A stretch of 45,448 nucleotides of DNA, taken from Planktothricoides sp. SR001 (GTDB taxonomy: Bacteria; Cyanobacteriota; Cyanobacteriia; Cyanobacteriales; Laspinemataceae). The translations under genes and the position numbers were made by a program. Location of the stretch: positions 67,974-113,421 of the forward strand of contig NZ_LIUQ01000008.1 in assembly GCF_001276715.1 (NCBI RefSeq), read 5' to 3'. Below are positions 1-45,448 of this stretch, one piece after another; positions within the stretch are counted from its first letter, which is position 1, and each line of letters begins with the position of its first letter. Under the pieces are notes generated by a model. The model searched no databases, was not told where the DNA came from, and saw only the letters and a list, made by a program, of their open reading frames with translations.

Positions 1-1080
1 CATACCCTGTCAGGTCATCAAGATTTAGTCAGCCGTGTGGCGTTTTCCCCCGATGGCCAGATGATCGCTTCTGGGAGTGGTGACAAGACTATCAAACTTT
101 GGAGTCGAGAGGGAAAATTGCTGCATACTCTGGCAGATGATCAAGGTGAGGTCAACAGTGTGGCCTTTTCCCCCGATGGCCAGATCATCGCTTCTGGGAG
201 TTATGACCAGACCATCAAACTTTGGAGTCACGAGGGAAAATTACTGCATACTCTGGCAGATGATCAAGGTCGGGTCTTTAGTGTGGCGTTTTCCCCCGAT
301 GGCCAGACCATCGCTTCTGGGGGTAATGACGGGACCATCAAACTTTGGAGTCGAAAAGGAAAATTACTGCATACCCTGAAAGGTCATCAACGTTCGGTCT
401 TTAGTGTGGCGTTTTCCCCCGATGGCCAGACTGTCGCTTCTGGGAGTGAAAACGCAACCATCAAACTTTGGAGTCGCGAGGGAGAATTACTGGATATCCT
501 GGAAGGTCATCAAGATTCGGTCAATACTGTGGCGTTTGACCCCGATGGCCAGACCTTGGTTTCTGGGAGTCATGACAAGACCATTAAACTCTGGAGTCGC
601 AAGGGAAAATTACTGCATACCCTGGAAGGTCATCAAGAGTTCGTCAGCAGTGTGGCGTTTGACCCCGATGGCCAGACGATCGCTTCTGGGAGTGGTGACA
701 AGACCATTAAACTCTGGAGTCGCAAGGGAAAATTACTGCATACCCTGCAAGGTCATCAAAGTTGGGTCAGCAGTGTGGAGTTTTCCGCCGATGGCCAGAC
801 CATCGCTTCTGGGAGTAATGACAAGACCATCAAACTTTGGAGTCGCGAGGGAAAATTACTGCATACCCTGGTAGGTCATCAAGGTTTGGTCCATAGTGTA
901 GCCTTTTCCCCCGATGGCCAGACTCTTGCTTCTGGGAGTCGTAACGGGAAAGTTATTTTATGGAATTTGGATTTAGATGATTTGTTGGTGCATGGGTGCG
1001 ATTGGGCTAGGGATTATTTGACCTATAGTGCGGAGGTGAGTGAGAGTGACCGGGGTTTGTGTGATGGGGTGGGAAGATAG
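1..1080 (+). CDS. WD40 beta-propeller protein, 5' truncated by window edge
   Basis: The frame is open from base 1 and ends at a TAG at 1078-1080, so the true start lies upstream. Eight consecutive units of 41 residues (123 bp) are visible, each with a GH-type start (GHQ or DDQ), a [10 protein letters not shown] core, an ASGS.D turn and TIKLWS, the classic WD repeat. They would form a seven- or eight-bladed propeller used for protein-protein contacts. After the last unit comes a tail around [16 protein letters not shown], a C-terminal motif typical of cyanobacterial WD40 proteins that often carry an N-terminal STAND ATPase or kinase. That partner domain would be outside the window. The units are very similar at DNA level, which implies recent duplication or gene conversion. 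The family assignment is firm; the cellular role is unknown. Confidence 0.9.
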
Positions 1081-1097
1081 GGGAGTGTGGGTTTTTT

Positions 1098-1236
1098 CTT
1101 TGTGTCCTCTGTGTCTCTGTGGTTTTATTTTCACCACAAAGGCACAAAGGACACAAAGAGTTAGCGAAGCGTAACGCACCAATACGCGATATGCGGTGGT
1201 TTTATTTTCACCACAAAGGCACAAAGGACAAAAAGA
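1098..1236. repeat. Intergenic inverted and direct repeat
   Basis: Arms at 1098-1122 and 1134-1158 are complementary at about 22 of 25 positions around an 11-nt loop. The right arm with its leader (from about 1123) recurs as a direct copy at about 1199-1236. The hairpin begins 18 bp after the WD40 stop codon and could act as a terminator, but it lacks a clean T tract. It looks like a dispersed repeat. Confidence 0.6.
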
Positions 1237-1287
1237 GGTTATAGTATCTAGCGAATAAAAAGGTTTAAACCAAGGAAAAAATAAATT

Positions 1288-2646
1288 ATGTCACTAAAGC
1301 CACAACAATTTTACAATGCGACGAATCCCGCTAAAACCCTGGATATTTCTAAGCAGGAAGATAAAAGTTATTATGTTGATTTTTCGGCGGTGCGCGGGGG
1401 AGAATTGATTGCGGAGTTAAAAGATAAGATTACTTGGAGTGAGGATTTTACTTGTCATTTGTTTACGGGACATATTGGTTGTGGCAAGTCAACAGAGTTA
1501 TATCGCCTGAAAAGTGAGTTAGAAGCGGAAAATTATCATGTAATCTATTTTGAAGCTACCGATGATTTGGATATGGGTAATGTGGAGGTGAGTGATATTT
1601 TGTTGGCGATCGCTCGTCGGACTGCCCAAGAGTTAGAAACCTTGATGAAACAAGCAGAAAGCGGCTGGCAAGGAGTGATGCAAAAGGCCAAAAATCTGCT
1701 ATTTACCGAAATTAAGCTGGATGTGAAGACTGGGGAAATTCCCGGTGTGGGGAAATTTGAGTTAGGGGTTGATTTTGATAATAATGTCAATGTAGGTTTA
1801 TCCACGATTATCGGCGAAATTAAAGCCCAATCTCGCAAAAATGCCAATTTACAAGACCGCTTAAGAAATTACCTGGAACCCAAAACCGATGGATTTCTTG
1901 ATGTTTTAAATAACGGGCTATTTATTCCTATTAATGACACCTTAAAAGCTAATGGCAAAAATGGTTTAGTGATTATAATCGATGGCTTGGATAAGTTAAT
2001 TAATACAGAAAAAAGTCCAGGGAAAACCCTGCCCGCTTATTTGTTTGGCGATCGCGGCGATCAACTCAGTCGTCTTGCTTGTCATGTGGTTTATACCATG
2101 CCTTTGGCCTTGTGTTATTCTGATGAATATACGGTCATCCGACAAAAGTTTAAAAACGACCCCATTATTTTACCGATGATTCGGGTAAAAAACCGGGATG
2201 GTGAGGTGGATCAAACCGGAATAAATTTACTTTATCTTATGGTATTATCCCGCGCATTTTCCCAATTAAGTGAAGCGGAAAAACTCACGAAAATTGGGGA
2301 AATTTTTGATGGAGAAGAGCCGTTAAAGCAACTTTGTGAAGTCAGCGGCGGTCATGTGCGAAATTTACTGATTATTTTAAATAGTTGGATTATTAAAGAG
2401 AAAAAGTTTCCTTTATCCTCTGCCGGTTTAGAGGCAGTGGTGGTGAATCAAGTTGCTGGGCAAACGGCTCAACTTACCCCGGATGAATGGGAGTTATTAA
2501 ATCGCGTCCACCAGACGAAAGATTCATCGGGCGATCGAGATTTTTCTAAGTTAATTAGAACTTTGTTAGTGTATGAATATCGGGATGAAAAAGGCGCTTG
2601 GTATGAGGTGAATCCGATTTTGTTCAGAACGGAGAAAATTCAATAA
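1288..2646 (+). CDS. P-loop ATPase of unknown function
   Basis: A 452-residue protein with a clear Walker A motif GHIGCGKST near residues 61-69 and a Walker B strand LVIIIDGLDKL near residues 227-237. These place it among AAA/STAND-like P-loop ATPases. Between them is a charged helical stretch, and the C-terminal third has the look of a lid/winged-helix region (GGHVRNLLIIL). No transmembrane segment or recognisable effector domain is seen. The ATG at 1288 has AAGGA about 12 nt upstream. It follows the WD40 gene in the same direction after 207 bp of repeat-bearing DNA, so co-transcription is uncertain. Cyanobacteria carry many such stand-alone ATPases beside WD40 genes. A signalling or conflict role is only an inference. 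Confidence 0.7.
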   Translation: MSLKPQQFYNATNPAKTLDISKQEDKSYYVDFSAVRGGELIAELKDKITWSEDFTCHLFTGHIGCGKSTELYRLKSELEAENYHVIYFEATDDLDMGNVEVSDILLAIARRTAQELETLMKQAESGWQGVMQKAKNLLFTEIKLDVKTGEIPGVGKFELGVDFDNNVNVGLSTIIGEIKAQSRKNANLQDRLRNYLEPKTDGFLDVLNNGLFIPINDTLKANGKNGLVIIIDGLDKLINTEKSPGKTLPAYLFGDRGDQLSRLACHVVYTMPLALCYSDEYTVIRQKFKNDPIILPMIRVKNRDGEVDQTGINLLYLMVLSRAFSQLSEAEKLTKIGEIFDGEEPLKQLCEVSGGHVRNLLIILNSWIIKEKKFPLSSAGLEAVVVNQVAGQTAQLTPDEWELLNRVHQTKDSSGDRDFSKLIRTLLVYEYRDEKGAWYEVNPILFRTEKIQ

Positions 2647-2681
2647 TACCAAAATATCAAATATTTTGATTACAGCAATAT

Positions 2682-2793
2682 GGGCGAAGCATTCCGGCAG
2701 GTAGGGGCGAAGCATTCCGGCAGTCAATTTAATATTTTAATCAGTAGGGGCGAATGGCCATTCGCCCATACACTGCAATGCTTCGCCCCTACG
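2682..2793. repeat. REP-like repeats of the GGGGCGAAGCAT / GGGCGAATGGCC family
   Basis: Two direct copies of GGGCGAAGCATTCCGGCAG start near 2683 and 2704. A perfect 20-bp palindrome, GGGCGAATGG/CCATTCGCCC, lies at 2748-2767, and an inverted copy ATGCTTCGCCCCTAC closes the block. The same family recurs at 23848-23990 and 28511-28753. It is extragenic and probably non-coding. Confidence 0.7.
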
Positions 2794-2860
2794 ATAGAAC
2801 CGGATTTGGTATAAAAATCCTATAACCAAATTTCCCAACCACCAACAAAAGAATCCCTAC

Positions 2861-2896
2861 CCAACAACAACCAACAACCAACAACCAACAACCAAC
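2861..2896. repeat. Heptameric STRR array abutting the coaX start
   Basis: About five tandem CAACCAA-type heptamers run up to the base before the coaX ATG and occupy the place where a Shine-Dalgarno site would be. Short tandemly repeated repetitive (STRR) heptamers are a known cyanobacterial repeat class. Confidence 0.8.
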
Positions 2897-2897
2897 C

Positions 2898-3689
2898 ATG
2901 AACCCCCCAACCACGGCAAATCATCATTTTTGGTTAGCTTTAATGATTGGCAGTTCTCACTTGCATTGGGCTGAGTTCCAGGGGAAAGAATTACTCACCG
3001 CTTGGGATACGCCGCATCTTAACCCAGAAATAGTTCAGGAGTTAATTAAAGGCGGTTTTGCCGATGATTTATGGCCGGAAATTTTGCCGGTTCCCCCCTT
3101 ATCCAGGGGGGCGTCGCTGTGGATCGCTTCAGTGGTGCCAGAACAGACGCAACTTTGGCAAAGATATGCCCAGGCAAAAGCGATCGCTTTGGATGATTTA
3201 CCGTTAAAAGGACTATATCCAACTTTGGGGATTGACCGGGCTTTAGCTGCGTTGGGGGCTGGGGAAAAATTTGGCTTTCCGGTGTTGGTGGTGGACGCGG
3301 GAACTGCTATGACATTTACCGGGGTGAATAGCGATCGCCAGTTAGTTGGCGGGGCAATTTTACCGGGGTTTCGGTTACAGCTAAAATCCTTATGGACGGG
3401 AACCGCGAGTTTACCAGATGTGGCAATTCCCCAGGAACTCCCCGATCGCTGGGCGTTAAATACCCCGTCTAGTATTCAAAGTGGCGTGATTTATAGCATT
3501 GTGGCGGGAGTGCGCGATTTTATCGCCGCTTGGTGGCAAGATTATCCCCAAAGTCAAATCGTGGTGACGGGAGGCGGTGGGCCCGGTTTGCTGGCTTATC
3601 TGCGATCGCGTGATTCGGCGATCGCGGATCGCGCCATTTTTGACCCGCATTTAGTCTTTTGGGGGATGGAAATGATTGTTAATGGTTGA
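2898..3689 (+). CDS. coaX: Type III pantothenate kinase
   Basis: CoaX phosphorylates pantothenate with ATP, the first step of coenzyme A synthesis, and belongs to the ASKHA fold. The N-terminal phosphate motif appears in its cyanobacterial form, MIGSSHLHW (residues 16-24). GIDRALA (111-117) lines the pantothenate pocket. VVDAGTAMTF (131-140) carries the second phosphate-binding Asp (D133), followed by GGAILPG. The length of 263 residues is normal for the family. The start is the ATG at 2898; no ribosome site is visible because a heptamer array fills the upstream 35 bp. The last codons and the TGA stop lie inside another heptamer array (from 3675), so the repeat appears to have fixed the C-terminus. 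It converges on the hydrolase gene. Confidence 0.88.
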   Translation: MNPPTTANHHFWLALMIGSSHLHWAEFQGKELLTAWDTPHLNPEIVQELIKGGFADDLWPEILPVPPLSRGASLWIASVVPEQTQLWQRYAQAKAIALDDLPLKGLYPTLGIDRALAALGAGEKFGFPVLVVDAGTAMTFTGVNSDRQLVGGAILPGFRLQLKSLWTGTASLPDVAIPQELPDRWALNTPSSIQSGVIYSIVAGVRDFIAAWWQDYPQSQIVVTGGGGPGLLAYLRSRDSAIADRAIFDPHLVFWGMEMIVNG

Positions 3690-3817
3690 TTGTTAATGGT
3701 TGATTGTTGATGGTTGATTGTTGATTGTTGATGGTTGATGGTTATTCGTTATTCGTTGCCTGAGTCAAAGAACAAACAACAAACAACCAACAACCAACAA
3801 CCAACAACCAACAACAA
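3675..3817. repeat. Inverted pair of heptamer (STRR) arrays between convergent genes
   Basis: Twelve heptamers of the ATGGTTG/ATTGTTG type fill 3675-3758, overlapping the last four codons and stop of coaX. Complementary CCAACAA heptamers fill about 3769-3817, just before the hydrolase stop. The two arrays can pair as a long imperfect stem and may terminate both convergent genes. Confidence 0.75.
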
Positions 3818-3819
3818 TT

Positions 3820-4629
3820 CTATGCTGGCAAAAACTGCTGAATTGCCTCAGCGACGCGATCGGGCAAAGTTTCCGCCAGAGATCCATCGGCTTCGGGGAT
3901 GATTTTGAGTTCTGCTTGAGGACAAAGACTGGCATAAGCGCGAGATATTTCCAGGGTCTGCGGTTTGTCGCGATCGCCACATAAAACCAAAACCGGGGTT
4001 TTCAGAGAATTCAACCGATCTTGTAAAAATTCCGCCTCAATTTCCGCCCGACGACGTTGAAATATTAGCTTGGTGGTGGGGTCTGTAGCTTGATTCAGGG
4101 CTAATTTTTGCAGCCACCGTTGTAGGGGCAAGTCCCAAGGCAATTGGTTGACTAACTTAGAAAGCGATCGCCACAACCAAGAGGCGATCGCCTTTCTCTG
4201 TTGTTGCCAATATTGCTGCTGCCAATTTTTCTGCCAATCGTCAGTCAATACCCCTTCTGGGGACAACAAGACCAAACCACTTACCCGTTCTAGATGCTTC
4301 AGGGCATAACTTGCCGCCACCCAAGCCCCCAGAGAATGACCGACGAGATATATTTTGGAGAGATTCAAGCTATCGAGATACTCTTCGAGAGATTCCACAT
4401 GGAGGGTGATCGAATAGTGAATATCTATCGCTTCCGACTCCCCAAACCCCCATAAATCTGGTGCAAAGCATTGGGATTGACGGCTTAACTGTTGCATCAC
4501 TGGCAACCATTGGCTGCTGTCTTTCCCGGAACCATGCAAAAATACTATCGGGGATCCTTGGCCAACTTCTCGCCAAAATAATAGCCCCTGAGACAACTTA
4601 ATTCGAGAATTACGAACTGGTAGCGGCAT
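3820..4629 (-). CDS. Alpha/beta hydrolase fold protein lacking the usual catalytic His
   Basis: An alpha/beta hydrolase with an oxyanion-type motif FLHGSGKDSSQW, a nucleophile elbow VGHSLGAW (Ser about residue 99) and a late acidic turn LVLCGDRDKP. The Met encoded at 4629 (MPLPVRNSR) is preferred; an in-frame Met 14 codons earlier (4671) would add a stretch that does not resemble the family. The C-terminal position that normally reads GH before a SLAETLP-like helix here reads DG (IPEADGSLAETLP), so the canonical catalytic His seems absent. The protein may be non-hydrolytic, use another residue, or be decaying. The substrate is unknown. It ends two bases after the STRR block and converges on coaX. 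Confidence 0.8.
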   Translation of the reverse strand: MPLPVRNSRIKLSQGLLFWREVGQGSPIVFLHGSGKDSSQWLPVMQQLSRQSQCFAPDLWGFGESEAIDIHYSITLHVESLEEYLDSLNLSKIYLVGHSLGAWVAASYALKHLERVSGLVLLSPEGVLTDDWQKNWQQQYWQQQRKAIASWLWRSLSKLVNQLPWDLPLQRWLQKLALNQATDPTTKLIFQRRRAEIEAEFLQDRLNSLKTPVLVLCGDRDKPQTLEISRAYASLCPQAELKIIPEADGSLAETLPDRVAEAIQQFLPA

Positions 4630-4814
4630 TGACACTCGATAGATAAAATAAATGATTTCGCGCCAAATCAATCATAGTGGGTTAAAGTGGACAGAGCAAT
4701 GGGATTGTAATAATTAGAAATCAATTCTACAGAGTCCGTGTTCTCATCCCTACCAAATAAAGGAACTCACTCCTGTAACCCGCTTGTTAATCAAGCAAGT
4801 GAATCAAGCAAATT

Positions 4815-5270
4815 TTAAGTCAAGCTAGTTTTCCCATTGATATAATCTTGCAAAATGCGATCGAAATCGTGAGACAGTTCACCGAAAGGTAACTCATTCA
4901 CAGGGAATGCTTTGACTTCGGTAATCTCAATCTGATCATCAATGTTAAACTCACCTTGAACCTCGGCAGCCACAATCACACAAATTGAATGAAATCTGGG
5001 GTCGCGGTCTACTTCTGAATAAACCCCAACTAAGCGATTAATTTTAACTAACTCTAAACCCGTTTCTTCTAATAATTCTCTTTTAACGGTATCGGGAATA
5101 TTTTCCCCCCAGTCAACCATGCCGCCAGGACAAGCCCACTGGCCATTATCTCGCCGTTTTACTAAAACAATTTGCCCATCGGCTAACACGGGAATTACAC
5201 AAGTTCCGGTGATGGGATGGCGCAATAATAGTTTAATCGTTGATTTAGCAAATCGCAATAAATTTTTCAT
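4815..5270 (-). CDS. Nudix hydrolase
   Basis: A complete Nudix box is present at residues 50-71: G-x5-E-x7-RELLEETG, starting at GMVDWGE. This metal-binding loop-helix cleaves nucleoside diphosphates linked to another moiety, and the length of 151 residues is typical of a single-domain family member. The N-terminus is basic (KNLLRFAKSTIKLLLRHP), and the first strand reads TGTCVIPVLADGQIVLVKRR. The ATG at 5270 is preceded on its strand by AAGATATG without a strong ribosome site. The substrate cannot be named: candidates include ADP-ribose, oxidised nucleotides and NADH. Neighbours are the hydrolase downstream and a peroxiredoxin upstream, all on the minus strand, but gaps above 120 bp do not argue for a tight operon. 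Confidence 0.88.
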   Translation of the reverse strand: MKNLLRFAKSTIKLLLRHPITGTCVIPVLADGQIVLVKRRDNGQWACPGGMVDWGENIPDTVKRELLEETGLELVKINRLVGVYSEVDRDPRFHSICVIVAAEVQGEFNIDDQIEITEVKAFPVNELPFGELSHDFDRILQDYINGKTSLT

Positions 5271-5350
5271 ATCTTAACTTTATAAACTAATTATCAACTA
5301 AAAAATAGGGAGATTCTGGAGCAAGGGAAACCCTCTAGCGAAGGCAGGCA

Positions 5351-5382
5351 CCTCTGCACCTCTGCCCCTCTGCCCCTCTGCA
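5351..5382. repeat. Tandem 8-bp repeat
   Basis: Four adjacent copies of CCTCTGCM (CCTCTGCA, then two CCTCTGCC, then CCTCTGCA) lie 13 bp beyond the stop codon of the peroxiredoxin gene. This is a low-complexity intergenic array with no evident function. Confidence 0.7.
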
Positions 5383-5395
5383 CCCCTACAAACAT

Positions 5396-5857
5396 TTAAG
5401 CAATGAGTTCTTGCAAAATTTCTACCCCATGAGTTTCGGGTTTAACTTTACGATAAATTTTTTCGATTTTACCATCAGGGGCGATCGCAAATGTATGACG
5501 ATATACGCCCATATATTCTTTGCCCATAAATTTTTTTAATCCATAACTCCCATACAGGGTTGCCACCGTTCCGTCCGGATCGCAAAGCAAAGGAAATGGT
5601 AATTGATGCTTCCTGATAAACTTTTGGTGTGATTTTCCATCATCGGTACTCACCCCTAGGATTACTATATTATGAGATTGGTAATCTGGGTATGCATCTC
5701 GAAAACTGCAAGCTTCTTTGGTGCATCCTGGGGTGTTATCCCGTGGATAGAAATATAAAATCACCCGACTGCCGCGAAAATCCGATAGAGAAACCGAGTT
5801 GCCATTGGCATCGGCTAAAGTAAAGTCAGGGGCAATATCTCCAATTTGTAAAGTCAT
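5396..5857 (-). CDS. bcp: Peroxiredoxin, PrxQ/BCP subfamily
   Basis: This thiol peroxidase reduces hydrogen and alkyl peroxides using thioredoxin as donor. The motif TPGCTKEAC gives the peroxidatic Cys45 and, five residues on, the resolving Cys50, the signature of the atypical two-Cys PrxQ/BCP type. The preceding DFTLADANG..VSLSDFRG and ILYFYPRDNTPG are standard for the thioredoxin-fold core, and 153 residues is the expected length. There is no signal peptide, so it should be cytosolic. The ATG at 5857 has a modest GGAG-like site upstream (AATGGAGAA). PrxQ proteins in cyanobacteria take part in protection from photosynthetic peroxide; that role is known for the family, not shown here. Confidence 0.93.
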   Translation of the reverse strand: MTLQIGDIAPDFTLADANGNSVSLSDFRGSRVILYFYPRDNTPGCTKEACSFRDAYPDYQSHNIVILGVSTDDGKSHQKFIRKHQLPFPLLCDPDGTVATLYGSYGLKKFMGKEYMGVYRHTFAIAPDGKIEKIYRKVKPETHGVEILQELIA

Positions 5858-5909
5858 TTCTCCATTTTGAATAGCGATCGCCCATTATATCGATATATCG
5901 ATCGATTTT

Positions 5910-5965
5910 GCCACTTTTCACTTGCCACTTGCCATTTACCACTTATCCCTTATCCCTTTTCCCTC
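5910..5965. repeat. Heptameric STRR array
   Basis: Eight consecutive heptamers (GCCACTT, TTCACTT, GCCACTT, GCCATTT, ACCACTT, ATCCCTT twice, TTCCCTC) lie between the divergent peroxiredoxin and aminotransferase genes. They are a different sequence family from the CCAACAA arrays but have the same 7-bp period. Confidence 0.75.
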
Positions 5966-6004
5966 GTACATATCAGAGAGAACCTCACAAAGTAAATTTT
6001 GAAC

Positions 6005-6032
6005 TTGACAAAAGTCGAACTTAGTGCATAAC
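6005..6032 (+). promoter_or_regulatory. Candidate sigma-70-type promoter of the DegT aminotransferase gene
   Basis: A perfect TTGACA at 6005-6010 is followed after 16 bp by CATAAC at 6027-6032 (4 of 6 to TATAAT). The distance to the GTG start at 6116 is plausible. This is a pattern match only. Confidence 0.35.
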
Positions 6033-6115
6033 CGCGATCGCCAGAATTTTGTCCTCGCCAGATTCCCTTTTTTCAGAAAATCTGTTTTTATAGGTAAAAA
6101 TTCTGGTGAAGTGAT

Positions 6116-7276
6116 GTGAACACAATTCCTCCTCTTGACCTATCGCGGCAATATCAAACCATTGCCGCAGAGATAGAATCCGCTGTATTACAGGTGATGG
6201 CATCGGGTCGCTATATTGGCGGTCAGACGGTGCAAGATTTTGAGCAGCAGTTTGCCCAATATATTGGCACCGCTGAATGTGTCTCCTGTGCCAATGGCAC
6301 CGATGCCCTTTATTTGGCGTTGCGGGCTTTAGATATCGGCCTTGGAGATGAGGTGATTACCAGTCCGTTCACGTTTATGGCCACCGCTGAAACCATTAGT
6401 TTGGTTGGGGCAACCCCAGTTTTTGTAGATATCGAGGCTGAGACATTTAATTTAGATGCGTCAAAAGTCCCCAGCGCCATTACGGAGAAAACGCGGGCGA
6501 TCGTTCCGGTGCATTTGTTTGGTCAGCCGGTGGATATGACCCAGTTGATGGCGATCGCCTCAACTCATGGTTTAGCGGTAATCGAAGATGTCGCCCAAGC
6601 CGCAGGGAGCGAATGGGCGGGACAAAAAACTGGTAGCATTGGCCATCTTGGGTGTTTTAGTTTTTTCCCCACCAAAAATTTAGGGGCTTTTGGGGATGGG
6701 GGCGCCGTCACCACCAACGATCCAACTCTGGCGGCGAAAATGCGCGTCCTTAAAGATCATGGGGCAACTCAACGGTATTATCACGAAAAAATTGGCATCA
6801 ATAGTCGTTTGGATGCCTTGCAAGCGGCAATACTACAAATTAAACTGCCCTATTTAGATTCCTGGAACGATCGCCGTCGTGCCGTGGCTGCGGATTATCA
6901 TCAGCGATTGGCTGATTTGCCTGGGGTAATTCTGCCTCAAGAAACTCCCGGTAGTCGGGCGGTTTGGAATCAATACACGATTCGGGTCAAAAGTCAAGAA
7001 TTAACGGAAAACAATCCAGCAGAAAATCAGCGCGATTCCCTGCGCCAAGAACTGCAAAACCAAGGCATTAGCTCAACGGTCTATTATCCATTCCCTTTGC
7101 ATTTGCAGCCGGTTTATCAGCACTTGGGCTATCAAATGGGTCAGTTGCCCTGGGTGGAGAAGATATGTCAAGAGGTTTTATCCCTGCCCATGTTTCCTGA
7201 ACTCTCCCTAGGAGAAATCGAGTCAGTGGTAAATGGATTAAAGAATTCTTTATCCCGATCCCAAGCCCGATCCTAA
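6116..7276 (+). CDS. DegT/DnrJ/EryC1/StrS family PLP-dependent sugar aminotransferase
   Basis: Fold-type I aminotransferase of the kind that aminates nucleotide-linked keto-sugars for surface polysaccharides or glycolipids. Visible landmarks are GTDALYLALRAL (phosphate-binding region, residues 61-72), SPFTFMATAE, VPVHLFGQ, the PLP-ring Asp in IEDVAQAAG (D158) and the Schiff-base Lys in FFPTKNLGAFGDGG (K187). The length of 386 residues is standard. The start is GTG at 6116 because no upstream in-frame ATG fits and the first residues (NTIPPLDLSRQY) match the family N-terminus. The exact sugar is not determinable; WecE- and WbpE-like enzymes are the closest functional analogues. It is a single gene followed by 255 bp of non-coding DNA before the kinase-like gene. 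Confidence 0.9.
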   Translation: MNTIPPLDLSRQYQTIAAEIESAVLQVMASGRYIGGQTVQDFEQQFAQYIGTAECVSCANGTDALYLALRALDIGLGDEVITSPFTFMATAETISLVGATPVFVDIEAETFNLDASKVPSAITEKTRAIVPVHLFGQPVDMTQLMAIASTHGLAVIEDVAQAAGSEWAGQKTGSIGHLGCFSFFPTKNLGAFGDGGAVTTNDPTLAAKMRVLKDHGATQRYYHEKIGINSRLDALQAAILQIKLPYLDSWNDRRRAVAADYHQRLADLPGVILPQETPGSRAVWNQYTIRVKSQELTENNPAENQRDSLRQELQNQGISSTVYYPFPLHLQPVYQHLGYQMGQLPWVEKICQEVLSLPMFPELSLGEIESVVNGLKNSLSRSQARS

Positions 7277-7531
7277 CCATGACGGAAACTATTCCTTGAC
7301 AAGAGTGAAACTTACTGAATTTTGTCGAAATATATACTTTTGTGTAGTATAATTAAGAAAAGCATAAACACTGATATAAATTTGGGCGGGCTAAAAAAAT
7401 CTCTTAATCAATGCCATATAGCATTTTTGTGAGGCGTTTTTCGGGGATTGGCTGCACCAAAAGCCTGAAAATACATAGACCGCCGCCTGTGTCCAAAAGT
7501 TAACATTCTGATCATTGAGGCCAATAAAAGC
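7277..7531 (+). promoter_or_regulatory. Leader region of the AarF-like gene
   Basis: This gene-free stretch contains a TTGACA at 7296-7301 and a perfect TATAAT at 7348-7353, but they are not spaced as one promoter; TATAAT has only weak -35 options. The roughly 180-nt leader after it has no riboswitch pattern that I recognise. It is listed as a possible promoter only. Confidence 0.25.
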
Positions 7532-9235
7532 GTGAGTCAGCATCAACTCGCTCTGTTAAAACAGTACGATCCCCAAGCGATCGCCGACTACTACCGCTAC
7601 CGTCCTTGGGAAGCCTTATGGCGTTCTTTGCGGATTATTTTTTCTTTTCTGGGATGGCTTCTGGCAATCCTCTTAGACCAATGGACGGGTCAAGTTGAGA
7701 AAAGCAAATTAAAACGAGCCAGTAAACTGAGGGAAATCCTCACAAAACTTGGCCCGACATTTATCAAAGTCGGTCAAGCTTTATCGACTCGACCAGACTT
7801 AATTCGGAAAGACTTTTTAGAAGAATTAGTCAAGTTACAAGACCAGTTGCCACCCTTTGACAATGCGATCGCCTTCAGAATCATTGAAAAACAACTAGAC
7901 CGCACCGTCGAAGAAATCTATCAAGAAATTTCCCCGCAACCCGTAGCCGCAGCGAGTCTAGGGCAAGTTTACAAAGCCCGGTTACGGGATAACGGCGATA
8001 TGGTGGCGGTGAAAGTACAGCGCCCTAATTTAAAACCCATTCTCACCTTGGACTTATATTTAATGCGCTTAGGGGCGAAATGGTTAGCTCCGTGGTTGCC
8101 ATTAAATTTAGGCCATGACTTAACCCTAATTGTGGATGAATTCGGCATCAAACTGTTTGAAGAAGTTGATTATGCCAATGAAGCTCGCAATGCGGAAAAA
8201 TTTGCCCTGAATTTCCAAAATAATCCCCAAGTTAAAGTTCCCAAAATTTACTGGCGTTACAGTAGCGATAATGTTTTAACCCTGGAGTGGATTAACGGTT
8301 ATAAACTCACCGGCACTCAACATTTAGAAGAAGCCGGAATTAATACCAATGCGATCGTGGAAATTGGTGTCACCACTGGTTTGCAACAGTTATTAGAATT
8401 TGGCTTTTTCCATGCTGACCCCCATCCGGGAAATCTCTTTGCCACCACCGATGGTCAAATGGCCTATATTGATTTCGGCATGATGGATCAGCTAGATGAA
8501 ACCACCAAAGAAACTCTAGTAGATGCGGTGGTACATCTAATCAATAAAGACTATACGGACTTAGCCAAAGATTTTGTCAAGTTAGGCTTTCTAACTCCCG
8601 ATATTGATATTACGCCGATTATCCCCGCTCTGGAAGATGTGCTCGGAGATATTATGGGCAAAAGTGTCCGGGATTTTAACTTTAAAACCGTGACCGATCG
8701 CTTCTCGGAATTGATGTTTGAATATCCTTTCCGGGTTCCTGCCAAATTTGCCTTAATTATTCGTTCTGTCGTCACCCAAGAAGGATTAGCCCTCAGCGTC
8801 GATCCGAATTTTAAAATCGTCGATATCGGCTATCCTTATATAGCCCGACGACTGCTGAAAGGTGAGTCACCCCAGTTACGCCGAAGACTGCTGGAAGTGC
8901 TATTTAAAGATGGCAAATTCCAGTGGCAGCGTCTGGAAAATATGATTACCATCGCTCGTTCTGATGGCAACTTTGACATTTTGCCCACTGCGGGACTGGG
9001 TTTGCAATACCTCATGTCTGAAGAGGGCGAATTTCTCCGCCGTCAGCTATTGTTGGCTTTGATTGAAGATGACCGACTGCATACGGAAGAAGTTAAACGG
9101 ATTTGGGAGTTGGTTAAAGATGATATCAAACCCAATCAACTGTTTAATGCCGCGATGGATGCGTTGGCGAATTTTTCCCGACAAAGCGCGGCGGCATTTA
9201 TGCCCGCTGTGGCGGCTTTGACTACGGAAAAATAA
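7532..9235 (+). CDS. ABC1/AarF/UbiB family kinase-like protein
   Basis: An atypical protein-kinase-like ATPase of the AarF/UbiB/COQ8 family, linked in other organisms to quinone synthesis and, in plants and cyanobacteria, to plastoglobule or prenyl-lipid metabolism. The family-defining KxGQ motif is in KLGPTFIKVGQ (72-82). The nucleotide loop is AAASLGQVYKA, the ATP lysine is in VAVKVQRP, the catalytic-type loop is HADPHPGNLF (from residue 294), and the metal-binding IDFGMMD follows near 313. A hydrophobic segment at about residues 33-50 may bind the membrane. The start is GTG at 7532 (SQHQLALLKQYD follows). The length of 567 residues is typical of cyanobacterial members. It appears monocistronic and is followed by a heptamer array. 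Confidence 0.9.
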   Translation: MSQHQLALLKQYDPQAIADYYRYRPWEALWRSLRIIFSFLGWLLAILLDQWTGQVEKSKLKRASKLREILTKLGPTFIKVGQALSTRPDLIRKDFLEELVKLQDQLPPFDNAIAFRIIEKQLDRTVEEIYQEISPQPVAAASLGQVYKARLRDNGDMVAVKVQRPNLKPILTLDLYLMRLGAKWLAPWLPLNLGHDLTLIVDEFGIKLFEEVDYANEARNAEKFALNFQNNPQVKVPKIYWRYSSDNVLTLEWINGYKLTGTQHLEEAGINTNAIVEIGVTTGLQQLLEFGFFHADPHPGNLFATTDGQMAYIDFGMMDQLDETTKETLVDAVVHLINKDYTDLAKDFVKLGFLTPDIDITPIIPALEDVLGDIMGKSVRDFNFKTVTDRFSELMFEYPFRVPAKFALIIRSVVTQEGLALSVDPNFKIVDIGYPYIARRLLKGESPQLRRRLLEVLFKDGKFQWQRLENMITIARSDGNFDILPTAGLGLQYLMSEEGEFLRRQLLLALIEDDRLHTEEVKRIWELVKDDIKPNQLFNAAMDALANFSRQSAAAFMPAVAALTTEK

Positions 9236-9243
9236 TTTTGTTG

Positions 9244-9385
9244 ATTGTTGGTGGTTGATTGTTGGTGGTTGATTGTTGGTGGTTGATTGTTGGTGGTTGA
9301 TTGTTGGTGGTTGTTAGTTAGCGAGATGTCTGTCAAATAACAAACAAAAATCAACAATGAACAATCAACAATCAACAATCAACAG
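9244..9385. repeat. Inverted pair of STRR arrays (14-bp and 7-bp units)
   Basis: Five exact 14-bp units ATTGTTGGTGGTTG fill 9244-9313. Five heptamers of the complementary type (TCAACAA) fill 9351-9385. The arrays are oppositely oriented and could form an imperfect stem between the AarF-like gene and the small membrane-protein gene. Confidence 0.8.
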
Positions 9386-9446
9386 TTAACATTAGAATCA
9401 AATCTGATTCTGTTTTGATCCTGTAAATAAAGGAGTAACTTTCCCG

Positions 9447-9812
9447 GTGTATTTAGACCCCCCCTATTTTTTAGTATTTGCCAGTTTGTTTGCTGGAGTG
9501 ACATCAGGTCTTGCATTTAAAGCGACGTTGGAACTGATGGTACGCAACTGGTCGCGCGATCGCAGCATTAACCTAATCGAAGAAGTGAATAAGTTAGAAC
9601 TACAATTGCCTTTTTTTGGCATCTCGATCGGCATATGTGTTTTTCTTGCTTCTGGTCTACAAATCTTTACCTTTCCTGTAGATATCTCTTATGCTTTTTC
9701 CATTCCCATGACCCTGGCCACCAGTGGCTTGGTTTGGTGGCAGTTAGGTAAACTATTAGGACAGTTAATGCGGGGCGGTTCCCAGGCGATCGATTTAGAC
9801 GCCTTATTCTAA
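9447..9812 (+). CDS. Small conserved membrane protein, function unknown
   Basis: A 121-residue protein with three likely membrane segments: FLVFASLFAGVTSGLAF (about 8-24), FFGISIGICVFLASGLQIF (about 56-74) and a third around FSIPMTLATSGLVWW (about 84-98). A charged loop (MVRNWSRDRSINLIEEVNKLE) separates the first two. The GTG at 9447 is chosen because AAGGAG lies 14 nt upstream and no ATG is available. It ends in an acidic AIDLDALF. I do not recognise a named family. The terminator-like hairpin downstream at 9833 suggests the transcript ends here. Confidence 0.65.
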   Translation: MYLDPPYFLVFASLFAGVTSGLAFKATLELMVRNWSRDRSINLIEEVNKLELQLPFFGISIGICVFLASGLQIFTFPVDISYAFSIPMTLATSGLVWWQLGKLLGQLMRGGSQAIDLDALF

Positions 9813-9832
9813 ATTATTCATAAATTAAAGCA

Positions 9833-9863
9833 ACCCGGTTTCTTGAAGAAACCGGGTTTTTTT
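9833..9863 (+). terminator. Rho-independent-type terminator made from the dispersed palindrome
   Basis: ACCCGGTTTCTT, a short loop and AAGAAACCGGGT form a strong stem followed at once by a run of eight or more T. It lies 20 bp after the membrane-protein stop. The stem is a version of the palindrome dispersed through the window, so the repeat seems to double as a terminator. Confidence 0.7.
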
Positions 9864-9867
9864 CTCT

Positions 9868-11271
9868 CTAGTCTCTCCGGCTTTTGACATAAGCTTTCAC
9901 TACTGGCTGCATAGAAAAAACGGTTTCTTTGGCTTCATCCCGTTTTTCAATTAAGCAACGACGGCTTAAAGATTGCATGGCTTTTAATAAATCCGAGGGA
10001 GATAATTTGGTTGACTTTTGCAATTGAGCCAGGGAAACCGGCGTCGTTGCATTCGCTAAAGCGGCGATCGCCACTTTTTCCACATCCGATAAGCGCTGAA
10101 ACATGGGATCTAAAACGGCAATTAAATCCTCGCTTAAAAATAGCGTATCGTAGGTTAAAAATTCCCCAACTCTACCGCCAAATAAATCATTGATGGTGGC
10201 GGCAATTAATTTCAGCCATAAAGGGTGGTCCCCGTAAAGAGCGATCGCCTCGTCCCATTTGTCCTCATCTTTTAAACCTTTTTCTCGGAAAATTTCCCTT
10301 GCGGCCTGTCCCAAGCCATTCAATTGCAGCGATCGCACTGGGGCAGTTTCTCCCTCTAATTTAGTCACGGATCTAGGTTTTTCCCAGCCCAGCAGCAGCA
10401 AGCAACTGTTATGGGATAATTCGGCGATTTGCTCAAAAAATAAGCCATAATTTTCCCAGCCCGGTTGATACTCAGCGGCTAATTCTTTGTTACTGAAAAT
10501 CATCTGCACATCATCGAGTATCACCAAACAGCGATCGGAGCGAAAATAATCAAGCAAGGTGGCTGAATTATTCTTCAATTCTTCTGTAAATGCAGGATTA
10601 TTTGTATTATTATTTGTATTTAGAAATTGAATGATATTAGCTTGCAATTGTGCCAGGGTGGGAGCCGTATTCAAGCTGCGCCAGATAATATAATCAAACT
10701 TATCTTGAATCTGTGCTACAAGCTGAACAGCGAGAGCAGTTTTGCCAATACCACTCAATCCGAATATGGCAATTAGTCGGCTGCGATCTGTTAAAAACCA
10801 CTGGTTGAGGGTGGCCAGTTCCGGTGTGCGATTGTAGAATCTAAATATTTCCGGAGCGTCCCTTAAATCAATTTGAGTTTGTCTGGGACTTGGTTGAGAG
10901 TTTTGGGGTGATTTAGAGGGTGATGGCACTTTGGAATTATGTATTTTTTCCCCGCATATATTAATATTGCCAAATTGATTGCCAATTTGAACAAAATCAC
11001 TTGAAATATTTGAGATGTGGAATCTCTCGGCTATAGCCCGAAAATTAAGTTTATGAATATCTTCTCCCAACACCTCTGATAACATATGCCATAATTTCGC
11101 CGCTTTCTTCTTAACGTGAATTTCGCTGCATTTGTAGTTTTCAGCTATTTCTGGATATTTTTGTCCCTGCCAAGTTCCTTGCAGGATAGTTGCTTGCAGA
11201 GAATCCAGGTGTTCCCCAGTCTTGGCGAATATTTGCTCATCTGTCCATTTTAAGACTTCCTGAAAGTCCAT
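9868..11271 (-). CDS. STAND/NB-ARC-type ATPase with vWA-MoxR-associated N-terminal HTH domain
   Basis: Residues 1-85 form a helical HTH-like module (WQGQKYPEIAE..K.S..HVKKKAAKLWHMLSE.LGE) of the type annotated as the vWA-MoxR-associated protein N-terminal domain. The same module begins the proteins at 24703-25536 and 31704-32562. A flexible Pro/Ser linker follows (113-132). Then comes an NB-ARC-like NTPase: entry NRTPELATLNQWF, Walker A GLSGIGKTAL (171-180), Walker B LVILDDVQ (249-256), a GLGQAAREIF region, and a winged helix at the C-terminus (SLAQLQKSTKLSPSDLL). STAND proteins act as regulated ATPase switches in signalling, defence or cell death. Unusually, there are no WD40, TPR or other sensor repeats after the winged helix, and no effector is recognisable. 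The start is ATG at 11271. Confidence 0.85.
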   Translation of the reverse strand: MDFQEVLKWTDEQIFAKTGEHLDSLQATILQGTWQGQKYPEIAENYKCSEIHVKKKAAKLWHMLSEVLGEDIHKLNFRAIAERFHISNISSDFVQIGNQFGNINICGEKIHNSKVPSPSKSPQNSQPSPRQTQIDLRDAPEIFRFYNRTPELATLNQWFLTDRSRLIAIFGLSGIGKTALAVQLVAQIQDKFDYIIWRSLNTAPTLAQLQANIIQFLNTNNNTNNPAFTEELKNNSATLLDYFRSDRCLVILDDVQMIFSNKELAAEYQPGWENYGLFFEQIAELSHNSCLLLLGWEKPRSVTKLEGETAPVRSLQLNGLGQAAREIFREKGLKDEDKWDEAIALYGDHPLWLKLIAATINDLFGGRVGEFLTYDTLFLSEDLIAVLDPMFQRLSDVEKVAIAALANATTPVSLAQLQKSTKLSPSDLLKAMQSLSRRCLIEKRDEAKETVFSMQPVVKAYVKSRRD

Positions 11272-11318
11272 AGATTTTTTTTGGGAGTGCTGGTGAGGGT
11301 AGGACGATCATACTGTAA

Positions 11319-11410
11319 CATACTTTGTCATACCTATGTCACTAAATTATACTTTTTATTTTTATTAAATTTGATCGCAATTTATACTTAATTATACTTT
11401 AATATACTGA
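11319..11410. promoter_or_regulatory. Cluster of TATACTT-like direct repeats upstream of the STAND gene
   Basis: TATACTT occurs at 11349, 11383 and 11393, with TATACTG at 11403 and CATACTT at 11319. The last three are spaced exactly 10 bp, one helical turn. They lie in the AT-rich 344-bp region between the STAND gene and the divergent gene at 11616. Such phasing could mark a regulator-binding site or simply AT-rich promoter DNA. Confidence 0.3.
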
Positions 11411-11515
11411 AAATATTATAGTTTTCCGCTAAAATCGTCTGGACAACATCATTGGGTAAGAAAAACAACCTTGTTATATAGCGGTTTTAATTTTTATGAG
11501 TGATTCGAGATACAA

Positions 11516-11543
11516 AAACCCGGTTTCTCTGAAAACCGGGTTT
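11516..11543. repeat. Dispersed palindrome copy
   Basis: AAACCCGGTTT and AAACCGGGTTT form a hairpin followed by Ts. It sits between divergent genes, where no upstream plus-strand transcript needs ending, so it is better read as a repeat copy than as a terminator. Confidence 0.6.
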
Positions 11544-11615
11544 TTTGGTTGCCAATCATCCTAAACAAAACCGCTGGATATTCTTAGCCGATCGATTAGT
11601 TAAATTCATCTTGCC

Positions 11616-12188
11616 ATGACGATAGTCAAAAATTTAAATCCAGATCCGCATGGTGGAGGATACACATTTGTCAGCGTGCTGCTGCAACTGCGGCAAAAAA
11701 TCCCTAAACCTCACAACACACCTGAATTGAAGGCCATAATCTCAAAAGGTTTAAGAATTGCCCAAGAGACTGATGAGGAATACCAAAAACATGGCACTTT
11801 TCTCAGATTAAGAGTCTATCTAATTTACCAAATAACTTTTGAATTATGGTCATATCAGCATCAAATGCTGCTCAAAAATATTGACCGAGTAAGGGATCCG
11901 AAATTAGAAGATTATGACCTGGTAAATTCTCATCAAGAATTGGCAATTAATATATTTGATACTTTGGCGAATATAGCTAATATCGAAAACCCCGGTTCAA
12001 TCAGAAATGATTTCTTGGCGGGATGGGCAGCAACCATTCAGCAATTAGGCAATATGTTTGGGTATCTGCCAAAACCTATGTCAGATTGGAATATTCAAAC
12101 CATATCTGGCAACCGACTCTATGCGATCATAGCTACTTTTTGTTTTGTTGTCGCCTTGTTGATTGCGACTTTAATACTCATGGGTTGA
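11616..12188 (+). CDS. Unknown protein with C-terminal membrane anchor
   Basis: A 190-residue protein. Residues 1-165 are mostly helical and soluble (charged stretch around LKNIDRVRDPKLEDYDLVNSH), and residues about 168-189 form one strong membrane segment (LYAIIATFCFVVALLIATLI), giving a tail-anchored layout. The start is ATG at 11616; no clear ribosome site is visible. Six bases separate it from the next gene, a polytopic membrane protein, so the two form an operon. It is transcribed divergently from the STAND ATPase. I do not recognise the family. A membrane effector or partner of the STAND protein is possible, but context is the only reason to say so. Confidence 0.6.
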   Translation: MTIVKNLNPDPHGGGYTFVSVLLQLRQKIPKPHNTPELKAIISKGLRIAQETDEEYQKHGTFLRLRVYLIYQITFELWSYQHQMLLKNIDRVRDPKLEDYDLVNSHQELAINIFDTLANIANIENPGSIRNDFLAGWAATIQQLGNMFGYLPKPMSDWNIQTISGNRLYAIIATFCFVVALLIATLILMG

Positions 12189-12194
12189 AATTAA

Positions 12195-12629
12195 ATGAGA
12201 GACAAAGAAATAATCCCAATCTTAATTACTGGATTTGCGATCGGCATGATTTGGGACGGAGTGACAACATTTTTGGGAGTAGTTTCGATAGTGGCTGGCC
12301 CAGAATTTACTCTGTCTCTGAATATGAATGCTAACAGCTTTGGCGTCTACGGCATTGCTTTTGTGGGAGCCGTTATTGTGTTCTGTTTCAATTTAATCAC
12401 GATAAATGTTTGGGAAGAAGCCAGCGAAGGACGCTGGATTTTAGCAGCACCTTGGCTATTGTGTATAGTTTTTGACTTTTTCACATCTCTGGCAGGAAAT
12501 TATCGATTTATCCTTCCCGGTAGACAAAGTGAAATTGCTGTTATAGGAGTGATCTGGTTTATTACTCTACTGACTACTATCAGTCCGATGAGCGTTCGCT
12601 ATTTAGTTAAGGAATATAGCGAATATTGA
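12195..12629 (+). CDS. Unknown polytopic membrane protein
   Basis: A 144-residue protein with about four membrane segments: near 5-33 (ILITGFAIGMIWDGVTTFLGVV), 50-70 (VYGIAFVGAVIVFCFNLITI), 82-100 (LAAPWLLCIVFDFFTSLA) and 113-131 (IAVIGVIWFITLLTTI). It begins 6 bp after the stop of the tail-anchored protein gene and probably depends on it for translation. Family not recognised. The pair is bounded downstream by the palindromic repeats at 12712-12825. Confidence 0.6.
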   Translation: MRDKEIIPILITGFAIGMIWDGVTTFLGVVSIVAGPEFTLSLNMNANSFGVYGIAFVGAVIVFCFNLITINVWEEASEGRWILAAPWLLCIVFDFFTSLAGNYRFILPGRQSEIAVIGVIWFITLLTTISPMSVRYLVKEYSEY

Positions 12630-12711
12630 ATTAGCCGATTAGCCAGGGAGACGAATTTATCTGATATTTTCCCGGACAATGGGCTGGGGAGTTCTAACTT
12701 AATTACCCTCT

Positions 12712-12825
12712 AGGAAAGAAACCGGGTTTCAAAGATAACTTTTGTATGCCAACAATATTTGTCAATAGACCCGGTTTCTGATTTCCTGCAAAGAGTCAAA
12801 AAACCGGGTTTTTGATCGGGTTTCA
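12712..12825. repeat. Cluster of dispersed palindromes
   Basis: AAGAAACCGGGTTTC near 12717, ACCCGGTTTCTG near 12769 and AAAACCCGGTTTTT-type DNA near 12801 form nested hairpins. The outer arms (AGGAAAGAAACCGGGT against ACCCGGTTTCTGATTTCCT) pair across about 35 bp. Confidence 0.65.
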
Positions 12826-12894
12826 AGAGACAAGGTGGCGGCGGTTCTCCCTTAAATTCATTCTAAGTAATATCAATAAATAGGAGTTAAAGTC

Positions 12895-12984
12895 ATGCAA
12901 GGCATTACAATTACTGACCAAACTACTGATGGTTTCCTAGGGGTGAACCTGATAGATATTCTCCAGGCGATCGCCCCCTTTTAA
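12895..12984 (+). CDS. Possible 29-residue peptide
   Basis: ATG at 12895 has a good ribosome site, TAGGAG, eight bases upstream, and encodes a 29-residue peptide that begins MQGITITDQTT and ends IDILQAIAPF before TAA. It may be a small gene, a leader peptide for the next frame at 13013, or the remains of a longer gene. Nothing else identifies it. Confidence 0.3.
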   Translation: MQGITITDQTTDGFLGVNLIDILQAIAPF

Positions 12985-13012
12985 CCAGCAAGTAGCAAAT
13001 CAGCCACCTAGA

Positions 13013-13270
13013 ATGTCTGGGAAAAACAGCGGAAAAAATCAAATTGCCGATGCTCAAGAATTGATATCCGGGGAATTGATATCCGGGGAATTATTATTAC
13101 AATTAGCAGCAGACATTACTCAAGTAATTGACGGAAAATTTGCCGGCTACCGCATCAATGAAATTCAGCCCTGGTTAATCATCACCGCCGTAGATAGCAG
13201 TGCCTACGATGTTGAAACCGTAGATGAAAAAATTCTGAGTCAAGTTCGGCAGCAATTTCAACAAGTTTAG
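13013..13270 (+). CDS. Small hypothetical protein with an internal duplication
   Basis: An 85-residue frame starting at ATG 13013 with no clear ribosome site. It contains a perfect 15-bp tandem duplication (13058-13072 and 13073-13087) that encodes ELISG twice. The C-terminal 50 residues look like a folded alpha/beta piece (DITQVIDGKFAGYRINEIQP, then WLIITAVDSSAYDVETVDEK). Its 3' end overlaps the 3' end of the minus-strand pentapeptide gene by four bases. No family recognised; the coding call is moderate. Confidence 0.45.
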   Translation: MSGKNSGKNQIADAQELISGELISGELLLQLAADITQVIDGKFAGYRINEIQPWLIITAVDSSAYDVETVDEKILSQVRQQFQQV

Positions 13271-14568
13271 GAAAATGTGGTACTCAAATCTACATCGTCA
13301 AGGTTAGCTCCCTCCAAATTCGCCCATTGTAAATTCGCCTTAGTCAAATCGGCCTTTCTCAAATCCGCTTTGCTCAAATTAGCTCCTCTGAGATCCGCTC
13401 TAGTCAAATCCACCCCTCTGAGATCCGCTTCACTTAAATTTACCTGATTTAAACTAGCACCTGTTAAATCCGCTTCTCGCAAATCGGCCAATCGTAAATT
13501 TGCGCCTCGGAGGTCAACTCTTGTCAAATCAACCCATCGTAAATCTGCTTGACTCAAATCTACCTGACTTAAATTTGCCCCAATCAAATCAGCCCATCTG
13601 AGATCGGCATTTTTCAGATTCGCATTTTCTAGAGAAGCTTTTCTTAAATTCGCTTTAGTGAGGTCAGCATCTAACAGCAAAATCTTATTTAAATTTGCAT
13701 TATTTAAATTAGCTCCCCGTAAATCTGCCCCACTCAAATCTACCCCAGCTAAGTTGACTTCTAACAAAGAAACATTAGGGGCAATTTTATAAGCACCGAA
13801 CAATGCCAGATCGATCCCATCAGACACTTGTGTTTTAATATCATAGACCGCCTTTTGCAGGTTAATTCCTTTCAGATTCGCCTCTCGCAAATCGGCGCCA
13901 CTCAAGTTAGCTCGGAATAGATTCACGGCTTCCAGATTGCAGGCAATTAATTTAGCGTTCCTTAAGTTGGCACCCCGTAAATCCGATCGCTTCAGGTTCA
14001 CTTCACTAAGATCCACTCCACTCAGGTTCACTTGTGGCAACGAGATATTAGAAGTAATCCAGTAAGCACCGGCTTTTTGGGCGTCGAAGCCTTCAATAAA
14101 ACGAGTTCTCAGATCGTAAACTGCCCGTTGCAAAATCGTGCCTCGGAGATCCGCCTCACTTAAGTCAGCCCCACTCAGATTAGCTCCACTGAGGTTCGCC
14201 CCACTCAGATTGGCACTAATTAAGGTCGCCGATCGCAAATTCACCCCTCGGAGATCCGCATCACTCAGGTCTGCACCCAAAAGCTTTGCGCCCCGCAAAT
14301 TTGCCTCAGTTAATTTACTATCACTTAAGTTAGCAATATTCAGGTTACATTCAGTCAAAATCGCCCCACTCAAGTTAGCACCCGTCAGGTTTGCGCCAAT
14401 CATATCGGCATAGCTGATGCAGGCTTCACTTAAGTCAGCGCCACTGAGATCGGCATCCCTAAGATATGCACCTCTGAGATACGCTCCTCGGAGGTCTTCT
14501 TTTTTTAGGTCTGCCACTTCAATGTGGAGGGGTTTTAATTCGTTGCCAATTGGGTCTTTGCTGGTCAA
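13267..14568 (-). CDS. Pentapeptide-repeat protein
   Basis: Most of the 433 residues are A(D/N)LXX repeats such as GADLSEADLRG and GANLSGANLSG, which fold into a right-handed quadrilateral beta-helix. Two near-identical interruptions break the helix, each with AVYD..T....G.D....GAY near residues 155-173 and 253-270. They are a feature of cyanobacterial pentapeptide proteins. The first 25 residues (ELKPLHIEVADLKKED) form a short cap. There is no signal peptide. The frame starts at TTG (14568); ATG is unavailable and no ribosome site is evident, so the start is uncertain. Members range from gyrase-mimic DNA analogues to scaffolds; no specific role can be assigned. Repeat units are uniform at DNA level, consistent with slippage or conversion. 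Confidence 0.88.
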   Translation of the reverse strand: MTSKDPIGNELKPLHIEVADLKKEDLRGAYLRGAYLRDADLSGADLSEACISYADMIGANLTGANLSGAILTECNLNIANLSDSKLTEANLRGAKLLGADLSDADLRGVNLRSATLISANLSGANLSGANLSGADLSEADLRGTILQRAVYDLRTRFIEGFDAQKAGAYWITSNISLPQVNLSGVDLSEVNLKRSDLRGANLRNAKLIACNLEAVNLFRANLSGADLREANLKGINLQKAVYDIKTQVSDGIDLALFGAYKIAPNVSLLEVNLAGVDLSGADLRGANLNNANLNKILLLDADLTKANLRKASLENANLKNADLRWADLIGANLSQVDLSQADLRWVDLTRVDLRGANLRLADLREADLTGASLNQVNLSEADLRGVDLTRADLRGANLSKADLRKADLTKANLQWANLEGANLDDVDLSTTFS

Positions 14569-15007
14569 AATGCAACTACAAAAAATTTCTAGCTATACTT
14601 TCTGGCTGGCCGATCGATTCTAGCAATGGATGCTCCGCTAATCGTCATTTGTCCATTTTCCCTGAAGGTGAAATTGATTGATGACACATATGATAGCATT
14701 TTTGCCCTCTGATGGTGAATCATTTAACCATCGATGATGGGTTTTACCTTTGATTTCAGCAGAGGATTGCCGAAACAAATTGGCTGATTTATTTTTATAG
14801 ATCGGCTTTTTTGGGTTATGATTTTCTAAGAATCACCATCCGGTTTAATTAAGGAATAATAGATGAATATAGATGAATTTGAATGGCAGTTTTTTTTCCA
14901 AATTAAACCAGAAATAGAAACGTATTTAAACGTATTTATAAGATTTGCACTCGCCAGAAATAACGAAAATCATAGATTTGGTTTAATTATCAAATATATG
15001 ACTGCTA
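14569..15007. other. Gene-poor intergenic region
   Basis: About 440 AT-rich bases between the starts of the pentapeptide gene and the 3' end of the glycosyltransferase-like gene. No repeat array, RNA gene or convincing promoter was found. An 81-codon plus-strand frame at 14863 has an AAGGAA upstream but runs 100 bp into the opposing gene and was not accepted. Confidence 0.4.
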
Positions 15008-15928
15008 CTACATTTTTTGTAAAAAAAATTTCAGCATTTTTTTTATGTTACTACCCAGATTTTTTGATTCAACGATTTGGGGGCTTGTTTCCGGTTTTGG
15101 CTCGTTGAGATATCGGTAATGTTCCCAAATATCCCAGTAGGGACAACCTGGTTCAATTCTAATCCCCGCCCAGTGGAGGTACTGCAAAGGTTGACCAATT
15201 TTTCCATCAATCAGTTGATTTCCTTGGCGTTGGAAATGGCGACTGCCCGCCCAACTTCCGGGGGCACCACCAGGACGCCGCACAAGATTAAACCGCCGTT
15301 TGACTAGCTTTAAAATCATATAATTAATAATCGGTTGATCGGATGTTTTTTGGGAAAAATCAAAATATTCTGGATGGGCAGCACATTCTCGAAAAGTTTC
15401 GGATAAATCTTGTTCGGTGATTAAGCATTTTTTTGCCGCCCACCAGCCACAATTAAACAAATCTTGTAAATCGGTTTGGGCGAACACCTGATTTTCAATC
15501 ACCGCTGGAGTAAATACATTGGTGATGCCGCCTAAATGTTGATAGTCACAACAGAGAAAGTCACAGTCGGATAAGTAATTTAAACAGTCAATGATTTTCT
15601 CAAACACTACAATATCGGTATCCAGGTATAAAAATTCATCAAAGGGTCCAAACCAACAGGCTTGTTTTCTAAATTGATTCGGTCGAGCAAAGAAATTTTC
15701 GCCAAAAATTTGTTGTAAGTTTTTGGATAGGCGATCGATAAAAGCTAAATCTGGGTAAATTTGCACCCCATAGTCTTTTTCCAGCCGTGCGGCTACGGTT
15801 TGATACTTATCATCGTAAGGAATCAAAATAATTGGCGTTTCACTATCGTAAGCTCGGATACTATTCAGTAAGGCGATCGCCTGATCCATTACCCGGTCAT
15901 TTGCCGTAATATAAATGCCACGAGTCAT
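15008..15928 (-). CDS. Npun_R2821/Npun_R2823-type glycosyltransferase-like protein
   Basis: A 306-residue protein beginning MTRGIYITANDRVMDQAIALL, a GT-A-like first strand. The motif FLYLDTDIVVF (about residues 95-105) contains a DxD metal/nucleotide-sugar site. CDYQHLGGITNVF, FNCGWWAAKK and YLHWAGI are landmarks of the cyanobacterial family named Npun_R2821/Npun_R2823. By fold it should transfer sugars to a surface glycan or glycolipid; donor and acceptor are unknown. The length is as expected and the ATG at 15928 is well supported by alignment of the N-terminal strand. It stands alone, with no neighbouring glycan genes closer than the exopolysaccharide cluster at 37829. Confidence 0.8.
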   Translation of the reverse strand: MTRGIYITANDRVMDQAIALLNSIRAYDSETPIILIPYDDKYQTVAARLEKDYGVQIYPDLAFIDRLSKNLQQIFGENFFARPNQFRKQACWFGPFDEFLYLDTDIVVFEKIIDCLNYLSDCDFLCCDYQHLGGITNVFTPAVIENQVFAQTDLQDLFNCGWWAAKKCLITEQDLSETFRECAAHPEYFDFSQKTSDQPIINYMILKLVKRRFNLVRRPGGAPGSWAGSRHFQRQGNQLIDGKIGQPLQYLHWAGIRIEPGCPYWDIWEHYRYLNEPKPETSPQIVESKNLGSNIKKMLKFFLQKM

Positions 15929-16243
15929 TGAGCAATCCTCATTTAATCATTGGTGGGTGGTGGAAACCATCGGTGGACAGTTTTATTGTAGGGTATATTT
16001 TAGGCTACTGTGTCTAGGGGATGGGGGTTACGCTCATTTTATATAAAGAAATTTTTACTTTTAAGTGTTCAGTAAGGTTTTAGCGAATAATGATTCAATC
16101 TTTCCCCAGAATACCCCAGAATAATGTTAGATAAACTAACCAAATCTGCTTTGATTTTAGTTAACCCTAGTTAACCCTTGGGCAATTAAAATTCAGCGGT
16201 TCGGGCAGCAATAAGCGCGATCGCTGTTCGTGGGATATTCCGA

Positions 16244-16477
16244 TCATAGACCAACCCTGGGAAAGTAATTATAGGGGCGATCGCATTTTCTCTGATAAAT
16301 TTGGTCTGATAAATTTTCTCTGATAAATTTTGTCCGATAAATTTGGTCTGATAAATTGCGATCGATGCCATAATATCTCACCTGAGATTCAGGGTCAAGA
16401 TTAATTGTACATTCAACTGGATAAGTTTTGTCCCAATAATAGGCGGTATCATGGTCATCCCAAAACTCTCCGATCTC
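16244..16477 (-). pseudogene. Remnant of the antitoxin partner of a BrnT-like toxin
   Basis: Reading the minus strand from just after the toxin-frame stop gives EIGEFWDDHDTAYYWDKTYP then VECTINLDPES. This matches the N-terminal half of the short antitoxins (EFWD.HD..DYW..T.PVEF type) that accompany BrnT-like toxins in cyanobacteria. The expected C-terminal DNA-binding half is missing. Its place is taken by five 14-bp tandem repeats (16288-16357) that make the protein read NLSDQIY repeatedly, and then a stop at 16244-16246. A start codon in this frame is absent; an overlapping ATG exists in another frame, so a frameshift near the start is also likely. Called a pseudogene. Confidence 0.5.
16288..16357. 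repeat. Five tandem 14-bp repeats inside a dead antitoxin
   Basis: The plus strand shows five units of the form TTCTCTGATAAATT or TGGTCTGATAAATT (one TTGTCCGATAAATT), exactly 14 bp each (two heptamers). The array replaces the end of the antitoxin reading frame. Confidence 0.8.
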
Positions 16478-16787
16478 TTAATAAGAAATAGCATTGAAAA
16501 TAGAGGCTTCGGCATTGGTCATTTTCCTCGCAGATAATATTAAGGCATTGCCATCTTCCTTATAGATGAAGAAAACAATCAAGTATCGTCCACTGTCTGT
16601 TTGACCATAAGCGGCATAGACGTTTTCATTCTGACGGTTTCCTTTTTCATGCTTATCGTATAAGTGAAAACCGCAGTAAAACTTCTATTACCTCGTATTC
16701 TTGGACATTGTGCTTGCGATCGAGTTTCTCAACTATTTTATCCAGGAAGATTAAATCAAAGATTTCCAAATAAATTTGAACTCCTGT
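16478..16787 (-). pseudogene. Frameshifted BrnT-like toxin
   Basis: On the minus strand one frame gives YLEIFDLIFLDKIVEKLDRK then HNVQEYEV, running to a stop at 16653-16655. The next frame continues from about FYCGFHLYDKHEKG into NENVYAAYGQTDSGRYLIVF and ends ALILSARKMTNAEAS...ISY at TAA 16478-16480. Joined, these match the compact BrnT-like toxin fold, whose hallmarks are VEKL..KH.V, AYGQTD.GRYLIVFF and SARKMT. A single frameshift between about 16655 and 16690 separates the halves, and no start codon is found upstream. The antitoxin remnant follows directly, in toxin-antitoxin order. The whole module looks inactivated. Confidence 0.55.
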
Positions 16788-17232
16788 CTCCTGTCTTGAT
16801 GCTTGTCATCCCCGATCTATTATAACCCACTTATGAGAATCGTCTCAAGCTGACTCGTCTGCACGATCGCCTCTGAAAGATATTCTAGATGCTGCTACAT
16901 CCGCTGCCAGATCCGCTATCCACTGCAATATATTGATTGGTGAGCGCTCACTTACCTAAAACTATCAGCAACTTTCTTGCAACTCCGATGCAGCAAAGCA
17001 TTATTCGACCTCAAAATAAATTTGATATTTTATTTAACAATTCGCAAACAATCTTTATAAATTCAAATATTTTTTTACATTTATTTGATTCGTTTTTGTG
17101 GTAATCGTTTCAGGGTTTTTCCCAAAAGTTTAGAATCGAAATCATCTTAAAAAATGACTGAAATCACACTGAGGAAAGTTTAACAGAGCTAGATTGAGTA
17201 TAAATACTGAAGACTCAATTCAAGGTGCAATT
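16788..17232. other. Intergenic DNA without recognised features
   Basis: About 440 bases upstream of the PEP-CTERM gene. AT-rich stretches at 17030-17110 could hold promoters, but no consensus pair stands out. No repeats or RNA genes were recognised. Confidence 0.4.
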
Positions 17233-17976
17233 ATGAACTTGAAACTTTCTACCCTGGCAGCTATTGTTTCCGCTGGAATTGCGATGGGAGTCTCCCTGCC
17301 AGCCAAAGCCGCAACGTTTGTCTTTTCCGATTCGGTGTTTAACGATCAAGATTGGACGGTAATTTCTCGTTCTTCTGGAACAGGTGGCAGTGTATCTGTT
17401 AACCACATTGGTGGAACCTCCTCTGGATATCGGCAGATTAATCAGACTGTTAATCGAGGAAGTTCCAGTCAGAATGGTTCAATTTCTAGCACACATTTGT
17501 GGGTTGGAGCCACATACAATCCTCAAACTTAAGGAGCAATTGAGTCAATTGACTATTTAGAGTTTGCGTTTACTAACCGGGGATCTCAAGGTCAGGGATC
17601 TGGACTTATTTTAGTGCAAGACGGCAATACTTATTTAGCAGCTTATCATTATATTCCGGAACGGAACTGGACACAGAAATCATATACTGGTTTAGAAGCA
17701 TCAGATTTTAGCTTGGCTTTTGCTGACGGTAATGTCAATAATCTTCATCCAGATTTTACAAAAAATGGATCGGAAATCACCTGGGGTTTCTTCCGCGCCA
17801 ACAGTAGCTGTCGCAATTGTTCAGGCTATACTGTTGTAGGCGGTATTGATGATTGGAGCGTGACGGTACATACAGCCGATCCAGTCCCCGAACCCTCTTC
17901 AATTTTAGGCGCTATAGCTGGTGGTACATTTGGCATCCGCTTTTTTAGAAAAAAACGCTCTCTCCTTAACAATTAA
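17233..17976 (+). pseudogene. PEP-CTERM protein gene interrupted by an in-frame TAA
   Basis: From ATG 17233 (AAGGTG nine bases upstream) the frame opens with a signal peptide (LKLSTLAAIVSAGIAMGVSL, cleavage after PAKAA). It runs to TAA at 17530-17532 after NPQT and then continues in the same frame without further stops to 17976. The distal part ends VPEPSSILGAIAGGTFGIRF followed by RKKRS, a textbook PEP-CTERM sorting signal: the PEP motif, a membrane helix and a basic tail handled by exosortase. The central part looks like a secreted beta-rich domain (GGIDDWSVTVH). One base change (for example from CAA, GAA or AAA) would give an intact protein of 247 residues. This is either a recent nonsense allele or a base-call error. 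A TTG 39 bp upstream is a weaker start. Confidence 0.8.
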
Positions 17977-17982
17977 GACTAA

Positions 17983-18067
17983 TAGACCTCTTGCAAAATA
18001 AATATTTCGCTCCCCCGAACCCCCCTTAAAACCGCCATCGGCTTTTAGGAATTTTGCACTCTTGTCT
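17983..18067. repeat. MITE-like element, copy 1
   Basis: It begins TAGACCTCTTGCAAAA, contains a C-rich core (CCCCCGAACCCCCCTTAAAA) and closes TTTTGCACTCTTGTCTA, so the ends are imperfect inverted repeats. A second copy with the same plan lies at 37693-37776. Confidence 0.65.
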
Positions 18068-18140
18068 AATACATATTACTATCGGGCTTGCCTCTTAGAC
18101 TGAGAAGAAAGGTGAGAAACCCGGTTTCTATGCGTTAACA

Positions 18141-18184
18141 ATTCAGTGAGTAAAATTCACCCGCTAAGGCCGCCACACACCGAT
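18141..18184. repeat. Direct repeat of the ileS 3' end, left copy
   Basis: This 44-bp segment matches 19067-19110 at about 39 positions. The right copy is the authentic last 11 codons and stop region of ileS. The left copy still encodes RCVAALAGEF on the minus strand but lacks the stop codon. Both copies have a GAAACCCGGTTTCT palindrome about 20 bp upstream. The PIN toxin/antitoxin pair lies exactly between them. Confidence 0.8.
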
Positions 18185-18204
18185 ATTTTGTCTACTTGTG
18201 ATAA

Positions 18205-18627
18205 TTATCGCTCGTTAGGAATCACTAAAGGGATGATTTCATTTTTATTTTTCCGATAGATTCTAAAGTCACTATCAAGGGTCAAGACAAGGCTATTCGG
18301 ATAAATCTCTGCCATACGCACTAAACAGGCATCTGCTAGAGACATCGGAACAGACTGGTAACGTTGCATTAATTGATGAACCATCGAAAATTCATCGATG
18401 AGTCTAAACGGAATTTTTAGCTTTTGGCTGTTAATCAAGTTTAGAATGGTTGTTTCTGCACCATAAATTTTTCTTAACAAAAAGCAGGTTTCAGTTATCA
18501 CAGGTTCGCAGGTTATGATTGGTGAAGAAATATTGTTGAGTTGATTTTTGACCCAACTATGGTATTGTTCGCTACGGTTTAAAAGAGCAACCAGAAACCC
18601 TGTGTCAATAATTACTGTTGGTTTCAT
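18205..18627 (-). CDS. vapC: PIN-domain toxin, VapC type
   Basis: A 140-residue PIN-domain ribonuclease. The acidic metal-binding set is visible: D8 (IIDTGFLVALL), E46 (VITETCFLLRK), D99 (SLADACLVRMA) and D118/D120 (LTLDSDF). Toxins of this class cut specific RNAs and are held inactive by a partner encoded upstream. The ATG at 18627 overlaps the antitoxin stop by four bases (ATGA), so translation is coupled. The pair is framed by direct repeats of the ileS 3' end (18141 and 19067), suggesting insertion as a unit. The catalytic residues look complete, so the toxin should be active. Confidence 0.88.
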   Translation of the reverse strand: MKPTVIIDTGFLVALLNRSEQYHSWVKNQLNNISSPIITCEPVITETCFLLRKIYGAETTILNLINSQKLKIPFRLIDEFSMVHQLMQRYQSVPMSLADACLVRMAEIYPNSLVLTLDSDFRIYRKNKNEIIPLVIPNER

Positions 18628-18869
18628 TCTGTGCCGAATCCTTCTAAGTATTTTTTATTGGTGGCCAAATCGCCGGGTCCCCCTTCTAGGCATCCGATAA
18701 ATTCATGGGCATCTTCTAAAAAGGATCTGCTTTCTGGGGATACATCTGTGTTTTCGGTCTTGGTTTCTGGATAACGTTTTTTGAGAAGTTGAATGAAGTC
18801 AATGAGTAAGTCTTGCGCTTCTGGTGGCAGAGTTTGAATGTCGTTTTGAATTTCTTCTATGCTCATCAT
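18624..18869 (-). CDS. Antitoxin of the PIN toxin (DUF2281-like)
   Basis: An 81-residue protein: N-terminal helices MSIEEIQNDIQTLPPEAQDL then LIDFIQLLKKR, and a disordered acidic C-terminus with FLEDAHEFIGCLEGGPGDLA that would wrap the toxin. The helix pattern (I..LPPEAQ..L.DFI..LK.R) is that of DUF2281/VapB-like antitoxins. AGGAG about ten bases upstream supports the ATG at 18869. The 4-bp overlap with the toxin start is the normal toxin-antitoxin layout, with antitoxin first. The complex probably autoregulates the operon, as in related systems; palindromes at 18893-18998 lie just upstream of it. Confidence 0.8.
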   Translation of the reverse strand: MMSIEEIQNDIQTLPPEAQDLLIDFIQLLKKRYPETKTENTDVSPESRSFLEDAHEFIGCLEGGPGDLATNKKYLEGFGTE

Positions 18870-18892
18870 AGTTGTTATCTCCTAAAAAGATT

Positions 18893-19048
18893 AAGAAACC
18901 GGGTTTCTGTGAGAATTGTTGCTGCAAATTTCCAGATTTTGCCAAGAAACCCGGTTTCTGTCCCCGTGTCGCCCAACCAACCAAGAAACCGGGTTTCTAT
19001 GAACAGGTTGGTGGGGTGACAGAGATTTTGCCAAGAAACCCGGTTTCT
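18893..19048. repeat. Four palindromes of the AGAAACC-S-GGTTTCT family
   Basis: 16-bp copies start at 18893, 18944, 18983 and 19033, alternating between the CCGGG and CCCGG forms. A 25-bp context (AGATTTTGCCAAGAAACCCG plus the rest of the palindrome) is shared by the second and fourth. They sit between the antitoxin start and the ileS stop. Confidence 0.85.
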
Positions 19049-19066
19049 GTCCCCGCGTGATGAAAG

Positions 19067-19110
19067 ATTCAGCGGTTAAAATTCACCCGCTAGGGCAGCC
19101 ACACACCGAT
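19067..19110. repeat. Direct repeat, right copy (authentic ileS 3' end)
   Basis: This is the counterpart of 18141-18184. It contains the ileS stop codon (TAA, seen as TTA at 19076-19078) and the codons for the end of the zinc-ribbon tail. Confidence 0.8.
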
Positions 19111-22100
19111 CGCAGATAGTGGGATCTTCCGATGACTGACCAACAGTGGGGGAATAATTCCAACAGCGATCGCACTTTTCACCGTCGGCATTCACCACAG
19201 CGATCGCCAAATTATCAGCAATCATCTTATACTCCAATTGCTCGAAATTAGCGGCAGAATCCACTAATTCCACTTGGGAAGCAATCAACAGATAACGCAA
19301 TTCATCCACCCCATTACCCAAAGGAATAAAGGTTGGCGAATTCTTCGTTTCTTCAACTGGGGTGGGTGGATTTAACATCGCTTCTTGGATGGGAAACTCA
19401 TCGCGAACTTCCAACTTTTGACTGCCACGATTTGCCCGTTGTAGCAGTTTTTCCTTGAGTAAAGAAGGAATTTCTGGGGTATTTTCTGTGGCCGGTTCTG
19501 GGGCTATTTCTAAGGCAGAATCGCTGATTTCTAATCCCGGTTCTGGGGCAATTTCCTTGACGGATGGTTTGCCCAGAATTTCTTCTGTCCAGTAGCGAAT
19601 AAACTCAGATAATTCTTTCCGAGTAGCCGCTTTAAGTAAATAACGATAGCCAAACCAGATTAAATAACCCAAACCGACAGATTTAAAGAATCCTTCCGCC
19701 AGGAAAATTTCATTCAGGGTATTGATTACCGCGATAGTGATATAAAGTGCTAAAGAGGCGATCGCCAATAGCATCACCATCACCAATACTCGTTGATATT
19801 CCGTGAAGAATTTACCCGCATAATCGGGATAATCTGATAACACTTCCAAGATAGTTTTCCAGATTTTCTCTGGATTTAATGACGCTTTGGAAAATTCCGA
19901 ATTTAACGGAGTGGGTTCTGCCGCATCCGTTGCCGCATCCGTTGCCGCATCCGTTGCCGCATCCGTTGCCGCATCCATTGCCGCATCCATTGCCGCATCC
20001 GTTGCCGCATCCGTTGCCGCATCCGTTGCCGGATTCATTTTGGCCAAATTTTCCCGCAATTCGGTATCAGAAACATAAAGTAAAACTTTAGCTTCCAAAG
20101 AAGAACCGATCGCCTTATTTTTCCGGGCTTCTTCCATCACTTGATTGACTTCACCGCGAACCTTCCGCAGCTTTTGCCAAAGTTCCGACATTTCTGGATG
20201 TTTCCACTCATCTTCTACCTGTACCCAACCGGCTTGGAATACCGACTTATAAGGGGTAGAATAAGGCAGATTTTGCCAGATATCTTCTGCCATGTGGCAC
20301 AAAACAGGGGCGATCGCTTTAGCCAAATTTTCCAGGGCGATCGCCAACACCGTTTGGCAACTACGACGACGATAACTATCTGTCGCACTAATATATAGTC
20401 GGTCTTTGGCAATATCTAAATAAAAATTAGATAAATCTACCACGCAGAAATTCTGCACCGTTTGGAAAAAGCGGAAAAACTGATAAGTTTCAAAAGCATC
20501 TGTCACCTCCGCAAACACTTCCGTCATGCGGTGCAACATATACCGATCTAACTCTGGTAAATCATCATAAGCGATCGCATCTTTTGCCGGATCGAAATCA
20601 TGGAGATTACCGATTAAAAAGCGGGCAGTATTGCGGATTTTGCGATAAATATCCGCCATTTGCTTGAGGATATTTTTCCCCAAAGGCACATCAGAAGAAT
20701 AGTCTACGGACGACACCCACAAACGCAACACATCAGCCCCATAAGCGGGTTCTTCTTTTTGGTTTTTGCCCCCATTAATCACGATCGCCGGGTCAACCAC
20801 ATTCCCGATGGATTTACTCATTTTGCGGCCTTGTTCATCCAGCACAAAACCGTGAGTCAACACCTGTTTATAGGGCGCAACCCCATTATTTGCCACACTG
20901 GTCAACAAACTGGACTGGAACCAACCGCGATGCTGGTCAGACCCTTCCAAATACATATCCACGGGATAAACTAAACCCGGGCGTTGTTTCGCCACTGCTG
21001 CCCAGGATGAACCGGAATCAAACCAGACATCCATCGTATCCGTGCCCTTGCGGTATTTTTTGCCATTATTGCGATAAGATTCCGGCAGCAGGGCTTCCGT
21101 TGCCATCAGCCACCAAGCATCCGACCCTTTTTGGGCAATCACCGCTTGCACATAGGCGATCGTCTCTTCATTTAATAGCGGTTCGCCAGTTTCTTCCTCA
21201 TAAAATACCGGAATCGGCACCCCCCAAGCCCGTTGGCGAGAAATACACCAGTCAGACCGTTCCGAAACCATTGCGGTAATCCGGTTTTCCCCTTGGGCGG
21301 GAATCCACTTCACCTCACGAATAGCTTTTAACGCCTCTTCCCGGAAACCTTCCACCGAAGCAAACCATTGTTCTGTAGCCCGGAAAATCGTGGGTTTTTT
21401 CGTGCGCCAATCATAAGGATACTTGTGAACGTAGGGTTCCTCTTTCAGCAACGAACCGGCTACTTTCAGGGCTGCAATTACCGCCTCATTGCCTTTGTCC
21501 AGCACATTTAACCCAGCAAATTGTCCCGCTTCCTCGGTAAAATTGCCATCTCCATCAACCGGGGCAAAAATATCTAAGCCATAACGCAAACCCACGGCGT
21601 AGTCTTCCAAACCGTGACCGGGGGCAGTATGCACTAAACCAGTCCCCGACTCCGTGGTCACATAATCCCCACCGATCACTACAGGACTTTCCCGGTCATA
21701 TAAAGGATGACGATAAGTGCAATGTTCTAAGGCTTGACCCTTGATGGTGGAAATCACCGTCAGTTGGGTGGATAAAGTCGCACAGAGGCGATCGACCAAC
21801 TCTGCCGCCACAATCCAATACTTGCCTTCGGGAGTTTCCACCAGGGCATAATTCAAATCCGGGTTAACACTGACCGCCAAATTCCCCGGAATTGTCCAAG
21901 GGGTCGTAGTCCAAATGGCCACCGAGAGATTAGGTAAATACTGCTGCCAATCTTCCGGCACTGTTGGCGCTAACTTCGTCACCGGAAAAGCCGCATAAAT
22001 ACTCCGAGAAGTATGGCCTTCGGGATATTCTAACTCCGCTTCTGCCAAAGCCGTTTGGGAACTAGGGCTCCAGTGAACGGGTTTCCGTCCGCGATAAATA

Positions 22101-22639
22101 TAGCCCTTGAGCACCATTTGGCCAAAAACGCCAATTTGCGCCGCCTCATATTCCGGCAGCAAACTCAAATAGGGATTTTCCCAATCGCCCCAAACCCCAT
22201 AGCGTTGGAAATCCTTACTCTGTTGTTTCACCGTAGTCAAAGCAAACTTCTTGGCTTTTTGCCGCAACTTCAACGGAGTGAGTTCTTCCCGTTCCTCTGG
22301 CTTCATAGCTTGGAGGACTTTTAACTCAATCGGCAAACCGTGGCAGTCCCAACCCGCCACATAGCGGACTTTCCGCCCTTGCAATAGTTGGTAGCGGTTA
22401 ATAATATCTTTAAGAATCTTGTTTAAAGCATGACCAATATGTAGATTGCCGTTCGCGTAGGGCGGGCCATCGTGCAAAATAAACGGTGGCCCTGGATTAT
22501 TTTGGGACAGTTGTTCATATATCTGATTATCTGCCCAAAATTTCTGGATTTCTGGCTCTCGGACTACGGCATTTGCCCTCATGTCAAACTTGGTCTGAGG
22601 CAAGTTGACGGTATCTTTATAAGTTTTAGCTTCTGTCAC
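19076..22639 (-). CDS. ileS: Isoleucyl-tRNA synthetase with CAAD membrane domain
   Basis: It charges tRNA-Ile. Class I motifs are HIGH in LHIGHALNKILKD (residues 67-70) and KMSKS (606-610); GWDCHGLPIE and the editing region follow the family order. The C-terminal zinc ribbon has CDRC twice (CDRCWNY, CDRCVAAL). Between the anticodon domain and the tail sits an insert. A 12-bp minisatellite (19921-20028) encodes nine TDAA-type units at about residues 871-906. It is followed by a CAAD domain (about 930-1024) with hydrophobic segments RVLVMVMLLAIASLALYIT and KSVGLGYLIWFGYRYLL. CAAD anchors some cyanobacterial synthetases to thylakoids. GTG at 22639 is preferred: it yields TEAKTYKDTVNLPQTKFD, the usual N-terminus, while the longer frame only translates repeat DNA. 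Confidence 0.95.
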   Translation of the reverse strand: MTEAKTYKDTVNLPQTKFDMRANAVVREPEIQKFWADNQIYEQLSQNNPGPPFILHDGPPYANGNLHIGHALNKILKDIINRYQLLQGRKVRYVAGWDCHGLPIELKVLQAMKPEEREELTPLKLRQKAKKFALTTVKQQSKDFQRYGVWGDWENPYLSLLPEYEAAQIGVFGQMVLKGYIYRGRKPVHWSPSSQTALAEAELEYPEGHTSRSIYAAFPVTKLAPTVPEDWQQYLPNLSVAIWTTTPWTIPGNLAVSVNPDLNYALVETPEGKYWIVAAELVDRLCATLSTQLTVISTIKGQALEHCTYRHPLYDRESPVVIGGDYVTTESGTGLVHTAPGHGLEDYAVGLRYGLDIFAPVDGDGNFTEEAGQFAGLNVLDKGNEAVIAALKVAGSLLKEEPYVHKYPYDWRTKKPTIFRATEQWFASVEGFREEALKAIREVKWIPAQGENRITAMVSERSDWCISRQRAWGVPIPVFYEEETGEPLLNEETIAYVQAVIAQKGSDAWWLMATEALLPESYRNNGKKYRKGTDTMDVWFDSGSSWAAVAKQRPGLVYPVDMYLEGSDQHRGWFQSSLLTSVANNGVAPYKQVLTHGFVLDEQGRKMSKSIGNVVDPAIVINGGKNQKEEPAYGADVLRLWVSSVDYSSDVPLGKNILKQMADIYRKIRNTARFLIGNLHDFDPAKDAIAYDDLPELDRYMLHRMTEVFAEVTDAFETYQFFRFFQTVQNFCVVDLSNFYLDIAKDRLYISATDSYRRRSCQTVLAIALENLAKAIAPVLCHMAEDIWQNLPYSTPYKSVFQAGWVQVEDEWKHPEMSELWQKLRKVRGEVNQVMEEARKNKAIGSSLEAKVLLYVSDTELRENLAKMNPATDAATDAATDAAMDAAMDAATDAATDAATDAATDAAEPTPLNSEFSKASLNPEKIWKTILEVLSDYPDYAGKFFTEYQRVLVMVMLLAIASLALYITIAVINTLNEIFLAEGFFKSVGLGYLIWFGYRYLLKAATRKELSEFIRYWTEEILGKPSVKEIAPEPGLEISDSALEIAPEPATENTPEIPSLLKEKLLQRANRGSQKLEVRDEFPIQEAMLNPPTPVEETKNSPTFIPLGNGVDELRYLLIASQVELVDSAANFEQLEYKMIADNLAIAVVNADGEKCDRCWNYSPTVGQSSEDPTICDRCVAALAGEF
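19921..20028. repeat. 12-bp minisatellite within ileS
   Basis: Nine consecutive CCGCATCCGTTG units (two with CATTG) on the plus strand encode a Thr/Met-Asp-Ala-Ala linker on the minus strand. Because the unit is a multiple of three, copy-number change would keep the frame and only vary the linker before the CAAD membrane domain. Confidence 0.95.
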
Positions 22640-22698
22640 CGTTAGCTGGCTCCCGAATTCTCCTGGAAGATTGCTCGATCCATTATAAGTCCCAGCGC

Positions 22699-22870
22699 CA
22701 AGAAACCGGGTTTCTGCGACAATTTTTGCCATAATACCGAGATTTGGGCAAGAAACCCGGTTTCTCAACCCCACGAGAGGACCCCAGGACCCAAGAAACC
22801 GGGTTTCTGCGACAATTTTTTTTTGCCACCAAAAATAAACTTAAATTAAGAAACCCGGTTTCTCGACCCC
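22699..22870. repeat. Direct repeat L flanking the toxin-like/immunity-like pair
   Basis: It contains four AGAAACC-S-GGTTTCT palindromes separated by conserved spacers. The first 53 bp from 22716 (GCGACAATTTTTGCCATAAT...) are identical to 24119-24171, and the end (CAAAAATAAACTTAAATTAA plus palindrome) also matches 24042-24075 and 24222-24255. It lies 60 bp upstream of the ileS start. Confidence 0.85.
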
Positions 22871-23364
22871 CAGCCAATCTCCCACTATTCGGTAAACTAA
22901 TATTCGCTTATCTCACAATTACGCTGATTCCATTGTCTAACTTTCTGCCCAACCCCGAACCGGGGAAAAATCTACCCCCAGACCGATGGGGTCATCTAAC
23001 TTTTTACGAGCGTCGGTATCTCCAAGATGCCATCAAAGCCTATGATGCCATTGTCGATCGCGTTGATGATATCGGTCAAATTGCCAATCGCTATCAGTTG
23101 GATATCGAAGACGTTCGACGGGCGAAAGATTATGCTTTTGGCAGTGGGGTATCTCGCTATGAGTTTGCCCCAGACTCGCGGATGGCAGAAGCCTGGGTTA
23201 GAATGGCATCAGGAACAGAAACTGCTATCGATGAAATTCTATTAAGGCATGAAATCCTGGAGTCCTATCTGGTGAGCCAAGGGATGAATCAACCTGATGC
23301 TCACACGCTGACTCAACAAAGATATCCCTGGTCTATCCTAATAACTCAGAGGCCAAATCAATGA
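22744..23364 (+). CDS. Orphan toxin-tip-like protein, start uncertain
   Basis: The frame runs from an ATG inside repeat DNA; the first 40 or so residues are translated palindrome repeats and are probably not protein. Unique sequence begins near 22880 with a hydrophobic piece (LFGKLIFAYLTITLIPLSNF), which is itself repeated at 28242. A possible TTG start is at 22933. The body has GHLTFYERRYLQDAIKAYDA, then a helical stretch (DIGQIANRYQLDIEDVRRAK) and a C-terminal motif LLRHEILESYLVSQGMNQPD followed by AHTLTQQRYPWS. An H-E pair followed by a G...AH..T...Y.W pattern resembles C-terminal tips of polymorphic toxins as I recall them, without a full toxin body. The next gene overlaps by 4 bp, as immunity genes do. 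Function is inferred only. Confidence 0.5.
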   Translation: MGKKPGFSTPREDPRTQETGFLRQFFFATKNKLKLRNPVSRPPANLPLFGKLIFAYLTITLIPLSNFLPNPEPGKNLPPDRWGHLTFYERRYLQDAIKAYDAIVDRVDDIGQIANRYQLDIEDVRRAKDYAFGSGVSRYEFAPDSRMAEAWVRMASGTETAIDEILLRHEILESYLVSQGMNQPDAHTLTQQRYPWSILITQRPNQ

Positions 23365-23774
23365 ACCTATCAAATGAACAAAAATTTATCGCCGCCTTAG
23401 AGATTTGCCAATCTCTTGCCGCATTAAAATATCAAAAAACTCATCTCACCTTTGAGGCAATTAAGTTGTTTTGCGAATTGGCCAAAGACCCAGCTAATTT
23501 CTTGGCCTTGCGTCATCAATATGCGCCGGAAATTGCCGCAGCATTAAAAGCAGTTGAAGCTTATGGCACCAGTGTCGATAACTGGCGAGTTGACTGTGAA
23601 ATCGGTTTCGGCGTCAAAGATCACTGTAATATTATCAGCTTCTTTCTGAACTTTCCCACGGGGAATTTCACTAGGTTTAGCGGTAATTTGGCAACTCCTG
23701 AAATCATCACCGAACTAATTGCAGATTGGCAAGGCATTGATTTAGCTCCTTTGGTATTAGTCGGGGTGGTTTAG
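23361..23774 (+). CDS. Unknown protein, possible immunity partner
   Basis: A 137-residue soluble protein starting at ATG 23361, which overlaps the previous stop (ATGA). The N-terminal half is helical (EQKFIAALEICQSLAALKYQ), and the C-terminal half has alternating strands (WRVDCEIGFGVKDHCNIISF) with a final helix and a hydrophobic end (APLVLVGVV). No family recognised. Tight coupling to the toxin-tip-like gene and the shared repeat frame (22716 and 24119) make an immunity or regulatory partner the simplest reading. It is not proven by any motif. Confidence 0.6.
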   Translation: MNLSNEQKFIAALEICQSLAALKYQKTHLTFEAIKLFCELAKDPANFLALRHQYAPEIAAALKAVEAYGTSVDNWRVDCEIGFGVKDHCNIISFFLNFPTGNFTRFSGNLATPEIITELIADWQGIDLAPLVLVGVV

Positions 23775-23847
23775 ATATGACGTGCTTTTTTTGCTGGCAG
23801 ATAAAATTGGCTTGCATATCAAATAATTCTGCCTCAGCAAACCGTCT

Positions 23848-23993
23848 GCCCCTACAATATTTTAAGCAATAAATTATCTGCCGGAATGATATTCTAAGCA
23901 ATACGGGCGTGTTCTTGACCGTAGGGGCGAATGGCCATTCGCCCCTACAATATTTTAAGCAATAAATTATCTGCGGTCATGCTCCGCCCCTAC
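23848..23993. repeat. REP-like block with a perfect 28-bp palindrome
   Basis: A 34-bp segment starting GCCCCTACAATATTTTAAGC is repeated exactly at 23848-23881 and 23941-23974. Between them 23921-23948 is a perfect 28-bp palindrome with half site GTAGGGGCGAATGG. The block ends with GCGGTCATGCTCCGCCCCTA. It is the same family as 2682-2793 and 28511-28753. Confidence 0.8.
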
Positions 23994-24002
23994 AGGTATT
24001 TG

Positions 24003-24264
24003 ACCAAGAAACCGGGACCCAAGCGACTATTTCTGCTACCAAAAATAAACTTAAATTAAGAAACCCGGTTTCTCGGCTCCCGCGAGAAGACCCAAGGACC
24101 TAAGAAACCGGGTTGAAAGCGACAATTTTTGCCATAATACCGAGATTTGGGCAAGAAACCCGGTTTCTCAAACCCCGCGAGAGAACCCAAGAAACCGGGT
24201 TGAAAGCGACTATCTCTGCTACCAAAAATAAACTTAAATTAAAAAACCCGGTTTCTCTGCCCCC
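24003..24264. repeat. Direct repeat R flanking the toxin-like/immunity-like pair
   Basis: A partial copy (24023-24090) is followed by the main copy (24119-24264), which repeats 22716-22870 with small indels. Two of the palindromes are mutated after ACCGGGTT (GAAAGCGAC replaces TTCTGCGAC). Confidence 0.85.
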
Positions 24265-24272
24265 ACACTCCC

Positions 24273-24548
24273 CTAACGCCGCTTCAGCCGCGCTGCTGCC
24301 TCTGGATGGGTCGCCAAATAATCCTTTAACCAGTCATAGCCCCGCCCTAACAACTGCTCTAAACTTTCCACCCGCCACAACCGCGCCGTTTTGTCATCGC
24401 TTCCCGTAGCCAGATATTCGCTATTGGGACTAAAACTTACACTATTTACCCTGCCTTGATGACCGGAAAACTCCGCGACTTGATTGCCCTGCATATCCCA
24501 CAACCTGGTCGTTAGGGGACTACCAGAATGTTGCTGAAAGAAACAGGT
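24273..24548 (-). pseudogene. 3' remnant of a WD40 protein gene
   Basis: The minus strand encodes the end of a propeller: TTRLWDMQGNQVAEFSGHQG, then a full unit with SVSFSPNSEYLATGSDDKTA and RLW. The usual cyanobacterial tail (LEQLLGRGYDWLKDYLATHP, then EAAARLKRR) completes it. Only about one and a half repeats are left. Upstream the similarity stops near 24548 without a proper start; the first Met (24503) lies mid-repeat. It looks like the stump of a larger WD40 gene whose 5' part was lost. The stop is just inside direct repeat R. A short stand-alone protein is possible but would not fold as a propeller. Confidence 0.7.
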
Positions 24549-24702
24549 GTTCAGTAGTTCTAAGTTATGAATTTTAAATTCTCCCCACTGGGTAAATTTA
24601 GTTGAATGGAAACAAGGAGATGTCTCTCTTCATAGACTTATGCTTTAATTATTATTTATATATTTCTTGCCGGAAATTTTAGGGTAATAGTGGCGGTTAA
24701 CT

Positions 24703-25536
24703 TTATTCTCCTGAGCCATTGAATGTTTCTTGTCTTAAACCTTTTAAAAAATCTCGTATAATTAATTCAGGGTTGTTTTGGCAAATATTCTCAGTATAAT
24801 AGCGAATCAAATCAATACCTTGACCTAAAATATAATGATTCGCATCTTCTAAATCATTATCCTCATCAGGAATAATATCCAATATTCCACATTTACCCCG
24901 ATCGATAATCAAAAATGAAACTTTTTTAGTAATTTTGCCTTTAGCTGTGATCATTCTCAGAATAGTATTAGGTGAAAAAATAATATTCATTCGATCTAAA
25001 ATATCAGCAATTTTTGCTTCTACTTCAGTATTAAATCTAACGTTATTCCAGATATAATCATTTTTATCATCAACCGTCTTCAATTCTATTTCCGGATCAT
25101 CGTTCCGATCTGGTAAATCATTTTGATACAAATCACCTTCGCTATAACTATTTAATAAAAGGTGTCCTAGTTGTCTCGCCTCACTAACATTAGCAACACC
25201 AATACTTGCACCAGTGAGATTAGCCCCTTCAAGATTAATTGAAATAATTTGATTATGATGAATATGATGATGTCTTCTTCCGATAAATCGTCTCAAAACT
25301 AATTCTAAATTATCTTGATTGACGGGTTCATCAAAAGCCGTTGATAACTTTCGCCATAACACAGAACTAGAATTTCTAATGGATTGCAATTGATAATGAG
25401 CATCTTTAGCAATCTCAGGATACGACTTTCCTTGTAAAACTTGACGAATAATAATCTTTTCAAGTTTCTTTAATCGAGGTAGGTGTTTTTCCTCTAATGC
25501 CGTTGTCACAAAATATAATGCTTCCTCAGTTTTCAT
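24703..25536 (-). CDS. HTH (vWA-MoxR-associated type) protein with a degenerate PD-(D/E)XK-like domain
   Basis: Residues 1-88 carry the same helical N-terminal module as the STAND protein at 9868 (QGKSYPEIAKDAHYQLQSIR, then VLWRKLSTAF). A short pentapeptide-like run follows (INLEGANLTGASIGVANVSE). The C-terminal domain (about 165-270) keeps the helix NTEVEAKIADILDRMNIIFS and strand FLIIDRGKCGILDI of a PD-(D/E)XK-like nuclease fold. The Asp expected just before FLI is Ser (KVSFLI), and the E-x-K position reads LDII, so cleavage is doubtful. A second copy with the same plan lies at 31704-32562. The ATG at 25536 faces the GTPase operon across a 253-bp divergent region. A regulator or sensor for that operon is possible. 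Confidence 0.65.
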   Translation of the reverse strand: MKTEEALYFVTTALEEKHLPRLKKLEKIIIRQVLQGKSYPEIAKDAHYQLQSIRNSSSVLWRKLSTAFDEPVNQDNLELVLRRFIGRRHHHIHHNQIISINLEGANLTGASIGVANVSEARQLGHLLLNSYSEGDLYQNDLPDRNDDPEIELKTVDDKNDYIWNNVRFNTEVEAKIADILDRMNIIFSPNTILRMITAKGKITKKVSFLIIDRGKCGILDIIPDEDNDLEDANHYILGQGIDLIRYYTENICQNNPELIIRDFLKGLRQETFNGSGE

Positions 25537-25789
25537 AATCTATATTACCATTATTTATTGACTTATAACTGTCTGGATTAACTAATTATTAAAAAAATCT
25601 GTAATTTTAGTGATGTTTCTAGTATAGCTACCATCTTGCAATTTGCCAAGAAGTTGCTTATAAAGAGGATAGTGGGATGGAAACCTGAGAGGTGTAAGAC
25701 CCCCGTTAATGTTTAACATAGAAACAGGAGTTCTCTCGGTTTGTTTTCTATTCCCCACATGAATTATCCACTATTCTGCAACAATTCTA
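25537..25789. promoter_or_regulatory. Divergent promoter region of the HTH gene and the GTPase operon
   Basis: This 253-bp region must drive both the minus-strand HTH gene and the plus-strand GTPase operon. It is AT-rich on the left and mixed on the right; no clear -35/-10 pair or operator palindrome was found. The GTPase start at 25790 has no evident ribosome site. Confidence 0.4.
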
Positions 25790-26383
25790 ATGAGAACGTT
25801 AGCAGTTTTTGGTCAAGCAGGGTCAGGAAAAACCAGTCTATGTAATAGTTTATTTGGACTCGATTGGAAAACAGATCCGGCTATAGATTGTACTAAATAT
25901 ATCTTTCAACATGAGGGAAATTTTGTTTCCTCCTTAAATGGGAATCAACTTCCCAAGTGGAAACTACATGATACTCCCGGAGTTGGCGCCAGCGAAGCTA
26001 TTCACCAAAATCGTTTACAAGAACTTCTTGACACATTTCATCAAGTAGATGTGATTGTTTGGGTTATTCAAGCTGATACTCGTGCGTTACGAGTCGATCA
26101 AGAAGCCATCCTAGATTTAACCAGTAACGGTCAAAAAATACCAGAATCTCATTTAATTTTGGCGATTAATCAAATTGACCGAGTACACCCAGAAAATTGG
26201 GATGAAGTTAATAATATTCCTTCCCCCGAACAACAGGAAATTATCCCCGACAAAATCAGTCTGGCTCATAAGCGATTTTCCCCTTATCTACCAATATCCA
26301 TAGAACATATTATACCTTGTTCTACTGTTAAAAGATATGGTTTAGATCGGCTTGTATATACAATTCATCAACCATTTTTATAA
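25790..26383 (+). CDS. Era/YfjP-like small GTPase (first of a pair)
   Basis: A 197-residue P-loop GTPase: G1 GQAGSGKTSL (8-17), G3 DTPG near residue 62, G4 NQID near residue 126, and a G5-like PCSTVKRYGLDRL. It is only a G domain, with no KH or other appended domain. It resembles its downstream neighbour through VIQADTRALRVDQ and an unusual shared stretch, WDEVNNIPSPEQQEII, against WNDKFNFPSPEQQDNI in the second GTPase. The two therefore arose by duplication and may form a heterodimer. The ATG at 25790 starts the operon; the next gene begins 13 bp after its stop. Specific cargo or effector unknown. Confidence 0.82.
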   Translation: MRTLAVFGQAGSGKTSLCNSLFGLDWKTDPAIDCTKYIFQHEGNFVSSLNGNQLPKWKLHDTPGVGASEAIHQNRLQELLDTFHQVDVIVWVIQADTRALRVDQEAILDLTSNGQKIPESHLILAINQIDRVHPENWDEVNNIPSPEQQEIIPDKISLAHKRFSPYLPISIEHIIPCSTVKRYGLDRLVYTIHQPFL

Positions 26384-26396
26384 GTGAGGTTGTGTT

Positions 26397-27203
26397 ATGT
26401 CACTTTTTCGCAAAAAAGCATCTCCAGAACAAGAAGAATTGATTAATAAGTTGCGGGGAGTGTTAGGGGAAAAAGAATTTAAACAGTTTCAACGTATCTT
26501 TCAGGATGAATTAGCCAAACCTCCTAAAGTTGCCATTATTGGCAAGGCGGGAGTAGGTAAAAGTACCACGATTAATTCACTTTTTAACTTAGAAGAAAAA
26601 GTAAGTCATAGCGATACAGGAACAACCCAAGACAATGAAAGAGTTGTTAGGCTTCCTGATGGGGGTAAATTAGCAATTATTGATATGCCCGGTATGGGGG
26701 AAGATATTGAATTAGATCGACGATATATGGAAATATATCGCAGAGTATTACCTCAATCTGATGTAGTTCTATATGTTCTACAAGCCAATACTAGAGCCTT
26801 AGAACAAGATCAAAAAATTCTCAGAGATATTGTTCAAAATGTGATGGGTAATTTAAAAGGAAGATTAGTCATTGGACTAAATCAAGTGGATAAAATGGGT
26901 CCAGGTAGCTGGAATGACAAATTTAATTTTCCGTCTCCCGAACAACAAGACAATATAGATCGTAAGTGTCAGGATATTCAGCAAAAAATCAGTCGCAGTT
27001 TAGGTATTAAAGTTGAGCAAATTGAATATTATTCAGCTATTAAGCGATTTCGTCTTTGGTTTTTGTTAGCTGCAATTATTAAATCAGCAGGTAATGTCGG
27101 GTGGAAATTTTCCCTTAATCCGGCTGACCCCACAGAGCTTATTTCTAATCCAGAAGTAAGAGAATTTGTCAGAGATCAATTAGCCCAAGAAAATGAAGAT
27201 TAA
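26397..27203 (+). CDS. Era/YfjP-like GTPase (second of a pair)
   Basis: A 268-residue protein. A helical N-terminal extension (residues 1-44, SPEQEELINKLRGVLGEKEF) precedes the G domain: G1 GKAGVGKSTTI (49-59), G2 region TGTTQDNERVV, G3 DMPGMGED, G4 NQVDK and a G5-like SAIKRF. The C-terminal 60 residues contain a hydrophobic helix (LWFLLAAIIKSAGNVGW) and a final NPEVREFVRDQLAQENED that may be the interaction or membrane part. The start is ATG at 26397 with a GAGG site. Similarity to the upstream GTPase includes the SPEQQ insert after the G4 loop. The layout recalls GTPases of conflict and membrane-associated systems, but the family is too broad to fix a role. Confidence 0.84.
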   Translation: MSLFRKKASPEQEELINKLRGVLGEKEFKQFQRIFQDELAKPPKVAIIGKAGVGKSTTINSLFNLEEKVSHSDTGTTQDNERVVRLPDGGKLAIIDMPGMGEDIELDRRYMEIYRRVLPQSDVVLYVLQANTRALEQDQKILRDIVQNVMGNLKGRLVIGLNQVDKMGPGSWNDKFNFPSPEQQDNIDRKCQDIQQKISRSLGIKVEQIEYYSAIKRFRLWFLLAAIIKSAGNVGWKFSLNPADPTELISNPEVREFVRDQLAQENED

Positions 27204-27221
27204 AAAGGAGTTATTGTTTTT

Positions 27222-27806
27222 ATGCGTTACGACGAGTTAGATAGCGATGAAAAATTAATAATAAACGGTTACAGACAACTCGCAAAATCTGAAAAGCAAG
27301 CTGTTCTTGCTAGTAAACAATCATTGAAAAATTGGTTACAAACCACACTAAGCTCTATTTGGAATAAGGTATCATCATTTTTTGATGATTTTTGGAATTG
27401 GTTTAAAGGTGCTGTTACTCCCAAAGGAAAGTTTCATCAAGTTTGGGTCGAGCATAATGAAGTTGATGAAAATGGCACAACAGGCATGAAAATTCATGCT
27501 AAATTTGATGTTGATAATGTCAAAGATATCCCTTGTGGTGCGGCTGTTTATTTCCATTATAGCTCTGGGGAGAAATTAAAGGATTTCAACAATTCTTATA
27601 GGACAACGGCTGGTCAAGTATCTGTTGGTAAAGATTTTACTCCTGCCTATGAAGGAAGCATTTACAATGATTTTGAAATATTTATGCCCTCTAGTGAATT
27701 ACACCTGGGAAATGGTAAATATGACTTAAAATTTGACATTAGGCTATATGTAAAAGGAGGAGATTTTTTTGCTGAATCAAATTGGGTTTATTTCACATAT
27801 GGTTGA
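27222..27806 (+). CDS. Two-domain protein: YRQL-AVLASK helical module plus beta-sandwich domain
   Basis: Residues 1-45 form a helical module (DELDSDEKLIINGYRQLAKS then EKQAVLASKQSLKNW) shared with the next gene product. Residues 45-66 are an aromatic amphipathic stretch (SSIWNKVSSFFDDFWNWFKG) that could lie on membranes. Residues 70-194 are a beta-rich domain with FHQVWVEHNEVDENGTTGMK, YFHYSSGEKLKDFNNSYRTT, GQVSVGKDFTPAY, FMPSSELHLGNGKYDLKF and a closing NWVYFTY. I recall that domain as a conserved bacterial module of unknown function attached to varied proteins. AAGGAG lies 11 bp before the ATG, and the gene starts 18 bp after the second GTPase. It may be an adaptor or effector of the GTPases. 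Confidence 0.72.
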   Translation: MRYDELDSDEKLIINGYRQLAKSEKQAVLASKQSLKNWLQTTLSSIWNKVSSFFDDFWNWFKGAVTPKGKFHQVWVEHNEVDENGTTGMKIHAKFDVDNVKDIPCGAAVYFHYSSGEKLKDFNNSYRTTAGQVSVGKDFTPAYEGSIYNDFEIFMPSSELHLGNGKYDLKFDIRLYVKGGDFFAESNWVYFTYG

Positions 27807-27836
27807 TTTATCTAAATTTATTATCAGGTGGGTCAA

Positions 27837-28052
27837 ATGGATGAGCTAACTGCTGAAGAAGAAGCAATTATCAGAACTTATCGCCAGTTATCTAAATCTC
27901 AAAAAAAAGCTGTTTTAGCAAGTAAATGGTCTTTTCAAGAATGGATCAAAGAATCTGTCAGATGGGTGTGGGACAGAATGGTTGAATATGCGATGCAGGA
28001 GGCACTCACCGCTTTGTTTAATTACTTAAAACAGCAATTTTTTGGATATTGA
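27837..28052 (+). CDS. Small YRQL-AVLASK module protein
   Basis: A 71-residue protein: MDELTAEEEAIIRTYRQLSK then SQKKAVLASKWSFQEWI, matching the first 45 residues of the preceding protein at roughly half of the positions (DEL, YRQL, KS, AVLASK, W). The remaining part is an amphipathic helix rich in Trp, Phe and Tyr (VRWVWDRMVEYAM, LFNYLKQQFFGY). ATG 27837 is preferred because AGGTGG sits five bases upstream; a GTG nine bases earlier is the alternative. It is the last gene of the GTPase operon, followed by a perfect 14-bp inverted repeat. It could compete with, or assemble with, its larger relative. Confidence 0.7.
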   Translation: MDELTAEEEAIIRTYRQLSKSQKKAVLASKWSFQEWIKESVRWVWDRMVEYAMQEALTALFNYLKQQFFGY

Positions 28053-28079
28053 TATGACGATATGCATGAATTTTATTGT

Positions 28080-28137
28080 GTAATAAATGGTATGAAAATT
28101 TTACATTTTTATACCATTTATTACATCGTTTTTTATT
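28080..28137 (+). terminator. Terminator-like hairpin of the GTPase operon
   Basis: Perfect 14-bp arms GTAATAAATGGTAT (28080-28093) and ATACCATTTATTAC (28111-28124) enclose a 17-nt loop and are followed by ATCGTTTTTTATTT. The stem is AT-rich but long, and it is the only such structure after the operon. Confidence 0.7.
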
Positions 28138-28241
28138 TAAAAATTATCTAAAAAATCAAAACAATAATAAAACATTAACTTCCCACCTGGTAACGGGGGG
28201 ATCGAGTAAATAGATTATTAAACATCACGAAACTCTTTCTA

Positions 28242-28280
28242 ATTCGGTAAGCTGATATTCGGTTATCTCACAATTCCGCT
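28242..28280. repeat. Second copy of the hydrophobic-leader repeat
   Basis: This 39-bp segment matches 22887-22925 at about 35 positions. In one frame it reads FGKLIFGYLTIPLFSFYVKW and then stops near 28353. It may be the stump of a gene related to the toxin-tip-like gene at 22744, or part of a mobile repeat. Confidence 0.55.
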
Positions 28281-28510
28281 ATTCAGCTTTTATGTGAAGT
28301 GGCACGGTAACCAAGAGATTTACTGGATTTGTGCCACCAGTATCATAGCCAAATAGAACCCGCAGGCCATTGCTAACTATAAAGAGCATCTATTGTAGGG
28401 TCGTAAGCATTGCGATTTTAAAATAAATAACTGTAAAAATAAATGAGATATATTTTTATGCTGATTATGCTAAATTAGTTATGGTTTTTTAGGCATTTTT
28501 TTATTTTTTT

Positions 28511-28753
28511 GTAGGGGCGAAGCATGACCGCCAAGAATCTAGGGGTTAAAAGCAAAAATTTGTTACGGTCATGCTTCGCCCATAAGCATTTTTCTATTTT
28601 CACCAAGATAAAATTGCTGTAGGACGAATTGCATTCGCCCCCTACAGCGGTTTTCAGGTTGGTCAACCACAAATATCCGTAAGGGCGAAGCATTCCGGTA
28701 CAAAATTTTTTATTTTGTTCCAGAGATTATATGCGGTCATGCTTCGCCCTTAC
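28511..28753. repeat. REP-like inverted-repeat cluster
   Basis: Three stem-forming units lie here. 28515-28530 pairs perfectly over 16 bp (GGGCGAAGCATGACCG) with 28566-28581. The stretch 28618-28646 has GTAGG..GAAT facing ATTCGCCCCCTAC. 28679-28693 pairs over 15 bp (GTAAGGGCGAAGCAT) with 28739-28753. They belong to the same family as 2682 and 23848. No gene lies in 28138-28908. Confidence 0.8.
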
Positions 28754-28908
28754 TAAGCATCTGTGGTCTATTCAGCAGAAAAACGCTGTAAAAACTAAGA
28801 AATACTCTGATATGCAAATAGAAAAAATCGGTGAATTCCTGGAGTGTGTGGTGCCGAATTTTATCGGTTTGTATTTGAATAGACAATTCTGGCTTTCGTA
28901 AAGCACTC

Positions 28909-29139
28909 GTGTCTAATAGTTATTTAGGAGTTGCTTTGAGTGTGATTCTGTTGCTGTGGCATTGGCAGGAGAAAATCAACCCCGATCGCCCCCAAAGACC
29001 CCTGCTAATTTCCCTAGCGGTGGTAATTCTGTTAACCTTGCCCTACCCCAGCGGTGGATCCACCGCAAAGGCGATCGCGCTGCCTCCAGCATTCAACCAA
29101 CCCATCAACGGTTATTGTCCGCAGCTACTCGACATATAA
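28909..29139 (+). CDS. Possible small membrane protein or gene fragment
   Basis: A 76-codon frame from GTG 28909 encodes two hydrophobic segments (YLGVALSVILLLWHW and PLLISLAVVILLTLP) and a hydrophilic tail. There is no ribosome site and no family match. The surrounding 1.2 kb is otherwise repeat or unassigned DNA, so this could be a remnant. Confidence 0.3.
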   Translation: MSNSYLGVALSVILLLWHWQEKINPDRPQRPLLISLAVVILLTLPYPSGGSTAKAIALPPAFNQPINGYCPQLLDI

Positions 29140-29247
29140 TTTATTGGTGCGTTACCGCACGGAACGGCACCTTACTGATAGAGGCTTTGCGTAAGTTCTG
29201 ATAATAGTCAAAAAGTGGTGATCGGTAGCGATCAAGGAGTAAAGCAG

Positions 29248-31683
29248 ATGAATAACCAAATTCCCACAACGGTTTTCGGCAGCAGACCTTATTTAACTCT
29301 GAACAACCAAGGACAAACCATCCGGTTGGAATTGACTAAACCCATGCATATTTTAGGCAGACCGGGAGGAGACGCAGACCTGCTAGTTCCCGATCCTCAG
29401 CAGTGGAAAATTCTGTCCCGCGAGCACGCGGTGCTTCGGCAAGTGGGGAATGACTACCATATTTATGATGGCTATAAAAATAAACCCAGTACCAATGGCT
29501 TATTTTTAGACCGAACTCGGATTACTTTTACTGATGGGTTGGCACTCACCAATGGGATGGAATTACGGATCGGTCAAAATCCCAAAGACCAGATTATTTT
29601 GACTTATTTTAATCCGATGGGAAATCAAGCGGTTGTTCCCCCGTCCCAGTCTTCAGTTGATCTGAATGATCCGAAAAATCAGCCATTGGTTATTGGTCGC
29701 GACCCGGTGAACGCGCAGCTACATTTAGAAAGCCCGATTATTTCCCGGCGCCACGCTATTATTCAACCCGCAGGGACGGGGAAATATCTATTACAAGATA
29801 TTAGTACCAATGGGGTTTTTGTTAATAATCAACGAGTCCAAGATAAAGCCGATTTGACTGATGGGGATACGATTAAAATTGGCCCTTATACTTTGGTCTT
29901 GCGAGGCGATCGCCTGCATATTCTGGATCGGGGCAACCAAATTCGCTTAGATGCAGAAAATTTGCTGCGAATAGTTTACGATCAAAAAGAGAAGAAAGAG
30001 ATACGATTACTAGACCAGGTTAATTTGGCGATCGAACCAGGGCAGTTTGTGGCTTTGGTGGGGGGAAGTGGGACGGGAAAATCTACATTAATGAAGACAT
30101 TATTAGGGATTAGTCCGACCACGGAAGGAAAAGTTTATCTAAATGGCGATGATTTGCGGCAAAACTTTAATATGTATCGCCATCAAATTGGTTATGTGCC
30201 CCAAGATGACATTATTTACAGTCAATTAACCGTGACTGAAGTATTGACTTATGCCGCTAAATTGCGCTTACCCCCAGATATCGATCTAAAAGAAGTCGTG
30301 GAAAAAACTCTCAAAGATATTGAAATGAAAAATTTGGAGAATAACTTGGTAGCTACCCTGAGTGGGGGACAGCGTAAACGAGTTAGTATTGGGGTAGAAT
30401 TGTTAGCCGATCCCAAATTATTCTTTTTAGATGAACCCACCTCCGGTTTAGATCCGGGTTTGGATAAAAAGATGATGGAATTGTTGAGAAAATTAGCGGA
30501 TCAAGGTCGGACGATTATTTTAGTCACCCATGCTACGGCGAGTATTATGATGTGCGATCGCATTGTGTTTATGGGACTTGGGGGGCGGTTATGCTACTTT
30601 GGCGAACCCAAAAACGCCTTTCAATTCTTCAAAATCACCAGCGGTAATTTTGCTGATATTTACAATCAACTAGAAAACGAAGCCAACGTGAAAAAATGGG
30701 CTGCTGATTTTCTGAAATCTCCTTACTATCACCAGTATATCACTAATTATCTCAGCAGTCAACCGCCAAATACTCAAAATTCTAGTCATCAAAGTTCTGC
30801 CCAAAAATCAGCCAAACCGAAACAAGTCAAAGCTTCACCTTGGCAGCAATTATCGATTTTAACTAATCGCTATTTAAAACTAATTCTCCGTGACAAGATC
30901 AACTTAGGATTATCTCTCCTTACTGCCCCGGTAGGAATTGGTTTAATGACATTAGCCCTGCCAGATAAAAATCCTTTAATTGGCGAACCAGAACCATCCT
31001 TAGCCCCCTTAGCCCTTAAAGTATTATTTGTGTTTACTTGTGCGGCACTTTGGGTGGGATTTTCAGCATCTTTGCAAGAAATTGTCAAAGAAGCAGCGAT
31101 TTATTTTCGAGAAAGATTAGTAAACTTAGGACTAGGGGCTTACCTGGGTTCAAAGGCGATCGTCTTAGGGCTTTTAGCCCTAGGGCAAACCCTCTTAATT
31201 ACCGGGACAATTTTACTGGGCTTCAAATCTCCAGAACCGGAATTAATGTCCTGGTCTTTAGGGTTAGCTATTACCACATTTCTCTCTTTATTTACTTGTA
31301 TCAGTCTGGGATTGCTGGTTTCTGCCGTGGCCAAAAATAGTTCTCAAGCCAATAGTGCGTTGCCGCTTTTATTGCTACCACAAATTATTTTTTCTGGAGT
31401 GTTATTTAAAATGGAAGGGGCAGCAGAAAAGATTTCTTGGTTCATGTTGAGTCGTTGGTCTGTGGGGGCTTATGGTTCTTTGGTAAATGTCAATGCAATG
31501 GTGCCAAACGCGGAGAATTATTTAGATGCGAATTTGAACCCCATTCCCCTCCCTTTTGATCCGACTCCAATTTATGATGCAACTTGGGATAACTTAGCCT
31601 CAAATTGGGGGATGTTGTTGTTGCATACGGGGATATATTTGGGTTTGACTTTGTGGGTGCAAAAGCGCAAGGATATTTGCTAA
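29248..31683 (+). CDS. FHA-domain ABC transporter, ABCG type
   Basis: About 811 residues. Two N-terminal FHA domains (roughly 15-105 and 135-215) show the RP..D..V.D....SREHA and IGRDP.....L..P.ISRRHA patterns that bind phosphothreonine. The ATPase domain has Walker A GGSGTGKST (about 271), signature LSGGQRKR (about 370) and Walker B LFFLDEPTSGLD (about 391). The C-terminal 280 residues hold six hydrophobic segments of an ABC2-type membrane domain, for example IVLGLLALGQTLLITGTILL. The order ATPase then membrane domain is that of ABCG half-transporters, so it should dimerise and export a lipid-like or unknown substrate under phospho-signal control. ATG 29248 is preferred over upstream GTG codons because AAGGAG lies eight bases before it. 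Confidence 0.92.
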   Translation: MNNQIPTTVFGSRPYLTLNNQGQTIRLELTKPMHILGRPGGDADLLVPDPQQWKILSREHAVLRQVGNDYHIYDGYKNKPSTNGLFLDRTRITFTDGLALTNGMELRIGQNPKDQIILTYFNPMGNQAVVPPSQSSVDLNDPKNQPLVIGRDPVNAQLHLESPIISRRHAIIQPAGTGKYLLQDISTNGVFVNNQRVQDKADLTDGDTIKIGPYTLVLRGDRLHILDRGNQIRLDAENLLRIVYDQKEKKEIRLLDQVNLAIEPGQFVALVGGSGTGKSTLMKTLLGISPTTEGKVYLNGDDLRQNFNMYRHQIGYVPQDDIIYSQLTVTEVLTYAAKLRLPPDIDLKEVVEKTLKDIEMKNLENNLVATLSGGQRKRVSIGVELLADPKLFFLDEPTSGLDPGLDKKMMELLRKLADQGRTIILVTHATASIMMCDRIVFMGLGGRLCYFGEPKNAFQFFKITSGNFADIYNQLENEANVKKWAADFLKSPYYHQYITNYLSSQPPNTQNSSHQSSAQKSAKPKQVKASPWQQLSILTNRYLKLILRDKINLGLSLLTAPVGIGLMTLALPDKNPLIGEPEPSLAPLALKVLFVFTCAALWVGFSASLQEIVKEAAIYFRERLVNLGLGAYLGSKAIVLGLLALGQTLLITGTILLGFKSPEPELMSWSLGLAITTFLSLFTCISLGLLVSAVAKNSSQANSALPLLLLPQIIFSGVLFKMEGAAEKISWFMLSRWSVGAYGSLVNVNAMVPNAENYLDANLNPIPLPFDPTPIYDATWDNLASNWGMLLLHTGIYLGLTLWVQKRKDIC

Positions 31684-31703
31684 TATTTGAGAATTGAGGT
31701 GAT

Positions 31704-32562
31704 TTAGGCATTACTCAAATGGTCTAAAAAATCTTGCACAATGCGATCGCTCTCTTTTAGACATTCTGCAACATCGTAATCAGCAATCAGGTGAATTCCC
31801 TGAGATTTCAATGATTGAAAAAGGCGCGATCGCTCATCATCTCCGGGCATAATTTCGCCGACATTTTCCGGCGATATCCCCTTTTTTACCGCCAATAATC
31901 CCCACTTGCCTTGATAACAAATTAAAAACCCTGGCACCGAATTTTCTCGACCTGTTGCCGAAGTTAGCCTGCCTTGAGCATTGGGGAAAAATAACACCCC
32001 GGTTCGGTCTAATGCTTCGGCTATTTTTACCTCAGATTCCGAGTCAAACTCCCACCCATGCCATTGATAGGTTCTCTCTGGAAAGCGATCGATTTTCTCC
32101 GATGAAGTGAAGTGGCGGTGGCGAAATTTTGACTGAGGTGGTGAATTTTCCTCTGCGTTTTTTTTGCTGAGAATCATTAACACAGAAATGTGCTTCACTC
32201 AAATCACCCAGGATATTTTCTCCACCAATATTGTCTCCACTAATACTAGCCCCACTGAGATTAACTTCAATGACTAAATTGCGCGGTTTTAAATGATGTT
32301 GCTGTGCGTAGCGCCTAATTACTGATTTAAGATTACTTTTTTTCACCTTTTCCCCAAAAGCGTCTGATAATTGTTGCCAAAGTTTTGCCCCAGCGCATTT
32401 TAAATATTCCTTATCATAGCCAGAAACATGAGCGATCGCCTCATAAGAAGTGCGTCCTTGCCAACATTCCCGAAAAATGATTTCTTGAACATCGTTCAGC
32501 GGTTCTTCTTCTGCTTCTAAAACCGTTTCTGCGAGGGTCAATGCTTCGTCAACACTCATCAT
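31704..32562 (-). pseudogene. Frameshifted HTH plus PD-(D/E)XK-like gene (paralogue of 24703-25536)
   Basis: Two overlapping minus-strand frames form one gene. The first (from ATG 32562) carries the HTH module (WQGRTSYEAIAHVSGYDKEY, then GAKLWQQLSDAFGE) and a pentapeptide-like NLSGASISGDNIGGEN. The second (to 31704) carries the nuclease-like domain: DSESEVKIAEALDRTGVLFF, GFLICYQGKWGLLAV, and a terminal YDVAECLKESDRIVQDFL. Similarity to the paralogue leaves the first frame and joins the second near an A8 tract (T8 on the plus strand at 32158-32165). Removing one A restores a single frame. The PD Asp and E-x-K residues are again missing (VPGFLI, LLAVKK). Possible reasons are a real frameshift, slippage-based expression or a homopolymer sequencing error. 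It converges on the FHA-ABC gene, 20 bp apart. Confidence 0.72.
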
Positions 32563-32608
32563 AGTTTTTGGGATCTAGTATTTTTAGATAATAATGATAC
32601 ATTATTCT

Positions 32609-32639
32609 GTAGGTTGGGTTGAGAAACGAAACCCAACAT
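32609..32639. repeat. Intergenic hairpin GTTGGGTT...AAACCCAAC
   Basis: GGTTGGGTT, a short GAGAAACG loop and AAACCCAACA form a stable stem. This sequence type is a common dispersed repeat in cyanobacterial genomes. Confidence 0.55.
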
Positions 32640-32810
32640 TAGAATCATTACAGGCAATAACCCAGTTTTTGATAAAATAATCAGCCACATCATCACAACT
32701 CCACATCTGTCACCTCCTGGTTTCAAATTGACTATCGTAGCCTGATAGTTGCCCTGTATTCCCGGATGATTAATTTAACTGAGCCAACCAAGCGGCTAAA
32801 TCATCAACCG

Positions 32811-32960
32811 CCAGGGAATGAATTCCCTGGCTAATAGCGCAAGTCGGTTAAAACCGACTAAAATTCTGTACGGGTCAATGGCCGTTGACCCGTACTAAGC
32901 ATGATTAGTCGGATTTATCCGACTTGCGCTATGAGGCGGGGGTTTTAACCCCCGACGGGT
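32811..32960. repeat. Composite nested inverted-repeat element
   Basis: Four stems in tandem or nested: CCAGGGAAT/ATTCCCTGG (32811-32830); outer arms TAGCGCAAGTCGG (32835-32847) with CCGACTTGCGCTA (32919-32931); an inner stem TACGGGTCAA..TTGACCCGTA (about 32869-32894); and GGGGGTT/AACCCCC at about 32938-32953. It looks like a non-autonomous mobile or REP-type unit in the 730-bp gene-free region 32563-33292. Confidence 0.7.
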
Positions 32961-33045
32961 GTGGTTTACTCATTAGAAAACCGCTGTAATTTAACTAAGC
33001 CAACCAAAAAAATTCTACCATTCATCGGTCTTGAGAAACGCTGAG

Positions 33046-33121
33046 AAACCGGGTTTTTTCCTGGGGTTAACCCAGAATTTCCGCAAAAACCCCAAAAACC
33101 CGGTTTCTGGGGCGCCCCGAA
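33046..33121. repeat. Direct repeat L of the PPC-protein cassette
   Basis: This 76-bp sequence starting AAACCGGGTTTTTTCCTGGG matches 34785-34860 at 73 of 76 positions in the same orientation. It ends in an AAACCCGGTTTCTGGGGC palindrome half. A shorter palindrome pair follows at 33133-33175. Confidence 0.9.
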
Positions 33122-33292
33122 AGAGCATAACAAACCGGGTTTTGTGCCAAAAATCTCAAAAACCCGGTTTCTGGAATTATCTCTCGACAAAAGTTGTTAC
33201 TTTTTATCACTTTTTATCACTTTTTCTTACCGACAAAACATATTTGAACTTGCTAGACTATTTTTCAACTTCCAAAAAGCCATCTATCAAAA

Positions 33293-33550
33293 ATGAGTAA
33301 ATCCGGTCTGATTTTAGTGGCAATTATGCTTGGTCTATTCGGTGGACTCGCCACTTATAAAGCAGGGAAAGTAGTTTGTATGATCAATGACTGCCTTGTG
33401 ATTACAGAAGGAGAAGGCTGGAATGCCAGAGGATATAAAATTGATCCTGGTCAAGCTATGTTGATTCAAAAATCCCCCATGATTCTGTTTGGACTGGGTG
33501 GTGCGTTTTTGATTGCTGGATTAGTCAAGTCAGACAATAAACCAGAATAA
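33293..33550 (+). CDS. Small two-helix membrane protein
   Basis: An 85-residue protein with hydrophobic segments LILVAIMLGLFGGLATY (6-22) and MILFGLGGAFLIAGLV (about 63-78). The loop between them contains a Cys pair (CMINDC) and GEGWNARGYKIDPGQ. The ends are hydrophilic (MSKSG; KSDNKPE). Family not recognised. It starts 171 bp after direct repeat L and is followed 22 bp later by the PPC-domain gene, so the two are probably one transcript. The Cys-containing loop would be disulfide-capable if periplasmic. Confidence 0.6.
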   Translation: MSKSGLILVAIMLGLFGGLATYKAGKVVCMINDCLVITEGEGWNARGYKIDPGQAMLIQKSPMILFGLGGAFLIAGLVKSDNKPE

Positions 33551-33572
33551 TAACAGGAGTTGATAATTAAAT

Positions 33573-34604
33573 ATGACATCAGGTGGAAGTAGTGGTAGTG
33601 GTGGTAATAAAGGCGTTCCATTACTGGGTAAAGTGATTATTGGCTCAATTCCTGTATTGGCATTATCGATTTCTTTTGTTCAATTATGGACTGGAGATGA
33701 GTTGCTTTGCAAATTGACTTGGGATTGGTTGAAGGTAGATTTTTTCAAATGCCCCGATGAAACTAAACCGAAAAATCCACCTGAACCGGAGATTGAGAAA
33801 GGTTTAACGGATACCGAAACTTCCCAAGAAAAGTCACCTCCAACTCCGCCAACAGAACCCATTCCCACGCCAACAAAAACTGGAAATAATCCAATCAAAC
33901 AAACTCCCGTTAAGTCTGATACAAGCAACAGTAACACCAAATTTTCCATCGGGGTATTGAATGGAAAAAAAGAGTATAATGATCGGGTTAGCTATGATAT
34001 ACAAGAAAAATATTACTTCTTTAGTATCGATAAGAATAGCAATGTCAAATTATACTTAGATGGCGTAACCAGTGAAGTTTGGATGGGGTTGTATGTAGAC
34101 ACTAATCGCAATGACTCGATTGATAATGATGAACGGTTAGACACTGCTAGAGCTTATAGTTCCCAATCTGGCAGAATTAGCCAAAATTTAGCGGCAGATC
34201 GCTATATTGTCAAGGTTCAATTTGAAAACAAAAATAGCGATTATACTATTCAGTTAGTTAATCAAACTAGCTTGACTAAAAATATTGGCTTGTTGCAAGA
34301 TAATAAAATCTATAAAGGTTTCTTAAGTCGCGATAACCGAGTTGAATATTATCAATTTAACCTCAGTGACACGAAGGATGTCAGGCTATCTTTAAGTGAT
34401 GTGACAAGTCAGGTTGGGATGGAACTTTATGTAGATACCAATGGCAATGGAGTGATGGACGGTAGTGAACGGTTAGACAGTGCTAGCGCATATAGTTCCC
34501 AGGCTGGGGAAATTAGAAGGAATTTAGCGCCGGACAACTACTTTCTCGTGATTAGCAAAGAACAACACAATACCGAATATACTCTGAACTTGTTTCTTCA
34601 ATAG
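33573..34604 (+). CDS. Membrane-anchored protein with two PPC-like domains and calcium-loop motifs
   Basis: A 343-residue protein. A Gly/Ser-rich start precedes one membrane helix (VIIGSIPVLALSISFVQLW, about 21-40), then a Pro/Thr-rich linker (about 65-110). Two homologous beta-rich domains follow (about 118-225 and 232-343), each with YYFFSID or YYQFNLS, a DV(T)S.V.M.LYVDTN core and a Y.L closing strand, like bacterial pre-peptidase C-terminal (PPC) domains. Each contains an EF-hand-like loop, DTNRNDSIDNDERLD and DTNGNGVMDGSERLD, which could bind calcium. The signal-anchor layout puts the domains outside the cytoplasm. AGGAG precedes the ATG. No enzyme is attached, which is unusual for PPC domains. 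The direct repeat closing the cassette starts 180 bp after the stop. Confidence 0.75.
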   Translation: MTSGGSSGSGGNKGVPLLGKVIIGSIPVLALSISFVQLWTGDELLCKLTWDWLKVDFFKCPDETKPKNPPEPEIEKGLTDTETSQEKSPPTPPTEPIPTPTKTGNNPIKQTPVKSDTSNSNTKFSIGVLNGKKEYNDRVSYDIQEKYYFFSIDKNSNVKLYLDGVTSEVWMGLYVDTNRNDSIDNDERLDTARAYSSQSGRISQNLAADRYIVKVQFENKNSDYTIQLVNQTSLTKNIGLLQDNKIYKGFLSRDNRVEYYQFNLSDTKDVRLSLSDVTSQVGMELYVDTNGNGVMDGSERLDSASAYSSQAGEIRRNLAPDNYFLVISKEQHNTEYTLNLFLQ

Positions 34605-34680
34605 TCACGATTGAATGGATATCAGACAGCGGGTTTTTTTATTGGGGTTAACCCAAAATTTCCGCCAAAACCGACCCGAA

Positions 34681-34771
34681 AAATGTCATCCCGACCCGGA
34701 AAATGTCATCCCGACCCGGAAAATGTCATCCCGACCCGGAAAATGTCATCCCCGCGCAGGCGGGGATCCAT
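34681..34771. repeat. Tandem 20-bp repeats ending in a dRS3-like hairpin
   Basis: Three and a half exact copies of AAATGTCATCCCGACCCGGA run from 34681 to 34750. They are followed by ATCCCCGC-GCAG-GCGGGGAT (34747-34768), an inverted repeat close in form to the ATTCCC-N8-GGGAAT repeats known as dRS3 in Neisseria. Confidence 0.85.
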
Positions 34772-34784
34772 CAGCGCTGCTGAT

Positions 34785-34860
34785 AAACCGGGTTTTTTCC
34801 TGGGGTTAACCCAAAATTTCCGCAAAAACCCCAAAAACCCGGTTTCTGGGGCACCCTGAA
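34785..34860. repeat. Direct repeat R of the PPC-protein cassette
   Basis: Copy of 33046-33121 with three mismatches, same orientation and equal length. A third, partial copy is at about 34629-34672. Confidence 0.9.
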
Positions 34861-35102
34861 TAGATTAAGATTAAGTGGCGATCGCTCAAATTCGGGATAT
34901 CCGCGATCGCCTCTAACAACACTTCCACATTACAAGCGATCGCTGATTATTCCCACGCTATTTTTCGATTTTATTCAGAAATAAAAATTATGCAATAAAA
35001 ATTATGCAAATAAAGCAATTATCATCTACAGTTTGCTCGCTGGTTACTTCATATTTAGTCCGTTCTAAATTAGGAAATCTCAACAGTTTACGGTACTCCA
35101 AT

Positions 35103-35444
35103 CTACCACTCATAGCCGTGTTCTTTTCCCCATTTTATCCAAGCTTCCGCCATAAGCTTCATCCGACCACGGTGTTCAGATTTTACCGGATTATCACCAG
35201 TAATTGCCCTCAATGCCCAAAACCAATGGTCTGGTTTTTGTTCCAGATCGCGCAAAATTAATGGAACCACAGGCTGTCCCATGCCAATAATTCTCTGATA
35301 AGCTGGGTGCATTGACTTCTGTGTCACCAATGACAGCATCCCTGTATCGATTCGCCATTCTTCTGCGAGTCTCTTAAACTCTGTTTCCAATTCTGTCTGA
35401 CTTTTAATTGGGTATTTATAAGCGGTATTTGGCTCTGTTTGCAT
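35103..35444 (-). CDS. Conserved small protein of unknown function
   Basis: A 113-residue protein with a helix-rich N-terminus (SQTELETEFKRLAEEWRIDT) and a striking central motif, MHPAYQRIIGMGQPVVPLIL then EQKPDHWFWALRAITGDNPV, followed by AWIKWGKEHGYEW. I recall this motif from many small bacterial proteins found alone or near phage, transposon and toxin-antitoxin genes, with no assigned function. The ATG at 35444 lacks a clear ribosome site. Length and motif order look complete. Confidence 0.7.
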   Translation of the reverse strand: MQTEPNTAYKYPIKSQTELETEFKRLAEEWRIDTGMLSLVTQKSMHPAYQRIIGMGQPVVPLILRDLEQKPDHWFWALRAITGDNPVKSEHRGRMKLMAEAWIKWGKEHGYEW

Positions 35445-35700
35445 TTTTTTTATTCAGCGATCGCCGATGATAATTTATTAATTAATCTTTACTGATAATT
35501 ATAACATAATCACAGAGCGAGCGCTCAAATATTCCTTTGATAAAATTCCCTCGATCAAATTACGGCTAATTTAACGATATTTCCCGTTTTTACCTATTTT
35601 TAACACAGCCAAATCAACCAGTTAACCATAAAGCTAAGACCCAGGCTAGGTAATACCAAGTCCGTTCGATCGGTTACAAAAACAATCCTCTCTCATTAAG
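35445..35700. other. Gene-free AT-rich DNA
   Basis: No supported gene lies between the small conserved gene and the Hsp70-like gene (36043). This AT-rich left part shows no clear motif; the right part holds the 54-bp repeats and, near 35925-35960, a degenerate copy of the palindrome (CCCAGAAAACAGGCTTCTGG). Confidence 0.4.
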
Positions 35701-35862
35701 ATGGATTCCCGCATTCGCGGGAATGACAGAGCTTTGTAGATAATCAGCGAATACATGGATTCCCGCATTCGCGGGAATGACAGAGCTTTGTAGATAATCA
35801 GCGAATACATGGATTCCCGCATTCGCGGGAATGACAGAGCTTTGTAGATAATCAGCGAATAC
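35701..35862. repeat. Three tandem 54-bp units with dRS3-like hairpins
   Basis: Units at 35701, 35755 and 35809 are identical except at the last base or two. Each contains ATTCCCGC-ATTC-GCGGGAAT, an 8-bp stem, then GACAGAGCTTTGTAGATAAT. There are no variable spacers, so this is not CRISPR. The unit is 18 codons long, so a minus-strand frame reads through it, but that is a by-product. Confidence 0.9.
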
Positions 35863-36042
35863 ACGGACTTGATATAATTCGCGATCGCCAGCCAGCCCAC
35901 CCCCCAAAATCCCAACAAAACTCCAAAAATCCCAGAAAACAGGCTTCTGGGGCGACCTCTCTCTGCCCATCATGCTTGAATCACCGACCGATTCAGTCTT
36001 AGAATAAGACGATTAAACGCCTAATTTCTGAAATTTTTCCCC

Positions 36043-37635
36043 ATGTCAATAGCGATCGACTTCGGAACCAGTAACACGGTCATTACTCGCTGGAATCAAG
36101 CGACCCAGCAAGCAGAAACCATTAAATTACCGGGTTTATCATCCCAGTTAGGGCAAAATCCGCCCTTAATTCCCAGTTTAGTTTATGTGCAAAATGCCGC
36201 CGAAAATCAGGTGAAAGTGGGTCAAGCCGTTCTCGACCAAGGCTTTGATGTCAAATCTGACCCCCGATTTTTTCGCTCTTTTAAACGGGGAATTGGGGCA
36301 GATATCCAAGGTTTTCTCCCGGAACTTGACGGTCAAATAATCAGCTTTGAAAAAGTCGGTGAATGGTTCTTTTCAGAACTCCTAAATTCATTGCGTCAAG
36401 TGCCGTTGCCCGTAGATTCTTTAATCCTGACGGTTCCAGTAGATAGTTTTGAAGCTTATCGCCATTGGTTAGGAAAAGTTTGCCAATCTTTGCAGGTGGA
36501 ACAAGTCAGAATGCTGGATGAACCGACCGCTGCGGCGTTAGGTTATGGGATGGCAGAACAAGAACTTTTGCTAGTGGTAGATTTTGGCGGCGGTACGCTG
36601 GATTTATCTTTGGTGCGTTTGGATAGTAGCAGTGGTAAAAAACCTTTGGGATTTATTCTCAAATGGGGCGAAAAACTGTTTAGCGAAAGTTCTGGACAAC
36701 CCGTGAAAAACGCCAGAGTTTTAGCGAAAGCAGGGCAAAATTTAGGGGGAACGGATTTAGATAATTGGTTGCTAGATTATTTTGTGCAGACGAAAAAAAT
36801 TCCCAAAACTTCTTTGACGACTCGGTTAGCTGAACGCTTGAAGATTCAGTTATCCCTACAAAAGCAGGCAAGTGAGGTTTATTTTAATGATGAAACTTTT
36901 GAAAGTGTTGAACTGGGTTTAAGTCGAGATGAGTTTGAGAAGATTCTGCAAAAAAATCAGTTTTTTGAGAAGTTAGATGAGTCGATGAATCAAGTGCTTC
37001 AGCAAGCCCGACGTCAGGGTATTGAAGTGTCAGATATTGACGCGGTTTTGCTGGTGGGTGGTACGGTACAAATTCCAGCGGTGCAAAGTTGGATTGGCCA
37101 ATATTTCGATCGCAGTAAAATTCGCTCTCGTCGCCCCTTTGAAGCGATCGCCCAAGGTGCGTTACAACTGAACCAAGGCATTGAAATTAAAGATTTTCTC
37201 TATCATAGTTATGGGATTCGCTATTGGGATCGGCGCAATTCTCGCCATAATTGGCATAAATTAATTCAAGCGGGGCAACCGTATCCGATGGAAAAGCCGG
37301 TAGAATTAGTGTTAGGGGCGTCCTTAGAAAATCAGCCCAGTATTGAGTTAATTATTGGTGAGTTGGGGGCGGAAACTGGCGGAACGGAGGTCTATTTTGA
37401 TGGCGATCGCCTAGTCACTCGTAGCCTCATGTCCGGTCAAACTTCCGTACAACCGTTAAATGACCGAGACGGGGCTCGCAGTATTGCCCAGTTAGACCCA
37501 CCGGGAAATCCCGGAAGCGATCGCATTAAAGTATTCTTTGAAGTAGACGATCGCCGCTTTCTCAGAATTACCGTAGAAGACTTATTTACCAATCAAATAC
37601 TCTTAGATAATCAAGTGGTTGTCCAATTAAGTTAG
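36043..37635 (+). CDS. Hsp70-like (DnaK-family) protein
   Basis: A 530-residue actin-like ATPase of the Hsp70 superfamily. The phosphate-1 loop is IAIDFGTSNTVI (3-14), connect-1 is DEPTAAALGYG, phosphate-2 is LLVVDFGGGTLDLSLV (about 177-192), and the adenosine motif is VLLVGGTVQIPAV (about 343-355). After the ATPase core comes only about 130 residues of a divergent substrate-like region without the DnaK helical lid or EEVD-like tail. So it is not the housekeeping chaperone but one of the stand-alone Hsp70-like proteins common in cyanobacteria. The client is unknown. ATG 36043 has no strong ribosome site. The transcript ends in a heptamer array and a MITE-like repeat. Confidence 0.85.
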   Translation: MSIAIDFGTSNTVITRWNQATQQAETIKLPGLSSQLGQNPPLIPSLVYVQNAAENQVKVGQAVLDQGFDVKSDPRFFRSFKRGIGADIQGFLPELDGQIISFEKVGEWFFSELLNSLRQVPLPVDSLILTVPVDSFEAYRHWLGKVCQSLQVEQVRMLDEPTAAALGYGMAEQELLLVVDFGGGTLDLSLVRLDSSSGKKPLGFILKWGEKLFSESSGQPVKNARVLAKAGQNLGGTDLDNWLLDYFVQTKKIPKTSLTTRLAERLKIQLSLQKQASEVYFNDETFESVELGLSRDEFEKILQKNQFFEKLDESMNQVLQQARRQGIEVSDIDAVLLVGGTVQIPAVQSWIGQYFDRSKIRSRRPFEAIAQGALQLNQGIEIKDFLYHSYGIRYWDRRNSRHNWHKLIQAGQPYPMEKPVELVLGASLENQPSIELIIGELGAETGGTEVYFDGDRLVTRSLMSGQTSVQPLNDRDGARSIAQLDPPGNPGSDRIKVFFEVDDRRFLRITVEDLFTNQILLDNQVVVQLS

Positions 37636-37650
37636 GAAAATAATTAACAA

Positions 37651-37842
37651 TTGATAATTGATAATTGATAATTGATAATTGATAATTGATATTAAACCTC
37701 TTGCTTTCATAAATATTTCGATCCCCCCAACCCCCCTTAAAAAGGGGGGATGCATAGGAATTTTGCCAGAGGTCTATTGATTAATATTTATCTATTTCAA
37801 TTATCAATTATCAATTGTTAATTATCAATTATCCATTATCCA
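37651..37842. repeat. Inverted STRR arrays enclosing MITE-like element copy 2
   Basis: Six TTGATAA heptamers (37651-37692) and seven complementary TTATCAA/TTATCCA heptamers (37794-37842) flank a MITE-like sequence at 37693-37776 (second copy of 17983-18067). The right array overlaps the last codons and stop of the minus-strand tyrosine kinase gene (MDNG then TAA). The whole could fold as one long stem between convergent genes. Confidence 0.8.
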
Positions 37843-40186
37843 TTTTTTCTGATTGTTTTACCGTATTCTCGGATAAAAATGCGGCATCATTTTGAGCATT
37901 GTACTGATAAGAATAATCGTACCAACTGACACTGCGAGGCTTGACTCCGTTGGCGATCGTTCCTAACACTTTAATGCCACAAGTTTTCAACTCAGCCAAG
38001 GTTTGCAGAATCGTATTGCGATTAGTTTGGCGCATACTCACCACTAAGACCACCCCATCGGTATAACCCGCCAGTACCCGACCATCTACCACATTCTTTA
38101 AAGGCGGTGTATCCAAAATTACTAAGTCAAATTCCCGCGACCACTGCTGCATCAGTTGTTGCATTTTCTGGGAAGATAACAAGCGAATCGGGTCAGGCGG
38201 CAGCGTCCCAGCAGTTAAGATAAATAAGTTTTCTTCAATGGGCGATCGCTGAATCGCGTCTTTTGCCTGCAAATCCGTGGCCAAAACATTGCTTAACCCT
38301 TGTCGGTTGAGAATGCCCAACTTAGCATGGACTTGGGGCCGACGCAAATCCCCATCCACCAGCAAAACTCGCTGACCCATTGTTGCCGCTGCCTGGGCTA
38401 AATTCACCGCTGCTGTAGACTTGCCCTCCGCTGCCACCGCAGAAGCAACGGCGATCGCCCGAATCGGCTGATCCGTACTTAAAAACCGAATATTGGTATT
38501 CAACGCCCGAAACGCTTCCAAAAAGCCGAAATCGCGATCGTCTTGTAATCGTTCTCGGCCATTAGAATCGGCAATCCACGAAGAACTTGCCAACTGTTTG
38601 GCGCGATCGCTAATGGGAATTAGCCCCAACAAAGGCTTATCCGTCGCTTGTTTTAAATCTTCTGGATTATGGAACACAAAATCTAACTGTTCCACCAACA
38701 ATGCTGCCCCAAAACCCAACATTAAACCCAACATCGCCCCTAACACCAAATTCCGTAGCAAATTCGGCGAAAATGGAATCAATTCCCCATCTTCATTACG
38801 GGGAATTTCCGGCAGAGCAATAATTTCCCAAGGAGTTTCTGACTGGGCGGCTTCTAGGCGTAACTGTTCCCGTTGAGCCAAAAGTTGATTCAAGGTTTGG
38901 CTGGCGACTTCTAGCTCCCGCATTAAATCCGTGTACTGGCGAATGACAATCGGAAATTGTTCTCGATATTCGCTCAACATTCCTGCTGCTTGAGCCAGCA
39001 CTTGATTTCTCATTTTTAACACTTCGATTTGACTGGCGGCAGCGACCATTTGTTGAATCAGTCCCACCCGCACGGAGTTTTGGAAAGCCTGGGCTTCGGG
39101 GACTCTGGCTACGGTGACAATTTCTCTGCCCAGAGCCCGTTGGGCTTCCTGACTCAACATCCCTTCGAGTTGTTGGCGTTGTTCCAGCATCGTTTGGATC
39201 TGGGGACTATTGATCGTAAACCGAGTTAATTCCTTGGCAATCTGATTTTCTAATTCCCTAAGTTTACTCAGTTGGCTTTGATAGCTCGGTGCTTCACTTA
39301 AGACCGAAGAAGCGATCGCCACATCCGGATCTAAGCCCACCTGTTGCCGCAAAGTTGTATAAAGTTGTTGTTGCTGAATCAATGCGGTTTGAGCTTCTAA
39401 AAGTTGATCGTCAATTTTAGTAATTTGTCCCGCTAGTTGTTCCCCTTGAATTTTCGGATCGATTAAATTGTAATCTTGGCGAAATTTTTGTAACTGTCCT
39501 TGCAGCGTATCCACTCTTTGCCTTAATTGCGGCAATTGTTCTTCAATAAATTGAATACCTTTCCGAGTATTTGTTTGCCGGTCTTCAAAACTATATCTCA
39601 GATAATTTTCGGCTAATTTTTTTAAAATAAAGTCTATTTTTTCCGGATCCTCATCTTGATAGCGAACTTCAATAATTTTAGTAGCTTCTTTCTTTTGCTC
39701 AATAATTAATGGGGGTTTTTCACCTGTAACCAGAGTTTTATATTCAACTTCGGGATATTTAGGTTTTAATTGTTGAATAATCGGTTCCATCAGTTTGGGA
39801 CTTCTTAACAAAGCAATTTGGCTTTGGTAATCCACTCCCGAACCACTAGATCCAGGAATCCCCATACCTAAACCACCGGCTAACGCACCCAAGCGGGATG
39901 AGAGGGAATTAGCCCCTTCCCCAGTCACGGGTTCCACCAAGAGTTGAAACTTACCTTCATACTGGGGGGTTTGGTTATCGGTCCAGACCCAAACTGCCCC
40001 AGTCACCGCGATCGCCACCCCTAAAATCACAAAAGCTCGACGCCGAATCACCGCAAACAACTGCCCCAGATCCAATTCTTCCTCATCCGCATCTGGGACT
40101 TCTGCCAAATATGACAAAGGCACGATTTGAGGCTGTTTACCATTTTGATCGAATGATGACGGTTGAGAATTTGGTGCAGTTTGCAT
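37829..40186 (-). CDS. Polysaccharide co-polymerase / BY-kinase (Wzc-like)
   Basis: A 785-residue inner-membrane protein controlling exopolysaccharide chain length and export. It has a cytosolic N-terminus, a first membrane helix (AFVILGVAIAVTGAVWVW, about 51-68), a long periplasmic Wzz-type and coiled-coil part (RQRVDTLQGQLQKFRQDYNL), and a second helix (LVLGAMLGLMLGFGAALLVE, about 479-498). The cytosolic bacterial tyrosine-kinase domain has Walker A AAEGKSTAAVN (about 582-592), Walker A' VLLVDGDLRRP and Walker B LVILDTPPL. The C-terminus has a modest tyrosine cluster (WYDYSYQY) that could be the autophosphorylation site. The last residues are encoded by heptamer repeats. It lies downstream of the Wza-like gene on the same strand, with 192 bp between. 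Confidence 0.92.
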   Translation of the reverse strand: MQTAPNSQPSSFDQNGKQPQIVPLSYLAEVPDADEEELDLGQLFAVIRRRAFVILGVAIAVTGAVWVWTDNQTPQYEGKFQLLVEPVTGEGANSLSSRLGALAGGLGMGIPGSSGSGVDYQSQIALLRSPKLMEPIIQQLKPKYPEVEYKTLVTGEKPPLIIEQKKEATKIIEVRYQDEDPEKIDFILKKLAENYLRYSFEDRQTNTRKGIQFIEEQLPQLRQRVDTLQGQLQKFRQDYNLIDPKIQGEQLAGQITKIDDQLLEAQTALIQQQQLYTTLRQQVGLDPDVAIASSVLSEAPSYQSQLSKLRELENQIAKELTRFTINSPQIQTMLEQRQQLEGMLSQEAQRALGREIVTVARVPEAQAFQNSVRVGLIQQMVAAASQIEVLKMRNQVLAQAAGMLSEYREQFPIVIRQYTDLMRELEVASQTLNQLLAQREQLRLEAAQSETPWEIIALPEIPRNEDGELIPFSPNLLRNLVLGAMLGLMLGFGAALLVEQLDFVFHNPEDLKQATDKPLLGLIPISDRAKQLASSSWIADSNGRERLQDDRDFGFLEAFRALNTNIRFLSTDQPIRAIAVASAVAAEGKSTAAVNLAQAAATMGQRVLLVDGDLRRPQVHAKLGILNRQGLSNVLATDLQAKDAIQRSPIEENLFILTAGTLPPDPIRLLSSQKMQQLMQQWSREFDLVILDTPPLKNVVDGRVLAGYTDGVVLVVSMRQTNRNTILQTLAELKTCGIKVLGTIANGVKPRSVSWYDYSYQYNAQNDAAFLSENTVKQSEKMDNG

Positions 40187-40378
40187 TGTTACCTCATATA
40201 CCCCATAAATAACTTTTGATTAACCCCTATCCTAAAAGATACTTGATCGAGATTGCGATCGACATGGCGATCGCCTGGGATGGCTTTGTGGATTGTAGAC
40301 TGATCCAAAACAGCCTAAACAACCCACAAGCCAAAAAATTTGGAGTTTTCTGAGAAAACATCCAAAACGACAGGACGA

Positions 40379-42826
40379 TTAATTGCTGCTCGAGCCACCA
40401 AACATTTGGAAAAAGTTTAAAAAGCCAAAGACAGACAGCACCGGATTGGTTACAGCGCCAATGGTTCCGCCGATTTCTCCGAGGGTATCTCTGGTTTTAG
40501 CCAATCCAGAACGCCCCACCACAATCACATCACCATTACGCAGAGTCGGGTTAGTTTGTTCATCCAGACCTTGACTGAAATCAACGGGCACCACCTCTTT
40601 ACTCACCGTGCCATTCGGGTTCAACCGAATCAACTCCACATCATCCTTACGAGCGCGACTATTATTAAAGCCGCCAGCCGCTAACAATGCTTGGTTCAAA
40701 GAAGTATTCGGTGGCAACTCCAACGTCCCCGGGCTTAAAACTTCCCCAACAATATTGACGCGGATCGCAGCGGGAGAAAAACTGGCTAAAGCCACTTGAG
40801 GCGCTTCCGCTAAATCGATACTGGTAGCGGTGGGCACCACAATGGTATCTCCTTGTTGGAGAATAACATCGTTAGTTAGTGCGCCAGTTTCCAGCAGTTG
40901 CCAGAGATCCAAAGCGATTAATTGTTGAGTCCCATCTTTCCTTTGCCGACGTACCTCAATTTGACGAATATCCGCCAAGGGTGTAATGCCACCGGCTGTT
41001 TGAATCGCACGAGTCACCGTGGTCAGGCCAATGATTCCGCCACCCGCACCTGGGGCGCCTCCGCCTCCTCCTGCTCCCACCGTATAGGTGCCGGGACGGT
41101 TGACTTCACCGACCACGGCAATATTTAACGGTTGAGAGGTATCTGCCGCAAAGTTGGCTGTGGCTAATTGTATAGAACGGGCTGGGTCAAAATTCTCTGC
41201 GGATACCGTGGGCACCACAATGGTATCTCCTTGTTGCAAGATGATATCTTGGGTGAGATTTCCTCGCTCCACCATATCCCAGAGGTTTACCGATATGGTT
41301 TGCTCTGTACCGGCTTTTGGTCGCCGAATCACCTGGATATTACCGATATCTGCGGATAAGGTTACGCCCCCGGCAGTTTGCAAGGCGAGGGTCAGCCTGG
41401 TGAGTCCAACCAAACCTCCCGCCATCCCCGTATTCGGATCGGCACCACCTCCTCCACCGGCTCCTACGGTATAGGTTCCCGGACGGGTCACTTCCCCAAC
41501 GATCGCAATCTTCAAAGGTTGTGAGGTATCAGCGGCAAAGTTTGATGTTGCTAGTTTCACCAATCGGGCTTCGGTCATCGTCTCTGGGGCTGCCGTGGGG
41601 ACGACAATAGTATCTCCCTCTTGCAGGATCAGGTCTTGCAGCAGATCTCCTCTTTCTACCATCTCCCAAAGGTTCACGGAGATGGACTGGGGAGCGCCCG
41701 CTCTGGGTCGGCGAATTAGTTGGATACTACCAATATCAGCGGATAAGCTGACTCCGCCAGCGGTTTGCAGGGCGCGGCTAATGGTGAGAGTGCCGCCGGT
41801 GCCATCCACCCTGGTGACAGTGTAGGAACCAGGACGAGACACTTCCCCGACGACGACAATATTGATCGGTGCGGTGGCTTCCCCGGATAAGGTGGCACTG
41901 GCTAATTGACTGGCCTCAAAGGGATTAAAAGTGGTTGCCGTGGGGATAAAGATTGTGTCACCATCCCGCAAGGAAATGTCCTGACTGAGGTCTCCTAGTT
42001 GAATTAAGCCTGCTAGATCCAGAGTGGTTAGCTGATCCGGTCTGCCCAGTTGACGCCGCCGCAGTTGGATTTGACGAATATCCGCTGATTGGGTAATTCC
42101 TCCAGCGAGTTGAATCACTTGGGCGATGGTTGCGGGGCCACTCTCAGTGCCTCCCATTGTGTAGGAACCTGGCCGTCTGACTTCTCCGGCAATGCCAATT
42201 TGTAAGGGACGTTTTGCCAGCAGTTTGACGGTGAGTAATTCTGGGCGTTGTAAATAAGGCCGATATGCTTGCTGTAGCAAGCCGGTAAGTTGACTGATGG
42301 TTAAGCCTTCTACCCTCACCGTACCAATCAACGCCATGTTGATGGTGCCATCGACTAGCACTTCATACTGCCCATTGGAGCCACTATATTCGGGGACGTT
42401 GAAAATATCCACCTGAATGGCATCTCCCGGACCGAGGGTATAAGCGGTTTCTACCGGGGGCGGTGAAACTCGCGCTGCTGGAGGAAAGCCTTGTGGTGGG
42501 GGTGGACTGCTGACGGTTCTGGGAGGATTTGTCTGGGTGGGATTGGGGGGCGCGGGATTTGTGGGTGCGGGATTGGTGGGCGCAGGATTGGTGGGCGCGG
42601 GATTTGTCTGAGCCGCGTTTGGTTCCGTTGGTTTTGGGGAGGGCATCTGCTGGGCGATCGCTCCTCGTTGCGGATACAACATCGCTGGTAATGAGACTAT
42701 CAGAGCAATCCAAGCAGACAGAGCGATCCGTGCGATCGGTAGATTTAGGGATGAAATCAACGGGCTGTTTCCCTGACCGGGGATGAAAAGTTTCTGATTT
42801 TTAGAATATGCTGGCATCATTGTCAA
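40379..42826 (-). CDS. Wza-like polysaccharide export protein with multiple SLBB domains
   Basis: An 815-residue secreted or outer-membrane protein. An N-terminal hydrophobic signal (ARIALSAWIALIVSLPAML) is followed by a Pro/Thr/Asn-rich linker with TNPAP repeats (about 68-110) and a poly-export domain (YTLGPGDAIQVDIFNVPEYS). Five SLBB beta-grasp repeats come next, each starting GEV.RPGTYTV and ending ILQ.GDTIVVPT. Two repeats carry Gly-rich loops. A C-terminal LSVFGFLNFFQMFGG may be amphipathic. Such proteins form the periplasm-to-outside channel paired with the Wzc-like kinase next door. The start at 42826 begins MTMMPAYSKN; alternative Met at 42820/42817. Repeats are nearly identical at DNA level. 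Confidence 0.92.
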   Translation of the reverse strand: MTMMPAYSKNQKLFIPGQGNSPLISSLNLPIARIALSAWIALIVSLPAMLYPQRGAIAQQMPSPKPTEPNAAQTNPAPTNPAPTNPAPTNPAPPNPTQTNPPRTVSSPPPPQGFPPAARVSPPPVETAYTLGPGDAIQVDIFNVPEYSGSNGQYEVLVDGTINMALIGTVRVEGLTISQLTGLLQQAYRPYLQRPELLTVKLLAKRPLQIGIAGEVRRPGSYTMGGTESGPATIAQVIQLAGGITQSADIRQIQLRRRQLGRPDQLTTLDLAGLIQLGDLSQDISLRDGDTIFIPTATTFNPFEASQLASATLSGEATAPINIVVVGEVSRPGSYTVTRVDGTGGTLTISRALQTAGGVSLSADIGSIQLIRRPRAGAPQSISVNLWEMVERGDLLQDLILQEGDTIVVPTAAPETMTEARLVKLATSNFAADTSQPLKIAIVGEVTRPGTYTVGAGGGGGADPNTGMAGGLVGLTRLTLALQTAGGVTLSADIGNIQVIRRPKAGTEQTISVNLWDMVERGNLTQDIILQQGDTIVVPTVSAENFDPARSIQLATANFAADTSQPLNIAVVGEVNRPGTYTVGAGGGGGAPGAGGGIIGLTTVTRAIQTAGGITPLADIRQIEVRRQRKDGTQQLIALDLWQLLETGALTNDVILQQGDTIVVPTATSIDLAEAPQVALASFSPAAIRVNIVGEVLSPGTLELPPNTSLNQALLAAGGFNNSRARKDDVELIRLNPNGTVSKEVVPVDFSQGLDEQTNPTLRNGDVIVVGRSGLAKTRDTLGEIGGTIGAVTNPVLSVFGFLNFFQMFGGSSSN

Positions 42827-43306
42827 GTTTTACTTATCGGTTATTCAGTATTAGTTTATATATACAGAAGCAGCCGGAACTATCGGCCAATCCAGGCAAA
42901 TCTCCCCTTGGGGCTAATCACTTAAAATTTTTAAACCACAGGGGACACCGTGTCTATACTTTAACTATAATTAGGCTGGAAGTGGGATTCGGTTTAACCA
43001 ATCCCCGTCCATTCTAGTTTTATCCCCCGGTGGCAGCTAATCTAATCTAGGTTGAACATAAGTATAGTCGTTAGCTTAAGCTGTTTGTTTCCTCTAGGAT
43101 ATACTTATCAATCAGATTAAGCATAATCCGATTGACTTAGGCGATCGCCGCCAGGATAGTTGCATTCTTGTCTTTCAGCCGAGTTAATTCGGCGATCGAT
43201 TTTCCCGGATATTTTAATTTAGGCACAAAATCTCAAAAATTTTTTTACCTAAATTAATTATTATACTATTTCATCATAACATATTTATCTCTTAATCACA
43301 ACAAAC
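42827..43306. promoter_or_regulatory. Divergent intergenic region of the polysaccharide locus
   Basis: 480 bp between the Wza-like gene (minus) and the epimerase (plus). An imperfect inverted repeat, AATCAGATTA.GCATAATCCGATT, lies near 43111-43134. The 60 bp before the epimerase ATG are very AT-rich. No clear promoter pair or RNA gene was recognised. Confidence 0.35.
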
Positions 43307-44317
43307 ATGACTAAACTATTAATAACTGGAGTCGCCGGTTTCATTGGTTTTTATGTTGCCAAAAATATCTCAAAACAAAAAATTAATATTATTGGTATCG
43401 ATAACTTAAATGATTACTATGAAGTTGCTTTAAAAGAAGCCAGATTATCCCAATTAAATCAGTTGGATAATTTTCAATTTGAGCAATTAGATTTAAGCGA
43501 TCGCGCAGGAATGGCCGACTTATTTGCCCGTCATCAACCGGAAAAAGTCGTACATTTAGCCGCTCAAGCCGGAGTCCGCTATTCTCTGACCAATCCCCAT
43601 ACTTATGTAGATAGCAATTTAGTTGGCTTTGTCAATATTCTAGAAGGTTGTCGGCACAATCAAGTCAAACATCTCGTATTTGCTTCCTCCAGTTCGGTCT
43701 ATGGTGCCAACACCAAAATGCCCTTTTCCGTAAATGACAACGTAGACCATCCAGTCAGCCTTTATGCTGCTACCAAAAAAGCCAATGAATTGATGGCACA
43801 TACTTACAGTCATCTATATGGTTTACCCACCACCGGATTACGATTTTTTACAGTTTATGGGTCTTGGGGACGCCCTGACATGGCCTATTTTTTATTTACT
43901 AAAGCAATTCTAGAAGGACAGCCAATTAAAGTATTTAACCAAGGTCGAATGCGCCGTGATTTTACATATATTGATGATATTGTTGAGGGAATTATTAGAG
44001 TGTTAGATCATATTCCTCAACCCAATCCAGCTTATGCTTTTGATTGTGGTTCTCCTGGAAGTAGTGCGGCTCCTTATAAGATTTATAATATTGGCAATAA
44101 TCAACCAGTGGAATTACTTCAGTTCATTGAAGTGTTAGAAGATTGTTTGGGAGTAAAAGCCCAAAAACAAATGATGCCTATGCAGCCCGGAGATGTCCTA
44201 GCCACTTATGCGGATATTGAGGATTTATCCAAAGATGTGGGCTTTAAGCCAAGTACACCAATTGAAGTGGGAATTCGTCACTTTGTTGACTGGTATCGGT
44301 CTTATTATCAAGTATAA
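43307..44317 (+). CDS. NAD-dependent epimerase, UDP-glucuronate 4-epimerase type
   Basis: An extended short-chain dehydrogenase/reductase of 336 residues. The NAD-binding motif is GVAGFIG (8-14), followed by IIGIDNLNDYYEVALKEARL, the fold signature of the UDP-glucuronate 4-epimerase group. The active-site region has ASSSSVYGANTKMPF, and the catalytic Y-x3-K is SLYAATKKANE. LRFFTVYGSWGRPDMAYFLF, and GRMRRDFTYIDDIVEG after it, are highly typical of that group. The product, UDP-galacturonate, would feed the exopolysaccharide whose export genes lie next to it divergently. ATG 43307 opens the locus. A related 4,6-dehydratase function is unlikely because the fingerprint is that of the epimerase. 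Confidence 0.9.
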   Translation: MTKLLITGVAGFIGFYVAKNISKQKINIIGIDNLNDYYEVALKEARLSQLNQLDNFQFEQLDLSDRAGMADLFARHQPEKVVHLAAQAGVRYSLTNPHTYVDSNLVGFVNILEGCRHNQVKHLVFASSSSVYGANTKMPFSVNDNVDHPVSLYAATKKANELMAHTYSHLYGLPTTGLRFFTVYGSWGRPDMAYFLFTKAILEGQPIKVFNQGRMRRDFTYIDDIVEGIIRVLDHIPQPNPAYAFDCGSPGSSAAPYKIYNIGNNQPVELLQFIEVLEDCLGVKAQKQMMPMQPGDVLATYADIEDLSKDVGFKPSTPIEVGIRHFVDWYRSYYQV

Positions 44318-44454
44318 TTCCTTGATCTGATCCAGCAAAAATTCGATGGAAGGTTAAACTTACTCTGTTAACTATCTGTGTAGTTGCCAGAATTTGATCT
44401 TCGTTTTACCCTGTATTTACTGACTCCCCTTAAAGAAAAAAAGAGGATATTTTT

Positions 44455-45448
44455 ATGGCCAAAACCTATCAGGCATCTTATTTAGTGGAAAAGTCCACTG
44501 GTAAAAAAATCAAAATCGGTGGCTGTATGCGATCGCAAAAAGCCCCCCCAAAAGCCAGAGCTTATGCCACCAGTCGCTATGGATCTCAAGAATTACCCCC
44601 GAAAGTTGACCTCCGTCAGCACATGACCAAAGTTGAAGATCAATCCAGTGTCAACAGTTGTACCGCCAATGCTTTAGTCGGAGCTTATGAATATCTTGCC
44701 AAAAGAATTTTAGGCTTTTCGGGAGATGTGAGCCGTCTATTTGTTTATTTCAATGCCCGGAAATACGATCGCATCAAAGGAGATCAAGGCAGCACCATTT
44801 CTGGCAGCATTGCCGTATTAGAAGAAATGGGTGCTTGCACCGAAGAAACTTGGCCTTATGATCCAAAATTAGTCAACAAGCGGCCTGCCGATGAAGCGTA
44901 TGAAGAAGCGAAACAATTTCTCATCGAAGAAGCGGAAGAAATTAATGTGGATCTGTACGCGATGAAACATTGTTTAGCCGAGGGATATCCGTTTGCTTTT
45001 GGACTATTACTATTTAATTCTTTTGATCATGCTCGTCGCCAGGGAATTGTCCCTATGCCGAATTTAGATACGGAAGAAGGGCGAAAAACTCACGGAGCCC
45101 ATGCGATGCTCTGCGTTGGCTATTCTGATAAATCTCAAGCCTTCATTGTGCGTAACTCTTGGGGAGAGGACTGGGGAGACAAAGGTTATTGTTATATTCC
45201 ATATAACTATATGACTGATCCTGATTTATGTTGGGACTGCTGGACAATTCGAGCGTTGACTGACCTCGATTTTAGCCCTGATGTCTGGTACGAGGATGAC
45301 GATCGCAACTACTACTATGAAGCATATGAAGAAGAGGAAGACACCGAAGAAGAGTATTACTATTATGATGATGAAGACGATGACGAATACGATGATGAAG
45401 ACGATGACGAATATGATGATGAAGATGATGACGAATATGATGATGAAG
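44455..45448 (+). CDS. Papain-like (C1A) peptidase with acidic repeat tail, 3' truncated by window edge
   Basis: The ATG at 44455 has AAGAGGA upstream, and the frame is open to the window end (331 residues so far). The papain triad is visible: Cys69 in EDQSSVNSCTANAL (oxyanion Gln63), His216 in HGAHAMLCVGYSD, and Asn234 in VRNSWGEDWGDKGYCYIPY. There is no signal peptide and no inhibitory propeptide beyond 50 residues, so it is probably cytoplasmic. From residue 280 the protein turns into an acidic Asp/Glu/Tyr run (EEEEDTEEEYYYYDD), then DDEDDDEY units encoded by 24-bp tandem repeats. Cyanobacterial C1A peptidases of this short type exist; the tail is unusual. Whether it binds calcium or basic partners is a guess. 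Confidence 0.9.
   Translation, partial: MAKTYQASYLVEKSTGKKIKIGGCMRSQKAPPKARAYATSRYGSQELPPKVDLRQHMTKVEDQSSVNSCTANALVGAYEYLAKRILGFSGDVSRLFVYFNARKYDRIKGDQGSTISGSIAVLEEMGACTEETWPYDPKLVNKRPADEAYEEAKQFLIEEAEEINVDLYAMKHCLAEGYPFAFGLLLFNSFDHARRQGIVPMPNLDTEEGRKTHGAHAMLCVGYSDKSQAFIVRNSWGEDWGDKGYCYIPYNYMTDPDLCWDCWTIRALTDLDFSPDVWYEDDDRNYYYEAYEEEEDTEEEYYYYDDEDDDEYDDEDDDEYDDEDDDEYDDE
45367..45448. repeat. 24-bp tandem repeat encoding an acidic tail
   Basis: Units at 45367, 45391 and 45415, and a partial one at 45439, each encode DDEDDDEY with a few synonymous changes. The array continues beyond the window. Confidence 0.9.

Follow-up and report, generated by a model that had tools for sequence, protein, structure and literature searches.

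A recurrent cassette of paired GTPases and small helical module proteins in Planktothricoides sp. SR001

Here we describe a gene cassette from Planktothricoides sp. SR001, in which two paralogous GTPase genes are followed by genes for small helical modules and faced by a divergent gene with a helix-turn-helix (HTH) domain. It lies in a window, the whole stretch of DNA analysed, of 45,448 nucleotides (contig NZ_LIUQ01000008.1, positions 67,974 to 113,421). The gene order is kept across loci: the divergent HTH gene, in most cases of HTH+NB-ARC type, faces G1, G2, a variable gene and then two modules. This order was found again in several cyanobacterial families and in one Acidobacteriota-labelled MAG, rather than its genes occurring mostly apart. 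No named system matching the unit was found in Pfam, NCBIfam, PADLOC, PHROGs or the literature, where the matches are weak or confined to the GTPase part; this agrees with the preliminary description of the locus. The features of the window locus are as follows.

24703..25536, minus strand: divergent HTH gene, with an N-terminal sigma-r4-like HTH (residues ~1-90)
25537..25789, no strand: 253-base region between the divergent genes, presumed common control region
25790..26383, plus strand: G1, GTPase 1, 197 aa, ordinary motif order
26397..27203, plus strand: G2, GTPase 2, 268 aa, ordinary motif order
27222..27806, plus strand: M1, 194 aa, N-terminal helical module and C-terminal strand-rich domain
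27423-27803, plus strand: strand-rich C-terminal domain of M1, the variable slot
27828..28052, plus strand: M2, 74 aa from GTG (ATG at 27837), stand-alone module and C-terminal tail
28079..28125, plus strand: terminator-like perfect hairpin, A+T-rich, with a T run behind it

The four reading frames, the divergent frame and the hairpin were all recovered where they had first been placed, and the proposed unit of two GTPases plus two module-sharing proteins held, the GTPase pair being kept together across loci. The hairpin (28079-28125) has at least 20 pairs, followed by TCGTTTTTTA; its folding energy of -24.2 kcal/mol was equalled by none of 200 shuffles (z -6.0). The perfect hairpin originally described is thus present, and is called terminator-like and not a proven terminator because it holds only 3 G-C pairs. 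A structured RNA of known family was ruled out, as an Rfam scan gave none at gathering scores, and no tandem repeats were found.

G1 and G2 are homologous, as had been proposed: they are 32% identical across 182 aa (E 6e-30). Both exceed the Pfam cut-off of 21.9 bits for MMR_HSR1 (PF01926), G1 with 36.2 and G2 with 55.4 bits, while the top Pfam match of G2 is AIG1/GIMAP (PF04548; 57.7 bits, cut-off 27), for which G1 stays below the cut-off at 17.9. We take both to belong to the TRAFAC class of GTPases. The G3 motif reads DTPG in G1 and DMPG in G2, and the solved-structure relatives of G2 are headed by Der and Era, with Toc34/33, GIMAP and septins also among them. The stretch W....N.PSPEQQ..I after G4, formerly regarded as a special mark of the pair, proved to be a family trait, found in loose form in 29 of the 35 GTPases compared, including two E. 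coli plasmid GTPases. Recent duplication was not borne out either: on one tree build with a midpoint root, G2 joins other G2s, next single-gene GTPases, and not its neighbour G1, so that the two look like old paralogues and not close duplicates, subject to long-branch warnings for the G1 clades, for permuted G2 against the rest and for G2 against the layout-A GTPases. A first genome-contig scan using the window G2 gave no match.

The window G2 is not permuted; in relatives, at a second SR001 locus and in the Acidobacteriota-labelled MAG, a circularly permuted form (cpG2) with the motif order G4-G5-G1-G2-G3 was found. It groups with ordinary G2 in the tree, under the same long-branch warnings, and BLASTP matches it to the window G2 at E 2.6e-37 versus 0.16 for the YlqF of SR001. 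According to PMC2430557, the permuted YRG GTPases (YlqF/RsgA/YqeH) have this same order, with the cut lying between strand 3 and helix 2, and the cpRAS order is G3-G4-G5-G1-G2. The cut of cpG2 lies elsewhere, between helix 3 and strand 5. The C-terminal part of cpG2 holds strand 4 (LILQANTR), whereas its counterpart in SR001 YlqF, VLEVLDARIP, assigned by eye, is N-terminal. The different cut and the BLASTP value rule out membership in the YRG family. An assembly artefact was likewise ruled out, since G398, a single-contig genome of the same species, has this permuted frame as well, and so do assemblies of other species. An AlphaFold model of cpG2, although poor (pLDDT 56.7, pTM 0.54), has the strand order expected for a permuted GTPase; in a Foldseek search with this model no PDB entry reached E <= 0.001 (best 6e-3), and nearly all of the 50 matches listed were GTPase entries. 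Viral origin was only partly ruled out: neither cpG2 nor the beta domain of the slot has relatives in viral contigs, and the latter has none in phages, but G2 (E 2.6e-20) and cpG2 (2.4e-13) match PHROG 16468, of function not known, so phages carry G2 relatives too.

The modules of M1 and M2 are 44% identical over 50 aa (E 9e-15), so the common N-terminal module, originally described as 45 residues long, is not due to chance and extends over ~50 residues. Modules are helical, about 60-70 aa long and marked by a motif resembling S-x-x-[SA]-[FL]-x-x-W, and occur across system loci in several copies, both stand-alone and fused. When 2235 ORFs from 38 loci were searched with a profile of 5 window/C7 sequences, it retrieved 32 ORFs at E <= 1e-7 (27 without repeats; 22 outside the profile set), each directly downstream of a G2 gene. 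Run on 388 class genomes, it gave five SR001 copies and a weak SR001 row (C108, 9.3e-4), with one weak row each in 8 other genomes; the weak row in G378 (0.0025) is a zinc-ribbon module of a system locus. The modules alone are too short for locating the system. In Pfam, NCBIfam and PADLOC the modules scanned matched no family, and neither a toxin nor an effector domain of known type; the best PDB profile E was 0.038. A weak match to a McrB-like domain in M1 was taken as probable chance (E 0.025, 0.074 with a 3-row profile and 0.0053 in NCBIfam), and the structure model of M1 is poor (pLDDT 51.5).

The preliminary description called both module proteins Trp-rich and amphipathic. Tryptophan makes up 58/1397 in modules versus 163/10339 in window ORFs of at least 150 aa, and both window modules exceed 95% of shuffles in hydrophobic moment; as a general trait this did not stand, being seen in 6 of 21 modules and in none of the 7 Laspinema-type ones, and the best amphipathic helix of M2 is its N-terminal one, which lacks Trp. 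The highest Kyte-Doolittle mean over 19 residues is 1.53, and the modules therefore have no transmembrane helix; action at the membrane is weakly backed.

Twenty system-type loci, chosen by GTPase match and some from one species, were compared with nine related-GTPase controls: a divergent HTH gene lies within 1 kb at 16/20 versus 0/9 (it is absent at 4/20), and a downstream module gene at 17/20 versus 1/9, the latter marginal (E 0.005). Of the 16 divergent loci, 14 have a similar spacing (142-319), the window locus among them. The HTH of the window gene is common to the HTH+NB-ARC genes facing the operon at most other loci; where those have NB-ARC, the window gene has a C-terminal part of its own. 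Of the former assignment as HTH/nuclease-like, the HTH stood; the nuclease likeness (REase-like) is by eye only, Pfam having found no nuclease in the gene, its G398 orthologue or two paralogues. The family has 34 matches in the SR001 genome, so the presence of one next to the operon is not very informative. Of 20 other HTH loci inspected there, one faces a restriction-type gene (GmrSD_N).

The slot that separates G2 from the stand-alone modules differs in content, with a module plus beta domain in the window, a beta domain preceded by a short module-like stretch at L109, DUF1036 (55.2 bits) at L111 and nothing at L110. Among 348 sampled class genomes the beta domain was found in SR001 only; it was seen elsewhere in G710 and Runella, where it stands together with DUF1036 at the C-terminus of one astacin-like protein. 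A search for plasmid relatives of DUF1036 found none.

The distribution is patchy. A system-type locus is present in 7 of the 14 family genomes, and the same-genus genome G399 gave no match at E 1e-10; one further family match (G400) is not this system, its GTPase lying, by eye, in a longer frame after kinase-like sequence. Versions of the cassette occur on a Gloeocapsa plasmid and in the high-GC Acidobacteriota-labelled MAG, around which a phylum search gave a match in at least 1 of 396 genomes, the MAG itself. Genome-search counts are lower bounds, part of the first-look candidates having been scored. Between two genomes of the same species the flanking genes differ at 3/2877 bases, G1 at 2/591, G2 at 9/792 and the HTH gene at 15/828, versus 29/222 in the M2 part, and M1 is lost by fusion; at the window locus the module genes have thus diverged far more than the other parts compared. 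The sequence behind the hairpin also differs, less than M2, and the difference between the strains could be a single recombination event. The permuted-G2 locus barely differs between strains (5/3458 bases).

Several described systems resemble the cassette in part. The window pair, like the DO-GTPases (double-GTPases), consists of paralogous GTPases of the TRAFAC class. A conserved glutamate in Walker B also marks the DO-GTPases, and the G3 motifs of the window pair read DTPG and DMPG. In Kaur et al. 2020 (PMC7159879), DO-GTPase systems hold TRAFAC GTPases, often two paralogues, with variable partners and a predicted counter-invader role, and are nearly absent from cyanobacteria. Membership was rejected: the operons read have no GAP1 gene downstream or fused, nor a GAP1-like, tubulin or HSP70 gene, and the genes behind the GTPases encode 194 aa or less, being modules, slot domains or zinc-ribbon modules; the present kind of cassette instead has multi-copy modules of small size and is faced by an HTH/STAND gene. 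As PMC7159879 and PMC8195603 describe them, effector-associated domains (EADs) are small non-catalytic domains in several copies, stand-alone or fused beside an NTPase switch. The modules are likewise multi-copy, stand-alone and fused to varying partners, but carry no recognised effector, and their partner is a GTPase pair. The GTPase part of LeoA (dynamin-like LeoA/LeoBC, PADLOC) matches G2 at E 1.1e-13, but over positions 18-177 of a 559-position profile, with no full-length match. Related enterobacterial GTPases of the YfjP/YeeP type have the post-G4 stretch in 2 of 3 compared, but are single GTPases with the C-terminal tail in cis and, at three loci, lack a divergent HTH gene of this kind.

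We tentatively favour, at a little under an even chance, a conflict cassette that is accessory, moves horizontally and is switched by the TRAFAC GTPase pair, with the modules as adaptors or effectors. The conflict-type function is one we infer, with more indirect support than before, because of the patchy presence, the turnover of module genes, the variable slot and the STAND-HTH neighbour. G1 and G2 would form a nucleotide-dependent heterodimer on which the modules, multi-copy and joined to various partners, may dock as EAD-like adaptors or effectors. Sensing of an invader or damage would change the GTP state, and modules would be released or assembled, perhaps at the membrane, and halt the cell; the HTH/STAND protein may control expression from the common divergent region. 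Somewhat less probable is the bolder claim that a GTPase heterodimer controlling polymorphic tiny modules constitutes an undescribed bacterial immunity, with an independent permutation of G2 (new cut, YRG order) in an otherwise unchanged operon, so that orthologues of both forms would be open to direct comparison.

AIG1 as top Pfam match of G2, and Toc34/33, GIMAP and septins among its solved relatives, would also suit a lineage-specific GTPase system of membrane or cell architecture (septin/dynamin/Toc34-like), whose modules are membrane anchors in trans and which remodels or marks membranes and takes no part in defence. Some YfjP-like relatives carry aromatic C-termini in cis (FYSWW, FFKW, WGLLFG) resembling some module ends, such as DLWDWLFG, but this likeness is by eye only and amphipathicity is weak; patchiness, module-gene turnover at the window locus and the plasmid and cross-phylum copies ill suit housekeeping, and we consider this reading unlikely. 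We rate no higher an addiction cassette of a mobile region, toxin-antitoxin-like, in which the GTPases restrain modules acting as small toxins. The small multi-copy genes and accessory distribution fit it, as do genes near several cassette copies that look HicAB- or VapBC-like by eye, but such genes are common in these genomes, the modules lack a toxin domain in the scans, and a pair of complete GTPases would make an antitoxin of unusual elaboration. Least probable, and quite improbable, is an anti-invader role without cell death, the GTPases coating or trapping an invader structure (IRG/GBP-like) with modules as recognition adaptors: co-occurrence of the beta domain and DUF1036 in the Runella protein fits binding over catalysis, but there is no known target and the beta domain is rare.

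Should the conflict reading be true, a compact GTPase-switched module system would join the conflict repertoire of cyanobacteria, and the G1-G2-module set would be easily made for biochemistry. Loss and fast change of module genes between strains would make it possible to test directly which part encounters the opponent. The ordinary and permuted forms of G2, which share one operon slot and even occur within a single genome, offer a natural experiment on cutting and rejoining a switch protein.

The operon under study comprises genes for two GTPases (G1 and G2) and two small proteins with a common module (M1 and M2), with the following features:

24703-25536, - strand: HTH gene, divergent to G1
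25790-26383, + strand: G1, 197 aa
26397-27203, + strand: G2, 268 aa
27222-27806, + strand: M1, 194 aa, with a C-terminal domain (27423-27803) besides the module
27828-28052, + strand: M2, 74 aa counted from GTG; an ATG lies at 27837
28079-28125: hairpin

The four genes are separated by 13, 18 and 21 bases, respectively. G1 and G2 exceed the Pfam cut-off for MMR_HSR1, and G2 also that for AIG1; the two share 32% identity in a stretch of 182 residues. Both contain P-loop, G3, G4 and G5-like motifs, and a hydrophobic residue at the position of the Ras catalytic Gln, as also found in GTPases activated by dimerisation. The module common to M1 and M2 is 44% identical over 50 residues, and the C-terminal domain of M1 is strand-rich in a weak predicted model. 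PHROG 16468 (function unknown) was matched by G2 (E 2.6e-20; GTPase pair at window 25790-27203) and by a circularly permuted G2 (cpG2; motif order G4-G5-G1-G2-G3) at locus L074, 4958-5797 (E 2.4e-13), which indicates that phages carry GTPases of this kind.

The cassette is recurrent. A second copy in the same genome, on the 3458-bp contig C7 (L018), consists of a divergent HTH+NB-ARC gene, G1, G2 and three modules. Additional loci came from G2 or cpG2 queries against 388 genomes of the class, 14 of the family and 388 of the order (class and order being samples), and from one contig scan that gave 9 loci, among which L125 is by eye a Der-like GTPase of the ordinary kind. Three layouts were assigned by eye from the ORFs. 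In layout A a single GTPase is accompanied by a small protein, ~72-97 aa long (G378, G394, G457, G489, G178 and a Gloeocapsa plasmid), by a zinc-ribbon+module protein of ~140 aa (G378, G394, G457, G489 and G580), or by both; the GTPase gene of G580 is, by eye, disrupted by TnpB-like gene pieces (L112 5295-7047). Layout B, with G1, ordinary G2 and modules, occurs in the window, its orthologue in the same-species genome G398, G710, G661 and G707, where G2 is frameshifted. Layout C, with G1, permuted G2 and modules, occurs on C7 and in G398, Oscillatoria sp. Prado101, KTt_bin-1839 (divided between two contigs), Phormidium pseudopriestleyi, Oscillatoria S11.Bin022, two Laspinema species and a 'Thermoanaerobaculum' (a genus of Acidobacteriota) soil MAG.

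Among 20 system-type loci, picked by GTPase match and including three from the same species (window, L074, L075), a divergent HTH gene was located within 1 kb at 16 and at least one module match downstream at 17; the nine control loci with related GTPases had no HTH gene and one marginal module match (E 0.005). No HTH gene was found within 1 kb in G580 (an HTH+NB-ARC-like gene lies farther away, beyond the insertion), G457, Gloeocapsa and the Acidobacteriota-labelled MAG, and no module match in G178 and Gloeocapsa, whose small proteins are beyond the profile's reach, or in KTt, where the contigs end. The module profile, built from five window and C7 sequences, was run on 2235 ORFs from 38 loci and detected 32 ORFs at E <= 1e-7 (27 without repeats; 22 absent from profile building), each positioned directly behind a G2 gene. 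At higher E values the profile gave five zinc-ribbon modules (4e-5 to 2e-3), one ORF of the own genome without GTPase linkage (9.8e-4), L053's small gene (0.006) and four further rows at 0.066 or above, among them the L109 protein (0.39) in the slot between G2 and the stand-alone modules. This slot is occupied in the window by a module plus beta domain, in G710 by the same beta domain (59% identical) with a short module-like start and in G707 by a DUF1036 protein; G661 has no slot gene. An astacin-like protein of a Runella plasmid (L043 3209-4660) carries both beta domain and DUF1036 C-terminally.

The apparently independent permutation of G2 is the most surprising single element of the cassette. 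In layout C the G4/G5 half precedes the P-loop/G3 half in a single open frame, and seven complete cpG2 have 279-330 residues. The C7 cpG2 (L018 1080-1919, - strand) adjoins an ordinary G1, as do those at L074, L107 and L119-L123, and it matches window G2 in two pieces of swapped order (43.5% over 131 residues, E 2.6e-37; 48.6% over 107 residues, E 3.4e-29). In a single midpoint-rooted tree, with cpG2 rotated before alignment and long-branch warnings on the G2-group joins, the seven cpG2 form one clade (100/99), adjoined by three G2 in ordinary order (all ten together 100/97) and next by the five included layout-A GTPases (91/93). At the junction the old C-terminus (PADPxELADPEV) continues into the old N-terminal helix, as would be expected if two copies had fused and then been trimmed. 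Strand order was as expected in a weak AlphaFold model (pLDDT 56.7). The cpRAS paper PMC2430557 lists YRG (YlqF/RsgA/YqeH) and cpRAS as the permuted kinds known in 2008 and places the YRG cut between strand 3 and helix 2; cpG2 is instead opened after helix 3, ahead of strand 5. In the own-genome YlqF the strand-4 counterpart precedes G4 (by eye), and C7 cpG2 matches this protein only at E 0.16. A YRG system was therefore rejected, and the permutation apparently arose independently of YRG.

Between the window and G398, divergence peaks at 27200-28250. Differences amount to 0/411 in the upstream gene, 15/828 in the HTH gene, 2/591 in G1, 9/792 in G2, 29/222 in M2 and 3/2466 in the downstream gene (M2 versus flanking genes, Fisher p 4e-31); non-coding 28250-29249 also differs (13 mismatches and small gaps). 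M1 is lost in G398, with its first ~20 residues fused to M2. Generally fast change of these cassettes is disfavoured, since the permuted locus differs at just 5/3458 bases.

The HTH of the window's divergent gene is common to the HTH+NB-ARC genes at most other loci. The whole protein has 34 own-genome matches including itself, most in the HTH part only, and 20 inspected loci (L148-L167) had very different neighbours, one being a GmrSD_N protein; most of these genes encode 448-510 aa, the HTH+NB-ARC type being judged by length. The family is possibly a general STAND regulator fronting accessory cassettes. NB-ARC is recorded as an accessory domain of cyanobacterial sigma-like proteins in PMC11119718. 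In the window protein its place is taken by a different domain, and two paralogues match this protein over nearly the full length; by eye, none of these proteins retains the full catalytic set of a PD-(D/E)xK nuclease, though the C101 paralogue retains an Asp. Another HTH + nuclease-like gene, broken into two frames, lies at 31704-32562 (- strand), and a 71-aa glycine-rich membrane-type peptide (L155 3430-3645, - strand) is divergent to an NB-ARC-size HTH gene.

Related arrangements were also seen. Larger related GTPases followed by 76-82-aa proteins, a further GTPase + small-protein layout, occur at L019 3544-5501 (own contig C118), L053 1940-3191 and L054 4914-6165; on C118 a vWA protein comes next. 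A small, mobilizable 5.9-kb E. coli plasmid (L046 387-2778) has consecutive EcsC-family, Cys-rich 145-aa and YfjP-like GTPase genes. YfjP-like GTPases (L045-L047, L050, L115) bear a C-terminal tail with an aromatic end resembling, by eye, some module ends, in cis where the module is in trans.

LeoABC was rejected as an identity for the cassette, and because GAP1, which belongs to DO-GTPase systems, was not seen in the operons read, it was not classed with these. A similar working is described by Kaur et al. (PMC7159879) for GTPase-centred conflict systems and effector-associated domain (EAD) logic. Since the motifs are kept and a hydrophobic residue occupies the Ras Gln site, we propose that a G1-G2 heterodimer would be the switch, with modules acting as adaptors or effectors. 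The modules may act at membranes. Of 21, six have a hydrophobic moment above that of 95% of their shuffles, and a TM-like segment was absent from all. The cassette is classed with GTPase-centred accessory systems, as a variant of them, and from its accessory distribution, turnover, slot and STAND neighbour we infer that its outcome would be defence through self-limitation.
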